NCBI GenBank assembly: GCA_001898185.1
Contig: MKTI01000013.1
Span: 310,001 to 374,000, forward strand
DNA length: 64,000 nt
From: Cellulomonas sp. 73-145
Lineage (GTDB): Bacteria; Actinomycetota; Actinomycetes; Actinomycetales; Cellulomonadaceae
Direction of reading: 5' to 3'
Each line of letters begins with the position of its first letter. Position 1 is the stretch's first letter. The notes under the pieces are model-generated. The model was not told the origin of the DNA, made no database searches, and saw only the letters and a list, made by a program, of their open reading frames with translations. Position numbers and translations under genes: made by a program. This document shows positions 1 to 64,000 of the stretch, one piece after another.

Positions 1-1
1 G

Positions 2-625
2 CTCGACGGATACGTCGAGGGGCTGCAGGACGGGGTGTTCACCCCCGAGCCGGAGCTGTTCGCCGAGCTGTCCGGAGAGCTGCGCCGGCTGCGGCGCCTC
101 TCTGAGGACCTCGGGGCGCTGTCCCGGGCCGAGGAGGGCCGCCTCGGCCTGCGCGTCACCCGCGTCGACGTGGCGGCGGTCGCCGTCGGAGCCGCCGAGC
201 GGCTGCGCCCCCAGCTGCACGACGCCGGCCTGGACCTGAAGACCGAGTCGGCCGGCTGGGCGCTGCTGGTGGACGGTGACGGCGACCGGATCGCCCAGGT
301 GGTGACCAACCTCGTCGGCAACGCACTGGCCGCCACCCCGCCCGGTGGGCAGGTACGGGTGCTCGCACGACCGGAGGGCCACGAGGCGGTGATCGAGGTG
401 AGCGACACCGGCGTCGGGCTGGCCGAGGGCGACCTCGAGCGGGTGTTCGAGCGGTTCTACCGAGCACCGGGGCCGGTGGGCCCCACGGTCGCGCGGGCCG
501 GCACCGGCATCGGGCTGACCATCGCCCGCGGCATCGCGCACGCGCACGGTGGATCCCTGGTCGCGTCCTCACCCGGACCCGGCCAGGGATCCACCTTCAC
601 GCTGCGGCTGCCGCTGGCGCGCTGA
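2..625 (+). CDS. Sensor histidine kinase, C-terminal part (cut by window edge)
   Basis: This is the last 207 codons of a membrane sensor kinase; the reading frame is open from base 2 and the true start lies outside the window. The first 50 residues look like the end of the dimerisation/phosphoacceptor helices (the phosphorylated His is off the left edge). The ATP-binding domain follows with a clear N box (NLVGNALAA), G1 box (DTGVGL), F box (VFERFYR) and G2 box (GTGIGLTIA). It would autophosphorylate and pass phosphate to a response regulator, presumably encoded just upstream. The signal cannot be told from this fragment. Confidence 0.93.
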   Translation, partial: LDGYVEGLQDGVFTPEPELFAELSGELRRLRRLSEDLGALSRAEEGRLGLRVTRVDVAAVAVGAAERLRPQLHDAGLDLKTESAGWALLVDGDGDRIAQVVTNLVGNALAATPPGGQVRVLARPEGHEAVIEVSDTGVGLAEGDLERVFERFYRAPGPVGPTVARAGTGIGLTIARGIAHAHGGSLVASSPGPGQGSTFTLRLPLAR

Positions 626-650
626 CGGCTCGCGCCGACGGTCGGACGGT

Positions 651-1154
651 TCAGCTGGACGGTGACGCCGACGGGCTAGGAACGGGCCCCGGGCCGTACC
701 CGCGGTGCATGCCGGGACCGAAGCCGGGACCGACGCGAGGCCCGACGCCCGGCCCGACGCCCGGCCCGGTGCCCCGCCAACCACCGCCCTGCCCGTTGCG
801 CTGACCGGGCTGCATCCCCTGGTACGGCTGGTCGCCCCGGTCCCAGCCACGGTGCATGCCGGGCATCCCGTCCCACGGGCGCAGCACGCCCCGGTCGCTC
901 ACCGCGCTGACGGTCGCCCAGGCCACGGACGCGCCGACCGAGCCGATCAGCAGGACGACGGCGACGACCAGGGCCACGATCAGTGGACCGCGCCGGCGTG
1001 CCGGCGGGAAAGCGGGGCCGGTTCCGGCCGCGCCCGGGGCCGGAGCGGAACCCGCCGCCGCGGGCGCGGCAGCGGTCGGCGCGGCCACTGCCGGCCGGGG
1101 CGTGCCTGGCTCCGGCGTGGTCGGCACCGGCTCGGTGGGAGGCACGGTGCTCAT
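651..1154 (-). CDS. Pro/Gly-rich single-pass membrane protein
   Basis: I do not recognise a named family. The 167-residue protein has a Pro/Ala-rich N-terminal half, one membrane segment near residues 55-80 and a Gly/Pro/Arg-rich tail with repeated GPGVGP blocks, written by a 12-bp repeat (GGCCCGACGCCC, two exact copies at 739-762). Its ATG overlaps the TGA of the SHOCT gene upstream (ATGA), so the two are probably co-translated and may act together at the membrane. The low-complexity composition makes the exact function unknowable here. Confidence 0.65.
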   Translation of the reverse strand: MSTVPPTEPVPTTPEPGTPRPAVAAPTAAAPAAAGSAPAPGAAGTGPAFPPARRRGPLIVALVVAVVLLIGSVGASVAWATVSAVSDRGVLRPWDGMPGMHRGWDRGDQPYQGMQPGQRNGQGGGWRGTGPGVGPGVGPRVGPGFGPGMHRGYGPGPVPSPSASPSS

Positions 1155-1465
1155 GGCTGGCCGCCCCGCGACTCGAGCAGCGCCGCGCGCAGCTGCCGGT
1201 ACGTGTCCACGTCGATCTCACCGGTGGCCAGGCGCCGGTCGAGCACCTCGAACGGCGACTCCGGCCCCTGCGCTCCCGGCGCCCGCCCGTACGGCGCGCC
1301 GCCCCACGGACCGGGCCCCCAGGGACGGTGCACGGGTGGCGCGCCGCGGCGGCCGGACGTCGCCAGCTGCACCACCAACCAGATGATCGCCGCGATCAGC
1401 AGCAGCCAGAACAGGCCCATCGCCACCCACAGCCCGGCGTGCATGCCGCCTCCGTACCACATCAT
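1151..1465 (-). CDS. SHOCT-domain small membrane protein
   Basis: A 104-residue protein with a short glycine-rich start, one membrane helix (about residues 11-34), a Pro/Gly-rich linker and a C-terminal SHOCT module (LDRRLATGEIDVDTYRQL, about residues 75-92). SHOCT is a short helical module common at the C-terminus of small actinobacterial membrane proteins and is thought to mediate oligomerisation. It is first of a two-gene unit and overlaps the downstream gene by four bases. It runs convergently to the sensor kinase gene, so co-regulation with the kinase is not implied. Confidence 0.82.
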   Translation of the reverse strand: MMWYGGGMHAGLWVAMGLFWLLLIAAIIWLVVQLATSGRRGAPPVHRPWGPGPWGGAPYGRAPGAQGPESPFEVLDRRLATGEIDVDTYRQLRAALLESRGGQP

Positions 1466-1628
1466 CTTCGGTCTCCGTCGTGCTCGCGGACGGCGCTCGT
1501 CGGCTGTCCTCCACGTCCAGCGTCCGCCCCGTGCGCGAAGGCCGCCCGCTCGCGATTGCGAAGATTCGATGAAGACGCCGGTCAGACGAGTGTCGCCCCC
1601 GACCCGGCGCAGTGCCAGGCTGGTGCCG

Positions 1629-2171
1629 ATGAACGCGCACGAGGTCCCGCAGCCGAGCCCGTCGAGGATGACGCCGTTCGCCGGCCACCCGATCGTGGTC
1701 GCGATCGTGCCCGGTCAGCCGGAGCTGGTGGCGCTGACCGCCATCTCCTGGTCGCAGGCGGCCGGCAACCCGCCCCTGTACTTCGCCTACGTCGACACCA
1801 CCCGGTTCGTCCTCGAGGAGTTCCCCGACGGCACCGTGCGGCACGGCGAGGTCGACCCCGACACCGTCGACGACCGCTGGGAGGACCGGCGGATCCAGAT
1901 CGTCGAGACGTTGACCCGGGTGATGGACGGCACCGGCGTGCCGTGGGAGTTCCGGTACCTGGCCGGGCGGCCCGACCGTTCCCTGACCCACCTGGCTCGC
2001 GCGGTGGACGCCGCCGCGATCGTCGTCGGCACGCGTGCCCCCGGTCGCGGTGCGCGGGTGCGGGAGTTCCTCGAGGGCTCGGTCGCCGTGCAGCTGTCCC
2101 ACCACCAGCACCGGCCCGTGCTCGTCGTCCCGCTGGGCGTCGTCGACTGGAAGACGCCGCTGTGGCGGTGA
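1629..2171 (+). CDS. Universal stress protein (UspA-like)
   Basis: A single USP domain protein of about 180 residues. It has the Rossmann-like alternation starting at HPIVVAIVPG and the C-terminal ATP-loop pattern (VVGTRAPGRGARV, then EGSVAVQL) followed by the strand PVLVVPLG. The start is uncertain: ATGs at 1569, 1629 and 1668 are all in frame and none has a good ribosome site; 1668 would give the most compact domain. The stop overlaps the GTG of the first fluoride-channel gene (GTGA), so the three genes form a co-translated unit. USPs bind ATP and act in stress physiology; a link to fluoride export is only inferred from the coupling. Confidence 0.85.
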   Translation: MNAHEVPQPSPSRMTPFAGHPIVVAIVPGQPELVALTAISWSQAAGNPPLYFAYVDTTRFVLEEFPDGTVRHGEVDPDTVDDRWEDRRIQIVETLTRVMDGTGVPWEFRYLAGRPDRSLTHLARAVDAAAIVVGTRAPGRGARVREFLEGSVAVQLSHHQHRPVLVVPLGVVDWKTPLWR

Positions 2172-2602
2172 CGCCGCCCGCGCACGTGGGGCCGGCGTAC
2201 CGCCGGCCCGGTCTGCTGGGACTGGTGGTGCTGGGCGGGGCGGTCGGCACCACCGCGCGCCGGGAGCTGGGCCGCCTGCACCCCGTCGCCACCGGGACGT
2301 TCCCCTGGACGACCTTCTGGATCAACGTCACCGGCTCCCTGCTGCTCGGCCTGCTGCTCGAGTCGCTGGCTCGCAGCGGTCCGGACCACGGCTGGCGTCG
2401 GGCCCTCCGGCTCGGCATCGGCACCGGGGTGATGGGCGGGTACACCACCTACAGCACCTTCATGGTGGAGTCGGACCTGCTGATCCGGGCCGGCCGCGTC
2501 GGGCTGGCGACGGCCTACGTCGCGGGCAGCGTCGCCGCCGGGGTGCTCGCGGCTCTGGTCGGCATCCTCGCCGCGCGGGCGCTGGTGCGGAGGCCGGCAT
2601 GA
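2168..2602 (+). CDS. crcB: Fluoride-specific channel CrcB/Fluc, subunit 1
   Basis: A 144-residue four-helix membrane protein of the CrcB/Fluc family, which exports toxic fluoride as a dual-topology dimer. Family marks are GGAVGTTARRELG near the N-terminus, NVTGSLLLG in the second helix and GVMGGYTTYSTF in the third, where the TTYST part lines the pore/sodium site. It starts at a GTG overlapping the USP stop and ends overlapping the ATG of the second crcB. Paired adjacent crcB genes, as here, usually encode heterodimeric Fluc channels in Gram-positive bacteria. Confidence 0.93.
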   Translation: MTPPAHVGPAYRRPGLLGLVVLGGAVGTTARRELGRLHPVATGTFPWTTFWINVTGSLLLGLLLESLARSGPDHGWRRALRLGIGTGVMGGYTTYSTFMVESDLLIRAGRVGLATAYVAGSVAAGVLAALVGILAARALVRRPA

Positions 2603-2967
2603 TCCCTGTGCTGCTGGCGCTGGCGGGCGGCCTGGGTGCCGCGACGCGGTTCGTCGTGGACGGTGTGGTGGGTCGCCACAACCGCCTGCCCTTCCCGCTC
2701 GGCACCGTGGTGATCAACGTCTCCGGTGCGCTGCTGCTCGGCGCGCTGACGGGCCTCGCGATGCGGTACCCGGGCCTGTCGGACGAGAAGGTGGTGCTCG
2801 GCACCGGCTTCCTGGGCGGCTACACCACGTTCAGCACGGCCAGCGTCGAGGCGGTCCGGCTGGCCACCGGGTCACGCCCGGCGGTCGAGGCGGTGCTGCA
2901 CGCCGTCGGCATGGCTCTGCTCGGGCTCGCCGCCGCGGGCCTCGGCCTCTGGCTCACCCTCCCCTGA
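2599..2967 (+). CDS. crcB: Fluoride-specific channel CrcB/Fluc, subunit 2
   Basis: A 122-residue CrcB/Fluc protein with GGLGAATRFVVDG at the N-terminus, NVSGALLLGAL in helix 2 and GFLGGYTTFSTASVE in helix 3. It is shorter than subunit 1, lacking that protein's N-terminal extension, and is the more canonical of the two. The ATG overlaps the preceding TGA (ATGA). Together with the preceding gene it should make a two-subunit fluoride channel. It converges on the gene ending at 2976 with only 8 bases between them and no room for a hairpin terminator. Confidence 0.94.
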   Translation: MIPVLLALAGGLGAATRFVVDGVVGRHNRLPFPLGTVVINVSGALLLGALTGLAMRYPGLSDEKVVLGTGFLGGYTTFSTASVEAVRLATGSRPAVEAVLHAVGMALLGLAAAGLGLWLTLP

Positions 2968-2975
2968 CCCGGGGC

Positions 2976-3431
2976 TCAGGACGTGGCCGTGAGGCACTCG
3001 AACCCGGTGGCACCGTCGAGGTAGCCGGGCGAGGGCTTCGAGCAGAGCTCGGGCCGCGCGACGACCGAGGACACGCGGTACATCGCCCGGCTGGAGGAGC
3101 AGTCGACGGAGGTCAGCCTGCCGCCGCTCCCCTCGGTCCAGCACGACCCGACCCCGTCGGTCGGTGAGGACGGACCGTGGAGCAGCGCCACCAGGACGAG
3201 GAGCACCACCACCGCACCACCCACCGCGGGGCCCCACCACCCGCGCTTCAGGGCGGCCACCAGCCCGCGCGGCTGCGGTCGGGTGACCCAGAACTGCCAT
3301 CCCGCGGGGGCCGCCGGCCAGGTGGGATCGGGCAGATGGCCCCGCCGCGGGTCGAAACCGGCAGGCGTCAGCCACCCCGGCGGAGCGTTGAAGACGGTGT
3401 CCGCACCGCCGCGCGGAGCCGCCGTGATCAC
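2976..3431 (-). CDS. Membrane protein with DUF2510-like N-terminus and cysteine-containing outer domain
   Basis: A 151-residue protein of unknown function. Residues 17-50 hold two short Pro/Gly/Trp motifs (PPGWLTP and PAGWQFW) like the DUF2510 module of actinobacterial envelope proteins. One membrane helix spans about residues 67-84. The remaining 65 residues should lie outside the cell and hold four cysteines (97, 111, 130, 146) that could form two disulfides. The GTG start overlaps the stop of the zinc-ribbon gene upstream (GTGA), which fixes the start and suggests co-translation. Confidence 0.72.
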   Translation of the reverse strand: MITAAPRGGADTVFNAPPGWLTPAGFDPRRGHLPDPTWPAAPAGWQFWVTRPQPRGLVAALKRGWWGPAVGGAVVVLLVLVALLHGPSSPTDGVGSCWTEGSGGRLTSVDCSSSRAMYRVSSVVARPELCSKPSPGYLDGATGFECLTATS

Positions 3432-4057
3432 GCCAGCCCCCCGGTCCGCATCCCGGCCTCGACCTGCTCGCGGATGCCCGCCACATGGGCGGGGCTCAGC
3501 TGCAGCTCCGCGGCGACGGCGGACACCGGCTCGCGCAACCGGTCGGTGGGCGACAGGCGGGCGCCGAGCAGAACCAGCCGCCGGACGAAGTCCTCGCGGC
3601 CGTCGATCGACATGCTGGTGGCCAGCGGTGCCACGTAGGTCAGCGCCGTCCGCCGGTCGGCGAAGGCGTTGACGTCGGCCCGCAGCCGGTGCTCGTCGTA
3701 CGGCTGCGCCACGCCCGGACGGTCCCGCAGGGCCGCGCAGGCCAGCGCGACGACCTCGCCGGTGGGGCTCAGCCGGGACACCAGGTGCGCCACCCCCGCC
3801 CGCGCCGCCAGCCCCAGCGTGTGCTCGAACACGGCGACGGTCGGCGCCTCCAGCGCCACCTCCGTGAACGTGCCGTGGCACGCGTCGCACTGGACGAAGG
3901 TTCCCAGCCGCTCCAGCGGGATGACGGGGATGAAGAACAGCGTGAACCACCGCCGTGCGGCGAGGTGCCGGTACGTCCGGTCCCCCAGGCACCGTGGGCA
4001 GTAGAAGACACCGGTCGCGATCAACGCCTTGAACGCGCGCCAGCCCCAGATGATCAT
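3428..4057 (-). CDS. Zinc-ribbon protein with TerB-like helical domain
   Basis: A 209-residue protein. It opens with a hydrophobic helix, then two cysteine pairs (C20-x2-C23 and C57-x2-C60) separated by a hydrophobic hairpin (FTLFFIPVIPL), the arrangement of a membrane-associated zinc ribbon. The C-terminal half (about residues 140-205) is helical, with a D-G-R-E stretch and spacing like the TerB/TerB-like fold of tellurite-resistance and envelope-stress proteins. It is the first gene of a two-gene overlapping unit with the membrane protein that follows. Function is unknown; a stress-linked envelope role is inferred only from the fold. Confidence 0.72.
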   Translation of the reverse strand: MIIWGWRAFKALIATGVFYCPRCLGDRTYRHLAARRWFTLFFIPVIPLERLGTFVQCDACHGTFTEVALEAPTVAVFEHTLGLAARAGVAHLVSRLSPTGEVVALACAALRDRPGVAQPYDEHRLRADVNAFADRRTALTYVAPLATSMSIDGREDFVRRLVLLGARLSPTDRLREPVSAVAAELQLSPAHVAGIREQVEAGMRTGGLA

Positions 4058-4210
4058 GCGGTCCCCCTGCGAGCACTGCCGACCTGGTGAGGGCCTCGAC
4101 CCTCACCGTTGACAGCGCACAGCGTGGCACCGGCACGGTCACCGCGAGGGGCGATCGCACCACCGGCGGAGCGGATTCACTCGAACGCCCCGCCGGACTG
4201 CCTGGCCGGG

Positions 4211-5305
4211 CTAGCGGGCCACGCGGTACTGCGCGGTGATCGGGCAGTCGAACGGGTCCCGGGCGCCCAGCCCGACCCGGTTCAGGTACTGCACCACCGT
4301 GCGGTAGGACCGTGCGGCGCTGACCTCGGTGTAGTGGATGCCGTGGGCCCGGCAGAAGTCGCGCACCAGCGGCTGCACCTGGCGCAGGTTCGGCCGCGGC
4401 ATGCTGGGGAACAGGTGGTGCTCGATCTGGTAGTTCAGACCGCCCATCGCCACGTCCGTCAGCCGCCCGCCGCGGATGTTGCGGCTCATCAGCACCTGAC
4501 GGCGCAGGAAGTCGATCTTGCTGTCCCGCGGCACGATCGGCATGCCCTTGTGGTTCGGCGCGAACACCATGCCCATGTACAGGCCGAACAGCGCCAGCTG
4601 CACGGCGAGGAACGCCACCGCCATCCCGAACGGCAGCAGCCAGAACACCAGGGCCAGGTGCCCGCCGAGCCGCAGGGTGACGAAGGCGATCTCGACGGGG
4701 CGCCGCTTCACCGGGCCCCGGCCGAAGATCGTCTTCACCCCGGAGACGTGCAGGTTGAGGCCTTCCAGCAGCAGCAGGGGGAAGAAGAACCACCCCTGAC
4801 GCTCGCGGAACCACCGTGCCAACCCCGTGCTGGGACGTCGCTCGTCCTCGTTGTGGAAGCGCAGCACGTCCATCTCGATGTCCGGGTCGGCGCCCACCTG
4901 GTTCGGCTTCGCGTGGTGCCGCGAGTGCTTGTGCTGCCACCAGCCGTAGCTCATGCCGGCATACAGGTTCGCGATCACCAGGCTGCCCCAGTCGTTCCAC
5001 CGGCCGGAGGCGAAGATCTGGCGGTGCGCGGCGTCGTGGCCCAGGAACATCGCCTGGCCCAGCAGCAGGGCGAGCAGGGCCGCGACCACCAGCTGCCACC
5101 ATGAGTGCCCGACGAGGACGAACGCGGTGAACGTGGCGAGCAGGCCGACGGTCAGCACCGCGAACTGCGTCCAGTACCAGCCGAGCCGCCGGCGCATCAG
5201 ACCCGACTCCTGCACGGTGCGGGCCAGCTCGGTGAACTCGCTGAGCTGACGCTCCCGCGGACGCAGGACGGGCGGATCAGCGGTCGCGACGGTACGGGTG
5301 TCCAT
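4211..5305 (-). CDS. Membrane fatty acid desaturase (acyl-CoA/acyl-lipid type)
   Basis: A 364-residue di-iron desaturase that introduces a double bond into fatty acyl chains at the membrane. All three histidine clusters are present: H90-DAA-H94, H125-K-H127-SR-H130-H131 and Q293-IE-H296-H297, the QxxHH form typical of the front-end/linoleoyl-CoA desaturase group. About four membrane segments lie between them. The ATG at 5305 has a good site (GGAGGGG) seven bases upstream. No cytochrome b5 domain is fused, so an external electron donor is needed. Its regiospecificity cannot be told from sequence. Confidence 0.93.
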   Translation of the reverse strand: MDTRTVATADPPVLRPRERQLSEFTELARTVQESGLMRRRLGWYWTQFAVLTVGLLATFTAFVLVGHSWWQLVVAALLALLLGQAMFLGHDAAHRQIFASGRWNDWGSLVIANLYAGMSYGWWQHKHSRHHAKPNQVGADPDIEMDVLRFHNEDERRPSTGLARWFRERQGWFFFPLLLLEGLNLHVSGVKTIFGRGPVKRRPVEIAFVTLRLGGHLALVFWLLPFGMAVAFLAVQLALFGLYMGMVFAPNHKGMPIVPRDSKIDFLRRQVLMSRNIRGGRLTDVAMGGLNYQIEHHLFPSMPRPNLRQVQPLVRDFCRAHGIHYTEVSAARSYRTVVQYLNRVGLGARDPFDCPITAQYRVAR

Positions 5306-5433
5306 GGGTTCCCCTCCGGATAGGCGGGAGGGTGTCCCCCACGAGTGTGGGACTGAAGTCCCGGGTCCTGCGAGAGTACGCCCCGAGGCGCCGGGGCCGC
5401 TCGACGCGCCGGGGGCAGCGAGCGACACGCCGG

Positions 5434-5829
5434 TCAGCGCGTCTCGAGCGCGTCGAGGGCCGCGCGCAGGGCGGACCGGACCTCGGCGGCGACCTCCGTG
5501 AGCGCAGAGGTGCCGGTCAGCTCCACCATCAGCGCGGGGTCCATCGCATCGACCAGGGTCCGTCCGTCGGCCCCGGCACGGACGGTCAGCGAGCAGGGCA
5601 GCAGCAGACCGACGCGCTCCTCCGCCTGCAGCGCCCGGTAGGCGTAGGCGGGGTTGCACGCGCCGAGCAGCAGCTGCCGCGGCACGTCGACGTCGAGCTT
5701 CGTCTTGAGCGTGCCCGAGAGGTCCACCTCGGTGAGGATGCCGAACCCCTGGGTGGACAGGGCCTCGCGCAGCGCGGCGACGGTGCGGTCGAAGTCGAGG
5801 TCGACGGTGGTGGAGAGGGCGAAGCTCAT
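5434..5829 (-). CDS. DUF302 domain protein
   Basis: A 131-residue cytosolic protein that is almost entirely one DUF302 domain: an N-terminal DFDRTVAALREAL helix, GFGILTEVDLSGTLKTKL, and the strand LLLGACNPAYAYRAL. The family is of unknown biochemical role but often sits beside copper- or sulfur-handling genes. An AGGAGG ribosome site lies 6 bases before the ATG. A perfect CsoR-type palindrome at 5867-5882, 38 bases upstream of the start, suggests control by a CsoR/CstR-family sensor, which fits that association. No such regulator gene is in the window. Confidence 0.88.
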   Translation of the reverse strand: MSFALSTTVDLDFDRTVAALREALSTQGFGILTEVDLSGTLKTKLDVDVPRQLLLGACNPAYAYRALQAEERVGLLLPCSLTVRAGADGRTLVDAMDPALMVELTGTSALTEVAAEVRSALRAALDALETR

Positions 5830-5866
5830 GGCGGTCCTCCTGGGGCGACGTGGACGAGAGTCCAGC

Positions 5867-5882
5867 ATACCCCTAGGGGTAT
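5867..5882. promoter_or_regulatory. Perfect 16-bp palindrome of CsoR/CstR operator type
   Basis: The sequence ATACCCCTAGGGGTAT is a perfect dyad. Its form (TACCCC facing GGGGTA, AT-flanked) is that of operators bound by CsoR-family metal or persulfide sensors. It sits 38 bases upstream of the DUF302 ATG, in the promoter region. What is seen is the palindrome; the regulator is inferred. Confidence 0.7.
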
Positions 5883-6024
5883 CTCCTCGCCGATCGCCCT
5901 AGGCCGACGGGAACCTCATCCGCGTCTCACCCGTCGACTGAGCCGGCGCAGCCGCGCTCGACCGGCGCGGCGTGGCGCCGACGGCCCGGCGCTCAGCCAC
6001 GGCCACCGGACGGTGAAAGCGAAC

Positions 6025-6068
6025 GGCGGTGCGCACCGGGAGCCGCTGTTCCCCCGGTGCGCACCGCC
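6025..6068 (-). terminator. Stem-loop after the sugar permease gene
   Basis: Perfect 16-bp arms (6025-6040 and 6053-6068) enclose a 12-base loop, starting 17 bases past the permease stop on the minus strand. There is no U-tract, as is usual for terminators in very GC-rich actinobacteria. It closes the ROK-chvE-mmsA-mmsB unit. Confidence 0.7.
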
Positions 6069-6084
6069 GCCGCGTTGCGCTCGG

Positions 6085-7299
6085 CTACAGAGTGCCTGCG
6101 CGCCGCTTGTTGACCAGGTCGAAGGCGACGGCGGCGAGGAGCACGAGGCCCTTGATCGCCATCTGCCAGGCGGGGTTCACCGCCATGATCGACAGGCCCA
6201 TGTTGAGCACGCCCATGATCAGGGCGCCGACGATCGCGCCGGAGATCCGGCCGATGCCACCGGTGACCGCCGCGCCGCCGATGAAGCAGGCGGCGATCGC
6301 GTCGAGCTCGTAGTTGCTGCCCGCGGCGGCCACGGCCGCACCGGCCCGCGAGGAGGTGACGATGGCCGCGACACCCGTGAGCGCACCGATGTTGACGAAG
6401 ATCGAGAAGTCGATCGCCTTGGTGTTGACACCGGACAGGATCGCCGCCGGACGGTTGCCGCCGATGGCGTAGATGCGCCGGCCGAACACCGTGTTGCCCA
6501 TCACGAACGAGTACGCGATCACCAGCACGCCGACGATCACCAGCACGATCGGCGTGCCGCCCGAGCTGAGGGACAGCACGAACGTCAGGGCGCCGATGGC
6601 GACGGCGACCAGCGCGTTCTTGCTGACGAACGCGAGCAGCGACTCCACGTGCAGACCGTGCTTGCGCTTGGCCAGCCGGGACCGCAGCTGCGTGAACACC
6701 ACCGCGGCGATGCCGACCAAGCCCAGCAGCAACGTCAGGGCGTCGAGGTTCCCGGCGAAGCCGAGCACGTTGGGCAGCGACCCGTTGGAGATGCGGACGT
6801 AGCCGTTGGGCAGGCCCGCGATGGTCTCGCCTACCAGGACGATCGCGAGGCCGCGGAACAGCAGCATGCCGGCGAGGGTGACGATGAAGGCCGGGATCCC
6901 GACGTAGGCGATCCAGAACCCTTGCCACGCCCCCGCGAGGGCGCCGACCAGGATGCCCACCAGCACGGCGAGCAGCCACGGCAGGTGCATGTCCCGCATC
7001 GAGATGGCCACCACGCCGCCGATGAACGCCACCATCGAGCCGACCGACAGGTCGATGTGCCCGGCGACGATGACCATCAGCATGCCGATGGCCAGGATCA
7101 TCACGTAGGCGTTCTGCTGGAACAGGCTCGCGACGTTGTTCGCCAGCAGCAGCTTGCCGTGCGTGAGGACCTGGAACAGCAGCAGCAGGACGACGAGCGC
7201 GCCGAAGATCCCGTACTGCCGGACGCTGCTGCCCAGTGCTGAGCCCCGGGTCGCCTCACCCTCGACCGCGCCCGTCAGGGGCGTCGTTTCCGTGCTCAT
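6085..7299 (-). CDS. mmsB: Multiple-monosaccharide ABC transporter permease (MmsB/GguB/XylH type)
   Basis: A 404-residue CUT2-family sugar permease with about ten membrane helices. Characteristic stretches are [14 protein letters not shown] (the conserved DLSVG loop), the ANNxxSLFQQNA start region and a [19 protein letters not shown] motif near the C-terminus. The long loop around residue 210 ([10 protein letters not shown]) matches the longer MmsB/XylH subgroup. The ATG overlaps the mmsA stop (ATGA). It forms the membrane channel with MmsA as ATPase and ChvE as binding protein. Confidence 0.93.
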
Positions 7300-8843
7300 C
7301 GCGTAGTCCCGTTCTTGTCCATGGTCATGAGGTGCATGAGGTGCTCCTGGGTGGCGTCCGCCCTGACGACCTCGCCCGTGACGCTGCCCTGGCTGAGCGT
7401 GTAGATGCGGTCGCAGACCCCGATGAGCTCCGGCAGCTCGGAGGAGATGAGGATGACGGCCTTCCCCTCGTCCGCCAGCCGGTTCACGATCGTGTAGATC
7501 TCGTACTTGGCGCCGATGTCGATGCCGCGGGTGGGCTCGTCCAGGATCAGCACGTCCGGGTCGGCGAAGATCCACTTGGACAGGACGACCTTCTGCTGGT
7601 TGCCGCCCGAGAGCTTGCCGACCAGGGCCGCCACCGTGGGCGACTTGACCGCCAGCTCCTTGCGGAACCGCTCCGCCGTGGCGAGCTCGACGTTCTTGTC
7701 GACGACGCCCCAGCGAGCGACCTTGCCCAGCGCCGACGCGCTGACGTTGTGCTGGATGGTGTCGATGAGGTTGAGGCCGTACCGCTTGCGGTCCTCGGTG
7801 GCGTACGCGATGCCGGCCCGGATGGCGGCCTGCACCGTTGAGGTGTCCACCTCCTCGCCGTTCTTGTAGACCCGACCCGAGACGCCGGTGCCGTACCGGC
7901 GGCCGAACACGCTCATCGCGAGCTCGGTGCGGCCGGCACCCATCAGCCCGGCGAGCCCGACGATCTCGCCGCGCCGCACGTTCACCGACGCGTTGCGCAC
8001 CACGACGCGCTGCCGGTCGATCGGGTGGTGGACCGTCCAGTCCTCGATGCGGAGCACTTCCTCGCCGATCGTCGGCGTGTGCTCCGGGAACCGGTGGTCC
8101 AGCGCGCGGCCGACCATGCCCCGGATCAGGCGGTCCTGGGTCACCGGCTCCGCACCGTGCATGTCGAGCGTCTCGATGGTGCGCCCGTCCCGGATCACCG
8201 TCGTGGAGTCCGCGATCGCCTCGAGCTCGTTGAGCTTGTGGCTGATGATGATCGAGGTGATGCCGTCGTCCCGGAGGCCGCGGATCAGGTCGAGCAGGTG
8301 GTCGCTGTCCTCGTCGTTCAGCGCGGCCGTCGGCTCGTCGAGGATGAGGAGCTTGACCTCCTTGGACAGCGCCTTGGCGATCTCGACCAGCTGCTGCTTG
8401 CCCACGCCGATGTCGGTGACGCGGGTGTCCGGGGGCTCGGTGAGCCCGACGCGCCGCAGCAGCCGGGCCGCCTCGGAGTTCGTCTTGTTCCAGTCGACGA
8501 CGCCGCGCCGGCTGCGCTCGTTGCCGAGGAAGATGTTCTCGGCGAGCGACAGGTACGGGCTGAGCGCGAGCTCCTGGTGGATGATGACGATGCCCTTGCG
8601 CTCGGAGTCGCGGATGCCGCGGAACTCCACCGGCTCGCCGTCGAAGACGATCTCGCCCTCGTAGCTGCCGTGCGGGTAGACCCCTGACAGGACCTTCATC
8701 AGGGTCGACTTGCCCGCACCGTTCTCACCGCAGATCGCGTGCACCTCGCCGCGGGTGACCGCGAGGTTGACGTCGTTCAGCGCGATGACACCCGGGAAGC
8801 GCTTGGTGATGCCGCGCATCTCGAGGATGGTGCTCTGCTCCAT
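7296..8843 (-). CDS. mmsA: Multiple-monosaccharide ABC transporter ATPase (MmsA/GguA type)
   Basis: A 515-residue double ATPase of the CUT2 family. The first half has Walker [10 protein letters not shown] (residues 39-47), a signature-like [12 protein letters not shown] and Walker [12 protein letters not shown]. The second half has the degenerate Walker [11 protein letters not shown], an intact LSGGNQQKV and DEPTRGID. One functional and one degenerate site is normal for this family. The ATG at 8843 is preceded by GAGGAA. It powers uptake of sugars such as xylose, arabinose, galactose or glucose through the adjacent permease. Confidence 0.95.
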
Positions 8844-8880
8844 GAGTTCCTCACTCCGGTAGGGCTGCCGGGACGGACGG

Positions 8881-8915
8881 GCGCCGCCGGCCCGCGTGAT
8901 GCGGACCGGCGGCGC
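8881..8915 (-). terminator. Stem-loop between chvE and mmsA
   Basis: Perfect 10-bp arms (GCGCCGCCGG at 8881-8890, CCGGCGGCGC at 8906-8915) enclose a 15-base loop directly after the chvE stop. Such hairpins behind binding-protein genes commonly stabilise that transcript part and cut read-through, giving more binding protein than ATPase and permease. Confidence 0.55.
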
Positions 8916-8921
8916 GCGACG

Positions 8922-10058
8922 TCACAGACCGAGGTCGGAGGCGGAGTAGAACCCGGAGTCCACCAGCGACTTCTTCACCGTGTCCTTGGTGACCACCTGC
9001 GGCGCGAGCAGGTAGGTCGGGACGACCTTCTTGCCGTTGTCGTACGTCTTGGTGTCGTTGACGTCAACGGTCTGGCCCTTGACCACCTGGTCGACCATCT
9101 TGGCGACCTCGTCACCGAGCGCCCGGGTGTCCTTCCAGACCGTCATGGACTGCTTGCCCTGGAGCATGTTCAGGACGTTCGCCTTGTCGGCGTCCTGGCC
9201 GGTCAGCACCGGCCAGTCGGCACCCGGCTTGTAGCCGGCGGCGTCGAGCGCCTGGGCGATGCCCAGCGCGAGGGAGTCGTTCGGGGACAGGACGACCTGG
9301 ATCTTCTTGCCGCCCGCGTAGAACGAGTTGATGCGGTTCTGCATCTCGGACTGAGCCGTCTCGGACTTCCACTCCTGGATGCCGATCGAGGTCCAGTCGG
9401 CGTCCGTCTTCGGGGCCTTGCCGGAGGGGACGACGAGCTTGCCGGACTGGACGTAGGGGTTCAGCACGTCCCAGGCGCCGGAGAAGAAGAACTTGGCGTT
9501 GTTGTCGTCGGGCGAACCGGCGAAGGGCTCGAGGTTGAACGGACCCTTGCCGTCCTTCAGGCCGAGGGCCGTCTCGATGAACTGGCCCTGCAGCTGGCCG
9601 ACCTTGTAGTTGTCGAACGTGGCGTAGTAGTCGACGTTCGGGGACTCGTTGATCAGGCGGTCGTACGCGATCACCTTCGCGCCCTTGTCCGCAGCCTGCT
9701 GCAGCACCGGGCCGAGCGCCTTGCCGTCGATGGAGGCGATGACCAGGACCTTGGCGCCCTGGTTGATCATGTTCTGCAGCTGCGTGACCTGCTGGTCCAC
9801 CTTGTTGTCGGCGTACTGCAGGCTGGTCTGGTAGCCCGCCTTCTTCAGCAGGTCCTCCAGGTGGGCACCGTCGCGGTTCCACCGCTCGAGGCTCTTGGTC
9901 GGCATCGCGATGCCGACCAGGGTGCCCGCCGCGTTCGCCGAGGTGGCGCCCCCGGCGGGAGTGTTGTTGGTGCGGGTGCTGCTGCATCCGGCGACCGAGG
10001 CGAGCGCGAGAGCCGCGCCCATCACGACCGCGACCAGCTTGGTCCGTGTCAACGTCAT
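8922..10058 (-). CDS. chvE: Sugar-binding lipoprotein, ChvE family
   Basis: A 378-residue periplasmic-type binding protein exported as a lipoprotein: basic N-terminus, hydrophobic stretch and lipobox SVAGC with the lipidated Cys at 25. The mature part follows the ChvE pattern: VGIAMPTKSLERW at the start, the hinge YDRLINESPNVDYY, the GSPDDNNAKFF loop and LTGQDADKANV. ChvE homologues bind several aldopyranoses. It is the first transporter gene, with a promoter-like segment upstream at 10189-10218 and a hairpin after it. The ROK gene upstream on the same strand is the likely regulator. Confidence 0.94.
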   Translation of the reverse strand: MTLTRTKLVAVVMGAALALASVAGCSSTRTNNTPAGGATSANAAGTLVGIAMPTKSLERWNRDGAHLEDLLKKAGYQTSLQYADNKVDQQVTQLQNMINQGAKVLVIASIDGKALGPVLQQAADKGAKVIAYDRLINESPNVDYYATFDNYKVGQLQGQFIETALGLKDGKGPFNLEPFAGSPDDNNAKFFFSGAWDVLNPYVQSGKLVVPSGKAPKTDADWTSIGIQEWKSETAQSEMQNRINSFYAGGKKIQVVLSPNDSLALGIAQALDAAGYKPGADWPVLTGQDADKANVLNMLQGKQSMTVWKDTRALGDEVAKMVDQVVKGQTVDVNDTKTYDNGKKVVPTYLLAPQVVTKDTVKKSLVDSGFYSASDLGL

Positions 10059-10175
10059 CGTCGTCCTGACCTCTCACAACACCGACCGGACCCCCCGGTC
10101 GGGTGCACGGCGCCGCTCCGTCGCGGGCCGCCGTCGTGGGCGCTCGGCGGCGCGTGCCGGCCGGTACCCCTTTTT

Positions 10176-10219
10176 GTTGTCGGGCAGAACTAAACCATCG
10201 TCGGACAGGGTCGGACAAC
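10176..10219 (-). promoter_or_regulatory. Candidate chvE promoter with direct and inverted repeats
   Basis: Read on the minus strand, TTGTCC (10213-10218) and TTTAGT (10189-10194) are spaced 18 bases apart and form a plausible sigma-70 promoter about 130 bases upstream of chvE. The -35 region carries TGTCCGAC twice with a 10-base period, one helical turn, and GTTGTC/GACAAC arms enclose the whole element (10176-10181 and 10214-10219). This looks like a binding site for the upstream ROK repressor. It is read from sequence only. Confidence 0.45.
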
Positions 10220-10269
10220 GCTTCGACGGCTCGGCAAGGTCACAATGCGGCAACGGTGGCCGCGACGGG

Positions 10270-11475
10270 TCAGGCGACCCAGGCCTCGGCGTCGTCCACG
10301 ACGCCCCGCAGGACGGTCAGCGCGCCGCCCGCCATCGCGGGCAGCTCCCCGGCGCGGGCGCGCGTGACGGCCGGTGTGGACCAGGGGGCGAAGATCACCA
10401 TCTGCTGCAGGCAGGCCTCGACCTCGCGGTGCAGGTGGTCGAACAGCTGACCGAAGCTGCCACCCAGCACCACCTCGCCGATGTCGAGGATGTTGGCCGC
10501 CGCCGCGAGCGCCGTGCCGAGCATCCGACCGGCGTCCCGGACCGCCGCCAACGGCTGGGCCTCGCCGCGCTCCGCAGCCGCCGCGAGGTCGGCGATCGTC
10601 GCTCCGACCGGCATCCCGGCCGCCCGCAGCATCAGCGCCTGGCCGGCGAGCGCCTCGAGGCCACCTCGCTCGGCACCGAGCGCGGGTTCGACCACCACGT
10701 GCCCGATCTCACCGCTCCACCCGTGCCGGCCCGCGAAGATCTCGCCCTCGAGGACGATCGCGCCACCGATGCCGAGCTCGCCGGAGACGTAGAAGAACGA
10801 CGGCGCCACCCGGCCCCGACGTGCCCACGCCTCGGCACGGGCGGCCACGTTCGCCTCGTTCGCCAGGCTGGGCGGGAAGGCGGCCAGCACCGGGTGCCGG
10901 GACATCAGCCGGACGACGTCCACGTCGCGCCAGCCCAGGTTGGGTGCGTACCGCAGCGGACCGGTGACCCGGTTGACGAGGCCGGGCAGCGCCAGTGCCG
11001 TCCCCGCGACGCGCAGCCCCGCCTCCTGCAGGTCCAGGATCACCCGGCCGGCCAGGTCGGCGAGGCGACCCAGGGCGACCTCCGGGTCGCTGCCGCGCAG
11101 GTCCTCCTCGACCACGTGCTCGAACAGCACACGCCCGGCGAGGTCCACCGCGCGCAGGCCGTAGTAGTCGACGTTCACCTCCATGCCGAGGGCGGCCACC
11201 GTGCCGAGCGCACCGGCCAGCGGCACCGCCGGCCGGCCGGCACGTCCGACCAGCACCGGGTCGAGCTCGCGGACCAGTCCGGCGGACAGCAGCTGGTCGG
11301 CGATGCCGGAGACTGTGCCGCGGGACAGCCCGAGCGAGGCGGCGATCTGGGCGCGGGAGACGGGCTCACGGGCCTGCAGCACGGCGCCTAGCACGGCGGA
11401 CAGCGGGGAGAGGCGCGCCGGGCGCGCGGCGCCGCGGCTGGCGGGGGCGTCCCCGTCGACGCCGTCGGGCTGCAT
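10270..11475 (-). CDS. ROK-family transcriptional repressor
   Basis: A 401-residue XylR/NagC-type ROK protein. The N-terminal winged helix-turn-helix spans about residues 24-80 (VSRAQIAASLGLSRGTVSGIADQL). The sugar-kinase-like ROK fold follows, with GELGIGGAIVLEG and a GHVVVEP stretch. The usual zinc-binding CGC cluster of ROK proteins is not evident: the region after GHVVVEPAL reads GAERGGLEAL. ATG 11475 gives the usual length; an upstream in-frame GTG would add 12 residues. It lies directly upstream of chvE on the same strand and probably represses the transporter until sugar binds. Confidence 0.9.
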   Translation of the reverse strand: MQPDGVDGDAPASRGAARPARLSPLSAVLGAVLQAREPVSRAQIAASLGLSRGTVSGIADQLLSAGLVRELDPVLVGRAGRPAVPLAGALGTVAALGMEVNVDYYGLRAVDLAGRVLFEHVVEEDLRGSDPEVALGRLADLAGRVILDLQEAGLRVAGTALALPGLVNRVTGPLRYAPNLGWRDVDVVRLMSRHPVLAAFPPSLANEANVAARAEAWARRGRVAPSFFYVSGELGIGGAIVLEGEIFAGRHGWSGEIGHVVVEPALGAERGGLEALAGQALMLRAAGMPVGATIADLAAAAERGEAQPLAAVRDAGRMLGTALAAAANILDIGEVVLGGSFGQLFDHLHREVEACLQQMVIFAPWSTPAVTRARAGELPAMAGGALTVLRGVVDDAEAWVA

Positions 11476-11521
11476 GGCGCACACCCTAGCGGCGGGCGCG
11501 CTCACGCCCACCGGCGCGCGC

Positions 11522-13171
11522 TCAGCGGCCGCGGAGCTCGACCCGGCGGATCTTGCCCGAGATCGTCTTGGGCAGGACGTCGACGAACTCGACGACGCGC
11601 GGGTACTTGTACGGCGCCGTGCGGGACTTCACGAACTGCTGGATCTCGTGGGCCAGCTCGGTGGACCCCGTGTACGGCTCCGCCAGGACGATGGTCGCCT
11701 TGATCACCACGCCACGGATCTCGTCCGGGACGCCCGTGATGGCGCACTCCCGGACGGCGGGGTGGTCGTGCACGATCGACTCGACCTCGAAGGGTCCGAC
11801 GCGGTAGCCGGAGGTCTTGATCATGTCGTCGGTGCGGCCGACGTACCAGAGGTAGCCGTCGGCGTCCGCCGTCGCCAGGTCGTGCGTGTGGTAGTACCCG
11901 TCGTGCCAGGCGGCGTCGGTGATCGCGTCGTCGTCGGCGTAGCCGAGGAACAGGCCCAGCGGGCGGGCGTCGCGGTCGGCCCGGACGCAGATCTCGCCCT
12001 CCTCCCCCGGTGCCGCGACGGTGCCGTCCTCGCGGAGCAGCACCACGTCGTAGGCGGGCGACGGGGTGCCCATCGAGCCCGGGCGGGCCGGCTGCCAGTA
12101 GGCGGTGAACGCCGCGAGCGTCATCTCCGTCTGGCCGTAGCCCTCCTTGAGCTCCAGGCCGGTCAGGCCACGGAACTTCTCGGCCACCACGGGGTTCATC
12201 GCCTCGCCGGCGGTGGTCGCGTGGCGCAGGTTCGACAGGTCGTAGCCGGACAGGTCCTCGGCGACCAGGAACCGGTAGATGGTGGGCGGGGCGCAGAACG
12301 TGGTCACCTGCGCGTCGTGCAGGTGCTGGAGCATCTTCTTGGGGTCGAACCGGTCGAAGTCGTAGACGTCGACGGCGGCCTCCATCAGCCACTGCCCGTA
12401 GAGCTTGCCCCACACCGACTTGGCCCAACCGGTCTCGCTGACGGTCAGGTGCAGACCGTCCGGGTCGACGTGCTGCCAGTACTTGGCCGTGGAGATGTGG
12501 GCGATCGGGTAGCTGTGGTCGTGCAGCACCATCTTCGGCTCGGCGGTGGTCCCGGAGGTGAAGTAGAGCAGCAGCGGGTCCGTGGCGACGGGGCGGTCGG
12601 CGCCCGTCGGGGCGACGAACGGCTGCGCGGCGGCGACGCCCGCGTCGAAGTCGTCCCAACCCTCGCGGGCCCCGTGGACCGCTGCGCGGATCAGGCCGAG
12701 GCCCAGGTCGGCAGCCGCCTCGTCGACCGCCGCGGCGACGTCGCCCTCCTGGGTGCAGACGACCGCGCGGATCTCGGCCTTGCGCAGGCGGTAGTGCAGG
12801 TCGTGGGTCTTCAGCTGGTTGGTGGCCGGCACCGCCACCGCGCCGATCTTGTGCAGCCCGACGATCGCCCACCAGAACTGGGGGTGCCGCTTGAGGATCA
12901 GCAGCACCCGGTCGCCCTTGCGGACCCCGGCCTGCTGGAAGTAGGACGCGGCCTGGTCCGACAGCCGCGCGATGTCGGCGAACGTGTACTCCGCCACCGC
13001 GCCCGAGTCGTCCGTCCAGCGCAGCGCCCGCTTGTCCGGGCTGCGCCGCGCCAGCTCGTCGACGACGTCGTACCCGAAGCTGAAGTCCGGCGGGCAGGTC
13101 AGCGAGAAGGCGGTGGGGTGGCCCTCGGCGCCCACGGTCTCGGAGAGGTAGCGCTGGTGCAGGGCAGGCAT
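11522..13171 (-). CDS. AMP-forming acyl-CoA synthetase (medium-chain/ACSM-like)
   Basis: A 549-residue enzyme of the ANL superfamily that activates a carboxylic acid to acyl-AMP and then acyl-CoA. Core motifs are TSGTTAEPK (residues 205-213), GYGQTEM in the A5 region, YVGRTDDMIKTSGYRVGPFEVE at the hinge and the catalytic Lys540 in SGKIRR. The N-terminal PPDFSFGYDVVDELA and the WAKSVWGKLYGQW loop fit the medium-chain acyl-CoA synthetase group better than acetyl-CoA synthetase. It stands alone between the ROK regulator and a small membrane protein. The substrate cannot be fixed from sequence. Confidence 0.92.
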   Translation of the reverse strand: MPALHQRYLSETVGAEGHPTAFSLTCPPDFSFGYDVVDELARRSPDKRALRWTDDSGAVAEYTFADIARLSDQAASYFQQAGVRKGDRVLLILKRHPQFWWAIVGLHKIGAVAVPATNQLKTHDLHYRLRKAEIRAVVCTQEGDVAAAVDEAAADLGLGLIRAAVHGAREGWDDFDAGVAAAQPFVAPTGADRPVATDPLLLYFTSGTTAEPKMVLHDHSYPIAHISTAKYWQHVDPDGLHLTVSETGWAKSVWGKLYGQWLMEAAVDVYDFDRFDPKKMLQHLHDAQVTTFCAPPTIYRFLVAEDLSGYDLSNLRHATTAGEAMNPVVAEKFRGLTGLELKEGYGQTEMTLAAFTAYWQPARPGSMGTPSPAYDVVLLREDGTVAAPGEEGEICVRADRDARPLGLFLGYADDDAITDAAWHDGYYHTHDLATADADGYLWYVGRTDDMIKTSGYRVGPFEVESIVHDHPAVRECAITGVPDEIRGVVIKATIVLAEPYTGSTELAHEIQQFVKSRTAPYKYPRVVEFVDVLPKTISGKIRRVELRGR

Positions 13172-13327
13172 GTGACGGTCCTAGCGAGGTGACGAGGCGA
13201 GGTGACGAGGAGGGGTCACGACGAGCGTCCCGCGGGGCGCGGCACGACGTCGACCCCGGCAGCCGTGCCTGGCGACGCTACTCCCCTGCACCGGCCAGGA
13301 CCTGGGCCGTCTCGCCCGTGCGGGCCC

Positions 13328-13864
13328 TCAGTCCTCCGGCGACGCACCCTGTCGCAGATGAACCGTCGCGAGCGCCGCGAGCTGCCGCGCCCGCTCCTCC
13401 GTGGCGCGCGCCCAGACGTCGGCCACCACCTCGCCGTTCCGCCCGAGAATCGTCACGAGCATCTGCGACGCCAGGCGTCCTGCGACGAAGAGCCTCAGCT
13501 GATCTGGCGTCTCGACAGCCCATCGCACAGGCTCTGCACCCATCCGGACACCACCCTGCGTCGGGACCCACTCGACGGTCCCCGGTGAGAATCGGAGGGT
13601 TCCAGGCAGCGTGATGTTCAGGTTCTTCGTCCTGATCCGAGCTCCGCCGTCCATCGCGGCCCACGCGGGCAGCAGGGCCGGGCAGGTGCCGCCCGCCGCG
13701 CGGGTCGCGCGGACACGAACAGCGAGCGTGAGCGCAGCGAGAGCGAGCAGCCCGATGGCCGCGACGATCAGCGCGGGCACGACGCCGACCACGACGGCTT
13801 GCCGGACGAGCAGGAGCGCCACGACGGCGCCGAACACCGCGACCTGCGTCCGCCTTCCCTTCAT
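13328..13864 (-). CDS. Two-helix membrane protein with cytosolic PH-like tail
   Basis: A hypothetical protein of 178 residues from the ATG at 13864, or 188 from the GTG at 13894, where GGAGAG sits too close to the start. Two adjacent membrane helices lie in the first 60 residues (VFGAVVALLLV and ALIVAAIGLLALAAL). The rest is a soluble domain of alternating strands (ITLPGTLRFSPGTVEWVP, ...VRWAVETPDQLRLFVAG) similar in feel to membrane-anchored PH-like domains of actinobacteria. No catalytic motif is visible and I cannot name a family. Confidence 0.65.
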   Translation of the reverse strand: MKGRRTQVAVFGAVVALLLVRQAVVVGVVPALIVAAIGLLALAALTLAVRVRATRAAGGTCPALLPAWAAMDGGARIRTKNLNITLPGTLRFSPGTVEWVPTQGGVRMGAEPVRWAVETPDQLRLFVAGRLASQMLVTILGRNGEVVADVWARATEERARQLAALATVHLRQGASPED

Positions 13865-14185
13865 CCGCTCGCTGGCGTAGGTGTCCGGAATCACCTCTCC
13901 AGGTCGATCGCCTTGCACCCGCGGCCCTCTCGCATCCGGCTGTTGCAGCCGGCGGTGCGACGGTACCCGGCAGGACGCCCCGGACGGGGGCGTCTCAGGT
14001 GTCCCACTGAGCGCCAGGCGGCGGGAGGCCGCGAGCGCGAGGGGTGGACCGCCTGGGCCTCCGCGGAGCGGCCGGGAACGACGCCGGCGTCCACCGATCG
14101 ACCATGCGTCAGCGCACGTGGACGGGCCGGTCGGCGGTGGGTTCCCTACGCTGGCGCCAGGCCCAGGGCGAGGAGGTCGGTGTCG
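13865..14185. other. Divergent intergenic region
   Basis: Non-coding space of 321 bases between the divergent small membrane protein gene and the phospholipase D-like gene. I see no RNA gene, repeat or convincing promoter. The only clear element is AGGAGG at 14171-14176, the ribosome site of the downstream gene. Confidence 0.6.
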
Positions 14186-15787
14186 GTGACGTCGCGTGAG
14201 CAGGGCCCGTCGACGCGGTTCGACGCGGAGCCGGGCACCGATCCGGAGCACTGGTTCCTCTCCGCGGTGGACCGCGGCAACCCGGACACCGTGCTGGACA
14301 GCCGGCACGCCGACGGCCTCGCGTGGACCCTCGGCAACGAGGTGACGCCCCTGGTGCACGGCTCGGCGTACTTCGCGGCGCTGCTCGCCGCCGTCCAGGC
14401 GATGGGCGACGGGGACCTGCTGCTGTTCACCGACTGGCGCGGCGACCCCGACGAGCGGCTCGGTGGACCGGGCACCGAGGTGGGGCCTGTGTTCGCGGCC
14501 GCCGCCGCACGCGGCGTCGACGTGCGGGGGCTGGTGTGGCGGTCGCACTGGGACCGGTTCCGGTTCAGCGCGGCGCAGAACCGGCACCTCGGCGAGGAGA
14601 TCGACGCGGCCGGCGGGCAGTGCCTGCTGGACATGCGGGTGCGTCCGCTGGGCTCCCACCACCAGAAGCTGGTGGTGCTGCGGCACCGCGACCGCCCGCA
14701 GGACGACGTCGCCTTCATCGGCGGCATCGACCTGTGCCACAGCCGGCACGACGACGAGGCCCACCACGGGGACCCGCAGCCGGTGGAGATGGCGCCGGTG
14801 TACGGGCCGACCCCGCCGTGGCACGACGTGCAGCTGCAGATCCAGGGTCCGGCGGTCGGCGACGCCGAGGCGGTGTTCCGCGAGCGCTGGCAGGACGCGA
14901 CGCCGCTAACCCTGAACCCGCTGCGCCGGCTCGAGGACCTGCTGCGCGGCACCCGCACCCGGGTGCGTCCGCTGCCGCCGCAGCACCCCGACCCGGAGCC
15001 GTGCGGCACCGCCGCCGTGCAGCTGCTGCGCACCTATCCCCCGCGTTTCCCGGCGTACCCGTTCGCACGCCGGGGCGAGCGCTCGGTGGCGCGGGGGTAC
15101 ATCGCGGCGCTGCGCCGCGCGCAGCGCCTGGTGTACCTGGAGGACCAGTACCTGTGGTCTGCGGACGTGGCGGCCGCGTTCGCCCGGGCGCTGCGGCGCT
15201 CCCCGGACCTGCGGCTGGTGGTGGTGGTACCGCTGCACGCCGACCAGGGCGGACGCGACGCCGAGGTGCCTACTGAGCTGGGGCGACTGCACGCGCTGCG
15301 GCTGCTGCGCCGGGCCGGCGGCCGGCGGGTGGGCATCTACGGCGTGGAGAACGAGGCCGGGACGCCGATCTACGTGCACGCCAAGGTGTGCGTGGTGGAC
15401 GACGCGTGGGCGTGCATCGGGTCGGACAACGCCAACCGGCGGTCGTGGACGCACGACAGCGAGCTGAGCGCGGCGTTCGTCGAGGGGACCACCACCGGCA
15501 CGGCCCGGTCGTTGCGCGTCGAGCTGGCCGCCGAGCACCTCGGGGCGGCGGCGCCCGACGACCTGGACGACCCGGTCGGGTGGTTCGACGCGTACCGCTC
15601 CGCGGCCGCGGCGCTCGACGCGTGGTACGCGGGTGGACGACGAGGGCCGCGACCGCCGGGACGCGTGCGCGCGTACCGGCCGGGGCACATCAGCGTGCTC
15701 GACCGGCTGTGGGCCGAGCCCTTCTACCGGTGGGTGTACGACCCGGACGGCCGGGCGCCGGCGGACCGGCTCGCGCGGCGGTTCTGA
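14186..15787 (+). CDS. Phospholipase D-like phosphodiesterase, two HKD motifs
   Basis: A 533-residue enzyme of the PLD superfamily. Both halves of the active site are present: H159-Q-K161 (SHHQKLVVL, followed by FIGGIDLCHSRHD) and H398-A-K400 with D405 (YVHAKVCVVDDAWACIGSDN). It has no signal peptide, so it is likely cytosolic or membrane-peripheral. The order and spacing match phosphatidylserine/phosphatidylglycerol-processing or PLD-type transphosphatidylases rather than nucleases. GTG 14186 is chosen because AGGAGG lies 9 bases upstream; a GTG six bases earlier is too close. It converges with the SulP gene 17 bases downstream. Confidence 0.9.
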   Translation: MTSREQGPSTRFDAEPGTDPEHWFLSAVDRGNPDTVLDSRHADGLAWTLGNEVTPLVHGSAYFAALLAAVQAMGDGDLLLFTDWRGDPDERLGGPGTEVGPVFAAAAARGVDVRGLVWRSHWDRFRFSAAQNRHLGEEIDAAGGQCLLDMRVRPLGSHHQKLVVLRHRDRPQDDVAFIGGIDLCHSRHDDEAHHGDPQPVEMAPVYGPTPPWHDVQLQIQGPAVGDAEAVFRERWQDATPLTLNPLRRLEDLLRGTRTRVRPLPPQHPDPEPCGTAAVQLLRTYPPRFPAYPFARRGERSVARGYIAALRRAQRLVYLEDQYLWSADVAAAFARALRRSPDLRLVVVVPLHADQGGRDAEVPTELGRLHALRLLRRAGGRRVGIYGVENEAGTPIYVHAKVCVVDDAWACIGSDNANRRSWTHDSELSAAFVEGTTTGTARSLRVELAAEHLGAAAPDDLDDPVGWFDAYRSAAAALDAWYAGGRRGPRPPGRVRAYRPGHISVLDRLWAEPFYRWVYDPDGRAPADRLARRF

Positions 15788-15804
15788 CCTGCCACCGAGC
15801 GACC

Positions 15805-17517
15805 TCAGCCGAGGTCGTTGCGGAACCGCCCCGTGACGTCGTCCACCGCCGCCCCCACGGTCGGCGCGAACCGGTCCGGGCCGAACCGCTCGTCCAGGCC
15901 CAGCCGGTGCAGGCGGTCCCGCACCGGGTCCTTCATCTCGGCGATCACCAGCCGGATGCCGCGGGAGGCGAGGTGGTCGTCGAGCTCCACGAGCTCGTCC
16001 ACCGCGGTGGCGTCCACGTCCGTGATCGGCTCCGCGGCGAGGATCACCGTGCTGACCGGATCGGCGGCGGCGTCGACCACCGCCCGCACGTAGTCGTCGA
16101 AGATCCGGCCGTTGGCGAAGAACAGCGGCGCGTCGAACCGGACGATCACCAGGCCGGGGATCCGCTCGGCGGCGGGGTTGCGGCTGACGTCGTGGTACCC
16201 GCGGACGCCCGGCACCAGCCCCAGCTCCGCGCGGTAGGGGCGCCACGCCTGCTGGACGAACGCGAGGAACGACAGCGCGACGGCGACGACGATGCCGCGC
16301 AGCACGCCGACCAGGACGATCCCGCCGAGGGCCGCCAGCGACAGCAGCCCCTCCACCGGGCTGGTCCGCAGCAGCCGCACGAACCCCGGCACGTCCACCA
16401 GCCCGGCCGCCGCGACGATCACCACCGCCGCGAGCGTCGCCGACGGGAGGTACGCGGTCACGCCTGGCGCGGCGAGCACGAAGGCCGTCACCAGCAGCGC
16501 ACCGACCACACCGACCAGCTGCGTGCGGCCGCCGGCCTGCTCCGCGACGGCGCTGCGCGACGACGACGCCGACACGGGGAACCCGCCGGTGAGCCCGCTC
16601 GCCAGGTTGGCCACCCCGATCGCACCCATCTCGTGGCTGCCGTCCACCGAGTCGCCGCGCCGGGCGGCCAGCGTGCGGGACAGCACGCCGGTGTCGGCGA
16701 AGGCGATCAGCGCGATGCCGAGAGCCGGGCCCGTGAGGGCCGCGACGTCGTGCCACGTGATGCCGGTGAGGGCCGGTGCGGGCAGGCCGGCCGGCAGCGC
16801 CCCGACCACCGGCAGCCGAGCGCGCCAGCCGAGGGCGGCCACGAGCGCCGTCGAGACGACGACGGCGACCAGCACGCCGGGGATCCGGCCGACCACACGG
16901 CGCCCGGCGAGCAGCCGCAGGCCGAGGATCACCGCAAGGGATCCGAGACCGAACGTGAGCGCCGTCGGGGTGGTGCGGCCGTCGGCGATCCCGCGGGCCG
17001 TCTCCGCCACCTGCTGCAGCGGCGAGTCGGTGCCGATGGAGAAGCCGAGCAGCTTGGGCAGCTGGCCGACCACCACCACCAGCGCGATGCCGTTGAGGTA
17101 GCCGATGCGGATCGGCTTGGACAGCACGTCGGTCACCAGGCCCAGCCGCAGCACGCCGCCGAGCAGCAGCACCGCGCCGACCAGCAGCGCGAGCACGCCG
17201 CCGAGGGCGATCGCGCGGCGGTCGTCGCCGAGCGCCAGGGGTACCACGGCGGCCGCGATGATCGGCGCGAGCGAGGAGTCCGGGCCGAGCACCAGGACGC
17301 GCGAGGGGCCGACCAGCGCGTACACCAGCAGCGGCACGACGGTCGCGTACAGCCCGGCCTGCGGCGGGAGGCCGGCGGCCTGCGCGTACCCCATGCCGGC
17401 CGGGATCAGCAGGGCGGTGACGACGGCGCCGGCGGTCAGGTCCTCGCGCAGCCACGCGCGCCGGTAGCCCCGCGCGACGCCCACACCGGGCAGCAGGTGC
17501 ACGAGCCGGTGGCCCAT
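15805..17517 (-). CDS. SulP-family anion transporter with STAS domain
   Basis: A 570-residue SLC26/SulP transporter. The membrane part has the family start (LREDLTAGAVVTALLIPAGMGYA), a conserved Q-A-G-L-Y-A segment, and the SASSSRSAVAEQAGGRTQL region linked to the substrate site. The C-terminal STAS domain covers about residues 440-560 (PGLVIVRFDAPLFFANG, AAEPITDVDATAVDEL). Family members carry sulfate, bicarbonate or other anions; the substrate is not clear here and no carbonic anhydrase gene is adjacent. It is divergent from the SLC13/ArsB-like gene across 117 bases. Confidence 0.93.
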   Translation of the reverse strand: MGHRLVHLLPGVGVARGYRRAWLREDLTAGAVVTALLIPAGMGYAQAAGLPPQAGLYATVVPLLVYALVGPSRVLVLGPDSSLAPIIAAAVVPLALGDDRRAIALGGVLALLVGAVLLLGGVLRLGLVTDVLSKPIRIGYLNGIALVVVVGQLPKLLGFSIGTDSPLQQVAETARGIADGRTTPTALTFGLGSLAVILGLRLLAGRRVVGRIPGVLVAVVVSTALVAALGWRARLPVVGALPAGLPAPALTGITWHDVAALTGPALGIALIAFADTGVLSRTLAARRGDSVDGSHEMGAIGVANLASGLTGGFPVSASSSRSAVAEQAGGRTQLVGVVGALLVTAFVLAAPGVTAYLPSATLAAVVIVAAAGLVDVPGFVRLLRTSPVEGLLSLAALGGIVLVGVLRGIVVAVALSFLAFVQQAWRPYRAELGLVPGVRGYHDVSRNPAAERIPGLVIVRFDAPLFFANGRIFDDYVRAVVDAAADPVSTVILAAEPITDVDATAVDELVELDDHLASRGIRLVIAEMKDPVRDRLHRLGLDERFGPDRFAPTVGAAVDDVTGRFRNDLG

Positions 17518-17634
17518 GCACCGACCCTAGTGAGCGCCCCGCCGCATCGGTCCTGGTGCGGTGCGTGCTCCGCGTGCCGCGGCTCGCCGTGGACGGAGGT
17601 GCGGATCGCGGCAGATGCCGCGAAGGTGTGCGGT

Positions 17635-18897
17635 GTGACAGCGGCCTCTGCGCTCGGCACGACGACTGCCGTCGTCGTCCTCGCCCTGGTGCTCGGGTTC
17701 GCCGTCAGCCGCCCGCGCGGCCTTCCCGAGGCCGTGGCCGCGGTGCCGGCGGCCGTGCTGGTGCTGGTGGTCGGGCTGGTGCCCTGGCGTGCGGCGTGGG
17801 ACGAGATCTCCGGGCTCGCGCCGACCGTCGGGTTCCTCGCGGCGATCCTGGCGCTGGCGGAGCAGGCCCGCGCGCACGGCGTGTTCACGTGGGCCGGTGA
17901 ACGGATGGCGCGGGCGTCGAACGGCTCGGCGCCGCGGCTGCTCAGCGCGGTGTTCGTGGTGGCCGCGGCGACCACCGCGGTCCTGAGCCTGGACGCCACC
18001 GTGGTGCTGCTGACGCCCGTCGTGCTGGCCGCCGCCACCGCGATCCGCGCACGGCCCCGCCCCGGCGTGTACGCCTCCACCCACCTGGCGAACTCCGCCT
18101 CGACGCTGCTGCCGGTGTCGAACCTGACCAACCTGCTCGCGTTCGGTGCCGCCGGGCTGTCGTTCGCGGGGTTCAGCGCGCTGATGGCGCTGCCATGGTT
18201 GGTGACGGTGGCCGCGGAGTACGTCGTCTTCCGGCTGTTCTTCCGCTCCGACCTGCGCACGCCCGTGCACGCGACGCCGGTGGAGGTGGGTCCGGCGCCG
18301 GTGTTCGCCCTGGTGGTGCTGGGTGCGGCGCTGATCGGCTTCGCCGCCGCCGAGCCGATCGGCGTGCCGCCGGCGCTGGTCGCGGTGGTCGCCGTCGTCG
18401 TGCTGGCGGCGCGGAACCTGCGGCACGCACCGGTGCCGACGCTGCGTCGGCTGGTGCACGCGGCCAACCCGGTGTTCCTGCTGTTCGTGCTGGCCCTCGG
18501 CGTGGTGGTGCTGGGCGTGCGGCTCGGGCCGCTCGGCAGCGGGCTGGCGCACCTGGTGCCGACGCGTGCCGACCTGCCGGGGCTGCTGCTGGCCGCCGGG
18601 CTCGCGGCGGTGGCGGCGAACGTGCTGAACAACCTGCCGGCGACCCTGGTGCTGGTGCCCGTGGTGGCGCACTCCCCCGCGCTGGTGCTGGCGACGTTGC
18701 TGGGCCTGAACATCGGCCCGAACCTGACCTACGTGGGATCGCTGGCCACGCTGCTGTGGCGGCAGGTGCTGCACGGCCACGGCAAGGCGCCGTCCACGTC
18801 GGTGTTCGTGCGGCTGGGGCTGGCGACGGTGCCGGTGACGCTGGTGCTGGCGGTGGTGGCGCTGTGGGTGTCGGTGCGGATCGGAGGCGTGCGATGA
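17635..18897 (+). CDS. ArsB/SLC13-like ion transporter
   Basis: A 420-residue membrane protein with about eleven helices of the ion transporter (IT) superfamily. The two inverted-repeat signatures are clear: SASTLLPVSNLTNLLAF in the middle and NVLNNLPATLVLVPVV near the end, the asparagine-rich hairpins of ArsB, NhaD and SLC13. ArsB homologues expel arsenite, others carry dicarboxylates or sodium; no ars genes are adjacent, so arsenite is not supported by context. The start is uncertain among several close GTGs (17599, 17626, 17635). The stop overlaps the ATG of a USP gene. Confidence 0.85.
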   Translation: MTAASALGTTTAVVVLALVLGFAVSRPRGLPEAVAAVPAAVLVLVVGLVPWRAAWDEISGLAPTVGFLAAILALAEQARAHGVFTWAGERMARASNGSAPRLLSAVFVVAAATTAVLSLDATVVLLTPVVLAAATAIRARPRPGVYASTHLANSASTLLPVSNLTNLLAFGAAGLSFAGFSALMALPWLVTVAAEYVVFRLFFRSDLRTPVHATPVEVGPAPVFALVVLGAALIGFAAAEPIGVPPALVAVVAVVVLAARNLRHAPVPTLRRLVHAANPVFLLFVLALGVVVLGVRLGPLGSGLAHLVPTRADLPGLLLAAGLAAVAANVLNNLPATLVLVPVVAHSPALVLATLLGLNIGPNLTYVGSLATLLWRQVLHGHGKAPSTSVFVRLGLATVPVTLVLAVVALWVSVRIGGVR

Positions 18898-19412
18898 GGG
18901 CGGTCGTCTGGTTGATGGAGGGCACCTGGGAGGCGTGCGTCGACGCGGCGGCGGGGCTCGGGCTCACCGACGTGCGCCTGGTGCACGTGCTCGACGAGGA
19001 GACCGAGGCCGGGTGGGAGGGCGGCCCGCTGGGGCTGATGGGCCGCGGACGACGACGGCCCGACGACCGGCTCGGGCGTACCTGCAACCCGCTCGACGAG
19101 GCGGGGAGCCACCTGCTGACCGCGGCGGCGGCCCGGCTCGGCGGTCGGTCCGGCGGCGCCGGCAGCCCCGGCTCAGGCCCGGAGGTTCTCCAGCTGCACG
19201 GCCGCACCGAGACGGTGGTGCTGGACGCGTGCGCCGGCGCGGACCTGCTGATCTGCGCGCGCGACGGCGTGCGCACCGAACGGGGTCCGCACAGCCTGAG
19301 CAAGGTGACCCGTTACGTGGTGGACCACGCGCCGTGCGCGGTGCTGCTGGTCTGGCCCGAGGAGGTCCCGGCCGGCGTCGACCTGCCGCCCGCGCCGCGC
19401 CCGCCGCGCTGA
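18894..19412 (+). CDS. Universal stress protein-like protein
   Basis: A 172-residue USP-fold protein, ATG overlapping the stop of the ion transporter gene (ATGA). It begins MRAVVWLMEGTWEACVDAA rather than the usual IVVGVDGS, so the first nucleotide-contact loop is altered. The C-terminal loop (ARDGVRTERGPHSLSKV) and final strand (CAVLLVWP) are USP-like, but the GxxG-x9-GS ATP signature is incomplete. It may therefore be a non-ATP-binding USP that works with the transporter. A Pro-rich tail follows. Confidence 0.75.
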   Translation: MRAVVWLMEGTWEACVDAAAGLGLTDVRLVHVLDEETEAGWEGGPLGLMGRGRRRPDDRLGRTCNPLDEAGSHLLTAAAARLGGRSGGAGSPGSGPEVLQLHGRTETVVLDACAGADLLICARDGVRTERGPHSLSKVTRYVVDHAPCAVLLVWPEEVPAGVDLPPAPRPPR

Positions 19413-19420
19413 CAGGGCCG

Positions 19421-20785
19421 CTAGGCGACCGCGACGGACTCCAGCTCCTGGGCCTGCTCGACGACGGCGTCGACCACCGCGGCGGCCAGGTCCGGCGCGA
19501 GCACGCCGAGCACCCGCTGCACCGCGTCGCGCAGCGTGCCGCCGACCAGGGGCGACAGCTCCTCGAGCCGGGCGTCCGTCACCGCCGCGCCGTGCCCGCG
19601 CAGGTGGCACACCCAGGCGGCGACGGGTCGGACGGCACCGACCGGCAGCCGGCCTTCGGCGACCTCGAGGCGCAGCACCGGGACCGTGCGGATCGGCAGC
19701 TTCTGGGAACCGTCGAACGCGATCTGGTCGAGCCGATGCGCCATCCGCGGGTTCGCGAACCGGTCGGTCAGCGCAGCCCGGTAGGCCGAGACGTCGGCTG
19801 CCGGCAGCGTGAGGTGCGGGGAGGCGGCGTCCCACCACTCCTCGATCCACGCGCGGCACACCGCGTCGCGCATCGCGTCGGCGACGGTGACGTGCCCGCG
19901 AATCGAGGCCGCATACGCCAGCATCGAGTGGGCCCCGTTCAGCAGCCACAGCTTGCGCTGCTCGAACGGCGCCACGTCGGTGGTGAACGTCGCGCCCGCG
20001 TCCTGCCAGGCGGGACGGCCGGCGGCGAACCGGCCGCTGAGCACCCACTCGGTGAACGGTTCGGTGACCACGGGAGCGCGGTCCTGCACGCCGGTGCCGG
20101 CGGCCACGGCGGCCACGTCGGCGGCGGTGGGCTCGGGCGTGATGCGGTCGACCATCGTCGTCGCGAACCCGACCGACTCCTCGATCCACGACCGCAGCGC
20201 GGGGTCCACCTGCTCGGCGAGGCCGAGCAGCACGCGGGCGACCGCGGCACCGTTGTCCGGCAGGTTGTCGCACGGCACCACGGTCAGCGGTCCGGCGTCC
20301 GCCCGACGACGAGCCAGCAGCCCCGCGACCAGGCGCGCCGGTGCCGTCCGCAGCAGCGCGGTGGGGTCGCGGCGCAGCGTCTCGAGGTCCGCGGCCAGCT
20401 CCGGCCGGCCGACGTCGGGATCGCCGGCGGCGTCGCGCACGTACCCCGCCTCGGTGACCGTCGTCGTCACCACCTGCACCGCCGGGTCGGCAAGGTAACC
20501 GAGCCAGGCGTCGTGCTCGTCCGCCGCGTGCGCCCGCGCCACGGCGGGCACCACCTCGAACTCGTCGCGCTCCGGCCCGCGCGTCACCAGGGTGTACAGC
20601 CCGTCCTGCGCCGCCATGGCCCGCGCCAGGTCCGGCGACCGCCCCGTGAACGCCGCGATCCCCCACTCGCCGCCGTCGCTCGCGTGCGCGGTGTACCAGG
20701 CCTGATGGGCGCGGAAGAAGTTGCCGAGCCCCAGGTGCACGTGCCGAACCGGCGGTGCCGGGGTGCTGCGGACGAGCTCGCTCAC
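19421..20785 (-). CDS. Mannitol dehydrogenase-family hexuronate reductase (fructuronate/tagaturonate reductase)
   Basis: A 454-residue NAD-dependent long-chain polyol dehydrogenase. Family marks are the nucleotide-binding start HLGLGNFFRAHQAW, the CDNLPDNG segment, and the catalytic region RKLWLLNGAHSMLAY with its Lys and His. The GTG overlaps the uxaC stop (GTGA), making it the last gene of uxaA-uxaC-reductase. Because the neighbour is altronate dehydratase, the expected reaction is D-tagaturonate to D-altronate (UxaB role), though the sequence resembles the UxuB/MtlD branch as much as UxaB. It could reduce both ketouronates. Confidence 0.88.
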   Translation of the reverse strand: MSELVRSTPAPPVRHVHLGLGNFFRAHQAWYTAHASDGGEWGIAAFTGRSPDLARAMAAQDGLYTLVTRGPERDEFEVVPAVARAHAADEHDAWLGYLADPAVQVVTTTVTEAGYVRDAAGDPDVGRPELAADLETLRRDPTALLRTAPARLVAGLLARRRADAGPLTVVPCDNLPDNGAAVARVLLGLAEQVDPALRSWIEESVGFATTMVDRITPEPTAADVAAVAAGTGVQDRAPVVTEPFTEWVLSGRFAAGRPAWQDAGATFTTDVAPFEQRKLWLLNGAHSMLAYAASIRGHVTVADAMRDAVCRAWIEEWWDAASPHLTLPAADVSAYRAALTDRFANPRMAHRLDQIAFDGSQKLPIRTVPVLRLEVAEGRLPVGAVRPVAAWVCHLRGHGAAVTDARLEELSPLVGGTLRDAVQRVLGVLAPDLAAAVVDAVVEQAQELESVAVA

Positions 20786-22203
20786 AGCTTGAACACCTCG
20801 CGCGCGCGGCCGGCGACCAGGTCGATCGCGGTGTCCATCGCCTCGTCCTCCTCGAGCCGGTGCTCCGCGACCAGCTGCGCCAGGAACCCGGCGTCCAGCC
20901 GCCGCGACATGTCGTGCCGCGCGGGGATCGAGCAGAACGCCCGGGTGTCGTCGATGAACCCGGCGGTGCGGGAGAAGCCGATCGTCTCGGTGATGGCGGA
21001 CCGCCACCGGCGGATCGAGTCGGGGGCGTCGAGGAACCACCACGGCGCCCCCACGTACACCGCCGGGTAGAACCCGGCGAGCGGCGCCAGCTCACGGGAG
21101 AACACCGTCTCGTCCAGCGTGAACAGCACGAGGTTGAGGTTCGGGTGCGTGCCGAACCGCTCGAGCAGGGGCCGCAGGGGCTCGGTGAAGTCGCCGCGCA
21201 GCGGGATGTCGTGGCCGGTGTCCGGGCCGAACCGCAGCTTGGACGGGGTGTGGTGGCCGCGCAGCACGCCGGTGTGCAGCGTCATGGTCAGGCCGTCGTC
21301 GCAGGCCATCCGGGCCATCTCCAGCAGCATGTGGCGGCGCAGCGCGACGGACTCGTCGGACGTCGCCGTGCCCGCGAGCGCCGCGGCGTAGATCCGCTCG
21401 GCCTCGGTGGGCTGGAGCGGGTACGTGCCGGCGTCGACGTGCGCGTGGTCGGCGGAGCGCGCACCGTGCTCGACGAAGTACCGCCGCCGGGCCTCCATCG
21501 CGGCGACCCACCCGGCGTACGTCCCGGTGTCGACGTCCGCCACCGACCCCAGCCGGCGCACGGCCTCCGCCCACCCGGGTTCCGCCGACTCCAGGTACCG
21601 GTCGGGCCGGAAGGTCGGGATGACGCGACCGCCGAACGTCGGGTCGGCCGCGAGCGCGTCGTGCACGGCGAGGTCGTCGCAGGGGTCGTCCGTGGTGGCC
21701 AGCACCTCGAGCCGGAACCGGTCGAACAGGGCCCGCGGGCGGTACTCGGGCGTGGCCAGCCGCGAGGCGAGCTGGTCGTAGATGGCGTCGGCCGTCTCGG
21801 CGGAGGGCCGCAACGTCACGTCGAACAGCTCGGACAGCTCCGACTCGAGCCAGTACCGCACCGGCGTGCCGCGGAACACCGACCAGTGCGTGCACAGCAG
21901 CTGCCAGGCCCGTCGCGCCGCGGCCTCGTCCAGCGGGCCCTGCCCGACACCGAGGTCCTCGAGCGGGACGCCCGACGCGTGCAGCAGGCGCGTCACGTAG
22001 TGGTCCGGGGTGACGAACAGCGCCGCCGGGTCGGCGAACGGCACGTCGTCGAGCAGCATCCGGGGGTCGACGTGGCCGTGCGGGGACACGAGCGGGAGGT
22101 CGCGCACCGCCTCGTACAGCGTCCGGGCGAGGCCGCGGACGGACGGGTCGACGGGCAGCAGGCGGTCGGGGTGGACGACCAGGCCGGCGGTGGGGGTGGG
22201 CAT
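20782..22203 (-). CDS. uxaC: Glucuronate isomerase UxaC (uronate isomerase)
   Basis: A 473-residue enzyme of the amidohydrolase superfamily that converts D-glucuronate to D-fructuronate and D-galacturonate to D-tagaturonate. Seen marks are the metal-site start SPHGHVDP, TTDDPCDDL, RPDRYL, the TLHTG segment, GAPWWFLD and the IDDTRAFCSIPARHD stretch near the end. The length equals that of the E. coli enzyme. ATG 22203 is used because AAAGG lies 8 bases before it; an in-frame GTG at 22221 lacks a ribosome site. It follows uxaA by 52 bases and overlaps the reductase gene. Confidence 0.94.
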   Translation of the reverse strand: MPTPTAGLVVHPDRLLPVDPSVRGLARTLYEAVRDLPLVSPHGHVDPRMLLDDVPFADPAALFVTPDHYVTRLLHASGVPLEDLGVGQGPLDEAAARRAWQLLCTHWSVFRGTPVRYWLESELSELFDVTLRPSAETADAIYDQLASRLATPEYRPRALFDRFRLEVLATTDDPCDDLAVHDALAADPTFGGRVIPTFRPDRYLESAEPGWAEAVRRLGSVADVDTGTYAGWVAAMEARRRYFVEHGARSADHAHVDAGTYPLQPTEAERIYAAALAGTATSDESVALRRHMLLEMARMACDDGLTMTLHTGVLRGHHTPSKLRFGPDTGHDIPLRGDFTEPLRPLLERFGTHPNLNLVLFTLDETVFSRELAPLAGFYPAVYVGAPWWFLDAPDSIRRWRSAITETIGFSRTAGFIDDTRAFCSIPARHDMSRRLDAGFLAQLVAEHRLEEDEAMDTAIDLVAGRAREVFKL

Positions 22204-22255
22204 CGGTGCGGCCTTTCGCACGGGGGGGCTGGTGGGGGTGGCTGCGAGGTGAGGG

Positions 22256-23782
22256 TCAGGTCACGGTGCCCAGCTGCCAGGGCACGAACTCCTCCTGCCC
22301 CAGGTCGAGGCCTTCGCTGACCGTCTCCTGCCCGGAGGCGACGGCGATGATCCGCTCGAAGATCTCGTCGCCCACCTGCTCCAGCGTGGCGGTGCCGTCG
22401 ACGATGCGGCCGCAGTTGACGTCCATGTCGTCGGACATCCGCTCGAACATCTCGGTGTTGGTGGCGAGCTTGATCGACGGGGCGGGGCGGCAGCCGAACA
22501 CCGACCCGCGGCCGGTGGTGAAGCACACGACGGTGGCGCCGCCGGCGACGATGCCGGTGACGGAGACGGGGTCGTACCCCGGGGTGTCCATGAACACGAG
22601 CCCGCGGCTGGTGATCGGCTCGGCGTACTCGACCACCGCCGACAGGTCGGCCTGGCCGCCCTTCGCCACGGCGCCGAGCGACTTCTCGAGGATCGTCGTC
22701 AGGCCGCCCGCCTTGTTGCCCGGCGACGGGTTGTTGTCCAGCGTGCCGCCGCCGGCCGCCGCGTACCCCTGCCACCAGTCCAGCCGGTCGAGCAGCTTGC
22801 GCCCCACCTGCTCGGACACCGCGCGTCGGGTCAGCAGGTGCTCGGCGCCGAACACCTCGGGCGTCTCGGCCAGCACCGACGTCCCGCCGGCGGCCACCAG
22901 CAGGTCGGAGGCCCGGCCCAGCGCGGGGTTGGCGGTGATGCCGGAGTAGCCGTCGGAGCCGCCGCAGTTCAGGCCCAGCACCAGCTCGCTGATGGGGATC
23001 GGCTCCCGACGGCGCTCGTCGAGCACCGGCAGCATCGCCATGATCTGCGCCACGCCCTCGCGCACGGTGGCCCGCACGCCCCCCGTGTCCTGGATGGTCA
23101 GCGTGTGCACCAGCGTGTCCGACGGCAGGTCGAGCCCGTCGACCAGCGACTGGACCGGCACCATCTCGCAGCCCAGGCCCAGCACCAGCACACCGCCGAC
23201 GTTGGGGTGCCGCGCATATCCCCGCAGCGTGCGCACCAGGGCGTTCGCTCCCTCGCTGCCGGGCACCAGGCCGCAGCCGCTGCCGTGGGTCAGCGCGATC
23301 ACGCCGTCGACGTGGGGGTAGGCCGCCAGGGCGGCGGGTCCGCGGAACTGGTCGGCGATCATCTTGGCGGTCGACGCCGAGCAGTTGACCGACGTGACGA
23401 TCGCGACGTAGTTGCGGGTGCCCGCGCGGCCGTCGGCCCGGCGGTAGCCGTCGAACGTCCGGCCGACCGGCGCCGGCGGCAGGGTCGCGTGGACGGTGCC
23501 GAACTCGTGGGCGCGGACGGTGTCGTCCATGCCGAGGTTGTGGGTGTGCACGTGGTCGCCGGGCGCGATGTCGGCCGTCGCCCGGCCGATGGACTGCCCG
23601 TACTTGTGCACGACGCCGCCCGCCGGCACGGCGCGCAGCGCCAGCTTGTGGCTGCGCGGCACGTCGCCGGGCAGCACCAGCGTGCGGTCCCCGACCGTGA
23701 GGCGGGTCCCCGCCGGCAGGTCGGCGGTGGCGATCGCGACGTCGTCGTCCGGACGCAGGACCAGGAGTCGATCCGCTGCCAT
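22256..23782 (-). CDS. uxaA: Altronate dehydratase UxaA (UxaA/GarD family)
   Basis: A 508-residue enzyme that dehydrates D-altronate to 2-keto-3-deoxygluconate. The N-terminal SAF domain covers about residues 1-95 (HTHNLGMDDTV). The large C-terminal domain follows with NCSAST, HGSGCGLVPGSEG, LGLNCGGSDGYSG, NPSPGNKAGGLTT and FTTGRGSVFG, which supply iron and substrate ligands. An ideal GAGGAG ribosome site precedes ATG 23782. It is the first gene of the catabolic operon and is divergent from the LacI gene. A galactarate dehydratase role is possible but altronate fits the neighbours. Confidence 0.94.
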   Translation of the reverse strand: MAADRLLVLRPDDDVAIATADLPAGTRLTVGDRTLVLPGDVPRSHKLALRAVPAGGVVHKYGQSIGRATADIAPGDHVHTHNLGMDDTVRAHEFGTVHATLPPAPVGRTFDGYRRADGRAGTRNYVAIVTSVNCSASTAKMIADQFRGPAALAAYPHVDGVIALTHGSGCGLVPGSEGANALVRTLRGYARHPNVGGVLVLGLGCEMVPVQSLVDGLDLPSDTLVHTLTIQDTGGVRATVREGVAQIMAMLPVLDERRREPIPISELVLGLNCGGSDGYSGITANPALGRASDLLVAAGGTSVLAETPEVFGAEHLLTRRAVSEQVGRKLLDRLDWWQGYAAAGGGTLDNNPSPGNKAGGLTTILEKSLGAVAKGGQADLSAVVEYAEPITSRGLVFMDTPGYDPVSVTGIVAGGATVVCFTTGRGSVFGCRPAPSIKLATNTEMFERMSDDMDVNCGRIVDGTATLEQVGDEIFERIIAVASGQETVSEGLDLGQEEFVPWQLGTVT

Positions 23783-23799
23783 GGCGTCTCCTCGTTGAA

Positions 23800-23817
23800 A
23801 CACGATGCGCATGTTGT
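23800..23817. promoter_or_regulatory. 18-bp dyad upstream of uxaA
   Basis: ACA-NN-ATGCGCAT-NN-TGT has a perfect 8-bp centre and matching ends, starting 18 bases upstream of the uxaA ATG. A second imperfect palindrome, TGTTG-TG-CAACA, overlaps it at 23812-23823. The size and central CG fit a LacI-type operator, and the divergent gene encodes a LacI protein. Binding is inferred. Confidence 0.5.
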
Positions 23818-23937
23818 GCAACAGCGGCGAACGTAGCACCGGATCGACGCCTCGCCGCAGTATTGGCGGCTGACCTGCAGTTTCATCACAGCCCGTCGCG
23901 CGAGGTCACGTTTGGGGCATCAGTGGAAGCCGACCCC

Positions 23938-23967
23938 TTGACGTGATGATGACCACGTTTGCATACT
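23938..23967 (+). promoter_or_regulatory. Candidate promoter of the lacI-ABC operon
   Basis: TTGACG (23938-23943) and CATACT (23962-23967) are separated by 18 bases and lie 47 bases upstream of the LacI GTG. The -35 matches the consensus at five of six positions and the -10 at four of six. It is the only stretch of moderate A+T in the area. Confidence 0.55.
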
Positions 23968-24013
23968 CGGCGCAGCCACACCCGTGGCGGGAGGCACCAA
24001 CGGAGGTGAGCCT

Positions 24014-25027
24014 GTGGCGGTCAGCGCGCGGGACGTGGCTCGGGTGGCCGGTGTGTCCGTCTCCACCGTGTCGCGTGCCCTCTCCCGGCCCGACGACCTC
24101 GCCCCCGAGACGTTGGCGAAGGTGCTCGAGACGGCCCGCATGCTCGGCTACCGGCCCAACCCGGCGGCCCGGGGCCTGATCACCGGCCGCACCGGCACGA
24201 TCGGGCTGATCGTCCCCGACCTGGAGAACCCGTTCTTCTCCTCGGTGACCAAGGGTGTGCAGGCCCGAGCCCGCGCGGCCGGCTACGGCGTGGTGATCGC
24301 CGACTCGGACGAGGACCCGTCGCAGGAGGCCGACCTGGTCCGGGAGATGTCCCGCCAGGTCGACGGCGTGGTGATGTGCTCGCCGCGCTCCCCCGACGAC
24401 GTGCTGGCCGCGCTCGCCACCGAGACCACGCTGGTGCTGGTCAACCGGCGCTGCGGCTCGCTGCCCGCCGTGCTGATCGACAACCTCGAGGGCGTCCGGC
24501 TGGCCCTGGAGCACCTGCGGGCCCTGGGCCACCGCACCATCGCGTACGTCGGCGGACCGGCCACGTCGTGGTCCAACCGGGCGCGGCTGACCGCGGCCCG
24601 GGCCATCGTCGCGGAGCACCCGGACACCGAGCTGGTGGACCTGGGGTCGTTCCAGCCCTACGTCTCCGGCGGGATCGCCGCCGGTGACCTCCTCATCGCC
24701 TCCGGCGCCAGCGCCGCGCTGGCGTACAACGACCTGGTCGCCTTCGGCCTGCTCGACCGGCTGAAGCAGCGCGGCGTGCAGGTGCCGGACGACATCTCGG
24801 TGGTCGGCGTCGACAACATCCCGATGTCCGCCCTGAGCTCACCGGCGCTGACCAGCGTCGGCATCCCGCTGGTCAACTGCGGGCGCGCCGGGGCGGACGT
24901 GCTCGTCTCCCTGCTGCGGCACCCCGACCAGCCGCCCACCCACCACCACGACCTGTCGTTCCAGCTCGTCGTGCGTGACTCCACGGCTCCTCGCCGTAGC
25001 AGCGAGAGCCTGCGCGACACCGCCTGA
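24014..25027 (+). CDS. LacI-family regulator of the uronate island
   Basis: A 337-residue repressor. The N-terminal helix-turn-helix and hinge helix are typical (ARDVARVAGVSVSTVSRALS, then GYRPNPAARGLITG). The periplasmic-binding-like core starts at TIGLIVPDLENPFFSSV and ends with the GVDNIPMSALSSPALTSV segment. GTG 24014 is chosen because GGAGG lies 7 bases before it and the domain begins there. It is divergent from uxaA and 77 bases upstream of the ABC importer genes on its own strand, so it probably controls both arms in response to a uronate or pathway intermediate. Confidence 0.93.
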   Translation: MAVSARDVARVAGVSVSTVSRALSRPDDLAPETLAKVLETARMLGYRPNPAARGLITGRTGTIGLIVPDLENPFFSSVTKGVQARARAAGYGVVIADSDEDPSQEADLVREMSRQVDGVVMCSPRSPDDVLAALATETTLVLVNRRCGSLPAVLIDNLEGVRLALEHLRALGHRTIAYVGGPATSWSNRARLTAARAIVAEHPDTELVDLGSFQPYVSGGIAAGDLLIASGASAALAYNDLVAFGLLDRLKQRGVQVPDDISVVGVDNIPMSALSSPALTSVGIPLVNCGRAGADVLVSLLRHPDQPPTHHHDLSFQLVVRDSTAPRRSSESLRDTA

Positions 25028-25104
25028 CCGCTCGACCGCTCGTTCCACACCGACGGCAGCATCCGGGCGACGAGGCCCGGTCTACTCCAGAGAGAAGGCT
25101 GTCC

Positions 25105-26340
25105 ATGAGAAAGCACACCTCTGCCCGGCTCGGTGCCGGGCTCCTGGTCCTAGGGCTCGCACTCACCGCTTGTGCCGCCCCGAAGACCGGGTCGTCCTCA
25201 GCAGGGACCGGCGCGGCGGCCGCCACGGCCGGCGGGGTGCCCGCCAAGCCGTCGGCACCGGTGACGCTCGACATCCTCGACGTCGCCGGCAACCAGAAGC
25301 TGACCGGCCCGATGGTCGACGCCTTCGTCAAGGCGCACCCGGACATCATCAGCTCGGTCAAGTGGGAGAGCGCCGGTGCGCCCGACCTGGTCGGCACCAT
25401 CAAGCCGCAGGTCGACAGCAAGAACCTCAAGGTCGACCTGGTCATGACCGGGACGGACGGGCTGTCCGCCGGCATCGGGCAGAACCTGTGGATCCCGATC
25501 GCCAAGGACTACGCGTCGCAGCTGTCCAACATGAAGAACTACCTGGACCCCGCCGCCAAGATGCAGGACCTGGCGCAGGGCTTCGGCGTGGTCACCACGT
25601 ACTACCCGTCGGGCCCGCTGCTGCAGTACGACCCCGCCGTCGTCACCGACGTGCCCAAGACGCCCGAGGCGCTGCTCGCGTGGGCCAAGGCGCACCCCGG
25701 CAAGTTCGGCTACGCCCGCCCCGCCAACTCCGGCCCGGGCCGCACCTTCCTGATGGGCCTGCCGTACATGCTCGGTGACAAGGACCCGAAGGACCCGGTC
25801 AACGGCTGGGACAAGACGTGGGCCTACCTGAAGGACCTGGGCTCGACGATCAGCACGTACCCGACGGGCACCGGCCAGGTGATCTCCAACATGGCGGACG
25901 GCACGTGGGCGATGGTCCCCACCACCACCGGCTGGGACATCAACCCGCGCGCGCTCGGTCAGGAGCCGAAGACGATCGCCGCGGCGCCGTTCGACAGCTT
26001 CACGTGGGTGACGGACGCGCACTACGCCGTGATCCCCAAGGGTCAGAGCGCCGACAAGGTCTCCGCGATCCTCAACCTGCTGCAGTACATGCTGTCGCCC
26101 GAGGTCAACGCGATGGCCTACGACACCGGCTACTTCTACCCGGGGCCCGCCGTCAAGGACGCGACGCTCGACAAGGCGCCGGCGAAGAGCCAGCAGACCA
26201 TCAAGGACTTCGGCCGCGACTGGTACGACGCCCTGATCGACAAGATGCCCAAGGCGACGCCGCTCACGCCCGACCAGCTGGTCAAGGCGTTCGACATCTG
26301 GGACCGCGAGGTCGGCTCCGGGAAGTTCAAGGCGAAGTAA
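25105..26340 (+). CDS. ABC transporter solute-binding lipoprotein (uronate island)
   Basis: A 411-residue extracellular binding protein with a lipobox LTAC (Cys23), a Ser/Ala/Gly-rich linker and a type-2 binding fold typical of family 1 solute-binding proteins. Recognisable points are NMADGTWAMVPTTTGW in the hinge region and the KVSAILNLLQYMLSPE segment near the end. An AGAGAGAAGG ribosome site precedes the ATG. It starts a four-gene operon with its own ATPase and two permeases. The ligand is unknown; a hexuronate, aldonate or short uronide is inferred from the divergent catabolic genes. Confidence 0.9.
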   Translation: MRKHTSARLGAGLLVLGLALTACAAPKTGSSSAGTGAAAATAGGVPAKPSAPVTLDILDVAGNQKLTGPMVDAFVKAHPDIISSVKWESAGAPDLVGTIKPQVDSKNLKVDLVMTGTDGLSAGIGQNLWIPIAKDYASQLSNMKNYLDPAAKMQDLAQGFGVVTTYYPSGPLLQYDPAVVTDVPKTPEALLAWAKAHPGKFGYARPANSGPGRTFLMGLPYMLGDKDPKDPVNGWDKTWAYLKDLGSTISTYPTGTGQVISNMADGTWAMVPTTTGWDINPRALGQEPKTIAAAPFDSFTWVTDAHYAVIPKGQSADKVSAILNLLQYMLSPEVNAMAYDTGYFYPGPAVKDATLDKAPAKSQQTIKDFGRDWYDALIDKMPKATPLTPDQLVKAFDIWDREVGSGKFKAK

Positions 26341-26342
26341 CC

Positions 26343-27485
26343 ATGACGATCACTGCCAGCAAGTTCCAGTCCCTCGAGCTCCGAGGTGTCGGTCGCAGCT
26401 TCGGTGGCGTGGACGCGCTGGTGGGCCTCGACCTGACGGTCCGGGCGGGCGAGTTCATCGCCCTGCTCGGGCCGTCAGGCTGCGGGAAGTCCACGGCGCT
26501 GAACTGCCTCGCGGGGCTGCTCCCGCTCACCCACGGCCAGATCCTGGTGGACGGCACGCGGGTGGACACCGTCGCCGCGGAGAACCGCGACTTCGGCATG
26601 GTGTTCCAGAACTACGCGCTGTTCCCGCACCTGACGGTGGAGAGGAACATCGCCTTCGGGCTGCAGATGCGCAAGGTGCCCAAGGCGGAGCTCAAGCGCC
26701 GGGTGGCCGAGGCGATCGCCCTGGTCAAGCTCGAGCAGCACGCCACCAAGCTGCCGGGTCAGCTGTCCGGCGGTCAGCAGCAGCGGGTGGCGATCGCGCG
26801 GGCCGTGGTGATGGAGCCGCGGCTGGTGCTGATGGACGAGCCGCTGTCCAACCTCGACGCCAAGCTCCGGCTGGAGATGCGCACCGAGATCCGCCGCCTG
26901 CACCAGTCGCTGGGGCTGACGACGATCTACGTCACGCACGACCAGGAGGAGGCCCTGTCGATGGCCGACCGCCTGGTGGTGCTCCGCGAGGGGCGCGTGC
27001 AGCAGATCGGCACGCCGGAGGAGCTGCACAACCACCCGGCGAACTGGCACGTGGCCGACTTCATGGGCTACCGGAACCTGGTGGACCTCGACGTGGTGTC
27101 GGTGGACGGTCCGAACGTGACCGTGGCCGGCAACGGGGTCACGCTGCACGGCACGGCCGTGGGTGCGGTCACGCCCGGCACCGCGGTGCGGGCGGCGATC
27201 CGTCCCGAGGACCTCGTGGTCGTCTCGCCGTCGCTGCCGGTGCGCGGCGGTAACACCGCCAAGGCGACCGTGTCCGTGGTCGAGTACCACGGACGGGAGT
27301 TCGCGGTGGGGGTGACGACGCCGGGCGGGCAGCTGCTGCACGTGCGGTCCGACCACGCGCCGGCCGTCGGCAGCACCGTCGAGCTCACCGCCGACCCGGC
27401 GCGCGTGCTCGTCTACCCGCTGGCGCTGACGGGCGCCGCGGCGCTCTCCGACGAGGAGAACGAGCTGCTCGAGGTGCGCCGATGA
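26343..27485 (+). CDS. ABC transporter ATPase with TOBE domain
   Basis: A 380-residue nucleotide-binding protein. Walker A is GPSGCGKST (residues 43-51), the signature is LSGGQQQRVAIARA and Walker B is LVLMDEPLSNLD, followed by the switch histidine in YVTHDQEEA. The last 120 residues are an OB/TOBE regulatory domain as in PotA and UgpC. The ATG is 2 bases after the binding-protein stop, and the gene end overlaps the next permease start (ATGA). The dedicated ATPase contrasts with the beta-galactoside importer at 34227-37620, which has none. Confidence 0.95.
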   Translation: MTITASKFQSLELRGVGRSFGGVDALVGLDLTVRAGEFIALLGPSGCGKSTALNCLAGLLPLTHGQILVDGTRVDTVAAENRDFGMVFQNYALFPHLTVERNIAFGLQMRKVPKAELKRRVAEAIALVKLEQHATKLPGQLSGGQQQRVAIARAVVMEPRLVLMDEPLSNLDAKLRLEMRTEIRRLHQSLGLTTIYVTHDQEEALSMADRLVVLREGRVQQIGTPEELHNHPANWHVADFMGYRNLVDLDVVSVDGPNVTVAGNGVTLHGTAVGAVTPGTAVRAAIRPEDLVVVSPSLPVRGGNTAKATVSVVEYHGREFAVGVTTPGGQLLHVRSDHAPAVGSTVELTADPARVLVYPLALTGAAALSDEENELLEVRR

Positions 27486-28420
27486 GCTCCGCGACCGCGG
27501 GACGGCCGCACGGGCGCACCCGGTCGACGGCCAGCCTGCGGCACCGGCTGGCCGAGCGCGGCATCGACGTGTCGCTGCTGATGCTGCTGCCGGCGCTGGT
27601 GGTCGCGATCGGGCTGTTCGTCTACCCGTTCTCCTACGGCATCGGCCTGACGTTCCAGCCGACACCCGCCACGCAGGAGCAGTGGGGCGGCGGCGTGCTC
27701 GCCAACTACCTGGCGTTCTTCAAGGACCCGTTCGTCTTCAACTCCGTGTGGCTGACCATGCGGCTGGCGCTCCCGGCGGCGCTGTTCAACGTGCTGGCCT
27801 CGGTGCCGATGGCGTTCAAGCTGCGCAAGCGGTTCCGCGGCAAGAAGCTGCTGACCACCCTGCTGGTGCTACCCATCACGCTCGGCACGGTGCTCACCGC
27901 GCAGGGCCTGCTGATCTTCGCCGGCCGGCAGGGGTGGCTGAACCGGTTCCTCATCCAGATCGGCGTGATCCACGACCCGCTTCCCCTGGTGAACAACTAC
28001 GTGGGCGTGTTCCTGTCCCTGGTGATCTCGGGGTTCCCGTTCGCGTTCCTGCTGATCTCCTCGTACCTGTCGGGCATCGACCCGTCGATCGAGGCGGCCG
28101 CGAAGACGATGGGCGCCGGGTGGGGTCAGCGGTTCCGGCGGGTGGTGCTGCCGCTGCTGGCGCCCGGCCTCGCGACGACGTTCATCCTCACGTTCGTCCT
28201 GGCGTTCAGCGTGTTCCCGTCGGCCCGCCTGGTCGGTGACGCGAGCGGGGCGACCCGCGTGATGGCGCTGATGGCCTACCGGGCCTTCGGCGAGCAGACG
28301 GACTACCCGATGGCCTCGACGATCGCGCTGATGATGGGCGTGGTCGAGCTGCTGGTCATCGCGCTGGTGCTGCTGTGGAGGTCGTTCCTCTACAAGGGCT
28401 CGACCGGAGGGAAGGGCTGA
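27482..28420 (+). CDS. ABC transporter permease, PotB/MalF-like
   Basis: A 312-residue membrane protein with six predicted helices. The EAA loop that docks on the ATPase is plain: EAAAKTMGAGWGQRFRRVVLP. The N-terminal part (LLMLLPALVVAIGLFVYPF) is the usual first helix. The ATG overlaps the ATPase stop by four bases and the stop overlaps the next gene's ATG (TGATG). It pairs with the following permease to form a heterodimeric channel. The subgroup is closer to spermidine/putrescine- and phosphonate-type importers than to classical maltose-type ones. Confidence 0.93.
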   Translation: MSSATAGRPHGRTRSTASLRHRLAERGIDVSLLMLLPALVVAIGLFVYPFSYGIGLTFQPTPATQEQWGGGVLANYLAFFKDPFVFNSVWLTMRLALPAALFNVLASVPMAFKLRKRFRGKKLLTTLLVLPITLGTVLTAQGLLIFAGRQGWLNRFLIQIGVIHDPLPLVNNYVGVFLSLVISGFPFAFLLISSYLSGIDPSIEAAAKTMGAGWGQRFRRVVLPLLAPGLATTFILTFVLAFSVFPSARLVGDASGATRVMALMAYRAFGEQTDYPMASTIALMMGVVELLVIALVLLWRSFLYKGSTGGKG

Positions 28421-29343
28421 TGGCCACGCAGACGGTGGTGACGCCGGGCGTCGACCCGGCACCGGCCAAGAAGGTCAAGCCGCGCGACGCCGCCCGGGTC
28501 CCCGGGGAACGGTCGCTGGTCGCCTCGCCCACCACGTGGGTGGTGTGGGCCGCCACCGCGGCGTTCTTCGTCCTGCTGATCGGGATCCTGGTCAGCGTCG
28601 TCGTCGACTCGTTCGGCAAGTCGTGGTTCCGCGGCTGGCTGCCCGAGAGCTGGAGCTCCAGCTGGTACACCTCGGCGTGGGACCGCTTCGGCATGACGCA
28701 GATCATCGGCGTCACGCTCGGCGTCGCCGCCGCGGTGATCGTCGTCTCGGTGGTGGTCGGCGTGCCGGCGGCCTACCTGCTGGCGCGGCGGAACTTCCCG
28801 TTCAAGCGGGCGGTCACCCTGCTGTTCCTGCTGCCGGTGCTGATGCCGCCGATCACCTACGGCATCCCGCTGGCCACCGTGATGTACAACCTGGACCTGT
28901 CCCGGACGCTGACCGCGGTGATCCTGGTCAACCTGGTGCCGTCCGTGCCGTTCGTGATCATGACGATGACGCCGTTCATCGAGCAGATCAACCCCGCGAT
29001 CGAGAGCGCGGCCCGGATGTCCGGCGCCCGCATGCGGCAGGTGTTCACCAAGATCCTGTTCCCGCTGCTGGTGCCCGGCGTGCTCGCGTCGTCGATCCTG
29101 GTGCTGGTCCGGACGGTCGGCATGTTCGACCTGACGTTCCTGGTGTCCGGTCCGGGGACGGACACGCTGGTGGTCGCGATCTACCGGGCCATGACCGCGG
29201 CGGGTGGCGGCGAGGCGCGGCAGCTGATCTCCGCGATGGCCGTGGTCTACACCGCGACGATGATGGTGATCCTGATCGTGGCGCTGCGGTTCGTCAGCCC
29301 GACGCAGCTGGTCGCCCGGGTGCGGGAGTCCCGCGAGGACTGA
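28420..29343 (+). CDS. ABC transporter permease, PotC/MalG-like
   Basis: A 307-residue permease with a cytosolic basic N-terminus and six helices. The EAA loop reads ESAARMSGARMRQVFTKILFP. Its start ATG shares the A of the previous stop (TGATG). This is the last gene of the uronate-island importer. The final codons and stop, RESRED, are duplicated directly after the gene (see the repeat at 29320-29369). No clear terminator hairpin separates it from the convergent hydrolase-fold gene 30 bases away. Confidence 0.92.
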   Translation: MATQTVVTPGVDPAPAKKVKPRDAARVPGERSLVASPTTWVVWAATAAFFVLLIGILVSVVVDSFGKSWFRGWLPESWSSSWYTSAWDRFGMTQIIGVTLGVAAAVIVVSVVVGVPAAYLLARRNFPFKRAVTLLFLLPVLMPPITYGIPLATVMYNLDLSRTLTAVILVNLVPSVPFVIMTMTPFIEQINPAIESAARMSGARMRQVFTKILFPLLVPGVLASSILVLVRTVGMFDLTFLVSGPGTDTLVVAIYRAMTAAGGGEARQLISAMAVVYTATMMVILIVALRFVSPTQLVARVRESRED

Positions 29344-29369
29344 GCGTGCGGCAGTCCCGCGAGGACTGA
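29320..29369. repeat. Tandem duplication of the permease gene end
   Basis: A 24-base unit at 29320-29343, the last seven codons plus stop of the permease gene, is repeated at 29346-29369 with one mismatch and a 26-base period. The second copy carries a stop and is non-coding. It looks like a recent slippage or mis-repair duplication. Confidence 0.85.
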
Positions 29370-29373
29370 GGCG

Positions 29374-30237
29374 TCACGCAAGGTCCAGCGCGAGCATCGC
29401 GTCGGCAACCTGATCGACGGTCGCGTCGGGAAGCGCCGTCGCGACGTCGTCCAGCACCAGCAGCCGCGCACCGGGGATCTCGCGCGCGAGCGCCTCGCCG
29501 TTGCCCACCGGGAAGAACCGGTCCCGGCGCCCGTGCACCACGAGCGCCGGGATCACGAGCTCCGGGAGCCGCTCGCGCCAGCGTGGCCGGCAGTCCAGCC
29601 GGGAGAAGACCGTGCCGAGCTGGTTGGCCAGCTGGACGGCAGGCTCCGTGCTGGCCGCCCGGTCGAACATCCGCTCGGCAGTCGCCCGTGCGGCGGCGGG
29701 GTCGTCGCCCAGGAGCTCCGCCCGGGCAGCGGCGAAGTCGGCGACGGCCACCCGGTCGGACCAGTCGGGCATCGGGAGCGCGAACCGTCGCGTCGTCGTC
29801 GTGGGGTCGTGGTCCGGCAGGTCGTCGTCGGGCTTGCCCGGCGCGACCGGTCGCGTCCCGACGAGCGTCAGGGCGCGGAAGGCGTCGGGGTGGTCGAGAG
29901 CGGCGACCTGCGCGACCAACCCGCCGACGCCGATGCCGGCGAGATGGGCCGGACGGTCGTCGAGCTCACGGGCGAGCGCTGCGGCGTCGGCCGCGAGGTC
30001 GCGCAGCGTGTACGCGGGCGCCTCCGGGTCGACGGTGGTCGACGCGCCGGCGTCGCGCAGGTCGTAGCGCACCACGTGGCGGCCGCCGCGAGCGAGGGCC
30101 TCGCACAGGACGTCCGGCCACGAGAGCATCGTCGGGCCGCCGGCCAGCAGCACCAGCGGCGCTGCCGGGTCCCCGAGCTGCTCGACGCCGAGCGTGACGC
30201 CGTCCCGCGTCCGTACCGAGCCGACCGTCGACGGCAT
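29374..30237 (-). CDS. Alpha/beta-hydrolase-fold protein lacking nucleophile and His
   Basis: A 287-residue protein with a clear alpha/beta-hydrolase core: oxyanion loop LAGGPTMLSWP, VVRYDLRDAGAST, and HGRRDRFFP with the acid Asp239. At the nucleophile elbow, where active relatives read G-H-S-M-G-G, this protein reads G-I-G103-V-G-G, so the serine is glycine. Near the C-terminus, where relatives have GHDLP, it reads TALP, so the catalytic histidine is missing too. It is thus probably a non-catalytic binding or regulatory protein. The reading frame is intact, which argues against simple decay. Confidence 0.85.
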   Translation of the reverse strand: MPSTVGSVRTRDGVTLGVEQLGDPAAPLVLLAGGPTMLSWPDVLCEALARGGRHVVRYDLRDAGASTTVDPEAPAYTLRDLAADAAALARELDDRPAHLAGIGVGGLVAQVAALDHPDAFRALTLVGTRPVAPGKPDDDLPDHDPTTTTRRFALPMPDWSDRVAVADFAAARAELLGDDPAAARATAERMFDRAASTEPAVQLANQLGTVFSRLDCRPRWRERLPELVIPALVVHGRRDRFFPVGNGEALAREIPGARLLVLDDVATALPDATVDQVADAMLALDLA

Positions 30238-30330
30238 CGCCCCTCCTTCGTCCGGTGGGACGGTGCGCTGTGCACCGCCCCACCCGACGTAGACCCGAGG
30301 AAGCGCGTCGGCTCATCGCCGCCCGGCCGG

Positions 30331-32277
30331 TCAGGCCGGGCGGATCACCACGTCCCGGGCGGGGACGTGCACGATGCCGCTGGTCAGCGGCACGTCGACC
30401 GCCTCTCCGGTGTGGTTCAGCACGAACAGCAGGCCGCCTCGCACCACCGCCTCCACACCGTTGACCGGCTCGGTCAGCAGGGCGGGCACGCCCGCCTCGT
30501 CGAGCCAGCGCGCCGCCAGCCGGTCCAGCAGCGCCACGGAGGGCTGGGTGCCGACGTACCAGCCGACGCCAGCGCCGTGCTCGTTGCGCGTCACGGCGGG
30601 GTCACCGGCGGCGAACCCGTCCGCGTAGGCCGCCACCACCCGGGCGGTGGACACCTCGACGGCGTCGTTCCACTCCCCCGCGGCACCGCCGACGTCACCG
30701 ACGAGCGCGACGGCGCCTCCGGCCGGCGCGATCTCGGTCACCCGCACGCCGAGCGTGTCGCGCAGCGCCCCGAGGTACCCGCCCAACCGGGCGTGCAGGT
30801 CCGGGTCCAGCACGGCGGACAGGTAGGTGACCACCAGGTGGCCGCCACCGCGGACGTACGCGTCGAGCGCCGCGAGGTCGTCGTCCGCCGCGACGTGCAG
30901 CGCGGGGACGACCACCAGGTCGTACGCCGCCAACCGTGCCGCGTCCGCGTCGTGCGGCAGCAGGTCCACGGTGACGCCACGACGCAGGAAGGGCGCGTAC
31001 CAGGACAGGAACGTGTCCACGTAGTCGATCGCCGCGGGCACCGCCGGCTGGGACAGCGCGTGCCAGGAGTCCCAGTCGAACACCATCGCCACCCGCGCCG
31101 GCACCCGCGTGCCGACCACGTCGTCGGACAGTGCGGCCAGCTCGGCACCGAGCGCCACCGACTCGCGGAACAAGCGCGAGTCCGGGCCGGCGTGCGGCAC
31201 CAGCGCCGAGTGGAACTTCTCGGCACCGGCCTCCGCCTGCCGCCACTGGAAGTGCAGCACGCCGTCCGCGCCGCGCGCGACGGCCTGCAGCGAGTGCACA
31301 CGGTGCAGGCCCGGCGCCTTCGGCAAGTTCCGTCCGCGCCAGTTCACGGCCGACGGAGCGGACTCCATCAGCAGCCACGGCTGGCCGGCACGCAGCGAGC
31401 GCACCAGGTCGCGCTGCGCGGCGAGCCGGACGTGGGCGCGCGGGTCGGCCGGGTCCGGGTAGGCGTCGTCGGACACGACGTCGACGTGCGGCGCCCAGGC
31501 CCAGTAGTCGGTGTGCGGGAAGAACCCCATGAAGTTGGTGGTCACCGGCAGGTCCGGGGTGACCCGGCGCAGCACCTCGAGCTCGGCGCGGTGCAGCGCC
31601 AGCAGCGTGTCCGAGCCGAACCGGTCCCAGTCGAGCAGCTGCGTGGGGTTGCGGAACGTCGGCGCGGCGCGCGGCGGCTCCACCTGGTCGAACGACGTGT
31701 ACAGCTGCGACCAGAACGCGGTGCCCCACGCCCGGTTCAGCTCCTCGACGGTCCCGTACCGCGCCTGCAGCCAGGTGCGGAACGCCGCCGCCGACTCCTC
31801 GTCGTACGAGTACGGCACGTGGCAGCCGTACTCGTTGTTCACGTGCCAGCCCTCGACCGCGGGGTGCTCGCCGTACCGCTGCGCCAGCATCTCGACCAGC
31901 CGCAGCGCGTGCTCACGGTACGTGGTCGACGCGGGGCTGTACTGCTGCCGCGAGCCGAACTCGAGCCGCACCCCGTCCTCGGAGACGGGCAGCGTGTCCG
32001 GGAAGTCCCGCGCCAGCCACACCGGCGGGGACGCGGTCGCGGTGGCCAGCAGCACGCGCACCCCGCCGGCGTGCAGCCGGTCGAGCACGTCGTCCAGCCA
32101 CGCGGTGTCGTACAGCCCCGGGTACGGCTCGAGGCGCGCCCACGCGAACACGGCGACGGTGGCGGTGGTGACACCGGCCTGCTTCATCAGCGTGACGTCC
32201 TCGTCCCAGACGTCGGACGGCCACTGCTCCGGGTTGTAGTCGCCGCCGAACCGCAGGCGGCGGGGGGTGAGCTCCAT
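30331..32277 (-). CDS. Beta-galactosidase, glycoside hydrolase family 42
   Basis: A 648-residue intracellular GH42 enzyme that releases galactose from beta-galactosides. The TIM barrel begins FGGDYNPEQWP. The acid/base is Glu149 in WHVNNEYG and the nucleophile Glu305 in LLMESAPSAVNW, both as in characterised members. The trimerisation domain and a small C-terminal beta domain follow. There is no signal peptide, so substrates must be imported, fitting the ABC genes nearby. ATG 32277 has a GAGGAG site. It follows the GH35 gene by 64 bases on the same strand. Confidence 0.95.
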   Translation of the reverse strand: MELTPRRLRFGGDYNPEQWPSDVWDEDVTLMKQAGVTTATVAVFAWARLEPYPGLYDTAWLDDVLDRLHAGGVRVLLATATASPPVWLARDFPDTLPVSEDGVRLEFGSRQQYSPASTTYREHALRLVEMLAQRYGEHPAVEGWHVNNEYGCHVPYSYDEESAAAFRTWLQARYGTVEELNRAWGTAFWSQLYTSFDQVEPPRAAPTFRNPTQLLDWDRFGSDTLLALHRAELEVLRRVTPDLPVTTNFMGFFPHTDYWAWAPHVDVVSDDAYPDPADPRAHVRLAAQRDLVRSLRAGQPWLLMESAPSAVNWRGRNLPKAPGLHRVHSLQAVARGADGVLHFQWRQAEAGAEKFHSALVPHAGPDSRLFRESVALGAELAALSDDVVGTRVPARVAMVFDWDSWHALSQPAVPAAIDYVDTFLSWYAPFLRRGVTVDLLPHDADAARLAAYDLVVVPALHVAADDDLAALDAYVRGGGHLVVTYLSAVLDPDLHARLGGYLGALRDTLGVRVTEIAPAGGAVALVGDVGGAAGEWNDAVEVSTARVVAAYADGFAAGDPAVTRNEHGAGVGWYVGTQPSVALLDRLAARWLDEAGVPALLTEPVNGVEAVVRGGLLFVLNHTGEAVDVPLTSGIVHVPARDVVIRPA

Positions 32278-32341
32278 GCGTGTGTCTCCTCGTGCGTCGT
32301 TCAGGTCGGTGGGCCCGCGGGGCCAGGGGAAGGGTTGGGGG

Positions 32342-34138
32342 TCAGGCCTCCGTGTGGCCCAGGTCAGGACGGGCGACGAACCGCGCGACCGGCGCCGCGA
32401 TCCCGAGCTCCAGCACCACCAGGTCGTTGCGGCCGGCACGGGTGGCCGGCGCCGGGACGTAGAGGGTGTGCTGCGGTCCGCGGCTCCAGTACCGGCCGAG
32501 CGGCCAGCCGTTGACCCAGGCCATGCCCTTGCCCCAGCCGGTGGTGTCGAGGAAGAGGTCGGCCGGCTCGTCGAGCGTGAACGCGGCGTGGGCCAGCACG
32601 GGGCCCGCCAGGTCGGCCGCCACCGTCGTGTCGTCAGCCACCGTCTCGTCGTCACCCGCGGCCTGCGCCGCCACCGTCGCGGCGAGCGCGTCGTGCTCCA
32701 CCACCAGCGACTGCCAGCCGCGTACCGGGACGCCGCCGACCGTTACTGGCCCCAGCACGCCCTTGACCTCACCGAGCCGCGGCCCGTAGCCGACGCGCCC
32801 CTGGTCCTCGACCAGCAGCAGCAGCTCGCCGCCGCCCGCGGGCAGCACCAGCGTCCGGTCGTGGTGGTCGCGTGCCAGCACGCCGACAGGCCGGCCGTCC
32901 AGCCACACCTGCACGCGGTCGCGCACCTCGCCGACCGCAAGCACGCGCTCGGTGGCCGCCGTCGGCAGCCACGCGCGCTGGAAGGCCAGGCCGCGCCAGT
33001 GGCGCAGCTCGTCGAACGTCGGCGGTGCGTCGCGGTCCGCGTCGACCACCAGCCACGGGCCGACGGCCTCGGCGGCGGTACGCAGCGGGGACGCCGGGCG
33101 GAGCGGCACGGTGAGCTCGGGGGCCGGGAGGGCCGTCGCAGGCACGTCGTCGGGCACCGGCGCGTACCGCGCGATCACCTCGCGGAAGGCCCAGAACTTG
33201 GCTGTGGGGTTCCCCGCCTCGTCGAGCGGGGCGTCGTAGTCGTAGCTGGTGACGGTCGGCTGGTAGACGCCCTTGTCGTTGGCGCCGGACGTCAGCCCGA
33301 AGCTGGTGCCGCCGTGCACCATGTAGACGTTGACGGAGGCGCCGGCGGACAGGATCGCGTCCAGCTCGGCGGCGGAGGCGTCCGGCGGCGCGGTGTGGTG
33401 CCGGTCGCCCCAGTGGTCGAACCAGCCGCACCAGAACTCGCTGCACATCAGCGGGCCGGTCGGCTGGTGCTGGCGCAGGGTGGCCAGGCGCTCGGCCGCG
33501 CGGCCGCCGAACGAGCCGGTGCGGTGCAGCGTGGCCAGCGAGCCGCGCTGCAGCATCTCCGGCTCCGGCTGGTCGACGGTGATCAGCGGGACGGTGATGC
33601 CGGCATCGCGGGTCACGTCCACCAGCGCCTGCAGGTAGGCCGCGTCGTCCCCGTAGGCGCCGTACTCGTTCTCCACCTGCACCAGCACCACGGGGCCGCC
33701 GCGGTCCACCTGCAGCGGCGCGACCAGGTCGTACACCCGGCGCAGGTACTCGGTGACGGCCTTCAGGTAGTGCGGCTCGGACCGGCGCAGGCCCACCTGC
33801 GGGTCCGACGTCAGCCACGCCGGCAGGCCGCCGTTGTCCCACTCGGCGCAGGCGTAGGGCCCGGGCCGGACGATGGCGTGCATGCCCTCGTCGGCGACCA
33901 GCTGCAGGAACCGCACCAGGTCGAGGCGGCCGGAGGTGTCGAACATGTCCGGCTCGGGGCTGTGCTCGTTCCAGAAGACGTAGGTCTCGATGGTGTTCAG
34001 CCCCAGCTGACGGGCCTTGACGATGCGGTCCCGCCACTGCCCCGGGTGGATCCGGGGGTAGTGCAGCGCGCCGGACAGCAGCCGGACGGGGCTGCCGTCG
34101 AGCAGGAAGTCGGCGTCGCCGATGGTGAACGTGGGCAC
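32342..34138 (-). CDS. Beta-galactosidase, glycoside hydrolase family 35
   Basis: A 598-residue GH35 enzyme. The catalytic barrel opens with LLSGALHYPRIHPGQWRDRI. Acid/base is Glu158 in VQVENEYGAYG and nucleophile Glu234 in CSEFWCGWFDHWG. The C-terminal beta-sandwich domains contain the WVNGWPLGRYW motif typical of the family. It has no signal peptide. It starts at GTG 34138 with GGAG upstream. It probably works with the GH42 enzyme on imported beta-galacto-oligosaccharides, each favouring different linkages or chain ends. Confidence 0.95.
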   Translation of the reverse strand: MPTFTIGDADFLLDGSPVRLLSGALHYPRIHPGQWRDRIVKARQLGLNTIETYVFWNEHSPEPDMFDTSGRLDLVRFLQLVADEGMHAIVRPGPYACAEWDNGGLPAWLTSDPQVGLRRSEPHYLKAVTEYLRRVYDLVAPLQVDRGGPVVLVQVENEYGAYGDDAAYLQALVDVTRDAGITVPLITVDQPEPEMLQRGSLATLHRTGSFGGRAAERLATLRQHQPTGPLMCSEFWCGWFDHWGDRHHTAPPDASAAELDAILSAGASVNVYMVHGGTSFGLTSGANDKGVYQPTVTSYDYDAPLDEAGNPTAKFWAFREVIARYAPVPDDVPATALPAPELTVPLRPASPLRTAAEAVGPWLVVDADRDAPPTFDELRHWRGLAFQRAWLPTAATERVLAVGEVRDRVQVWLDGRPVGVLARDHHDRTLVLPAGGGELLLLVEDQGRVGYGPRLGEVKGVLGPVTVGGVPVRGWQSLVVEHDALAATVAAQAAGDDETVADDTTVAADLAGPVLAHAAFTLDEPADLFLDTTGWGKGMAWVNGWPLGRYWSRGPQHTLYVPAPATRAGRNDLVVLELGIAAPVARFVARPDLGHTEA

Positions 34139-34180
34139 GGGTGCTCCGTCGCTGGAGGGGAGTTGATCGAGGACGGGCGC

Positions 34181-34210
34181 GGGGGTGGGCCGAGGAGCCG
34201 GCCCACCCCC
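34181..34210 (-). terminator. Stem-loop between binding-protein and GH35 genes
   Basis: Perfect 11-bp arms (34181-34191 and 34200-34210) with an 8-base loop, 17 bases after the binding-protein stop. There is no U-tract. It may partly terminate or protect the upstream transporter mRNA, lowering expression of the hydrolase genes beyond it. Confidence 0.65.
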
Positions 34211-34226
34211 GCCGGTCGGACTCGGG

Positions 34227-35594
34227 TCAGCCGGCCGTCACCGTGAAGCCCTGGGCCTTGCCGTAGGTCACGTTCTGGTCCTGCCAGGCCTTGAGGCCCT
34301 CGTTGATGTCGGACTTGTTCAGGAACGCCTTGCCGACGGTGTCGCTGAAGATGCTGTTCGCGTACGACTGCCACGGCAGGTACTGCCAGCCGGTGCCGAC
34401 GTTCTTCGACGAGTCGACGATCACCTTGTTGACCTGCTGACCACCGAAGTAGTCGTCGGTCTTGCCCTGGAAGTCGGCCGACTCGAGGTCCGCCGTGGTG
34501 GCCGGGAAGCCGCCGGAGGCGAGGAACACCTTCACCGAGGCCGGGTCGGAGTTCAGCCAGCGCAGGAACGCCGCGGCGAGCTCAGGGTTCTTGGACTGCT
34601 TGACCACGACCTCCGTCGAGCCGCCGTTCTCGGCGGTCGCCGTGTCGCTGCCGAAAGTCGGCATCGGCGCCACCCGCCACTGGCCCTTGCCGGCCGGGAC
34701 GCTGGCCTCGAACACACCGGGCATCCAGCCGCCGGTGACCAGGGTGGCGATGGTGCCGTCACCCAGGGCCTTGAACCACTGGTCGCTCCAGCCGGGGATG
34801 TTGCCCAGCAGGCCACCCTCGTTGAGCTGGTTCCACATGTCCGCGAACTTCTTGCTGCCCGGGTCCTGGAGGTTGATGGAGACCTTCTCGCCGTCCGACT
34901 TGAACGGACGGCCACCGGCCTGCCAGATCAGCGACGTGGTCATGCCCGCGTCACCGGTGTCGTTGACGAAGAACTTGGTCGGGTCCGCCGCGTGCAGCTT
35001 CTTCGCCTCGGCGATGTAGTCGTCCCACGTCTTCGGCACGGTCAGGCCGTACTTGTCGAACACCGTCTTGTTGTAGAAGAGGGCCATCGGTCCGGAGTCC
35101 TGGGGCAGGCCCCAGATGCCGTTGGCGCCGGTGACCGCGCCCCACGTCGACGCCGAGTACTTGCTCTTCAGGTCCCCGAAGCCGTACTTGGTCAGGTCCA
35201 CCAGGTCCTTGGGCAGCACGAACTGCAGCAGCGACTGGTACTCGACCTGCACCACGTCCGGCGCACCGGAACCGGCCTTGATCGCGTTCTGCAGCTTGGT
35301 GTTGTTGTCGCCGGCACCGCCGGTGTCCACCAGGTTCACCTTGACGTTCGGGTACGCCTGCTCGAAGGCGGCGACCTGCGCCTTGGCGGACGGCGTCCAC
35401 GTCCAGTAGGTGAGCTCGCCACCCTTGGAGAGGGCGGCGTCCAGCGCGGCCGAGCCGCCAGCGGCGCCGCCGGCGGACGTGCTGCCGCCGGACGAACCAC
35501 CGGAGGAGGAGCAGGCGGCCAGTGCGAGGCCGACCACGACACCAGCCGCGAGGACGGCTGCGCCGCGCAGGCGGCGACGGGGGTGCAGGGACAT
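34227..35594 (-). CDS. CUT1 sugar ABC transporter binding lipoprotein
   Basis: A 455-residue family 1 sugar-binding protein. It has a signal peptide ending in lipobox LAAC (Cys28), a long Ser/Gly linker, then the MalE-like fold: GGELTYWTWTPSAKAQVAAFE, DVVQVEYQSLLQFV, GPMALFYNKTVFDKYGL and FLRWLNSDPASV. ATG 35594 has an AAGGAAG site. It is third in an operon after two permease genes, with a 161-base repeat-containing gap in between. Beta-galacto-oligosaccharides are the inferred ligands because two beta-galactosidase genes follow. Confidence 0.93.
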   Translation of the reverse strand: MSLHPRRRLRGAAVLAAGVVVGLALAACSSSGGSSGGSTSAGGAAGGSAALDAALSKGGELTYWTWTPSAKAQVAAFEQAYPNVKVNLVDTGGAGDNNTKLQNAIKAGSGAPDVVQVEYQSLLQFVLPKDLVDLTKYGFGDLKSKYSASTWGAVTGANGIWGLPQDSGPMALFYNKTVFDKYGLTVPKTWDDYIAEAKKLHAADPTKFFVNDTGDAGMTTSLIWQAGGRPFKSDGEKVSINLQDPGSKKFADMWNQLNEGGLLGNIPGWSDQWFKALGDGTIATLVTGGWMPGVFEASVPAGKGQWRVAPMPTFGSDTATAENGGSTEVVVKQSKNPELAAAFLRWLNSDPASVKVFLASGGFPATTADLESADFQGKTDDYFGGQQVNKVIVDSSKNVGTGWQYLPWQSYANSIFSDTVGKAFLNKSDINEGLKAWQDQNVTYGKAQGFTVTAG

Positions 35595-35636
35595 GACACT
35601 TCCTTTCACATCGTCGTGCGAGGGGACGTGCGGGAC

Positions 35637-35758
35637 TTGCGGGGAGGGGGTTGCGGGGAGGGGGTTGTGGGAGATGCGGCCGCGCGGGGACCGGGGGTCG
35701 GGCACCGGGCGGTCGTGACGGGTTCGCGACAGGTTCGCGACGGGTTCGCGACGGGTCA
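35637..35758. repeat. Two short tandem repeats in the permease to binding-protein gap
   Basis: TTGCGGGGAGGGGG occurs twice back to back (35637-35664), giving four G-runs on the plus strand that could form a G-quadruplex. Further on, an 11-bp unit GACGGGTTCGC is repeated three times plus a partial copy (35717-35758), with one mismatch. The permease stop codon (35756-35758) lies in the last partial copy. The gap holds no gene. Confidence 0.75.
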
Positions 35759-36700
35759 GGCCTTGACGCTCCCGGCGGCCAGGCCCGACTGCCAGTAGCG
35801 CTGCAGGGACAGGAAGATCGCGACGACCGGGACGATGGCCAGCAGCGACCCCGCGATCACCAGGTTGTAGATCGGCGTCGCGTTGACGCCGGTGGCCCGC
35901 AGGTTCCACTGCTGCAGGCCGATGGTCAGCGGGAACAGGTTCGGGTCGTTGAGCATGATCAGCGGCAGGAAGTAGTTGTTCCAGGTGGCCACCACCGCGA
36001 ACAGCGCGACGGTCACCACACCCGGCGTCAGCAGCCGCAGCCCGATCGTCAGGAACGTGCGCAGCTCGCCGGAACCGTCGATCCGGGCGGCCTCGAGGAT
36101 CTCGGTCGGCACCGCGTCGAGCGCGTAGACCCACACCAGGTAGAGGCCGAACGGCGAGACCAGCGACGGGACGATCACCGCCCAGATCGTGTTGGTCAGG
36201 TGCAGCTGGCTGAACATGAGGAACGTCGGCACCGCGAGCGCCGTCCCGGGGATCGCGATGGCGCCGAGCACCGTGGCGAACACCGCGCGCTTGCCGGGGA
36301 AGTCGTACTTGGCCAGCCCGTACCCGGCCAGGGTCGCCAGCACCGTCGCGCCACCGGCCCCGACCACCACGTACAGGATCGTGTTGGCGAGCCAGCGCAC
36401 GTAGATGCCGCCGTCGTACGTCAGCACCTGGTGCAGGTTGTCCAGCAGCGCGAACTTGCCGGAGAACCACAGGCCGAACGAGTCGAACATCGACTGCTGC
36501 GTCTTGCTGGCGTTGATCAGCAGCCAGGCCAGCGGCGCCAGCGCGTAGAGCGCGAACAGCACCATCACCAGCGTCAGCCGGACGGACGGACCGCCGAAGG
36601 GGCCGGTGGAGCCCCGCCGCCGCACGCGCCGCGCGCGCGCCGAGCCGGCGTCGGTGCCGGCCGTCCGGGGTGCCGTGGGGTCGATCGTCGTGGTGGCCAT
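35756..36700 (-). CDS. CUT1 sugar ABC permease, MalG-like
   Basis: A 314-residue permease with a long basic cytosolic N-terminus and six helices. Marks are AWLLINASKTQQ after helix 1 and the EAA loop EAARIDGSGELRTFLTIGLRLLTPG. The ATG shares one base with the preceding gene's stop (TGATG). It forms the channel with the MalF-like partner. No ATPase gene is present in this operon, so a shared MsiK/MsmK-type ATPase encoded elsewhere is expected, as usual for actinobacterial CUT1 systems. Confidence 0.93.
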   Translation of the reverse strand: MATTTIDPTAPRTAGTDAGSARARRVRRRGSTGPFGGPSVRLTLVMVLFALYALAPLAWLLINASKTQQSMFDSFGLWFSGKFALLDNLHQVLTYDGGIYVRWLANTILYVVVGAGGATVLATLAGYGLAKYDFPGKRAVFATVLGAIAIPGTALAVPTFLMFSQLHLTNTIWAVIVPSLVSPFGLYLVWVYALDAVPTEILEAARIDGSGELRTFLTIGLRLLTPGVVTVALFAVVATWNNYFLPLIMLNDPNLFPLTIGLQQWNLRATGVNATPIYNLVIAGSLLAIVPVVAIFLSLQRYWQSGLAAGSVKA

Positions 36701-37620
36701 CAGCGGTTCGCCTCCCGGGAGCCGCGCAGCTGGACCACGTAGGCGATCACCGCGGTGACCACCCCCATGACGATCGCGAGGGTCGCCGCGTACGCGTACT
36801 GCTGCCCCGCGAAGGACAGGTTGTACGCGTACATGTTCGGCGTGAAGTAGGTCGCGATCACCGACGGGATCAGCGTGCGCAGGATGTTGGGCTCGTTGAA
36901 CAGCTGGAACGAGCCGATGATCGAGAAGATCGTCGCGATGACGATCGCCTGCCGGAGCGCCGGCAGCTTGATGCTGAACACGACGCGCCAGGCACCGGCG
37001 CCGTCGATCGCCGCGGCCTCGTAGAGGTCGGACGGCACCGAGCGCAGCGCCGAGTAGAAGATCAGCATGTTGTAGCCCACGAACTCCCAGGTCACGATGT
37101 TGCCGATCGCGACGAGGATCCACTGCGGGCTCAGCGGGGTGAGCAGCTCGTGGCCCACCAGCTTGTTGATGTTCCCGGCCAGACCGAACTGGTCGCCGTA
37201 CATGAAGCCCCACATGAGCACGGCGACGACGCCGGGCACCGCGTACGGCAGGAACACGGACATGCGGAAGAACGGCGCCCCGTGCAGCCGGCCGGAGTCG
37301 ATGGCCAGCGCGGCGACCAGGGCCAGGCCCAGCATCACCGGCACCTGCACCGCCAGGAACAGCGCCACCCGGCCGAGCCCGTCCCAGAACTTCGGGTCGG
37401 AGAACAGCTGCGAGTAGTTGGCGAGCCCGACGAAGCTGCGGCCGCCGATGAGCTTGTCCTGGAACACGGACAGGTACAGCGAGTAGAGCACCGGCACCAC
37501 GAGCACGAACAGGAACACCGCGAGGAACGGGACGACGAACCACAGCCCCGCGAGGGAGCGCCGCCTGCGGGGCAGGGACGTCGCGGGGCTCGCGTCCGTG
37601 AGGACGACAGCTGCTGACAC
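36700..37620 (-). CDS. CUT1 sugar ABC permease, MalF-like
   Basis: A 306-residue permease, first gene of the beta-galactoside transport operon. It has the RRRSLAGLWFVVPFLAVF first helix, VFQDKLIGGRSFVGLANY loop and the EAA loop EAAAIDGAGAWRVVFSIKLPAL. GTG 37620 is preferred since CCGGAGAC lies 5-6 bases before it; upstream ATGs at 37650 and 37665 would begin inside or ahead of the operator. A promoter and a LacI-type operator lie directly upstream. Confidence 0.92.
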   Translation of the reverse strand: MSAAVVLTDASPATSLPRRRRSLAGLWFVVPFLAVFLFVLVVPVLYSLYLSVFQDKLIGGRSFVGLANYSQLFSDPKFWDGLGRVALFLAVQVPVMLGLALVAALAIDSGRLHGAPFFRMSVFLPYAVPGVVAVLMWGFMYGDQFGLAGNINKLVGHELLTPLSPQWILVAIGNIVTWEFVGYNMLIFYSALRSVPSDLYEAAAIDGAGAWRVVFSIKLPALRQAIVIATIFSIIGSFQLFNEPNILRTLIPSVIATYFTPNMYAYNLSFAGQQYAYAATLAIVMGVVTAVIAYVVQLRGSREANR

Positions 37621-37649
37621 CTTTGTCTCCGGTCTGCCGGTCACCGACA

Positions 37650-37665
37650 TTGGTGACGTTACCAA
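37650..37665. promoter_or_regulatory. LacI-type operator of the beta-galactoside operon
   Basis: TTGGTGACGTTACCAA pairs at 14 of 16 positions around a central ACGT, the classical shape of a LacI/GalR operator. It begins about 3 bases after the expected transcription start of the permease operon, so bound repressor would block initiation or early elongation. The divergent LacI gene at 37794 is the obvious binder. Confidence 0.72.
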
Positions 37666-37674
37666 GCGAGGTCG

Positions 37675-37703
37675 AACCTAGATGGTCACGTTGTCATCTG
37701 CAA
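37675..37703 (-). promoter_or_regulatory. Promoter of the beta-galactoside transport operon
   Basis: On the minus strand TTGCAG (37698-37703) and TAGGTT (37675-37680) are separated by exactly 17 bases. The -10 box lies 9 bases before the operator at 37650-37665. Together they form a compact, standard repressible promoter. Confidence 0.62.
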
Positions 37704-37793
37704 GCCCCCTGCGGTCACGGTGCGATAACGGCTTCGTCGGACTCACCCTCCCCGGAACGGCGATGCGCACGTCACCATGGCTATGCTCCCGGC

Positions 37794-38834
37794 ATGGCCG
37801 CAGGTCCTCAGGGGGCACCCGGCGCACCGCAGCCGCCGCGGGCGTCGATCGGCGACGTCGCGCGCCTCGCCGGCGTCGCCCCGATCACCGTCTCGCGCGT
37901 CGCCAACGGGTCGGACGCCGTGCGCCCCGCGACCCGCGAACGCGTGCAGTCCGCGATGGCCATGCTCGGCTACGCGCCCAACACCGCCGCGCGCGCCCTG
38001 CGCAACGGCAGCTTCGAGACGATCGGCCTGGTGGCGCACCGGTTCGCCCGCACCGGCGAGTCCCGGACCATCGAAGGGGTCGTCGAGGCCGCCCGTGCCG
38101 AGGGCTACACGGTCGCCCTGGTCGACGTGGTCTCCCCCGCCGACGTGTCGGAGGCCGCGACGCGGCTGCGGCACCAGGCGGTCGACGGTCTCATCGTCAT
38201 CCGGGCGGAGGTGGCGACCCCGACCGACCTCGCGCTGCCGCCCGGCATGCCGGTGGTGGTCTCCGACTCGCGGTTCGTCGGGCACCACGCCGCCGTCGGG
38301 TCGGACCAGATCGGCGGCTCCCGCTCGGCGGTCGAGCACCTGCTCGGCCTGGGCCACCCGACGGTGCACCACATCGCCGGACCGGCGGACTCGGCGCCCG
38401 CCGTGCAGCGCGAGGAGACCTGGCAGGAGACGCTGCGCCGCGCCGGCCGCCCGGTGCCGCCCGTGCTCCGCGGTGACTGGACGCCGCAGTCCGGCTACGC
38501 CCTCGGCGCGCAGATCGCCGACGACCCGTCCGTCACCGCCGTCTACAGCGCGAACGACGAGATGGCCGCCGGCCTGATGCGGGCGCTGCACGAGCGTGGC
38601 GTGCGCGTGCCGGAGGACGTCTCGGTGGTCGGGTTCGACGACGCGGCGCTCACCGAGTTCCTCTGGCCGCCGCTGACCACGGTGCGCCAGGACTTCCGCA
38701 CCATCGGGTCGGAGCTGGTGCGCCTGCTGCTGGCGCAGGTGCGCGACCACGTCGACGTGTCGCGCGAGCACGTGGTGGTCGGCACCACGCTGCAGGTCCG
38801 GGCGAGCACCGGGCCGTACCGCCCGCGGGGCTGA
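37794..38834 (+). CDS. LacI-family regulator of the beta-galactoside locus
   Basis: A 346-residue repressor, divergent from the permease operon across 173 bases. The DNA-binding part reads SIGDVARLAGVAPITVSRVANG followed by hinge GYAPNTAARALRNG. The effector domain starts at TIGLVAHRFARTGES and includes VVVSDSRFVGHHAAVGSDQIGG and the FDDAALTEFLWPPLTTV segment. The Ala-Pro-Ile in the recognition helix region differs from the common VSxxTVSR form, which may set operator specificity. The start is the ATG at 37794; its ribosome site is weak. Confidence 0.93.
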   Translation: MAAGPQGAPGAPQPPRASIGDVARLAGVAPITVSRVANGSDAVRPATRERVQSAMAMLGYAPNTAARALRNGSFETIGLVAHRFARTGESRTIEGVVEAARAEGYTVALVDVVSPADVSEAATRLRHQAVDGLIVIRAEVATPTDLALPPGMPVVVSDSRFVGHHAAVGSDQIGGSRSAVEHLLGLGHPTVHHIAGPADSAPAVQREETWQETLRRAGRPVPPVLRGDWTPQSGYALGAQIADDPSVTAVYSANDEMAAGLMRALHERGVRVPEDVSVVGFDDAALTEFLWPPLTTVRQDFRTIGSELVRLLLAQVRDHVDVSREHVVVGTTLQVRASTGPYRPRG

Positions 38835-39047
38835 CCGGCGCGGGCGTCGCGGGCGTCCCGTCCGCCGTTCGGGGTCGCGCCCCGGGGGCGCTGTTCCGGT
38901 TGCGGAGCGAGCAACCGGCTCTCAGCCTGGACGCGGAGCCGGCCGGAGGCCCTCGAGGGCACACCGGCACGGCTCCGGTCGCGTCCACCACCGTTCCGTC
39001 GGCAGCCGTGGGGTCCGCGGCAGCCGGCCCCCGCCCCGGAGGCCCCG

Positions 39048-40364
39048 GTGTCCCGTCGCACGCTCCGCACCACCGCCGCAGCCCTTGCCGCACTGCTTGC
39101 CGCCTCGGCGGCCTCGGCCGCTGCAGCCACGCCCGCAGCCGCCACGACGACCGTCCCCAGGAGTCCCGTCCGTCACGTCGTCGTCATCGTCCAGGAGAAC
39201 CACTCCTTCGACACGTACTTCGCCTCTTACTGCGCCGCCAGCGGCACGTGCAGCGCGGCATCCACGGCTCCCAGCCCCTACGCGCCGCTGCAGCCGACGC
39301 CCCTCACAGACCTGTCCACCGCGTCGTACGACCCGAACCACTTCCAGGCCTGCGAGCAGGCGGAGATCGACGGCGGGCGGATGGACGGCTACCTCACCCC
39401 GCACGTGGCGCAGTCGCTGTCCACGGGGTACCCGTGCGGCTCGCCGGCGAACTTCGCGCAGGCCGCTGCCGGACCGGGCTCACCGGTGGCGACCTACCAG
39501 CAGTGGGCGGGCACCACGGCGGCTCTCGCGGACAGCTACTTCCAGCCGCTCGTCGGGGCCTCGTCGTCCAACGACATGTACCTGTGGACCACCCGCTACG
39601 TGTTCACGGACAACACCGCCGAGCCGAACGCCGTGGGCAGCCAGTGCCCGACGGCACGGACGACCACCAGCTTCACTCAGCCGAACCTCGGCTCGCTGCT
39701 GTCGTCGCACGGGGTGTCCTGGGCCTGGTACGCGCAGGGGTACGACGTGATGCGGTCGGCGACCGCCGCCGGCACCTGCCCGGCACCGCCGACCGACTGC
39801 CCGGCGCAGGTGCCGACCTACCCCTGCGTGTTCGACCCGAGCGACGTGCCGGCGGAGTACTTCGCGGACCAGGCCGACCAGCCTGCGCACCTGCGTGACT
39901 ACAGCCGGCTGGCGGACGACGCGGCGTCCGGGACCCTGCCGGCGGTGAGCTTCGTCAAGGGCCTCGGCTACCACACCGAGCACCCCGGCTACGGGACGAC
40001 GGTCAGCGACGGCGTCGCCTTCGTCCGCCAGACCGTGGACGACGTCCTCGCCCACGTCTCGGACGCCCTGGTGCTGGTCACGTGGGACGAGTCCGGTGGG
40101 TACGCCGACCGCGTCAGCCCGCCGACCGGCACCGCGGCCAACGCCGTGGACGGCCAGCCGTACGGTCCGCGGGTGCCCCTGCTCGCGCTGGGCGCCGGCG
40201 TGGCGGGCGGCACGGTGTCCCACGTCCAGCTCGAGCACTCGTCGATCGCGAGGTTCATCGAGTGGAACTGGCTCGGTTCCACGGGCCAGCTGGGCGGCCG
40301 TGACGCCGTGGTGAACAACCTGGGCAGCCTGCTGACCCCGTCCATGCACGTGCCGTCGAGCTGA
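39048..40364 (+). CDS. Secreted phosphoesterase (acid phosphatase/phospholipase C family)
   Basis: A 438-residue exported enzyme of the PF04185 phosphoesterase family. The signal peptide is strong: basic RRTLRTT, a long Ala/Leu core and an ASAAAA-type cleavage region near residue 26. The mature protein starts with HVVVIVQENHSFDTYF, the ENxSFDxYF signature holding the catalytic Thr/Ser region and a metal ligand. Later marks are SWAWYAQGYD, SFVKGLGYHTEHPG and VLVTWDESGGYADRV, which carry further metal ligands. GTG 39048 has GGAGG upstream. Phosphomonoester or phospholipid substrates are both possible; it lacks the large C-terminal domains of phospholipase C. Confidence 0.9.
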   Translation: MSRRTLRTTAAALAALLAASAASAAAATPAAATTTVPRSPVRHVVVIVQENHSFDTYFASYCAASGTCSAASTAPSPYAPLQPTPLTDLSTASYDPNHFQACEQAEIDGGRMDGYLTPHVAQSLSTGYPCGSPANFAQAAAGPGSPVATYQQWAGTTAALADSYFQPLVGASSSNDMYLWTTRYVFTDNTAEPNAVGSQCPTARTTTSFTQPNLGSLLSSHGVSWAWYAQGYDVMRSATAAGTCPAPPTDCPAQVPTYPCVFDPSDVPAEYFADQADQPAHLRDYSRLADDAASGTLPAVSFVKGLGYHTEHPGYGTTVSDGVAFVRQTVDDVLAHVSDALVLVTWDESGGYADRVSPPTGTAANAVDGQPYGPRVPLLALGAGVAGGTVSHVQLEHSSIARFIEWNWLGSTGQLGGRDAVVNNLGSLLTPSMHVPSS

Positions 40365-40434
40365 GCCGCCCTGCGCTGGCAGGCCCTGCACCGCCGACCT
40401 ACCGTCGAGGCTCACCAGCGGACGGGAGCAGGCT

Positions 40435-42111
40435 GTGCCGGAGAACACCGCGGACCTCGCCCCGCACCCCGGGACGGCCGTCGGCCTCGCCGGATCGCGC
40501 CGGGAGCTGGACGACGCCGTGCACACGGTGCTCGGACCCGACGCGCGGCTGCGGCCCGAGCAGCGGGACGCCCTGCGGCGGCTGGCGGACGGCGACGTGC
40601 TGCTGGTGGCCCGGACCGGGGCCGGCAAGACGGCGGTGTACGCGATCGCGACCCTGCTGATCGGTCGGCCCGCGGTGGTGGTCAGCCCGCTGCTGGCGCT
40701 GCAGCGCGACCAGGTGGCGGCGCTCCACGAGGCCGGGCTCCGGGCCGCGGCCGCATCCTCTGCCGGCGGCGCCGCACGGCACCGCGCCGCGCTCGAGGGG
40801 TTCGCCGCCGGGGATCTCGACGTCCTGCTGCTGGCACCGGAACAGCTGGCGCGGCCCGACGTGGTCGCCGCGGTGGAGCGGGCGGAACCGGGCCTGGTGG
40901 TGGTGGACGAGGCGCACTGCGTCAGCGAGTGGGGCCACGACTTCCGGCCGGACTACCGGCACGTGACCGGCCTGGTCGAGCGGCTGGGGCACCCTCGGGT
41001 GCTCGCGATGACGGCCACGGCGTCCGCCGACGTCCGACGGCAGATCGTCGAGGGCCTCGGCATGCGGGACCCGGCCGTGGTGGTGCACGACGCCGACCGA
41101 CCGGGCATCTGGCTCGGCGTGCACCACGCCGCGACCGAGCGCGAGCGCGATGCGCTGGTGATCGACCTGGCTGCCGAGGAGCCGGGCGCCGTCATCGTGT
41201 ACGCCCGCACCAAGCGCCACGTCGAGAGTCTCGCCGAGGCGCTGCACGCCGCGGGCCGTCCGGCGCTCCGGTACCACGCCGGGCTGCCACCCAAGGAGCG
41301 GCAGCGGGTGGAGCGGACCTTCCTGGATGGGCACGCGGATCTGGTGGTCGCCACCAGCGCGTTCGGCATGGGCGTCGACCGCGCCGACGTGCGGCTGGTG
41401 GTGCACGCCGGGGCGCCGCCGTCGCTCGAGCAGTACTGGCAGGAGGTGGGACGCGCGGGTCGCGACGAAGAGCCGGCGCGTGCGGTGCTGGTGGCCCGCG
41501 CCGAGGACGTCGCGCTCAACCGGTACCTGCGCGGCTCCGCCGGGCCGCGGCGCGAGACGTTGGCCGCCGTGCTGAGGTGCCTCGGGGACGAGCCGATGGA
41601 CCGTCCGGCGCTTGCCTCGGCCACCGGGCTGGCCGCCCGCACGCTGGCCCGCGCGCTGGCCGAGCTCGTGGACGTCGACGCGGTGCGGCGGGTCGGCGAC
41701 CGGTTCGCCGGCACCGAGACGTCGGTGCGCGACGCCGCCGAGGCCGTGGCCCAGCGGCACGAGCACCGCGCCACCCTCGACCGGTCCCGCGTCGAGCTGA
41801 TGCGCACCTACGCCGACACCACGGACTGCCGACGGCGGGTGCTGCTGGAGCTGCTCGGCGAGGAGCACCCGCACGTCTGCGGGCGCTGCGACTCGTGCGA
41901 CGCCGGCACGTCGGTGGAGGTGCACGCCGGTCCGCTGCGGCCCGGGCAGCACGTGCGGCACCAGGCCTGGGGCGGCGGGGTGGTCAGCGTCGTCGAGGCG
42001 GACCGCGTCACCGTGCTGTTCGAGTCGCGCGGCTACGTCGCCCTCGACACGGCGGTCGCGCTGGACTCCGGCGTGCTGACGCCCGACGAGCCGCACGAGC
42101 AGTCCGCATGA
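40435..42111 (+). CDS. RecQ-family DNA helicase with C-terminal DUF3553-like domain
   Basis: A 558-residue 3'-5' helicase. Walker A is ARTGAGKT (59-66), the DEAH box is at 158-161 followed by HCVSEWGHDFRPDY, and motifs V-VI are ATSAFGMGVDRADVRLVVH and QEVGRAGRD. A zinc-binding region is present near residues 466-488 (DCRRRVLLELLGE, CGRCDSC). Instead of an HRDC domain, the last 50 residues (HVRHQAWGGGVVSVVEADRV) form a small beta module like DUF3553. The start is a GTG. It should act in recombination repair. Confidence 0.9.
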   Translation: MPENTADLAPHPGTAVGLAGSRRELDDAVHTVLGPDARLRPEQRDALRRLADGDVLLVARTGAGKTAVYAIATLLIGRPAVVVSPLLALQRDQVAALHEAGLRAAAASSAGGAARHRAALEGFAAGDLDVLLLAPEQLARPDVVAAVERAEPGLVVVDEAHCVSEWGHDFRPDYRHVTGLVERLGHPRVLAMTATASADVRRQIVEGLGMRDPAVVVHDADRPGIWLGVHHAATERERDALVIDLAAEEPGAVIVYARTKRHVESLAEALHAAGRPALRYHAGLPPKERQRVERTFLDGHADLVVATSAFGMGVDRADVRLVVHAGAPPSLEQYWQEVGRAGRDEEPARAVLVARAEDVALNRYLRGSAGPRRETLAAVLRCLGDEPMDRPALASATGLAARTLARALAELVDVDAVRRVGDRFAGTETSVRDAAEAVAQRHEHRATLDRSRVELMRTYADTTDCRRRVLLELLGEEHPHVCGRCDSCDAGTSVEVHAGPLRPGQHVRHQAWGGGVVSVVEADRVTVLFESRGYVALDTAVALDSGVLTPDEPHEQSA

Positions 42112-42159
42112 GCCGGCCGCCGGACGGACGCGTCGCCGTCGTCGTGCTGAGCGTCCGGT

Positions 42160-42900
42160 TCAGGCCGACGCCGCGCGTCGCATCTCGAACCCGCCGGGCT
42201 CCGCGGGCGGGCTGCCCGACACGTCCGTGAGCAGCCGGGCGGCCAGCGTCGCCAGCGGTACGCCGCTGCGCTGCGAGGCGCGCCGCAGCCGCTCCATCGC
42301 CTGCTCCGCACCGCAGCAGTGGTGCGCCATCACCACGCCGACCGCCTGGTCGATCACGGCGCGGGAGCGGAGCACCGCGTCCGCGTCCTGGGCGGACAGC
42401 ACCGCCTCCTCCAGGCCGACGGCCAGGCCCAGCACCGCCCGCAGGTCGTCGACCGCGGCACGCGCCACCGTGCCCAGGCCGTGGTCCCAGTCCACCGGTG
42501 AGGTGCCGAGCAGCATCACCAGCAGCGCACCGCCGCCGACCACCGGCCCACCCAGGACCGCACCCGAGGGGTAGCCGGGCGGTGCGAGCGCCGCCGCGCC
42601 ACCCAGGGCCTCGTCGACCAGCCAGCCCGGGTGCGGCGCGGGCTCGGTTCCCACCGTCGAGCCGTCTCCGCCGCGCTCGTCCGCCGACCGCGCCTCGTCA
42701 CCGCCGCTGCTCACCTGGACCACGCGCCCGTCCCGACAGGTCAGCCGCAGCCGCACCTCGACGCGGACGCGGAGGAAGGCCGGCAGGGCGGCGGCCCACG
42801 CGTGCAGCGCGGGCTCCACCGCGGCGCGCTCGTGCAGCGCGGCGCTCAGCGCTGCCAACGGCTGGCAGCGGCTGTCGTCGGCGTCGGCGAGCGGCGGCAT
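42160..42900 (-). CDS. GAF-like/ANTAR RNA-binding regulator
   Basis: A 246-residue protein whose last 70 residues are an ANTAR domain (SRAVIDQAVGVVMAHHCCGAEQA...LATLAARLL), the RNA-hairpin-binding antitermination module. The first 170 residues form a degenerate GAF-like sensor. No phosphoacceptor receiver is present. Such GAF-ANTAR proteins are numerous in actinobacteria and act after transcription start in response to stress. ATG 42900 is chosen; a GTG at 42936 would add 12 residues without a ribosome site. It converges with the helicase gene. Confidence 0.85.
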   Translation of the reverse strand: MPPLADADDSRCQPLAALSAALHERAAVEPALHAWAAALPAFLRVRVEVRLRLTCRDGRVVQVSSGGDEARSADERGGDGSTVGTEPAPHPGWLVDEALGGAAALAPPGYPSGAVLGGPVVGGGALLVMLLGTSPVDWDHGLGTVARAAVDDLRAVLGLAVGLEEAVLSAQDADAVLRSRAVIDQAVGVVMAHHCCGAEQAMERLRRASQRSGVPLATLAARLLTDVSGSPPAEPGGFEMRRAASA

Positions 42901-43209
42901 CGCACCACAGTGCGGCCCGGCGGCCCGGCCCGCCACCGCGCCGAGGCCCGTCCACGCGACGGCGGCGAGGTCGTCCGCCTGTGCCCCGTTCCGGTGGCGG
43001 GCTCGACACGCTCGTGCCTACCGTGAAACGACCAGCCGGCGTCCCCGCCGGGGGTGCGGGCGTCGGCGCAGGACAGCCGTCGACGGCCCGGTGGTTCACG
43101 GACACGGCGCGCCGACGAGCGCGCGGACACCTCCGTCGAGCCCCTCCACGACCGATCGAGGGCACCGCCGTACCTACGGCATGCCTTCGCCCACCTGCGA
43201 GGAGATGTC
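42901..43209. other. Divergent intergenic region
   Basis: 309 bases between the ANTAR gene and the YqjD-like operon. I see no RNA gene or repeat and no convincing promoter pair, although both units must start here. A GAGGAG ribosome site for the downstream gene lies at its right edge. Confidence 0.55.
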
Positions 43210-44304
43210 ATGACCTACGACTACGGGACCACCTCCCCCGGCACGGGAGCGTCCTCCGGCGGCAGCTGGCCCGCCGACGACCAGCCCACCACCCAGCTGC
43301 CGTCTGTCGCCTCTTCCGGCGAGACGGGCAGCGCCGGCGGCGAGACGGCGGCCGTTGCGAAGGACGAGGCGATGGGCGTCGCGAGCTCGGCGAAGGAGAA
43401 GGGCAGCAACCTGGTCGGCGAGGGCGTGGACCAGGCGAAGTCGGTGGCCGGCGAGGCCACCCGCCAGGCGCGCGACCTGATGGACGAGGCGCGCGTGGAG
43501 CTGACGGCGCAGGCCTACGAGCAGCAGCAGCGCCTGGCCGGCGGGCTGCGCAGCTTCGGGCACGAGCTCGGCTCGATGGCCGACAGCTCCACCGAGGGCG
43601 GACTGGCCTCCGACGTGGCGCGGCAGGTCGCCTCGAGGACCAACGACCTGGCGCAGTGGTTCGAGGACCGCGAGCCGGGCAGCGTGCTCGACGAGGTCAA
43701 GGAGTTCGCCCGTCGTCGTCCCGGCGCCTTCCTGGCCATCGCGGCCGGCGCCGGCGTGCTCGCGGGTCGGCTGACGCGCGGGCTGAAGGACGCGGACGAC
43801 AGCACCGGCTCCTCGACCGGTGCGTCGCGCTCGTACGCGAGCCGCGTCGCCACGACTCCTGAGCGCGTCAGCGCGTGGCCTGCCACCGGGGTGCAGCAGC
43901 CCACCGGTTACGCAGGTGGCCAGGGCCCCAGCGGGGTCTCAGCGACGGCGTACGAGACGGGCACCCTGGAGCCGGGCTCGTACGAGCCGGGCACCGGCTA
44001 CTCCCGCCCCGGCTACGCCGCTGGGACGGCGGGCATCGCGGGCGGCTACGAGGCAGGACGGGGTGAAGCCGGCTACGAGCAGGCCGGGTACGACCAGCCC
44101 GGCTTGGACCAGGCCGGTTACGACCAGCCCGGCTTGGGCCAGGCCGGTTACGACGAGGCCGGGTACGGCACGGGCGCGGAGCAGACGGCGGACCCGCTCG
44201 ACGCCCCGCTGACCGCGCCCCTCCCGGACCTGACCGGGGAGCCGACCGTCGACCCGGCCGACGACCCGACGGCACAGCCGCGCAACGAGGAGGGCTGGCG
44301 ATGA
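43210..44304 (+). CDS. YqjD/ElaB-like membrane-anchored protein with Gly/Tyr repeat tail
   Basis: A 364-residue protein. Residues 45-130 form a charged amphipathic helical region (KDEAMGVASSAKEKG, EATRQARDLMDEARVEL). A short hydrophobic segment near residues 176-192 (RRRPGAFLAIAAGAGVLAG) resembles the C-terminal anchor of DUF883 proteins YqjD/ElaB. A long disordered tail rich in Gly, Tyr, Pro and Glu follows, with 10-residue repeats. It is the first of three overlapping genes with a holin-X-like protein and a DUF3618 protein. A membrane-stress role is inferred. Confidence 0.75.
   Translation: MTYDYGTTSPGTGASSGGSWPADDQPTTQLPSVASSGETGSAGGETAAVAKDEAMGVASSAKEKGSNLVGEGVDQAKSVAGEATRQARDLMDEARVELTAQAYEQQQRLAGGLRSFGHELGSMADSSTEGGLASDVARQVASRTNDLAQWFEDREPGSVLDEVKEFARRRPGAFLAIAAGAGVLAGRLTRGLKDADDSTGSSTGASRSYASRVATTPERVSAWPATGVQQPTGYAGGQGPSGVSATAYETGTLEPGSYEPGTGYSRPGYAAGTAGIAGGYEAGRGEAGYEQAGYDQPGLDQAGYDQPGLGQAGYDEAGYGTGAEQTADPLDAPLTAPLPDLTGEPTVDPADDPTAQPRNEEGWR
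44080..44163 (+). repeat. 30-bp in-frame tandem repeat
   Basis: Two nearly identical 30-base units (44080-44109, 44110-44139) and a partial third (44140-44163) encode QAGYDQPGLD-type decapeptides inside the preceding protein's disordered tail. The unit length keeps the frame, so copy number can vary without breaking the gene. Confidence 0.85.
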
Positions 44305-44756
44305 ACCTGGACGAAGCCGCGGCGCAGGCTCAGGCCGAGGCCGCCCAGGCCCGTGCCGAGGCCGAGGCGACCGCAGCCCCGTCGCTCGGCGACCTGCTGT
44401 CGGACATCACCCGGGACGTCTCCACGCTGATGCGCCAGGAGGTGGCCCTCGCCCGTGCCGAGCTGCAGCAGTCGGCGAAGAACGCGGGCAAGGGCGCAGG
44501 CATGTTCGCCGGTGCCGGCGTCGCCGGGCACATGGTGCTGCTGTTCCTGTCGATCGCCCTGTGGTGGGGCCTCGGCTCCGCGATGGGCCACGGCTGGGCC
44601 GCTGTGGTGGTCGCCGTCATCTGGGCGGTTATCGGCGCCGTGCTCGCGGCCCGCGGCCGCGCCGAGCTGCGCCGCATGTCGGGTCTGCAGCAGACCACCG
44701 ACACGGCCAAGAAGATCCCGAACGCTCTCGCCGGACACGAGGAGAAGAACCGATGA
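44301..44756 (+). CDS. Phage holin-X family protein (YqjE/DUF1469-like)
   Basis: A 151-residue membrane protein. A charged helix (about residues 25-62, SDITRDVSTLMRQEVALARAEL) precedes two membrane helices (VLLFLSIALWWGL and AAVVVAVIWAVIGAVLAA), the layout of the Actinobacterial Holin-X/YqjE family. Despite the name, chromosomal members are not phage lysis proteins. It overlaps its neighbours by four bases on both sides, so the three proteins are probably made together and may form one membrane complex. Confidence 0.88.
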   Translation: MNLDEAAAQAQAEAAQARAEAEATAAPSLGDLLSDITRDVSTLMRQEVALARAELQQSAKNAGKGAGMFAGAGVAGHMVLLFLSIALWWGLGSAMGHGWAAVVVAVIWAVIGAVLAARGRAELRRMSGLQQTTDTAKKIPNALAGHEEKNR

Positions 44757-45370
44757 CCACCAACGACCCGGACCGCATCCGCGCGGACATCGAGCGCACC
44801 CGTGCCGAGCTCAGCTACGACGTCGACGCGCTCGGCGACAAGGTGAGCCCCGGCAGCATCGCGCACCGGCAGGCCACCAAGGTGCGTGCCGGCGCCACGT
44901 CGCTGAAGTCCCGCGTGATGGGGACCGCCCGCGACGCCGCCCACAAGGTGAGCGACACCGCCGGGGACGTGTCCTCGTCGTCCGGCGACGCGCTCTCGTC
45001 GGCCGGCGACGCCGTCACCGGGCTGCCGCACACCGTCGCCCGCCAGACGGAGGGCAACCCGCTGGCCGCCGGCCTGATCGCCTTCGGCGTCGGCTGGCTC
45101 GCGTCCTCCCTGGTGCCCGCGACCAAGCCGGAGCAGCGCGCGGCGCTCGCCGTCAAGGAGCAGGCCGCGGACCTGACCGAGGAGGCCAAGGCCACCGCGA
45201 CCGAGGTGGCGCAGCACCTCAAGGACCCCGCGCTCGAGGCGGGTCAGGCCGTCAAGGACGCCGCGACGCAGGCCGCCGGACGGCTGAAGGAGCACGGCAG
45301 CCAGGCGGCGTCCGACCTGAAGGACGAGGCCGTGCAGGCCAAGGAGAACGTCCAGGAGACCCGCCAGTAG
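44753..45370 (+). CDS. DUF3618 membrane-associated protein
   Basis: A 205-residue protein with the DUF3618 N-terminus (DPDRIRADIERTRAELSYDVDAL), a Ser/Ala-rich middle, one hydrophobic segment near residues 100-118 (NPLAAGLIAFGVGWLASSL) and an amphipathic Ala/Lys/Glu-rich tail that should form a long helix. It resembles the first gene of the operon in having a charged helix around a short glycine-rich anchor. It ends the operon and is followed by a strong hairpin at 45388-45424. Confidence 0.85.
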   Translation: MTTNDPDRIRADIERTRAELSYDVDALGDKVSPGSIAHRQATKVRAGATSLKSRVMGTARDAAHKVSDTAGDVSSSSGDALSSAGDAVTGLPHTVARQTEGNPLAAGLIAFGVGWLASSLVPATKPEQRAALAVKEQAADLTEEAKATATEVAQHLKDPALEAGQAVKDAATQAAGRLKEHGSQAASDLKDEAVQAKENVQETRQ

Positions 45371-45387
45371 CAGCTGGCCACACGACG

Positions 45388-45424
45388 CGGCGCCCGGTAC
45401 CGAGCTTCTCGGTACCGGGCGCCG
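45388..45424. terminator. Strong bidirectional hairpin terminator
   Basis: A perfect 17-bp stem (45388-45404 with 45408-45424) closes on a 3-base CTT loop, 17 bases after the DUF3618 stop. It sits between convergent genes and can serve both. Confidence 0.85.
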
Positions 45425-45431
45425 TCACGTC

Positions 45432-45473
45432 CGGGCTGCTGTCAGCGGGCTGCTGCCAGCGGGCTGCTGTCAG
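45432..45473. repeat. 14-bp tandem repeat, three copies
   Basis: CGGGCTGCTGTCAG is repeated three times without spacers (one mismatch in the middle copy) just before the stop of the reductase-like gene. It is non-coding and probably arose by slippage. Confidence 0.85.
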
Positions 45474-45480
45474 CGCCGGG

Positions 45481-46128
45481 TCACATGTCCCGGTAGCGCT
45501 TGGCGGCGGCCAGGTCGGCCCGCAGCTGCTCGGCGTCGCGCCGCATGCCGTAGCCGGGGGTGTCGCGCTGGATGCGCCAGCCCTCGGCGAGCGAGTCGAG
45601 CTCGACGGCGTCGAAGCCGAACTCGTCGAGCAGGTCGATCACCCGCCGCCGCGCGGCCTCGTCGTCACCGGCGACCACCAGGGCACGCCGGCCGGGGGTG
45701 CCCGCAGGCGAGCCGTCGGTGGTCAGCTCCGAGGCGAGGATGTGGTTGAAGGCCTTGACCACGTGCGACTGGGGCAGGTGCCGGGCCAGCAGCTCCGAGA
45801 CGGTGGTCGACTCGTCGTCCAGCTCGGCGATCTGACCGTCACGCTGCGGGTAGTAGTTGTCGGTGTCGATGACCACCTTGCCGGCCAGCGGCTCCACCGG
45901 GACGGTGTCGAGCGCGTGCAGCGGGATGGTCACCACGACGAGGTCGCCGGCAGCCGCCGCCTCGTCCGGGGTGGCGGCGCGCGCCTGTGGGCCGAGCTCC
46001 TGCACCAGGCCGGCCAGCGAGGCGGGGCCGCGGGAGTTGCTGAGCACCACGTCGTAGCCGTGCTGCACGGCGAGACGGGCGAGCTGGGAACCGATGTGGC
46101 CTGAGCCGATGAGTCCGAGAGTTGTCAC
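45481..46128 (-). CDS. NADPH-dependent F420 reductase-like oxidoreductase
   Basis: A 215-residue Rossmann protein of the F420H2:NADP+ reductase / NADP oxidoreductase family. The nucleotide loop is GLIGSGHIGSQLA near the N-terminus, followed by VVLSNSRGPASL, VVVTIPLHAL, VVIDTDNYYPQRDG and VVKAFNHI, all typical. The start is uncertain: GTG 46128 begins right before the Rossmann strand, while an ATG at 46161 would add 11 residues. It stands alone and no F420 biosynthesis genes are in view, so another substrate is possible. Confidence 0.85.
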   Translation of the reverse strand: MTTLGLIGSGHIGSQLARLAVQHGYDVVLSNSRGPASLAGLVQELGPQARAATPDEAAAAGDLVVVTIPLHALDTVPVEPLAGKVVIDTDNYYPQRDGQIAELDDESTTVSELLARHLPQSHVVKAFNHILASELTTDGSPAGTPGRRALVVAGDDEAARRRVIDLLDEFGFDAVELDSLAEGWRIQRDTPGYGMRRDAEQLRADLAAAKRYRDM

Positions 46129-46206
46129 GACTCGCGCCAACCGGCCCGGCTGCGGGTGCATTCCCGCAGGTCGACGATGCACAGCAAGCGCCCGCCTGGC
46201 GTTCGC

Positions 46207-46698
46207 TCAGAGCAGTGGCAGGCGGCCGACGATGCGGTCCACACGGTTCCGTGGCCCGACCAGCCCCACCGCGGCGTACGCGATGTCCTCCGGTGCCTGG
46301 CCGGCGACCGCCTCGAGGTACTCGTCGTACACCCGGGTCAGCTGCGCGCTCACCGGCATGTCGGCCACGAAGACGTCCGGCGACGCGGCCGCTCGCTCGC
46401 GGATGCGGACCAACGCCGCGCCGTCGGCGGCCAGCACGGAGCACCCCGCCCAGGGCAGCCCGACGTGCTCGGACCCCGCCGCGTCCACCGCGGGACCGCC
46501 GAGCAGCCCGGTCACCGCCGGCGAGGTGGCCGCTGCGACACAGGCGGCGGCGTTCACCGCGCGCCCTGCCGGGAGGGCCCCGTCCACCACGATCACCCAC
46601 TTGAGGCGGGCCGCCCGCGTGGGGGCCGCGGTGTCGATCTCCTCGGGTCGGAAGCCGACCGCGGCGGTGACCTGACCGTCCGTTGCATCTGCGCTCAT
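46207..46698 (-). CDS. DUF2000 family protein
   Basis: A 163-residue protein of the DUF2000 family, recognised by LKWVIVVDGALPAGRAVNAAACVAAA, LPWAGCSVLAADGAAL and the end PRNRVDRIVGRLPLL. The fold resembles peptidyl-tRNA hydrolase Pth2, but the biochemical role is unknown. It is divergent from an Lrp/AsnC regulator 62 bases away, an arrangement repeated in many actinobacteria, which suggests the regulator controls it. Confidence 0.87.
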   Translation of the reverse strand: MSADATDGQVTAAVGFRPEEIDTAAPTRAARLKWVIVVDGALPAGRAVNAAACVAAATSPAVTGLLGGPAVDAAGSEHVGLPWAGCSVLAADGAALVRIRERAAASPDVFVADMPVSAQLTRVYDEYLEAVAGQAPEDIAYAAVGLVGPRNRVDRIVGRLPLL

Positions 46699-46725
46699 GG
46701 CATCGAAGCGTATGCAGATGTACGC
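46684..46725. promoter_or_regulatory. Inverted motif pair between DUF2000 and Lrp genes
   Basis: TGCATCTGC (46684-46692, inside the first codons of the DUF2000 gene) and GCAGATGTA (46714-46722) are near reverse complements. The second lies inside a longer dyad with GCGTA/TACGC arms (46708-46725). These may be binding sites for the divergent Lrp/AsnC protein. Confidence 0.35.
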
Positions 46726-46760
46726 CGGGCAAGCGAGCGATCCGTACTACTCTCGGCCAC

Positions 46761-47255
46761 ATGACGGTACTGCCGCACCTGGACGAACTTGATACGGCGA
46801 TCCTGGCCGCCCTGCAGTCGGATGCACGGCGCACCAACCGGGAGGTCGCGGCGATGGTGGGCGTCGCGCCGACCACGGCCCTGGACCGCACCCGTGCGCT
46901 GCGGGAGCGCGGCGTGATCCGTGGCGCGACGCTCGACGTGGACCTCGCGGCGATCGGCCGCGGCGTGCAGGCGCTGATCGCCGTCCGCATCCGGCCGCCG
47001 TCGCGCCGCAACATCGAGGCGTTCCGGGACTGGGTGAGCCGCCTGCCGGACACCCTGGGCGTGTTCGTCACCACCGGCACCGAGGACTTCATCGTGCACG
47101 TGGCCGTGCCGGACAACGAGAGCCTGTACGCCTTCGTCATCGACCGGCTGACCGAGCGGCCCGAGGTGGCCGACGTGCGCACGTCGGTGGTCTACGAGCA
47201 CCTGCAGAACACGGCGATCGCGCCGCTTCCGCGGCCGGGGCGGGCCGGGCGCTGA
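46761..47255 (+). CDS. Lrp/AsnC-family transcriptional regulator
   Basis: A 164-residue regulator. The helix-turn-helix occupies about residues 8-60 (LDTAILAALQSDARRTNREVAAMVGVAPTTALDRTRALRERG, quoted only as positions 11-52). The RAM effector domain spans about 70-150, with FVTTGTEDFIVHVAVPD at its core. It probably senses an amino acid or similar small molecule and controls the divergent DUF2000 gene. Its 3' end lies in the first unit of a 28-bp tandem repeat. Confidence 0.92.
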   Translation: MTVLPHLDELDTAILAALQSDARRTNREVAAMVGVAPTTALDRTRALRERGVIRGATLDVDLAAIGRGVQALIAVRIRPPSRRNIEAFRDWVSRLPDTLGVFVTTGTEDFIVHVAVPDNESLYAFVIDRLTERPEVADVRTSVVYEHLQNTAIAPLPRPGRAGR

Positions 47256-47326
47256 GAGTGGGCCGGGGCGGGCCGGGCGCTGAGAGTGGGCCGGGCGGGC
47301 CGGGCGCTGAGGTCGGGCCGGGGCGG
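47233..47326. repeat. 28-bp tandem repeat spanning the lrp stop codon
   Basis: Units lie at 47233-47260, 47261-47288 and 47289-47315 (one base short, a few changes), then an 11-base partial copy to 47326. The first unit contains the last codons and stop of the Lrp gene; each further unit carries the same in-register TGA sequence. GGCCGGGGCGGGCCGG starts each unit. Confidence 0.88.
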
Positions 47327-47368
47327 TGCGCGTCGTGGCGTGTCGGTGGTCGCGGGCATGCTGCCGGG

Positions 47369-47839
47369 ATGGCGAGCTGGAGCGAGATCGAGCAGCAGCC
47401 ACCGGCGCTGGCGGCCCGCGCGCGGGCGGCGCTGGACACGGCGGCGGGCGCGCGCCGGCACAAGACGATCGCGACGCTGCGGGCCGACGGGTCCCCGCGG
47501 ATCAGCGGCATCGAGTGCTGGTTCGAGGGCGGTGAGCTGAGGTTCGGCTCGATGCCGGGCTCCCTGAAGAGCGCCGACCTCCGGCGCGACCCCCGCTTCG
47601 CGCTGCACAGCCCCACGATCGACCCACCGGGTGAGAGTCCCGCGGGCTGGGTGGGCGAGGCGAAGATCGCCGGACGGGCGGTGTACGAGGGTCCGCTGCC
47701 CGACGACGGGCTGCCCGGCGACCTGTTCCGCGCCGACGTGCTGGAGGTGGTCTGGACGGGGATGGACCAGACGGGGACGCGGCTGGCGGTCGAGTCGTGG
47801 CACCCCGGTCGGGGCGTGACCCGGCTCGAGCGCGACTGA
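47369..47839 (+). CDS. Pyridoxamine 5'-phosphate oxidase-like flavin/F420-binding protein
   Basis: A 156-residue split-barrel protein of the pyridoxamine 5'-phosphate oxidase-like group. Marks are an N-terminal helix, HKTIATLRADGSPRISGIE, FGSMPGSLKSADLRRDPRFALH and a C-terminal RLAVESWHPG strand. In actinobacteria this small branch includes F420- or FMN-dependent reductases and heme-binding proteins; true PdxH function is unlikely since the PLP-binding tail is missing. The ribosome site is weak, and the upstream repeat leaves an unusual leader. Confidence 0.82.
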   Translation: MASWSEIEQQPPALAARARAALDTAAGARRHKTIATLRADGSPRISGIECWFEGGELRFGSMPGSLKSADLRRDPRFALHSPTIDPPGESPAGWVGEAKIAGRAVYEGPLPDDGLPGDLFRADVLEVVWTGMDQTGTRLAVESWHPGRGVTRLERD

Positions 47840-47946
47840 CGCCGGGCTGCGCGCCACGGCAGGTACGGAAGACTGGTCCCGAGCCGTCGAGGTCCTGAGC
47901 CGTCGAGGCGTCGACCAGACCGGTCACCATCCCTGAGGAGAGCCCT

Positions 47947-48936
47947 ATGTCAGCGCTGCGCGTCCTGTTCGTCGGCGGCACCGGCGTCATCAGCTCCGCC
48001 TGCACCGAGCTGGCCGTCGCCCGCGGCGTCGAGCTGGCGGTGCTGAACCGCGGGACGGGCCGGCGGCCCCTGCCGGACGGCGTGGAGTCGGTGGTGGCGG
48101 ACATCCGCGACCCGCAGTCGGTGCGCGACGCGCTCGGCGACCGGCAGTTCGACGCGGTGGTCGACTGGGTGGCCTTCACCCCGGAGCACGTCCGCACCGA
48201 CATCGACCTGTTCGAGGGCCGCACCGGTCAGTACGTCTTCATCAGCTCGGCGTCGGCCTACCAGACGCCGGCCCTGCGCCTGCCGATCCGGGAGTCCACA
48301 CCGCTGCGCAACCCGCACTGGGAGTACAGCCGCAACAAGATCGCGTGCGAGGACGTGCTGACGCAGGCCTATCGGGACCGCGGCTTCCCCGTCACCGTCG
48401 TGCGCCCGTCGCACACCTACGACCGCACGCTGGTGCCGATGGACGGCGGCTGGACGTTCGTCGAGCGCATGCGCCGGGGCCAGGAGGTGGTGGTGCACGG
48501 CGACGGCTCGTCGCTGTGGACCCTGACGCACCACACCGACTTCGCTCGCGGGTTCGTCCCCCTGCTGGGGCACACCCGCACGCTGGGTGAGGCGTTCACC
48601 ATCACCGGTGACGACGTGCTGACCTGGGACCAGATCGCGCAGGCGCTCGCGACGGCTGCCGGCACGGAGGCCCGGATCGTGCACGTGCCGTCGGACCAGA
48701 TCGCCGCCGTCGACCCCGAGTGGGGCGCCTCGCTGCTGGGCGACAAGACGTGGTCGTCGGTGTTCGACACGTCCAAGCTGCGGTCGCTGGTGCCGGACTT
48801 CGTCACCACGGTGCCGTTCGAGCAGGGTGCGCGCGAGATCGTCGCCTGGCACGACGCGGACCCCGCACGCCGGGTGGTCGACCCTCGGGTGGACGCGCTG
48901 ATGGACCGGCTGGTCGAGCGGTTCCGCGTGGGCTGA
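47947..48936 (+). CDS. NAD-dependent epimerase/reductase (atypical SDR)
   Basis: A 329-residue extended SDR protein. The cofactor loop is FVGGTGVISSACTELA, followed by VLNRGTGRRPLPDGV (Asn-Arg suggesting NADP preference), VFISSASAYQ and a YSRNK stretch that supplies the Tyr-x3-Lys pair. SxSAYQ with EYSRNKIACE fits the isoflavone reductase/CSP41-like atypical SDRs rather than classical GalE. GAGGAGAG precedes the ATG. The substrate is not evident; the gene stands alone. Confidence 0.87.
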   Translation: MSALRVLFVGGTGVISSACTELAVARGVELAVLNRGTGRRPLPDGVESVVADIRDPQSVRDALGDRQFDAVVDWVAFTPEHVRTDIDLFEGRTGQYVFISSASAYQTPALRLPIRESTPLRNPHWEYSRNKIACEDVLTQAYRDRGFPVTVVRPSHTYDRTLVPMDGGWTFVERMRRGQEVVVHGDGSSLWTLTHHTDFARGFVPLLGHTRTLGEAFTITGDDVLTWDQIAQALATAAGTEARIVHVPSDQIAAVDPEWGASLLGDKTWSSVFDTSKLRSLVPDFVTTVPFEQGAREIVAWHDADPARRVVDPRVDALMDRLVERFRVG

Positions 48937-49001
48937 GGCCGGCGGGTCGAGGCCGGGGCTCAGGCCGGACGGCTTAGGCCGGCGGCCTCAGCTCGACAGG
49001 T

Positions 49002-49622
49002 TCAGTCCTGGGCGTCGGCGCTCGGCTCCCCGGCACGTCGCCCCTGCGGGTGGAGCGTCTCGCCGCGGGCGAGCATCGCGACGAACTCGCCGATCCGGCG
49101 CTCCCGCGTCTCGGCACGCTTGGCCGTGCCCAGCCGGTACAGGATCGCGAACCGGTTCTGGCTGCTCAGGCCGGCGAAGGTGCGTGCGGCGTCCGGGTCG
49201 GCCGCCAGCGCGGCCGCCAGGTCCGGCGGGACCTCGCTCGCAGCCGGGCCGGCGTAGGCGGCGTCCCAGCGTCCGTCGGCCCGCGCGCGGTCGACCTCCG
49301 CGAGGCCGCGCGACTGCATCCGGCCCTGCTCGAGCAGGCGCGCGACGAGCGTCGTGTTGCGCCGGGACCACGGGCTACGCGCGAGGCGTGGGGTGAACCG
49401 CTGCAGGTACGTCGCGGCGTCCCGCCGCTTGAGCTGGCCGTCGATCCAGCCCTGGCAGAGCGCCTCGTCGAGCGCCTGGTCGTAGGTGAGGCTCGTCGGC
49501 TCGGTGGTGCCCTTCTTCGCGAGCACCAACCACACGCCGCGCCCGTCGTCCGCGTGCTCGGCGAGCCACGCGTGCCACGCCTGCTGGTCGGCGACCACCA
49601 GCTCCGGAAGCTCGTCAGCCAT
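49002..49622 (-). CDS. YdeI/OmpD-associated family protein
   Basis: A 206-residue cytosolic protein of the YdeI family (bacteriocin-protection/OmpD-associated). The N-terminal domain has WHAWLAEHADDGRGVWLVLAKKG and the strong family stretch LDEALCQGWIDGQLKRRD; the C-terminal part has VPPDLAAALAADPDAARTFAGLS and a YRLGTAKRAETRERRI helix. The family is linked to peptide resistance in a few species, but its general role is unknown. ATG 49622 is used; an upstream ATG at 49655 would add 11 residues. Confidence 0.87.
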   Translation of the reverse strand: MADELPELVVADQQAWHAWLAEHADDGRGVWLVLAKKGTTEPTSLTYDQALDEALCQGWIDGQLKRRDAATYLQRFTPRLARSPWSRRNTTLVARLLEQGRMQSRGLAEVDRARADGRWDAAYAGPAASEVPPDLAAALAADPDAARTFAGLSSQNRFAILYRLGTAKRAETRERRIGEFVAMLARGETLHPQGRRAGEPSADAQD

Positions 49623-49743
49623 GCGCGCACGGTAGCCATCGCCGCCCACGCTCACCCGCGGGCGGCTGCGAGCGCCCGTCGGGATTGCCCCGGCGATGCC
49701 GGTGGTGACGCGGCTCGTGCCGCCGCGTCACCACCCGCCGGCC

Positions 49744-50220
49744 CTACAGCGTGCGGGACTGCTCCCCCGCCTTCTGCGCGTAGGAGAGCGCCCCGTCGTG
49801 CACGGCGTTCAGCGCCGCCTCGGAGCGCAGCCCGGACCAGACGGACGCCGACAGCTCCAGGCCGAGCGCGACGCCGAGGTTGTAGACCAGCCACGGGTGC
49901 GGGTCGGGGTCCTGCGTGATCGGCGGGTACGGCCACGGGATCGGGACGTGCGGCGGGGTGCCGCACCAGTCGTCGGGGTCGGCGTCGAACGCCACCCCGA
50001 GCTGGTGCGCCGTGGACGCCAGCCGGACCAGCTCGGCGGCGGCGCGCACGCCCGTGACCAGGGCCTCCGGCGGTCCCGGAGGCAGCGGCTGGGGGTTCAG
50101 CGCGACCTGGTCGAAGCGGGAGCGGTAGCGGCCGACCGCGGTGGTCGGCGTGCCGAGGATGTCGAAGATCTCGGGGTGCAGCCGCCCGATGATCGAGATG
50201 GCCTGCATGGACAGGGGCAT
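49744..50220 (-). CDS. Hypothetical protein with LNPQPLPP motif
   Basis: A 158-residue protein with no signal peptide or membrane helix. It holds the motif LNPQPLPPGPP at residues 41-51, a sequence that recurs in otherwise unrelated actinobacterial hypothetical proteins. The N-terminal helix (ISIIGRLHPEIFDILG) and C-terminal half (HPWLVYNLGVALGLELS) look ordered; the middle is Pro-rich. GGAGG lies 9 bases before the ATG. It is divergent from the ArsR-Ehr operon. I cannot assign a function. Confidence 0.65.
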   Translation of the reverse strand: MPLSMQAISIIGRLHPEIFDILGTPTTAVGRYRSRFDQVALNPQPLPPGPPEALVTGVRAAAELVRLASTAHQLGVAFDADPDDWCGTPPHVPIPWPYPPITQDPDPHPWLVYNLGVALGLELSASVWSGLRSEAALNAVHDGALSYAQKAGEQSRTL

Positions 50221-50407
50221 GGGAACCGTCCTCCGCGACGGTGCCGGCGCGACCGGCACGCCTCCTGGCAGCGGATGTCCAGGTGCTCGGAAGGAGCCGG
50301 CCGGTGCGGACGTGGATACGCGGGCTGCCGAGACGAGGCGACTTGAAGATTCTTTGTTCTGCTAACGTGCGCGAGTCGTCGAGAAGTGGCCCGAGCGAGG
50401 AGGTGCC

Positions 50408-50767
50408 GTGAGCGAGCTCTACAAGGTCAAGGCCGAGCTGTTCCGCACCCTCGGGCACCCCGCACGGATCCGCGTGCTTGAGCTGCTGGCCGAGCGCGAC
50501 CGCCCCGTGCACGAGCTGCTGGCCAGCATCGACATCGAGCAGTCCAACCTGTCGCAGCAGCTCGCGGTGCTGCGCCGGGCCGGGCTGGTCAGCCAGCGGC
50601 GCGAGGGCGGCGAGGTGGTCTACGCCGCCAGCCTGCCGGCGGTGTCGGAGCTGCTGCGCATCGCCCGGCGGCTGCTGGCGGACCTGCTGACCGAGCAGCA
50701 GAACCTCAAGGCCGAGCTCGAGGACGGCGCGGCACCGGCGACCGACCAGCGGTCCGTGCGCGCATGA
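50408..50767 (+). CDS. ArsR-family regulator of the Ehr operon (Rv0081-like)
   Basis: A 119-residue winged helix protein starting at GTG with GAGGAGG upstream. LYKVKAELFRTLGHPARIRVLELLAERDRPV, described here as residues 4-34, and SNLSQQLAVLRRAGLV are close to M. tuberculosis Rv0081 from memory. It contains no cysteine, so it cannot be a thiol-based metal sensor of the classical ArsR type. It overlaps the next gene (ATGA) and is the first gene of the seven-gene operon, so it probably autoregulates it, as Rv0081 does its own locus. Confidence 0.9.
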   Translation: MSELYKVKAELFRTLGHPARIRVLELLAERDRPVHELLASIDIEQSNLSQQLAVLRRAGLVSQRREGGEVVYAASLPAVSELLRIARRLLADLLTEQQNLKAELEDGAAPATDQRSVRA

Positions 50768-51309
50768 GCCTGGTGGACCTGGCCCGGCTGATCCGGCGCA
50801 CCGGCCGCATCGCCGAGCCGGCGCCCGCCGCCCCCTCGGAGCAGCCGTCGGCGCAGGGGGCCGACGGCTCTCCGACCGCGTCGGCGGACGGCCTCCCCGC
50901 TCGCGACCTCCCCCGCGAGCTGCGCGGCAGCGTCCAGGTGCGGCACGTGGACGCCGGCTCGTGCAACGGCTGCGAGATCGAGCTGGCCGCCGCCTTCGGC
51001 CCCGTCTACGACGCCGAGCGCTACGGCGCCCGCCTGGTCGCCTCGCCGCGGCACGCCGACGCGGTGCTGGTCACCGGCGTGGTGACCCGGAACATGGCCG
51101 AGCCGCTGCGGCTGACCGTCGAGGCGACGCCACAGCCCCGCGTGGTGCTGGCCGTCGGGGACTGCGCCCGTGACTGCGGCATGTTCCGCGGCGCCTACGG
51201 CGTGGTCGGGGCCGCATCCGACGTGGTCCCCGTCGACCTGTCGGTGCCGGGCTGCCCTCCGGCCCCGGCGGACATCGTCGCGGCGCTGCGGCAGGTCACC
51301 GGCCGATGA
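50764..51309 (+). CDS. NuoB/HycG-like small subunit, [4Fe-4S] protein
   Basis: A 181-residue electron-transfer subunit. After a 50-residue low-complexity linker comes the cluster-binding fold with C67-NG-C70 (GSCNGCEIE), C134 in GDCARDCGMF and C164 in PGCPPAPADI, ligands for one N2-type [4Fe-4S] cluster. The CNGCE form is that of group 4 hydrogenase small subunits, not Nuo (which has adjacent cysteines). It should sit between the large subunit and the membrane arm. All ligands are intact, in contrast to the large subunit. Confidence 0.92.
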   Translation: MSLVDLARLIRRTGRIAEPAPAAPSEQPSAQGADGSPTASADGLPARDLPRELRGSVQVRHVDAGSCNGCEIELAAAFGPVYDAERYGARLVASPRHADAVLVTGVVTRNMAEPLRLTVEATPQPRVVLAVGDCARDCGMFRGAYGVVGAASDVVPVDLSVPGCPPAPADIVAALRQVTGR

Positions 51310-53306
51310 GCGCCGTGGCGTGGGGTCTGCTGGCGCAGGTGGTGCTCGCGGCGTGCGCCGTCGTGGCGGCGATCGGCACCCGTGGGCGGGCGCGAAACGT
51401 GGTGGCCGGCACGCTGTGCGCGGCGCTGGGAGCCGCCGGCGTGGTGACGGGTGCGCTGGTGCTCGGCGGCCGCACGGTCACGGTGCACGTCGCCACCGCA
51501 CTCCCCCTGCCGCCGATGGTGCTGGCGCCCGACCGGTTGGGCGCGCTGCTGATGGTGCTGGTCGGCGCCGTCGGGACGGTCGCCTCCGTCTACGCGATCG
51601 GGTACGTGCACGGCGCCTCGGCATCCCGCACGCAGTGGGCCGCGCTCGCCCTGTTCCTGCTCGGCATGCAGCTGGTGCCGGCCGCGGGCGACGTCGTCGG
51701 CTTCCTGCTCGCGTGGGAGCTGATGGCCGCGGCGTCGACCGTCCTGGTGCTCGCCGAGCACGCCCACCGCGCCACCGTGCGCGACGCGGCCGTCTGGTAC
51801 GCCGTGATGACGCACCTCAGCCTCGTGCTGATCCTGGCCGGGTTCGCCGCGCTCTCCGCCGCGACCGGGTCGACGCAGTTCGCCGCGATGGCGGCCGCGC
51901 GGCCGACGGGCGCCGCGGCGACCGCCGCGTTCGTCGTGCTCGTCGTCGGCTTCGCCGCGAAGGCGGGCCTGGTGCCGCTGCACGTCTGGCTGCCGCGCGC
52001 GCACCCGGAGGCACCGAGCCACGCGTCCGCCCTGATGAGCGCCGCGATGGTGTCGCTGGGTGCGTACGGCCTGCTGCTGGTCGGCGTGCGGCTGCTGCCC
52101 GGCGGCCCGACGTGGTGGGGCGTGCTGCTGATCGGCCTGGGTGCCGTCTCGGCGGTGTACGGCATCCTGCAGGCCGGGGTCGCCACCGACCTCAAGCGGC
52201 TGCTCGCCTACTCGACGTCGGAGAACCTCGGCCTGGTCGTCGTCGCCCTCGGCACCGCGATGCTGCTGACCACCCACCACGTGCCGGGTGCCGCGAGCGC
52301 CGCGCTGCTGGCCGCCCTGCTGCTGCTGGTCAGCCACGCGGCGTTCAAGGCGACGCTGTTCCTCGGGGCAGGTGCGGTGCTGCGGGCCACCGGTGAACGG
52401 GACCTGGACCGGCTCGGCGGACTCGTGCACGCGATGCCGTGGACGGCGGCGACGTTCGGCATCGGCTCGCTCGGCGCGGCGGCGCTGCCGGTGACCGGTG
52501 GGTTCGTCGCCGAGTGGACGCTGCTGCAGGCGCTGATCCACTCGGCTCGACCGGCGGACCGGGTGGTGGCCGTCGCGATCCCGCTCGCGCTCGCCGCGCT
52601 GGCGCTGACCGCGGGCCTGGCGCTGGTCACCTTCGTCAAGGCGTTCGGCATCGGGTTCCTGGCTCGCGCCCGGTCGGTGGCGGTGCTCGGCGCGCAGGAG
52701 GGGCCGTGGAGCATGCGGGTCGCGATGCTGGCCGGTGCGGTCGGCGTCGTCGCCCTCGGGGTGCTGCCGGGGCCGCTGGCACGGGTGCTCGCGGCTGCCG
52801 CGGGCGTGGACGGTGACGTGCGGACGGTGGGCCTGGGCGGCGTCGAGCTGCTCGGCGTGGCCGCGGTGCTGAGCCCGGTCGCCCTGCTGGGGCTCGGTGC
52901 CGGGGTCGCGATCCCCGCGCTGGTGGTCACGCTGGTGCTGGCCCGGCGGCGGCCGGCCACCACCGACGTGCTCGGCTGGGGCTGCGGCGGCGTCCGCACC
53001 AGCCCCCGCATGCAGTACAACGCCACGTCCTACGCCGAGCCGGTGATGCGCATCTTCGACGACGCGCTGCAGCCGTCCCGGGACGTCGTCGTCACCCACG
53101 TCGCGGAGTCCGCGTACCTCGCGGAGCGCGTCCGCTTCGCCCAGCGCGTGGACGACGTGGTGGAGGCGCGCCTGTACCGCCCGCTGGTCCGTGCGGCGGA
53201 CGCCCTGGCCGACCGCGCCCGCCGGGTGCAGAACGGGTCGATCCACCGCTACCTCGCGTTCTCCTTCACCGCCCTGGTCGCGGTGCTGCTGGTGGTGGTC
53301 GTATGA
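51306..53306 (+). CDS. HyfB/NuoL-like antiporter-type membrane subunit
   Basis: A 666-residue polytopic protein of the Mrp/Nuo antiporter family. Proton-channel residues appear intact: Glu in FLLAWELMAAAST, Lys in FAAKAGLVPLHVWLPRAHPEAPS, the LKRLLAYSTSENLG helix and a second Lys in AAFKATLFLGAGAVL. The C-terminal extension after residue 560 (CGGVRTSPRMQYNATSYAEP) is the part that runs along the membrane arm in HyfB and the Rv0083 product. It overlaps both neighbours by four bases. It should move protons or sodium, driven by the redox arm. Confidence 0.92.
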   Translation: MSAVAWGLLAQVVLAACAVVAAIGTRGRARNVVAGTLCAALGAAGVVTGALVLGGRTVTVHVATALPLPPMVLAPDRLGALLMVLVGAVGTVASVYAIGYVHGASASRTQWAALALFLLGMQLVPAAGDVVGFLLAWELMAAASTVLVLAEHAHRATVRDAAVWYAVMTHLSLVLILAGFAALSAATGSTQFAAMAAARPTGAAATAAFVVLVVGFAAKAGLVPLHVWLPRAHPEAPSHASALMSAAMVSLGAYGLLLVGVRLLPGGPTWWGVLLIGLGAVSAVYGILQAGVATDLKRLLAYSTSENLGLVVVALGTAMLLTTHHVPGAASAALLAALLLLVSHAAFKATLFLGAGAVLRATGERDLDRLGGLVHAMPWTAATFGIGSLGAAALPVTGGFVAEWTLLQALIHSARPADRVVAVAIPLALAALALTAGLALVTFVKAFGIGFLARARSVAVLGAQEGPWSMRVAMLAGAVGVVALGVLPGPLARVLAAAAGVDGDVRTVGLGGVELLGVAAVLSPVALLGLGAGVAIPALVVTLVLARRRPATTDVLGWGCGGVRTSPRMQYNATSYAEPVMRIFDDALQPSRDVVVTHVAESAYLAERVRFAQRVDDVVEARLYRPLVRAADALADRARRVQNGSIHRYLAFSFTALVAVLLVVVV

Positions 53307-54250
53307 GCGGCCCCGCGCTGCTGCTCGCCCTGGTGCAGGTGCTGGTCGCCGTCGCGTTCGCACCCCTGGTGGTCGGCGTGACGCGCCAGACGAGGGCTCG
53401 GCTCGAGGGCCGCGCCGGCCCCGGCGTGCTGCAGCCGTGGCGCGACCTGCGCAAGCTGCTGGCCAAGACGCCGCTGCGCGCCGCGGGCACCAGCGTCGTC
53501 ACGGTGGCCGCCCCGCTGGTGCTGCTCGTCTCGAGCCTGCTGCTGGCCGCGCTGGTGCCGTCGGTCGGCGCCGTGCCGGTCGCGCTGGTGCCGGGCGACC
53601 TGTTCGTGGTGGTGTCCGTGCTGCTGCTCGGCACGGTGGCGATCGCGCTGCTGGGGCTGGACGCCGGCTCGGCGTTCGGCGGCATGGGGTCCAGCCGGCA
53701 CATGACCATCGCGGCGCTGGTGGAGCCGACCGTGCTGGTGTCGGTGTACGCCCTGTCCATCCCGGTGGGCAGCTCGGCCCTGCCGCTGATCGTCGCGGCG
53801 CGTCGCGACCACCCGGCCGGCATCATCTCCCCCGCCGGCGTGCTGGCCGTGGTGGCGCTGGGCATCGTGGTGCTCGCCGAGACCGGTCGGCTGCCGATCG
53901 ACAACCCGTCCACGCACCTCGAGCTGACGATGATCCACGAGGCGATGGTGCTGGAGCAGTCGGGCCGCGACCTGGCCTGGGTGGACCTCGCGTCGTGGCT
54001 GCGGCTGTCCGTGCTGCTGGGGCTGGTCGGCAACCTGCTGCTGCCGTGGGGCGTCGCGGCGACGGTCGGCGCCGGACCGCTGCTGCTGGGCACCCTGGCA
54101 CTGGCCGGCAAGCTCGCGCTGCTCGCCGCCCTGCTGGCCACCGCCGAGGTCGGCATGGCCAAGCTGCGCCTGTTCCGGGTGCCGGAGCTGCTGGCCGGCT
54201 CGTTCGTGCTGGCCTTCCTCGCCGTCACCGCGTCGTACCTGGTCGCATGA
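53303..54250 (+). CDS. HyfC/HycD/NuoH-like membrane subunit
   Basis: A 315-residue protein with about eight helices, the subunit that links the redox arm to the ion-pumping arm. Family marks are TRQTRARLEGRAGPGVLQPWRDL after helix 1 (given as residues 28-50), the acidic segment RLPIDNPSTHLELTMIHEAM and EQSGRDLAWVDLASW. The PIDNPxTHLELTMxHE form is that of hydrogenase-type HyfC/HycD rather than NuoH. It corresponds in position to M. tuberculosis hycD (Rv0084). Confidence 0.93.
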   Translation: MSGPALLLALVQVLVAVAFAPLVVGVTRQTRARLEGRAGPGVLQPWRDLRKLLAKTPLRAAGTSVVTVAAPLVLLVSSLLLAALVPSVGAVPVALVPGDLFVVVSVLLLGTVAIALLGLDAGSAFGGMGSSRHMTIAALVEPTVLVSVYALSIPVGSSALPLIVAARRDHPAGIISPAGVLAVVALGIVVLAETGRLPIDNPSTHLELTMIHEAMVLEQSGRDLAWVDLASWLRLSVLLGLVGNLLLPWGVAATVGAGPLLLGTLALAGKLALLAALLATAEVGMAKLRLFRVPELLAGSFVLAFLAVTASYLVA

Positions 54251-54284
54251 ACGCCGCCGCATGAACGCCGTCCGAGAGGTCGCC

Positions 54285-55010
54285 ATGTCCCCGTCCGGGT
54301 CGGTCGCCACGCAGCTCGTCGCGCTGACCGCCGGCGCCCTGCTGGTGACCTCGGTGCTGCTCGTCTGGCGGCGCGACCTGTCGGCGCAGGTGCGCCTGCT
54401 GATGCTGCAGGGCGTCGCGCTGGCGGCCCTCGCGACCACCATCGGCCTGTCGGGCGGCCCCGGGACGTCCCGCGCCGAGCTGCTGCTGGTCGCCGTCCTG
54501 GTGCTGGCGCTGCGCGGCTGGCTGCTGCCGTGGGTGCTCGGCCGCCGGCTGCGCGCCGGGATCGAGGCCGGCGACGCGGCCCGGGAGGACGGTCCGCGCC
54601 TCAACCCGACGGCCGGCCTGGTGCTGGTCGCCCTGCTCACCACGGTCGCGTACCTGGTCAGCCGGCCGATCTCGGAGGGTGTCGCGGAGCACGCCGGTGC
54701 GCCGACCCCCGCGGGCACCGCCGGCCCGGCCGCATTCGCCGTGCCGGTCGGCATCGCGATGGTGCTGATCGGCTTCCTGCTGCTGGTCGGCCGGCGCCGC
54801 GCGATGTCGCAGCTGGTCGGCTTCCTCGTGCTGGACAACGGCATCGCGACCGTCGCGTTCCTGACGGCGGCGGGCGTGCCGTTCGCGGTGGAGCTCGGCA
54901 TCTCGTCCGACGTGCTGCTGGTGGTGCTGATCCTCGCGGTGCTGTCCCGACGCATCCACGCCCAGATCGGGTCCACCACGCTCGACTCGATGACGGAGCT
55001 GAGGGACTGA
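54285..55010 (+). CDS. HyfE-like membrane subunit (HycP position)
   Basis: A 241-residue membrane protein with about seven helices, equivalent to HyfE and fusing NuoJ/NuoK-like features. The C-terminal part (MSQLVGFLVLDNGIATVAFLTAAGVPFAVELGI, residues about 180-212) carries the conserved Gln/Asp/Asn helix and Glu. ATG 54285 is chosen for the GAGAGG site; an upstream ATG at 54261 would add eight residues. A mini-frame of five codons separates it from the HyfC-like gene, where ATGAACGCCG is duplicated. The stop overlaps the next start (TGATG). Confidence 0.88.
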   Translation: MSPSGSVATQLVALTAGALLVTSVLLVWRRDLSAQVRLLMLQGVALAALATTIGLSGGPGTSRAELLLVAVLVLALRGWLLPWVLGRRLRAGIEAGDAAREDGPRLNPTAGLVLVALLTTVAYLVSRPISEGVAEHAGAPTPAGTAGPAAFAVPVGIAMVLIGFLLLVGRRRAMSQLVGFLVLDNGIATVAFLTAAGVPFAVELGISSDVLLVVLILAVLSRRIHAQIGSTTLDSMTELRD

Positions 55011-56626
55011 TGGGTCTGCTCCTGCTGCTGCCGCCGGTTGCGGCCCTCCTCGCGGGGCTCGCGGCCGCCGCACCGCGACCGGCCGTGCCGAGTCCTTCGG
55101 GGCCGCGACCCGGCGCGCGTCCCCTCGCCGCACTGTCCGCGGCGACCACCCGCCTGTCGGGCGTCCTGGTCAGCGCGATCCTCCTGGGGACCGGTGTCGC
55201 ACTGCTGGTGCACCGCGGTGCCGTCCCGACGCTCGGCGGCGACCTGCTGCGCGCCGACGCGCTGTCCGCGCTGATGCTCACGGTGGTCGGCGCCGTCGGC
55301 CTGACCGCCACCTGGGCGGGACTGGAACCGCGGACGTCCCCAGCGGCGTCCGCGCACGGGCCCGGAGCCACACGCAGCGAGCGCCGCTACGCCGCCCTGG
55401 TGTGCGTGTTCCTCGGTGCGATGGCGATCGCGGTCACCACGGACAACCTCGGGGTGCTGTGGGTGGCCGTCGAGGCGACCACCATCGCCACCGCCTTCCT
55501 GGTGGGCCACCGCGGCGGCGCCCGCTCCCTCGAGGCGGCGTGGAAGTACGTGGTGCTCGGCTCGGTCGGCATCGCGATCGCCCTGCTCGGCACCGTGTTG
55601 CTGTACGCCGCGAGCCGCAGCGCCGGCGAGCCGACCCTGTCCTGGACCCGGCTGGTCAGCGGTGAGCTGCCGCTGGACCCCGCGCTGGTGAAGGTGGCCG
55701 CCGGGCTGGCGGTGCTGGGGTTCGCGACCAAGGCGGGGCTGGCGCCGATGCACTCCTGGCTGCCGGACGCCCACAGCCAGGCGCCGGCGCCGGTGTCGGG
55801 GCTGATGTCCGGCGTGCTGCTGGCCGTCGCGTTCTACGCGATCCTGCGGGTGCGCGCGATCGCCGCCGTGGTGATCGGGCCGGGACTGGTGCGGGGGCTG
55901 CTGCTGACGGCCGGCCTGGGTTCGCTCGCCGTCGCTGGCGCGCTGATCCTGCGGCAGCGGGACCACAAGCGGATGCTCGCGTACTCGAGCATCGAGCACA
56001 TGGGTGTCCTGGCGGTGGGGGCCGCCGTGGGGGGTCCGGTGGCGCTGGCCGCGGTGCTGCTGCACCTGATCGGGCACGGGCTGGCCAAGGCGAGCCTGTT
56101 CGTGGTGGCGGGGCGGATGCTCGCCTCCGAGGGCACGACGACGATCGCCGAGGTCCGCGGCCTGCTGAGCCGCCGTGCCGACCTGGCGGTGCCGCTGGTC
56201 GTCGGGATGGCCGCACTGCTCGGCTTCCCGCCGTTCGCGCTGTTCTTCTCCGAGGTCGCGATCGTGCTGGCCGGCTGGCGGGCGGGGCTCGGCTGGGCGA
56301 TGGCCCTGGTCGTGGTGCTGCTGCTGGTGGTGGTCGCGGGCCTGGTCCGCGCGACGGCGGCGATGACCCTGGGCCCGGCCGACCAGGCGCACGCGGTTCA
56401 CGACGAGCGCACGACGACGACCATCACCTCCGCGCCCGACGGGTCGGCGTCGGTCGCCGTCGCCACGCTGGCCCCGCCGCCGGCCCCACCACAGGCCCAT
56501 GGCGCCGACCGCGGGCCCATGCTGCCGCTCGTCCTGGCACTGGGCACCACGGCGGTGATCGGGTTCTTCGCCATGCCGGTCGGTGACGTGCTGGCGCGGG
56601 CGGCCGCCGTGCTGGGGCTGTCATGA
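55010..56626 (+). CDS. HyfF-like antiporter-type membrane subunit (HycQ position)
   Basis: A 538-residue NuoN/HyfF-type subunit. Channel residues are in place: Glu in LWVAVEATTIATAF, Lys in FATKAGLAPMHSWLPDAHSQAP, HKRMLAYSSIEHMG and Lys in HGLAKASLFVVAG. A low-complexity cytosolic insert (residues about 468-500) precedes the final helix. This is the second ion-translocating subunit of the complex. It overlaps the large-subunit gene by four bases (ATGA). Confidence 0.92.
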   Translation: MGLLLLLPPVAALLAGLAAAAPRPAVPSPSGPRPGARPLAALSAATTRLSGVLVSAILLGTGVALLVHRGAVPTLGGDLLRADALSALMLTVVGAVGLTATWAGLEPRTSPAASAHGPGATRSERRYAALVCVFLGAMAIAVTTDNLGVLWVAVEATTIATAFLVGHRGGARSLEAAWKYVVLGSVGIAIALLGTVLLYAASRSAGEPTLSWTRLVSGELPLDPALVKVAAGLAVLGFATKAGLAPMHSWLPDAHSQAPAPVSGLMSGVLLAVAFYAILRVRAIAAVVIGPGLVRGLLLTAGLGSLAVAGALILRQRDHKRMLAYSSIEHMGVLAVGAAVGGPVALAAVLLHLIGHGLAKASLFVVAGRMLASEGTTTIAEVRGLLSRRADLAVPLVVGMAALLGFPPFALFFSEVAIVLAGWRAGLGWAMALVVVLLLVVVAGLVRATAAMTLGPADQAHAVHDERTTTTITSAPDGSASVAVATLAPPPAPPQAHGADRGPMLPLVLALGTTAVIGFFAMPVGDVLARAAAVLGLS

Positions 56627-58251
56627 CCACGCCTCGTCCGACGAGCCCGGTGGGGTCGTCCTCCCCCGCCGCGCCCGACCCGGCCGCAGTCGACCCCGCC
56701 GCCCCGGCTGGCGACGCCCGCGCCGCCTGCACCCTGACCCGCGCGGAGCTGCCCGCTCAGGTCGAGGCCCACCTCGCCGCCGGCCATCGCCTCGCTCTGG
56801 TCGCCGGGCACGACGACGGCGCCACCGGCTTCCGCGTGGTCTACGCGTTCGCCGACCCGGCCACCGACCGGCGCACCGAGCTGACCGTCGCCGTGCCGCG
56901 CGACGACGCCTGGATCCCGTCCCTGTCCACGGTCTCCTTCGCGGCTGGCCGGTTCGAGCGTGCCATCCGCGACGGCTTCGGCATCGAGCCCCGCGACCAC
57001 GTCCGTCCCCGGCGCCTGACCCGGCACGCCCACTGGCCGGCCGGCTGGTACCCCATGCGTCGGGACGCCGCGACCGACCCGGTGTTCGGTCCGGACGAGA
57101 GCGGCTTCGCCTTCGTGCCGGTCGAGGGCCAGGGGGTCTACGAGATCCCGGTGGGCCCCGTGCACGCCGGGATGATCGAGCCGGGGCACTTCAGGTTCTC
57201 GGTGGTCGGGGAGACCATCGTCCGGATGAAGGCCCGCCTGTGGTTCGTCCACCGCGGCCTGGAGAAGCACCTGCAGGGACGGACGCCGGAGCAGGCGCTG
57301 CCGCTGACCGAGCGGATCAGCGGCGACACCGCGGTGGGGCACGCGCTGACGTTCGCGATGGCGGTGGAGGACGCGCTCGGCCTGGAGGTCGGCGAGCAGG
57401 ACCGGCTGGTGCGCGCGCTGCTGCTCGAGCTCGAGCGGCTGCACTGCCACGTCGCCGACCTGGGCGCGATGGCCAACGACGTCGGCCTCGGCATCCTGCA
57501 GACGCACACCCTCCGGCTGCGCGAGCAGCTGCTCCGGTCGAACGCCCTGGTCACCGGGCATCGGCTGCTGCGCGGCGGCATCGGCATCGGCTCGGCGCGC
57601 CTGCGCGGGCTGCCGGACGTCGAGCTGGTCGGCTCCGTCGCCGCCGAGGTGGCCGAGCTGGTCCGCATCGCCCAGGGCACCGCCGTGCTGGTGGACCGCT
57701 TCACCGGGACGGCCGTGCTGCACCGCCAGCAGGCTGCCGAGATGGGTGTGCTCGGCTACGTCGCGCGGGCCAGCGGGCTGGACGTGGACGCCCGTCGCGA
57801 CCACGCGTTCGTCGACCTCGGCGCGTCGTTCCGGGTCTGCACGGCCGAGACCGGCGACGCGATGGCGCGGTTCACGGTGCGGGCCGACGAGGTGGCGGTC
57901 AGCGCCGCGGTGATCGCCGACCTCGTCGACAGGCTCGGCGGGCACCTCGGCACCGGTGGTCCGGTCGCGGAAGACGCGACGCACGCAGCGGACGAGGGCG
58001 ATGCAGACCGTGACGACGACGCCTCTGCGACCCCCGTCGCGCACGGGCTCGCGCTCGTCGAGGCCTGGCGCGGCACCGCGTGCCACCGTGTCGAGCTGGA
58101 CGCAGCCGGCCGGCTGACCAGGGCCGCGATTGTCGACCCGTCGTTCTTCACGTGGCCGGCGCTGCCGGTCGCGCTGGCGGACACGATCGTCCCGGACTTC
58201 CCCCTGGCCAACAAGAGCTTCAACCAGTCCTACGCCGGCAACGACCTCTAG
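56623..58251 (+). CDS. HycE/NuoCD-like large subunit without nickel ligands (Ehr type)
   Basis: A 542-residue protein. A NuoC-like domain covers about residues 40-150 (VAVPRDDAWIPSLS, HWPAGWYPMR), and a NuoD/hydrogenase large-subunit domain follows. Where NiFe hydrogenases have CGIC, this reads S233-GD-T236 (ERISGDTAVGH); where they end CYSCTD, this reads S536-Y-A-G539-N-D. All four NiFe cysteines are thus gone, while the fold and the DFPLANKSF segment are kept. The protein stops one residue after that motif, so there is no tail for a maturation protease. It probably handles a quinone-like or other non-hydrogen substrate. Confidence 0.92.
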   Translation: MTTPRPTSPVGSSSPAAPDPAAVDPAAPAGDARAACTLTRAELPAQVEAHLAAGHRLALVAGHDDGATGFRVVYAFADPATDRRTELTVAVPRDDAWIPSLSTVSFAAGRFERAIRDGFGIEPRDHVRPRRLTRHAHWPAGWYPMRRDAATDPVFGPDESGFAFVPVEGQGVYEIPVGPVHAGMIEPGHFRFSVVGETIVRMKARLWFVHRGLEKHLQGRTPEQALPLTERISGDTAVGHALTFAMAVEDALGLEVGEQDRLVRALLLELERLHCHVADLGAMANDVGLGILQTHTLRLREQLLRSNALVTGHRLLRGGIGIGSARLRGLPDVELVGSVAAEVAELVRIAQGTAVLVDRFTGTAVLHRQQAAEMGVLGYVARASGLDVDARRDHAFVDLGASFRVCTAETGDAMARFTVRADEVAVSAAVIADLVDRLGGHLGTGGPVAEDATHAADEGDADRDDDASATPVAHGLALVEAWRGTACHRVELDAAGRLTRAAIVDPSFFTWPALPVALADTIVPDFPLANKSFNQSYAGNDL

Positions 58252-58769
58252 TCGGTCCGCCCCGAGCGCACCCGCTGCAGGTGCCGCCGCATCGCGCCCG
58301 GTCCGGACGCGTTGAGGACCACCGCGGCCACCGCGACCGGCAGCGCGATCGCGAACGGCCCGATGTCGTGCAGCTGCAGGCCGATCGCGAGCCCTACGAG
58401 GCCGGGACCCTCCGCGAACCCGATCCCCATGAAGGCGATGGTCCGGGCGACGCCGTTCGCACCGTCGGAGCGGCCGCCGGCCGGAGCCGCCTGGTCACCG
58501 GTCGAGGCGCGCGAACGCCGCCGGGCGCTGCGCGCGGCGTTCGAGGCGCCCCACCCCGTGACCCAGCGGCTGCCGAACCACGACACGAGCGCGAGCCCGA
58601 CGCCGACGGCGGCACCGGTCGTGCTCAGCGGCGCCCCGGGCACGAGGAACAGCACGCCGATCCCCAGGATCAGCACCAGACCGCCGGCGAACCCGACGGT
58701 CACGGTGGTGAAGAGACGCACGACGTCGTCGTCGGACAGCTCGGCGACGGGCGGCTGGGGCGCGGGCAT
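58248..58769 (-). CDS. Four-helix small membrane protein
   Basis: A 173-residue hypothetical protein with two hydrophobic hairpins (GFAGGLVLILGIGVLFLV, AAVGVGLALVSWFGSRW and, after a basic linker, IAFMGIGFAEGPGLVGLAI, IALPVAVAAVVLNA). The second half loosely resembles subunit c-like hairpins, with a Glu in the FAEGPG loop. It converges on the large-subunit gene and overlaps it by four bases: a single CTAG provides both stops. I do not recognise a family. Confidence 0.65.
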   Translation of the reverse strand: MPAPQPPVAELSDDDVVRLFTTVTVGFAGGLVLILGIGVLFLVPGAPLSTTGAAVGVGLALVSWFGSRWVTGWGASNAARSARRRSRASTGDQAAPAGGRSDGANGVARTIAFMGIGFAEGPGLVGLAIGLQLHDIGPFAIALPVAVAAVVLNASGPGAMRRHLQRVRSGRTD

Positions 58770-58864
58770 GGCGCGACCCTAGCCAGGCGAGCGCACGCGG
58801 ATGCGGCACTCAGTGGCGAATCACCCGAGCGGCGGCAGCCCTCGGGACCCGGCCACGACCGGTG

Positions 58865-58896
58865 ACGGTCGGGCGACCCGAGGGCCGCCCGACCGT
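58865..58896 (-). terminator. Stem-loop after the USP gene
   Basis: Perfect 11-bp arms (ACGGTCGGGCG at 58865-58875, CGCCCGACCGT at 58886-58896) with a 10-base loop, 8 bases past the USP stop on the minus strand. No U-tract. Confidence 0.7.
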
Positions 58897-58903
58897 GAGG
58901 GCC

Positions 58904-59377
58904 TCAGGCCTCCGTCGTCCCGTGCGTGACGGCCGGCGCGTGCACCACGACCACCGGGCAGTGCGCATGCGTGACCACGTGCTGGCTCACGGAACCGAGC
59001 AGCAGACCGGTGAACCCGCCGTGCCCGCGGCTGCCGACCACGACGAGCGCCGCGTCACGGGCCGCGTCGAGCAGCACCCGTGCCGCGTGCCCCTGCTCCA
59101 CCCGCTGCCGCACGTGCACCGACTCGTCGCCCTGGAGCGCGTCCTTGACGGCGTTCTCGAGGGCCAGCGTCGCGCTGCCGGCCCACTCGAACGTGCCGAG
59201 TGCGGCGACCGCGAGGTTCACCGGGTAGTCCCAGGACATCACCGCCTCGACCGGCTGCCCGGTGAGCCGGCCCTGGGCCACCGCCCACTGCAGCGCGGCC
59301 TTGGAGGAGGCGGACCCGTCGACGCCGACGACGATCCGCCCGGACGATTCCTTCTGATCGGCACTGGAGATGCTCAC
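58904..59377 (-). CDS. Universal stress protein, ATP-binding type
   Basis: A 157-residue single-domain USP with complete nucleotide signature: IVVGVDGSASSKAAL at the start and GSRGHGGFTGLLLGSVS near the end, i.e. G-x2-G-x9-GS, followed by CPVVVVH. It starts at GTG 59377 with GGAGG eight bases upstream. It lies close to the Ehr operon; in mycobacteria USPs and the Rv0081 locus share the hypoxia response, but shared control here is only a guess. A hairpin follows the stop. Confidence 0.93.
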   Translation of the reverse strand: MSISSADQKESSGRIVVGVDGSASSKAALQWAVAQGRLTGQPVEAVMSWDYPVNLAVAALGTFEWAGSATLALENAVKDALQGDESVHVRQRVEQGHAARVLLDAARDAALVVVGSRGHGGFTGLLLGSVSQHVVTHAHCPVVVVHAPAVTHGTTEA

Positions 59378-59502
59378 GACCTGTCCTCCCGCCTGTGGCG
59401 ATCGGTGAGTCGGTCGAGCGGCCGGCTCGCACCCGGCGCCTGCGCCGGAGCGCAGCTCCAGCCTAGTGAGCGGGCGCGCAGGCGGCGTGGGCGGGGCGCA
59501 TC

Positions 59503-60675
59503 TCACGCGCAGGTGCGCTCGACGGCCTCCAGCACCATCGCGTCCAGCCGGCCGTGGCGCGCCACCGACTCGCGCTGCGCACGCGCACCGGTGCCCTGCT
59601 CCAGCACCCGCCGGATCGACTCGCGCACCACGTCGAGGTCGCCGTTGGCGTGCAGCGCGGCCTCGACGTGGTGCACCAGCGCGGCGAGCACCTCGGGGGC
59701 CGGTCGCAGCCGGCCGGTCCGCGGGTCCACCAGCTCGCCGTCCGTCCCCGAGCGGCTGGACCGCCACGACGCCAGCCGCAGCAGCGCCGCGGGCTCGTCG
59801 GACGCCGGAGCACCGGCCCGCCACTCGCCGGCCGCCGTGTCGACCAGCGCCCGGCACAGCGCCGCGACCAGCACGGCGTCGGCCACGTCCAGGCACACGT
59901 CGGCGACGCGCACCTCGACCGTCGGGTACCGCCGGGACAGCCGGGCGTCGAAGTAGACCATCCCCTCGTCCAGCAGGGTGCCCGTGCCGATCATGTCGTC
60001 CACCAGCCGGCGGTACGCGGCGGCCGAGCCGAACACCTCCGTCGGGCCGGTCGCAGGCCAGCGGCTCCACGACTGGGTCCGGTAGCTGGCGTAGCCGGTG
60101 TCGACGCCGTTCCAGAACGGCGAGTTGGTCGCAACTGCCGCGACCGCCGGCAGCCAGGGCCGGATGCGGTCCAGCACCGCGACGCCCTCGTCGGGCGAGC
60201 TGACGGCGACGTGCACGTGGCAACCGCAGGTCAGCTGCTCGTCGCAGGCGATGGCCAGCGCCCGGCCGATCGCCTGGTACCGCGGCGACGGGCTGATGCG
60301 CGGCCGCGCCGGTAGCGGCGACGTGCCGAGCGCCGCCACCCGGAGCCCGGCTCGGCGTGCGGCGGCGTCGGCCGTGCGGCGCAGCCGGTGCAGGTCGTCC
60401 GCGAGCGCGGCCAGCTCGGTCCGCGGCGGCGTGGCCACCTCGATCATCTGCTGCTGCAGCTCCATGGTGAGCTCGCTGCGCCGGGGGTAGGCCGGCGCAG
60501 CGCCCGGTTGCGGGTCGTCCCCGGACTCGTCGGACCAGGCCGGCACGTCGTCCACCCCCGCCAGGACCTGTGGCGCCGCCGGGACGGCGCAACCGGACTG
60601 CGGGTCGATGAGCAGGAACTCCTCCTCGACGCCGAACGTGCGCACGGATGCGCCCCTGCGATCCACGCCGACCAC
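59503..60675 (-). CDS. YbdK-type carboxylate-amine ligase (glutamate-cysteine ligase 2 family)
   Basis: A 390-residue ATP-grasp-related ligase of the GCS2/YbdK family. Marks are RTFGVEEEFLLIDPQSG at the N-terminus with the metal-binding Glu cluster, TMELQQQMIEVATPP, CGCHVHVAVSSPDEG and FDARLSRRYPTVEVRVADVC. E. coli YbdK has weak glutamate-cysteine ligase activity; in actinobacteria, which use mycothiol, the true substrates are unknown. The start is a GTG at 60675, or a second GTG three codons later. It is monocistronic. Confidence 0.9.
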   Translation of the reverse strand: MVGVDRRGASVRTFGVEEEFLLIDPQSGCAVPAAPQVLAGVDDVPAWSDESGDDPQPGAAPAYPRRSELTMELQQQMIEVATPPRTELAALADDLHRLRRTADAAARRAGLRVAALGTSPLPARPRISPSPRYQAIGRALAIACDEQLTCGCHVHVAVSSPDEGVAVLDRIRPWLPAVAAVATNSPFWNGVDTGYASYRTQSWSRWPATGPTEVFGSAAAYRRLVDDMIGTGTLLDEGMVYFDARLSRRYPTVEVRVADVCLDVADAVLVAALCRALVDTAAGEWRAGAPASDEPAALLRLASWRSSRSGTDGELVDPRTGRLRPAPEVLAALVHHVEAALHANGDLDVVRESIRRVLEQGTGARAQRESVARHGRLDAMVLEAVERTCA

Positions 60676-60827
60676 CTTCGCGACTGCCGCACAGGGACCG
60701 TCGGCGAGCCCGTCGGCGGGCGCTTCGATCGTCGACCGGTGCAGGTCAGCGGCGCAAGCCCCCTACCAGGGAGATCAGCCGGTCAGCGGAAGACGAGCGG
60801 GCCCTGCAGGGCTGCCACCGCGGCGGG

Positions 60828-61421
60828 TCAGCCCTCGGCCGGCGGTCCGCTGCCGTCCGCCTCCGCCCCGGTCTCCTCGTCCGGCGTGGTCGTGGCGCTG
60901 AGCGCGTCCAGGAAGCGGATCACCGTCTCCCGCTCGTCCGGCGTGAGAGCGGCCGCGACCTGGAACCGGCGGGCGTGCTCCCGCCCGACCGTCCGCTCGG
61001 CGGCACGACGGGTCTCGGCGCCGACCACCACGGCGATCGCCCGGCGGTCGGTCGGGTGCGGCGTGCGCCGGATGTGCCCGCCCGCCTCGAGGCGGTCGAG
61101 CAGCTTGGTGGTGGACGCGCTGGAGATGCCCAGGTGGTCGGCGATCTCCCGGGCGGTGACGTGGTGCCCCTGCTCGGTGCGGACGATGACGAACCGCAGC
61201 GCCTTCATGTCCGTCTCGCCGAGCTGCATGTACGCCCGCGAGGCGCGGCTGGACCGCTGCTCGGCCTCGCGCCAGCGGAACAGCGCGTCCATCACCCGGA
61301 CCACCTGACCGACCTCCGCATCGGGAAGGCCGGAGGTGTGGACGAGCCGCCCACCCCGGTCCACCACGCGCGGGTCGTGGAAGCCCAGGGCGATCTCGGT
61401 GATCGGTTCGTCATCCGGCAC
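60828..61421 (-). CDS. MarR-family regulator of the carotenoid operon (CrtR-like)
   Basis: A 197-residue MarR protein with an N-terminal extension of about 40 residues. The winged helix is clear (LGETDMKALRFVIV, TAREIADHLGISSASTTKLLDRLEAGG, TPHPTDRRAIAV with the wing DRR). It is divergent from idi-crtE-crtB across 73 bases. In Corynebacterium glutamicum the MarR-type CrtR occupies this position and represses crt genes until geranylgeranyl diphosphate accumulates. The GTG start has no Shine-Dalgarno, and a TAGTGT box ends seven bases before it, so the mRNA may be leaderless. Confidence 0.9.
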   Translation of the reverse strand: MPDDEPITEIALGFHDPRVVDRGGRLVHTSGLPDAEVGQVVRVMDALFRWREAEQRSSRASRAYMQLGETDMKALRFVIVRTEQGHHVTAREIADHLGISSASTTKLLDRLEAGGHIRRTPHPTDRRAIAVVVGAETRRAAERTVGREHARRFQVAAALTPDERETVIRFLDALSATTTPDEETGAEADGSGPPAEG

Positions 61422-61431
61422 CCGAGAAACA

Positions 61432-61478
61432 CTAGCCGAATGGAAGTATCTCGCCTACCTTACTTCTCACCTGGCTAG
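61432..61478. promoter_or_regulatory. Nested inverted repeats in the marR-idi divergent promoter
   Basis: Two nested dyads share a centre region: CTAGCC/GGCTAG at 61432-61437 and 61473-61478, and GAAGTA/TACTTC at 61443-61448 and 61461-61466 with a 12-base spacer. They cover the AT-richer core of the divergent promoter. A MarR dimer binding here could control both directions. Confidence 0.55.
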
Positions 61479-61494
61479 CGAAATGAGATGAGCG

Positions 61495-62025
61495 ATGGAC
61501 GAGGTCGTGCTGCTGTCCGAGGACGGCACCCCGATCGGCACTGCGCCCAAGGCGCAGGTGCACGGTGCCGACACACCCCTGCACCTGGCCTTCTCCTGCT
61601 ACCTGTACGACACCTCCGGGCGACTGCTGGTGTCCCGGCGGGCGCTGTCCAAGCGGACGTGGCCGGGGGTGTGGACCAACTCGTTCTGCGGTCACCCGGC
61701 GCCGGGTGAGCAGCTCGAGGACGCCGTCCGCCGGCACGGACGGCTCGAGCTCGGCGTGGAGGTCGAGGGCCTCCACGCCGAGCTCCCCGACTTCCGGTAC
61801 CTCGCAGTGGACGCGTCCGGCGTCGTGGAGAACGAGGTGTGCCCCGTCTTCTCGGCCGTCACGTCCTCCCTCGTCGTGCCGCACCCGGACGAGGTGATGG
61901 AGGCGGTGTGGGTCGACCCCGCCCGCCTGTCCACCGCCGTGCACCTGGCGCCCTGGGCCTTCAGCCCGTGGTTGGCGCTGCAGATCGACCAGCTGCACAA
62001 CTTCACCAGGGAGAACCCGGTATGA
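61495..62025 (+). CDS. idi: Isopentenyl-diphosphate delta-isomerase, type 1
   Basis: A 176-residue Nudix-fold enzyme that interconverts isopentenyl and dimethylallyl diphosphate, supplying the carotenoid pathway. Active-site Cys65 lies in TNSFCGHP and Glu114 in VVENEVCPVF; metal ligands His23, His30, His67, Glu112 and Glu114 all match the E. coli enzyme with a two-residue shift. It is first in the operon, and its stop overlaps the crtE start. Its presence ahead of crtE suggests the MEP-derived pool needs balancing for carotenoid output. Confidence 0.96.
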   Translation: MDEVVLLSEDGTPIGTAPKAQVHGADTPLHLAFSCYLYDTSGRLLVSRRALSKRTWPGVWTNSFCGHPAPGEQLEDAVRRHGRLELGVEVEGLHAELPDFRYLAVDASGVVENEVCPVFSAVTSSLVVPHPDEVMEAVWVDPARLSTAVHLAPWAFSPWLALQIDQLHNFTRENPV

Positions 62026-63143
62026 CCCACGACCTCGCGGCCTCCGCCCCGCTCGTCGAGCCCGTCGCACGCCCGGCCGCCCCCCTGGTGCTGCCCAACC
62101 TCGCTGCGGCGATGGCGGAGGTCGAGCGGCGCCTGGACCTGGTGCTCGACGAGGCGCTGCGCCGTTCCGCCGTGCACGGGCCGCACTACGAGCAGCTGTG
62201 GCGCGCGGTGCGCACCATGACGCAGGGCGGCAAGCGGCTGCGGCCCCGCCTGCTGCTCGCGACGTTCCTGCACCTGGGCGGCACCCGGCTGGAGCCGGCC
62301 GTCGAGCTGGCCGTCGCGGTGGAGCTGCTGCACACGGCCCTGCTGGTGCACGACGACGTAATCGACGGCGACGTGGAGCGGCGCGGCGTGCTGAACGTGG
62401 TCGGTGCGTTCGAGCAGGCCGCCCGTGCCGAGGGGCTGCCCGAGCACCCCGCCCGCCGCTGGGGCGAGCAGGCGGCGCTGCTCGCCGGCGACCTGCTGCT
62501 GACGTCGGCCCTGCGGATCACCGCCCGGCTCGAGCTCGACCACGCCCGCCGCACGGCCCTGGTCGAGCTGGTGGACGAGAGCGTCTACCGCGCCGCCGCG
62601 GGCGAGCTCGCCGACGTGACCTACGCCGCCGGGCTCGCCACCCCGGCGCCGTCGGACATCCGCCGCCTGATGGCCGACAAGACCGCCCACTACTCCCTCG
62701 AGCTGCCGCTGCGCGCCGCCGCGCTGCTGGCCGGCGCCCCGGACTGGCTCGGCGACCGCCTCGGCGCGATCGGGCACCGTCTGGGCCTGGTGTTCCAGAT
62801 GCGCGACGACCTGCTCGGCGTGTTCGGCAGCGCGGCCGAGACCGGCAAGAGCTGCTCGAACGACCTGCGGGAGGGCAAGCAGACCCTGCTGGTGGCGTAC
62901 GCGCGCGGCACCGCGGAGTGGTCGGCGGCAGCGCACCTGTTCGGCCGGGAGGACCTGGACGAGGTGGGCGCGGAGGTGCTGCGCGGCGCGCTCGAGGCGT
63001 CCGGGGCGCGGGCACGGCTGGAGCAGGAGGTCCACGACGAGCGGGACGCCGCGCTCACGCTGATCGCCGGCGCCGACCTGCCGGCCGCCCTGGCCCGGCT
63101 GCTCGCCGCCGAGGCGGAGCGCGCGGCGGAGCGACGCTCATGA
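62022..63143 (+). CDS. crtE: Polyprenyl diphosphate synthase CrtE (GGPP synthase)
   Basis: A 373-residue trans-prenyltransferase. The first aspartate-rich motif is D111-DVI-D115, preceded by GGKRLRPRLLLA, and the second is D262-DLLG266, where the final Asp is Gly, as in actinobacterial CrtE/IdsA proteins. LLHTALLVHDD fixes chain-length region; small residues before the motif fit C20 product. ATG 62022 overlaps the idi stop. It makes geranylgeranyl diphosphate for phytoene synthase next door and possibly the effector of the MarR regulator. Confidence 0.94.
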   Translation: MTHDLAASAPLVEPVARPAAPLVLPNLAAAMAEVERRLDLVLDEALRRSAVHGPHYEQLWRAVRTMTQGGKRLRPRLLLATFLHLGGTRLEPAVELAVAVELLHTALLVHDDVIDGDVERRGVLNVVGAFEQAARAEGLPEHPARRWGEQAALLAGDLLLTSALRITARLELDHARRTALVELVDESVYRAAAGELADVTYAAGLATPAPSDIRRLMADKTAHYSLELPLRAAALLAGAPDWLGDRLGAIGHRLGLVFQMRDDLLGVFGSAAETGKSCSNDLREGKQTLLVAYARGTAEWSAAAHLFGREDLDEVGAEVLRGALEASGARARLEQEVHDERDAALTLIAGADLPAALARLLAAEAERAAERRS

Positions 63144-64000
63144 GCCGCCAGACGGGTCTGGCGCTGTACGACGGCACCGCGCGCGTAGCCGCGGCACCGG
63201 TGATCCGCCGGTACTCCACGTCGTTCCGGCTGGCGACCAGCCTGTTCCCCCGCCGGTGCCGGGCGGCGATCGCCTCGATCTACGCGCTGGTGCGGATCGC
63301 CGACGAGATCGTGGACGGCACCGCGGCCGAGGCGGGGCTGGACCGGGCGGCGCGGGCTGCGGTGCTGGACGAGCTGGAGCGCGAGACGGAACGCGCGGTG
63401 GCGACGGGGTTCAGCGCGAACCTGGTGGTGCACGCCTTCGCGGCGGTGGCTCGCGAGGCCGCCATCGAGCCCGCGCTGACCAGGGCGTTCTTCGCCTCCA
63501 TGCGGCGCGACCTGGACGACGTGGCCTTCGACGAGGCCGAGTACCGGACGTACGTGCACGGGTCTGCCGAGGTGGTCGGGCTGATGTGCCTGCGGGTGTT
63601 CCTGGCCGGCCGGCCGGTGGCGCCGGAGGTCGCGGCCCGGCTGGACGAGGGCGCCGCCCGGCTGGGGGCTGCCTTCCAGAAGGTGAACTTCCTGCGGGAC
63701 GTGGCGCACGACCGCGGGCAGCTGGGTCGGTCGTACCTGCCCGGGGTGTCGGCCTCCGGCCTGACGGACGAGGAGAAGACGGCGGTGGTCGACGACATCC
63801 GGGCCGACCTGCGGGCAGCCCGCGCCGCCGTCCGGCACCTGCCCGGCGACTGCCGCCGCCCCGTGCTGGTGGCGACCGCCCTGTTCGGCGAGCTGCTGCG
63901 TCGCCTCGAGCGGACGCCGGCCTCCCGCCTGGCCAGCACCCGGGTGTCGGTGCCGGCGCCCGTCAAGCTCGCGCTCGCCGTGCGGTGGACGCTCGCGCCC
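63140..64000 (+). CDS. crtB: Phytoene synthase CrtB, truncated by window edge
   Basis: The first 287 codons of a squalene/phytoene synthase family enzyme; the frame is open to the end of the window. It overlaps crtE (ATGA). The first substrate-binding Asp motif is D55-EIV-D59 after YALVRIA, and the second region is NFLRDVAHDRGQLGRSYLP (from residue 183). It condenses two geranylgeranyl diphosphates to phytoene. Desaturase and later genes (crtI, crtEb/Y) should follow beyond the window. Confidence 0.94.
   Translation, partial: MSRQTGLALYDGTARVAAAPVIRRYSTSFRLATSLFPRRCRAAIASIYALVRIADEIVDGTAAEAGLDRAARAAVLDELERETERAVATGFSANLVVHAFAAVAREAAIEPALTRAFFASMRRDLDDVAFDEAEYRTYVHGSAEVVGLMCLRVFLAGRPVAPEVAARLDEGAARLGAAFQKVNFLRDVAHDRGQLGRSYLPGVSASGLTDEEKTAVVDDIRADLRAARAAVRHLPGDCRRPVLVATALFGELLRRLERTPASRLASTRVSVPAPVKLALAVRWTLAP

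What the first reader, a model, noticed from the sequence alone, without database searches (positions are those of the whole stretch)
50408..58251. Complete energy-converting complex operon whose large subunit has lost every nickel ligand
Seen: seven overlapping genes encode an ArsR protein, a NuoB-like subunit with intact [4Fe-4S] ligands, HyfB-, HyfC-, HyfE- and HyfF-like membrane subunits with channel Lys/Glu intact, and a HycE-like subunit reading S-G-D-T and S-Y-A-G where hydrogenases have CGIC and CYSC. Known: such sets are called energy-converting hydrogenase-related (Ehr) complexes, of unknown electron donor and acceptor. Inference: a working redox-driven ion pump or ion-driven reductase, not a hydrogenase.
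Basis: partly seen in the sequence, partly recalled or inferred. Interest (0 to 1): 0.82.

Follow-up and report, generated by a model that had tools for sequence, protein, structure and literature searches.

The report
Hydrogenase-like ion pump lacking nickel
An actinobacterium carries a complete membrane machine built like a hydrogen-making enzyme but without its metal active site, and some relatives of this machine have also lost the iron-sulfur sites that should carry electrons, so it may move ions without electron flow.

Summary
In detail: seven co-directional genes (50408-58251) encode an ArsR regulator and a HyfB/C/E/F + NuoB-like + HycE-like complex. The large subunit has S233-G-D-T236 and S536-Y-A-G539 where hydrogenases have two CxxC pairs; the genome has no HypD maturase. 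It is an Ehr complex (energy-converting hydrogenase-related), a known kind; 0 of 152 relatives keep four cysteines. Complex I's quinone His and Tyr are missing too (Ile185, Gly234).

New here: the electron path has been dismantled stepwise. The window's version lacks the ferredoxin domain and keeps one cluster site. In its sister clade 10 of 13 sampled rows have lost cluster ligands (39 of 39 genomes of one genus lack the fourth Cys), and 16 of 17 Patescibacteria-type complexes have lost most of them, while channel residues, pocket and the rest of the small subunit stay conserved. In 8 of those 16 loci ATP synthase genes lie near, once with the operon between atpG and atpD.

So 'redox-driven pump' is only partly supported. 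I favour an ion translocator whose core work needs no electron transfer (mechanism about 0.45; identity as Ehr about 0.95). No structure or activity was obtained.

The parts
50408..50767 (+). ArsR/SmtB-type regulator, 119 aa, no cysteine
   Evidence: HTH_5 8.4e-12; NF033788 over its cut-off; an ArsR-like family in 32 of 81 loci compared
50764..51309 (+). NuoB/HycG-like small subunit, 181 aa, one predicted [4Fe-4S] site (C67, C70, C134, C164), no ferredoxin domain
   Evidence: (Oxidored_q6 2.5e-29)
50764..50826 (+). N-terminal stub (residues 1-21) resembling the N-terminal arm of ferredoxin-NuoB fusions, with the ferredoxin part missing
   Evidence: inference
51306..53306 (+). HyfB/NuoL-like antiporter-type subunit, 666 aa; E138, K219, H344, K348, E403 conserved
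53303..54250 (+). HyfC/NuoH-like anchor subunit, 315 aa; E141, E193, E207, E213, E218 conserved
54261..55010 (+). HyfE-like membrane subunit, 249 aa
   Evidence: NF008556 2e-17, below its cut-off; no Pfam match
55010..56626 (+). HyfF/NuoN-like antiporter-type subunit, 538 aa; E155, K179, K241, H356, K360 conserved
56623..58251 (+). HycE/NuoCD-like large subunit, 542 aa, no Ni ligands
57319..57330 (+). S233-G-D-T236 in place of the first CxxC
58228..58245 (+). S536-Y-A-G-N-D541 in place of the second CxxC, at the C-terminus

Best explanation
Shown by sequence: an Ehr complex, a complex-I-type membrane arm (two antiporter-like subunits, a NuoH-like anchor, a HyfE-like subunit) with a hydrogenase-shaped arm that has no NiFe site, no ferredoxin domain and one predicted proximal [4Fe-4S] cluster. 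Inferred: it is an ion translocator whose core step does not need electron transfer. The former active-site cavity (SGD[TS], SY[AS]G, with H181, H210, E214 and D235) would act as a protonation- or ligand-operated gate that couples, through the HyfC glutamates, to ion movement in HyfB and HyfF, most simply H+/cation antiport or gated ion flow that sets the ion gradient used by ATP synthase. The remaining cluster in the window's version would be structural or a redox sensor of the gate, which is why it could be lost in relatives. ArsR would set its expression. Identity as Ehr about 0.95; the non-redox mechanism about 0.45.
For: 0 of 152 distinct relatives keep the four Ni Cys; D235 in 151 of 152. 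No HypD found in the own genome nor in any of the 35 g28 genomes given, of 39 with the operon. Both quinone ligands absent: I185 and G234 in 152 of 152. Ferredoxin domain with two motifs in 5 of the relatives read, one motif in 6, none in the rest and here. Fourth cluster ligand lost in 39 of 39 g28 genomes; in 16 Patescibacteria-type complexes C134 and C164 are lost in 16 of 16 and C67 in 15 of 15 readable, while 42 other conserved small-subunit columns are 88% retained. Channel residues kept in complexes with lost ligands. dN/dS of the small subunit 0.15 (median of 741 pairs) in g28. The tree's well-supported branches force at least three changes of state for rows with two or more ligands lost. 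ATP synthase genes near the operon in 8 of 16 Patescibacteria-type loci.
Against: 76 of 135 Ehr small subunits read, the window's among them, keep all four cluster ligands, so a redox role there is not excluded. The g28 proteins keep three Cys and might still hold a cluster. Patescibacteria may have re-purposed the complex; 8 of 16 such genomes searched, among them all seven whose operon lies by two or more ATP synthase genes, have a second Oxidored_q6 gene elsewhere, so a borrowed cluster subunit is not excluded there. One Patescibacteria Ehr (L292) keeps all four ligands. A Geobacter Ehr is more abundant with formate than in hydrogen-containing conditions (PMC7894505, passages). No structure, no biochemistry.
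Confidence: 0.5

Rival explanations
1. Redox-driven ion pump: a soluble low-potential donor (ferredoxin, flavodoxin) gives electrons straight to the proximal cluster, and a small acceptor (quinone or another) is reduced in the former NiFe cavity, driving ions out. Complexes without the cluster are later re-purposings.
For: All four cluster ligands intact in the window and in 76 of 135 Ehr small subunits read; cavity and channels conserved; this is the published view of Ehr (PMC6349859 passages).
Against: No donor gene in the operon or among the families shared by more than 11 of 81 loci; quinone His and Tyr absent; ligand loss in separate parts of the tree with the same pocket kept.
Confidence: 0.3
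2. Formate-linked or other dehydrogenase-coupled complex, as the published annotation 'formate hydrogenlyase' of the mycobacterial locus suggests.
For: HycE and HyfB-F likeness; molybdopterin-family matches exist in the genome, 6 matched stretches; Geobacter Ehr more abundant on formate (PMC7894505 passages).
Against: No FdhF or HycB-like gene in the operon; no NiFe site so no H2 end; 0 of 14 Patescibacteria-type Ehr genomes searched has a PF00384 match.
Confidence: 0.08
3. A decaying relic of a group 4 hydrogenase with no function.
For: Patchy spread: 6 of 36 genomes of the genus, 22 of 296 of the class; cofactor sites lost; in one g28 genome (G377) the large subunit is split in two matches.
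Against: Open frames in the window, median dN/dS 0.15-0.41, new invariant pocket residues and kept channels.
Confidence: 0.05
4. CO2/bicarbonate or other hydration chemistry in the pocket drives or is driven by ions, in the manner of DAB or NDH-1MS systems (recalled analogy).
For: Non-redox machines with NuoL-like subunits are known (recalled); polar pocket.
Against: No DabA or carbonic-anhydrase-like gene in the operon; a zinc site was not tested.
Confidence: 0.07

Closest known systems
Ehr complexes (Geobacter GSU0739-45; comammox Nitrospira EhrL; Margulisbacteria and Saganbacteria)
   Same: Group-4-like large subunit without Ni ligands, antiporter-like subunits, unknown partner (passages of PMC7894505, PMC10284858, PMC6349859). 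Nitrospira loci L105, L108, L113 fall in the same Cys-less group.
   Different: No ferredoxin domain here; ArsR in the operon; the loss of cluster ligands in sister lineages and the ATP synthase link did not turn up in my searches of the held papers. The Geobacter and published Nitrospira proteins themselves were not aligned.
Mycobacterium tuberculosis Rv0081-Rv0087 locus
   Same: Same gene order from ArsR to HycE (recalled, with gene lists in passages of PMC6901956 and PMC5484546); other mycobacterial relatives L074, L080, L082 have SGD[TS] and SYAGND.
   Different: Described in print as predicted formate hydrogenlyase or putative [NiFe]-hydrogenase; that species' own sequence was not fetched here.
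E. coli formate hydrogenlyase / hydrogenase-4 (HycE, Hyf proteins)
   Same: Best solved relative 7z0s_E; NuoC-like domain fused to the large subunit.
   Different: FHL has NiFe in HycE, eight [4Fe-4S] clusters and FdhF (PMC9474812 passages); here one predicted cluster only.
Respiratory complex I (NuoB, C, D, H, L/M/N)
   Same: Membrane arm families and NuoD fold.
   Different: No N module or NuoI in the operon; quinone His and Tyr replaced by Ile185 and Gly234.
Mrp Na+/H+ antiporters
   Same: HyfB and HyfF belong to the same antiporter-like family.
   Different: Mrp has no NuoH, NuoB or NuoD-like subunits (recalled).

Membership tests
group 4 [NiFe] hydrogenase | two CxxC pairs that bind NiFe | tested here: not met
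   S233/T236 and S536/G539; 0 of 152 relatives with four Cys
group 4 [NiFe] hydrogenase | Hyp maturation machinery in the genome | tested here: not met
   HypD PF01924 not found in G000; the control rings in 4 of 14 named genomes; other Hyp proteins not searched
group 4 [NiFe] hydrogenase | H2 uptake or evolution | not testable with these tools
   needs protein
Ehr complex | large subunit related to group 4 but without Ni ligands | tested here: met
Ehr complex | Mrp/Nuo-type antiporter subunits plus NuoH- and NuoB-like subunits | tested here: met
Ehr complex | groups with Cys-less relatives apart from Cys-bearing ones | tested here: met
   Cys-less rows form one group (87 rows, SH-aLRT 97), Cys-bearing rows outside; quick tree, long branches flagged
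respiratory complex I | quinone-binding His and Tyr of NuoD | tested here: not met
   hhalign puts them on I185 and G234; 152 of 152; which residues bind quinone is recalled
respiratory complex I | NuoI/NuoEFG electron input | tested here: not met
   no such gene in the operon
formate hydrogenlyase | formate dehydrogenase and HycB-type subunits with the complex | tested here: not met
   not in the operon
non-redox ion translocator | ion movement without electron transfer | not testable with these tools
   inferred

The most novel reading that the evidence does not exclude
The Ehr family is a branch of the complex I superfamily that does not run on electrons: its hydrogenase-shaped arm has become a gate, its iron-sulfur wiring is being lost piece by piece in separate lineages, and in Patescibacteria the form without cluster ligands works as the ion-translocating partner of ATP synthase, from within or beside its operon.
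Probability: 0.38. Interest if true: 0.92.

Novelty: new variant of a known kind. Interest (0 to 1): 0.72.

Why it matters
Complex I and its kin are taught as redox machines in which electron arrival drives ion pumping. A living lineage with the whole membrane arm and peripheral arm but no redox cofactor would separate the two halves of that coupling by natural experiment, give a direct test of whether the membrane arm can work alone, question the 'formate hydrogenlyase' or 'hydrogenase' label of homologous mycobacterial operons, and suggest how some Patescibacteria manage an ion gradient beside their ATP synthase.

Tried and rejected
Structure prediction could not be run: the machine was busy, so there was no fold search either. 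The paper by He et al. 2011 on the Rv0081-Rv0088 locus is not held. Paper searches that could have shown this ligand loss, Ehr in Patescibacteria, or Ehr beside ATP synthase listed nothing on it: (listings only, except the passages named in the report).

Limits: numbers include some genomes twice (named and unnamed copies), and its four-ligand group includes the Cys-bearing hydrogenase-like rows; searches are de-duplicated by the last 380 residues of the large subunit, by hand-made lists. The tree is a quick search with long branches flagged (L270, L062) and odd letter make-up in 25 rows; rooting is on NuoD. In one search the group called CPR wrongly holds one g28 row (L214); one search replaces it. 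My notebook says 36 g28 genomes in the HypD search; the right number is 35.
Full report
What is in the window. Seven genes read in one direction: ArsR (50408-50767), a NuoB/HycG-like subunit (50764-51309), HyfB-like (51306-53306), HyfC-like (53303-54250), HyfE-like (54261-55010), HyfF-like (55010-56626) and a fused NuoC/NuoD-like, HycE-like large subunit (56623-58251). Five of six junctions overlap by 1-4 bases, one has a 10-base gap. Pfam and NCBIfam agree on the families; among the NCBIfam rows shown (the best 25 of 73 and 72 for HyfB and HyfF), only ArsR reaches a cut-off, so none of the six subunits is a standard Nuo, Hyc or Hyf protein by those rows. GC of the stretch is 75%, within the window's range of 70-76%.

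The Ni site is gone. phmmer's best solved relative is E. coli HycE (7z0s_E, 1.3e-44), whose RVCGIC lies on RISGDT of the window protein. In an alignment with two Cys-bearing relatives (L010, L057: CAAC or CAGC, and CYSC or CYAC), S233 and T236 stand where the first pair is and S536 and G539 where the second is. The chain ends at SYAGNDL. HypD, which NiFe insertion needs, was not found in the genome, nor in three close relatives with the operon (G027, G034, G032); it was found in 15 of 68 genomes given, two of the same genus among them (G004, G012).

It is not a plain complex I either. Profile alignment with 11 NuoD-type proteins from genomes of the window's class (probability 100) puts R231-I-S-G-D-T on R-M-D-Y-V-A and H181 on the first His of HPSTH. 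The two residues that hold the quinone head group in complex I (His and Tyr, 49 positions apart; recalled as His38/Tyr87 of Thermus Nqo4) therefore fall on Ile185 and Gly234. Both are invariant in 152 of 152 relatives.

Spread. 6 of 36 genomes of the genus, the window's own included, carry a full-length relative, and 22 of 296 genomes drawn from the class, own included, do so at 54-100% identity. In 76 of the 80 the first Cys pair is replaced, mostly by SGDT or SGDS; 4 are Cys-bearing (L120, L129, L132, L142). Over all sets there are 165 distinct large subunits: 7 Cys-bearing, 6 set aside (L168, L169, L249, L250, L251, L294) and 152 Ehr; none of the 152 has four Cys, one (L165) has one; Asp235 is in 151.

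The electron path has been taken apart. In the Cys-bearing L120, L129 and L132, and in the Cys-less L133 and L114, the small subunit carries two CxxCxxC motifs of a fused ferredoxin domain; L118, L122, L124, L127, L142 and the actinobacterial L078 show one such motif in the stretch counted (L078 not followed up); the other small subunits read among the 80, from Actinobacteria, Nitrospira, Rokubacteria, Methylobacter and others, show none, like the window. An N-terminal stub (..TGRIAEPAP, like ..TGVVTxxYP) is kept in many. In the E. [quoted passage not shown]

Ligands of the last cluster are lost in separate lineages. The window has C67, C70, C134 and C164. In genus g28, 39 of 57 genomes have the large subunit and all 39 were fetched with the other five complex genes (in one, G377, the large subunit is split in two matches); position 164 is Ser in 23, Asn in 12, Thr in 4, and one also lacks C134. 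Other members of that family: L246 lacks C164; L247 and L087 keep only C70. In 16 Patescibacteria-type complexes C134 and C164 are lost in 16 of 16, C67 in 15 of 15 readable, and C70 is kept in 7 of 15 readable; one further locus of this set, L292, keeps all four. Of these 16, L116 and L140 are titled Daviesbacteria and Moraniibacteriota, L139 is titled Thermoleophilia, L138 and L141 are untyped, and the rest come from class searches around the first two, in which 6 of 281 genomes matched (one, G948, is Cys-bearing) and 14 of 285 (three only in part). A more distant complex in three other genomes of the g28 family (G408, G573, G618) has Asp, Asp, Asp and Ala or Ser at the four places. Over all, 135 Ehr small subunits were readable: 76 with four ligands, 59 with fewer; one of the 59 is a Rokubacteria row with a single change (L102).

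This is loss of the ligands, not general decay. Of 46 small-subunit columns that are at least 90% conserved in cluster-bearing members, the 42 that are not ligands are kept at 88% on average in the 16 Patescibacteria-type complexes and at 84% in g28. In the membrane arm the charged residues of the ion path are the same with and without the ligands: HyfB K219 76/76, 43/43 and 24/25 (four ligands, three, two or fewer), K348 76/76, 43/43, 25/25; HyfC E193 77/78, 43/43, 25/25; HyfF K241 79/80, 43/43, 25/25 (duplicates not removed). Against this, two His residues change in the three-ligand group (HyfB H233 kept in 2/43, HyfF H352 in 1/43). In the large subunit of the 16, H210, E214, S233, G234, D235, S536, Y537 and D541 are 16/16 each. 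In g28 the median dN/dS is 0.15 for the small subunit and 0.17-0.24 for four other subunits over 741 pairs each; in the window's genus it is 0.20-0.41 over 14-15 pairs (HyfE not computed).

Tree. In a quick maximum-likelihood tree of 97 large subunits, rooted on NuoD, the Cys-less rows form one group (87 rows, SH-aLRT 97) with the Cys-bearing rows outside, so the Ni site was probably lost once. The window lies with its genus (5 rows) beside a sister group of 13 rows (95), of which 3 have intact ligands and 10, one clade (99), have lost one to three; together they make 18 rows (99). Starred branches force at least three changes of state for rows with two or more ligands lost and two for rows with one lost; the program warns that changes may include regains.

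Can another protein supply the cluster? In 14 of 15 g28 genomes searched the Ehr small subunit is the only Oxidored_q6 match, and those 15 genomes show one large-subunit match each and no NuoD. In Patescibacteria this is less clear: 8 of 16 genomes searched have a further Oxidored_q6 gene elsewhere, among them all seven whose Ehr operon lies by two or more ATP synthase genes. None of 14 Patescibacteria-type Ehr genomes searched has a molybdopterin oxidoreductase (PF00384) match, so a formate dehydrogenase of that family is unlikely there.

Link to ATP synthase. In 8 of the 16 Patescibacteria-type loci, ATP synthase genes lie in the fetched stretch (in L266 only atpC): beside the operon in L140, L141, L284, L288 and L290, on both sides at a distance in L116, and in L286 with the whole Ehr operon between atpG and atpD (subunits confirmed by Pfam for L286, L140 and L116). 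The other 8 show none in the stretch fetched; some end at contig edges. Among the window and the 80 named loci, the ATP synthase families of my clustering occur only in L116, L140 and L141.

Mechanism. What follows is inference. A pocket and a membrane arm that stay the same whether or not the proximal cluster can be built are hard to reconcile with electron arrival at the pocket as the driving step. The simplest reading is an ion translocator of the complex I type, working as antiporter or gated ion path, in which the polar former active site (with the Ehr-specific Asp235) is the gate. In members with a cluster, such as the window, the cluster may be structural or may sense redox state. The main rival is a redox pump in cluster-bearing members and a separate re-purposing in the others; I cannot exclude it.

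What is in print. Ehr complexes are described as group-4-like, lacking the Ni-coordinating residues, of unknown function, and suspected of redox-coupled charge translocation (passages of PMC6349859 and PMC10284858; Geobacter in PMC7894505, passages). The homologous M. tuberculosis locus is called predicted formate hydrogenlyase or putative [NiFe]-hydrogenase, and its regulation by Rv0081, MprA and DosR is cited (passages and a cited title in PMC5484546 and PMC6901956). I found no report of Ehr without cluster ligands or of Ehr in an atp operon in searches, which cover open-licence papers only.

Verdict. Observation confirmed; identity as Ehr secure; the redox interpretation only partly supported. 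The window's complex is a new variant of a known kind, and its family looks like a natural series from hydrogenase to a possibly electron-free ion machine.

Noticed in passing
G000:C3 near 137310 (L299, L001), outside the window: The genome's own complex I nuoD lacks about 74 bases near its 3' end compared with sister genome G027 and is frameshifted there; may be an assembly error or a broken complex I.
   Followed up: partly
window 5349-5362: A perfect DosR-like palindrome GGGACTGAAGTCCC just upstream of a minus-strand reading frame that starts near 5307.
   Followed up: no
L249, L250, L251 (G408, G618, G573): A second, distant Ehr-like complex whose small subunit has Asp at three of four cluster-ligand places and whose large subunit has E-G-I-A in the first motif.
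   Followed up: partly
L168, L169 (G068, G090): Stand-alone relatives of the large subunit (34-37% identity) with an ArsR-like gene but no other complex genes in the fetched stretch, and with the pocket motifs gone.
   Followed up: no
L167 (G067): A Cys-bearing group-4-like large subunit in a genome in which HypD was not found.
   Followed up: no
window 58904-60675, minus strand: A universal stress protein domain and a glutamate-cysteine ligase family 2 gene lie downstream, convergent to the operon.
   Followed up: no
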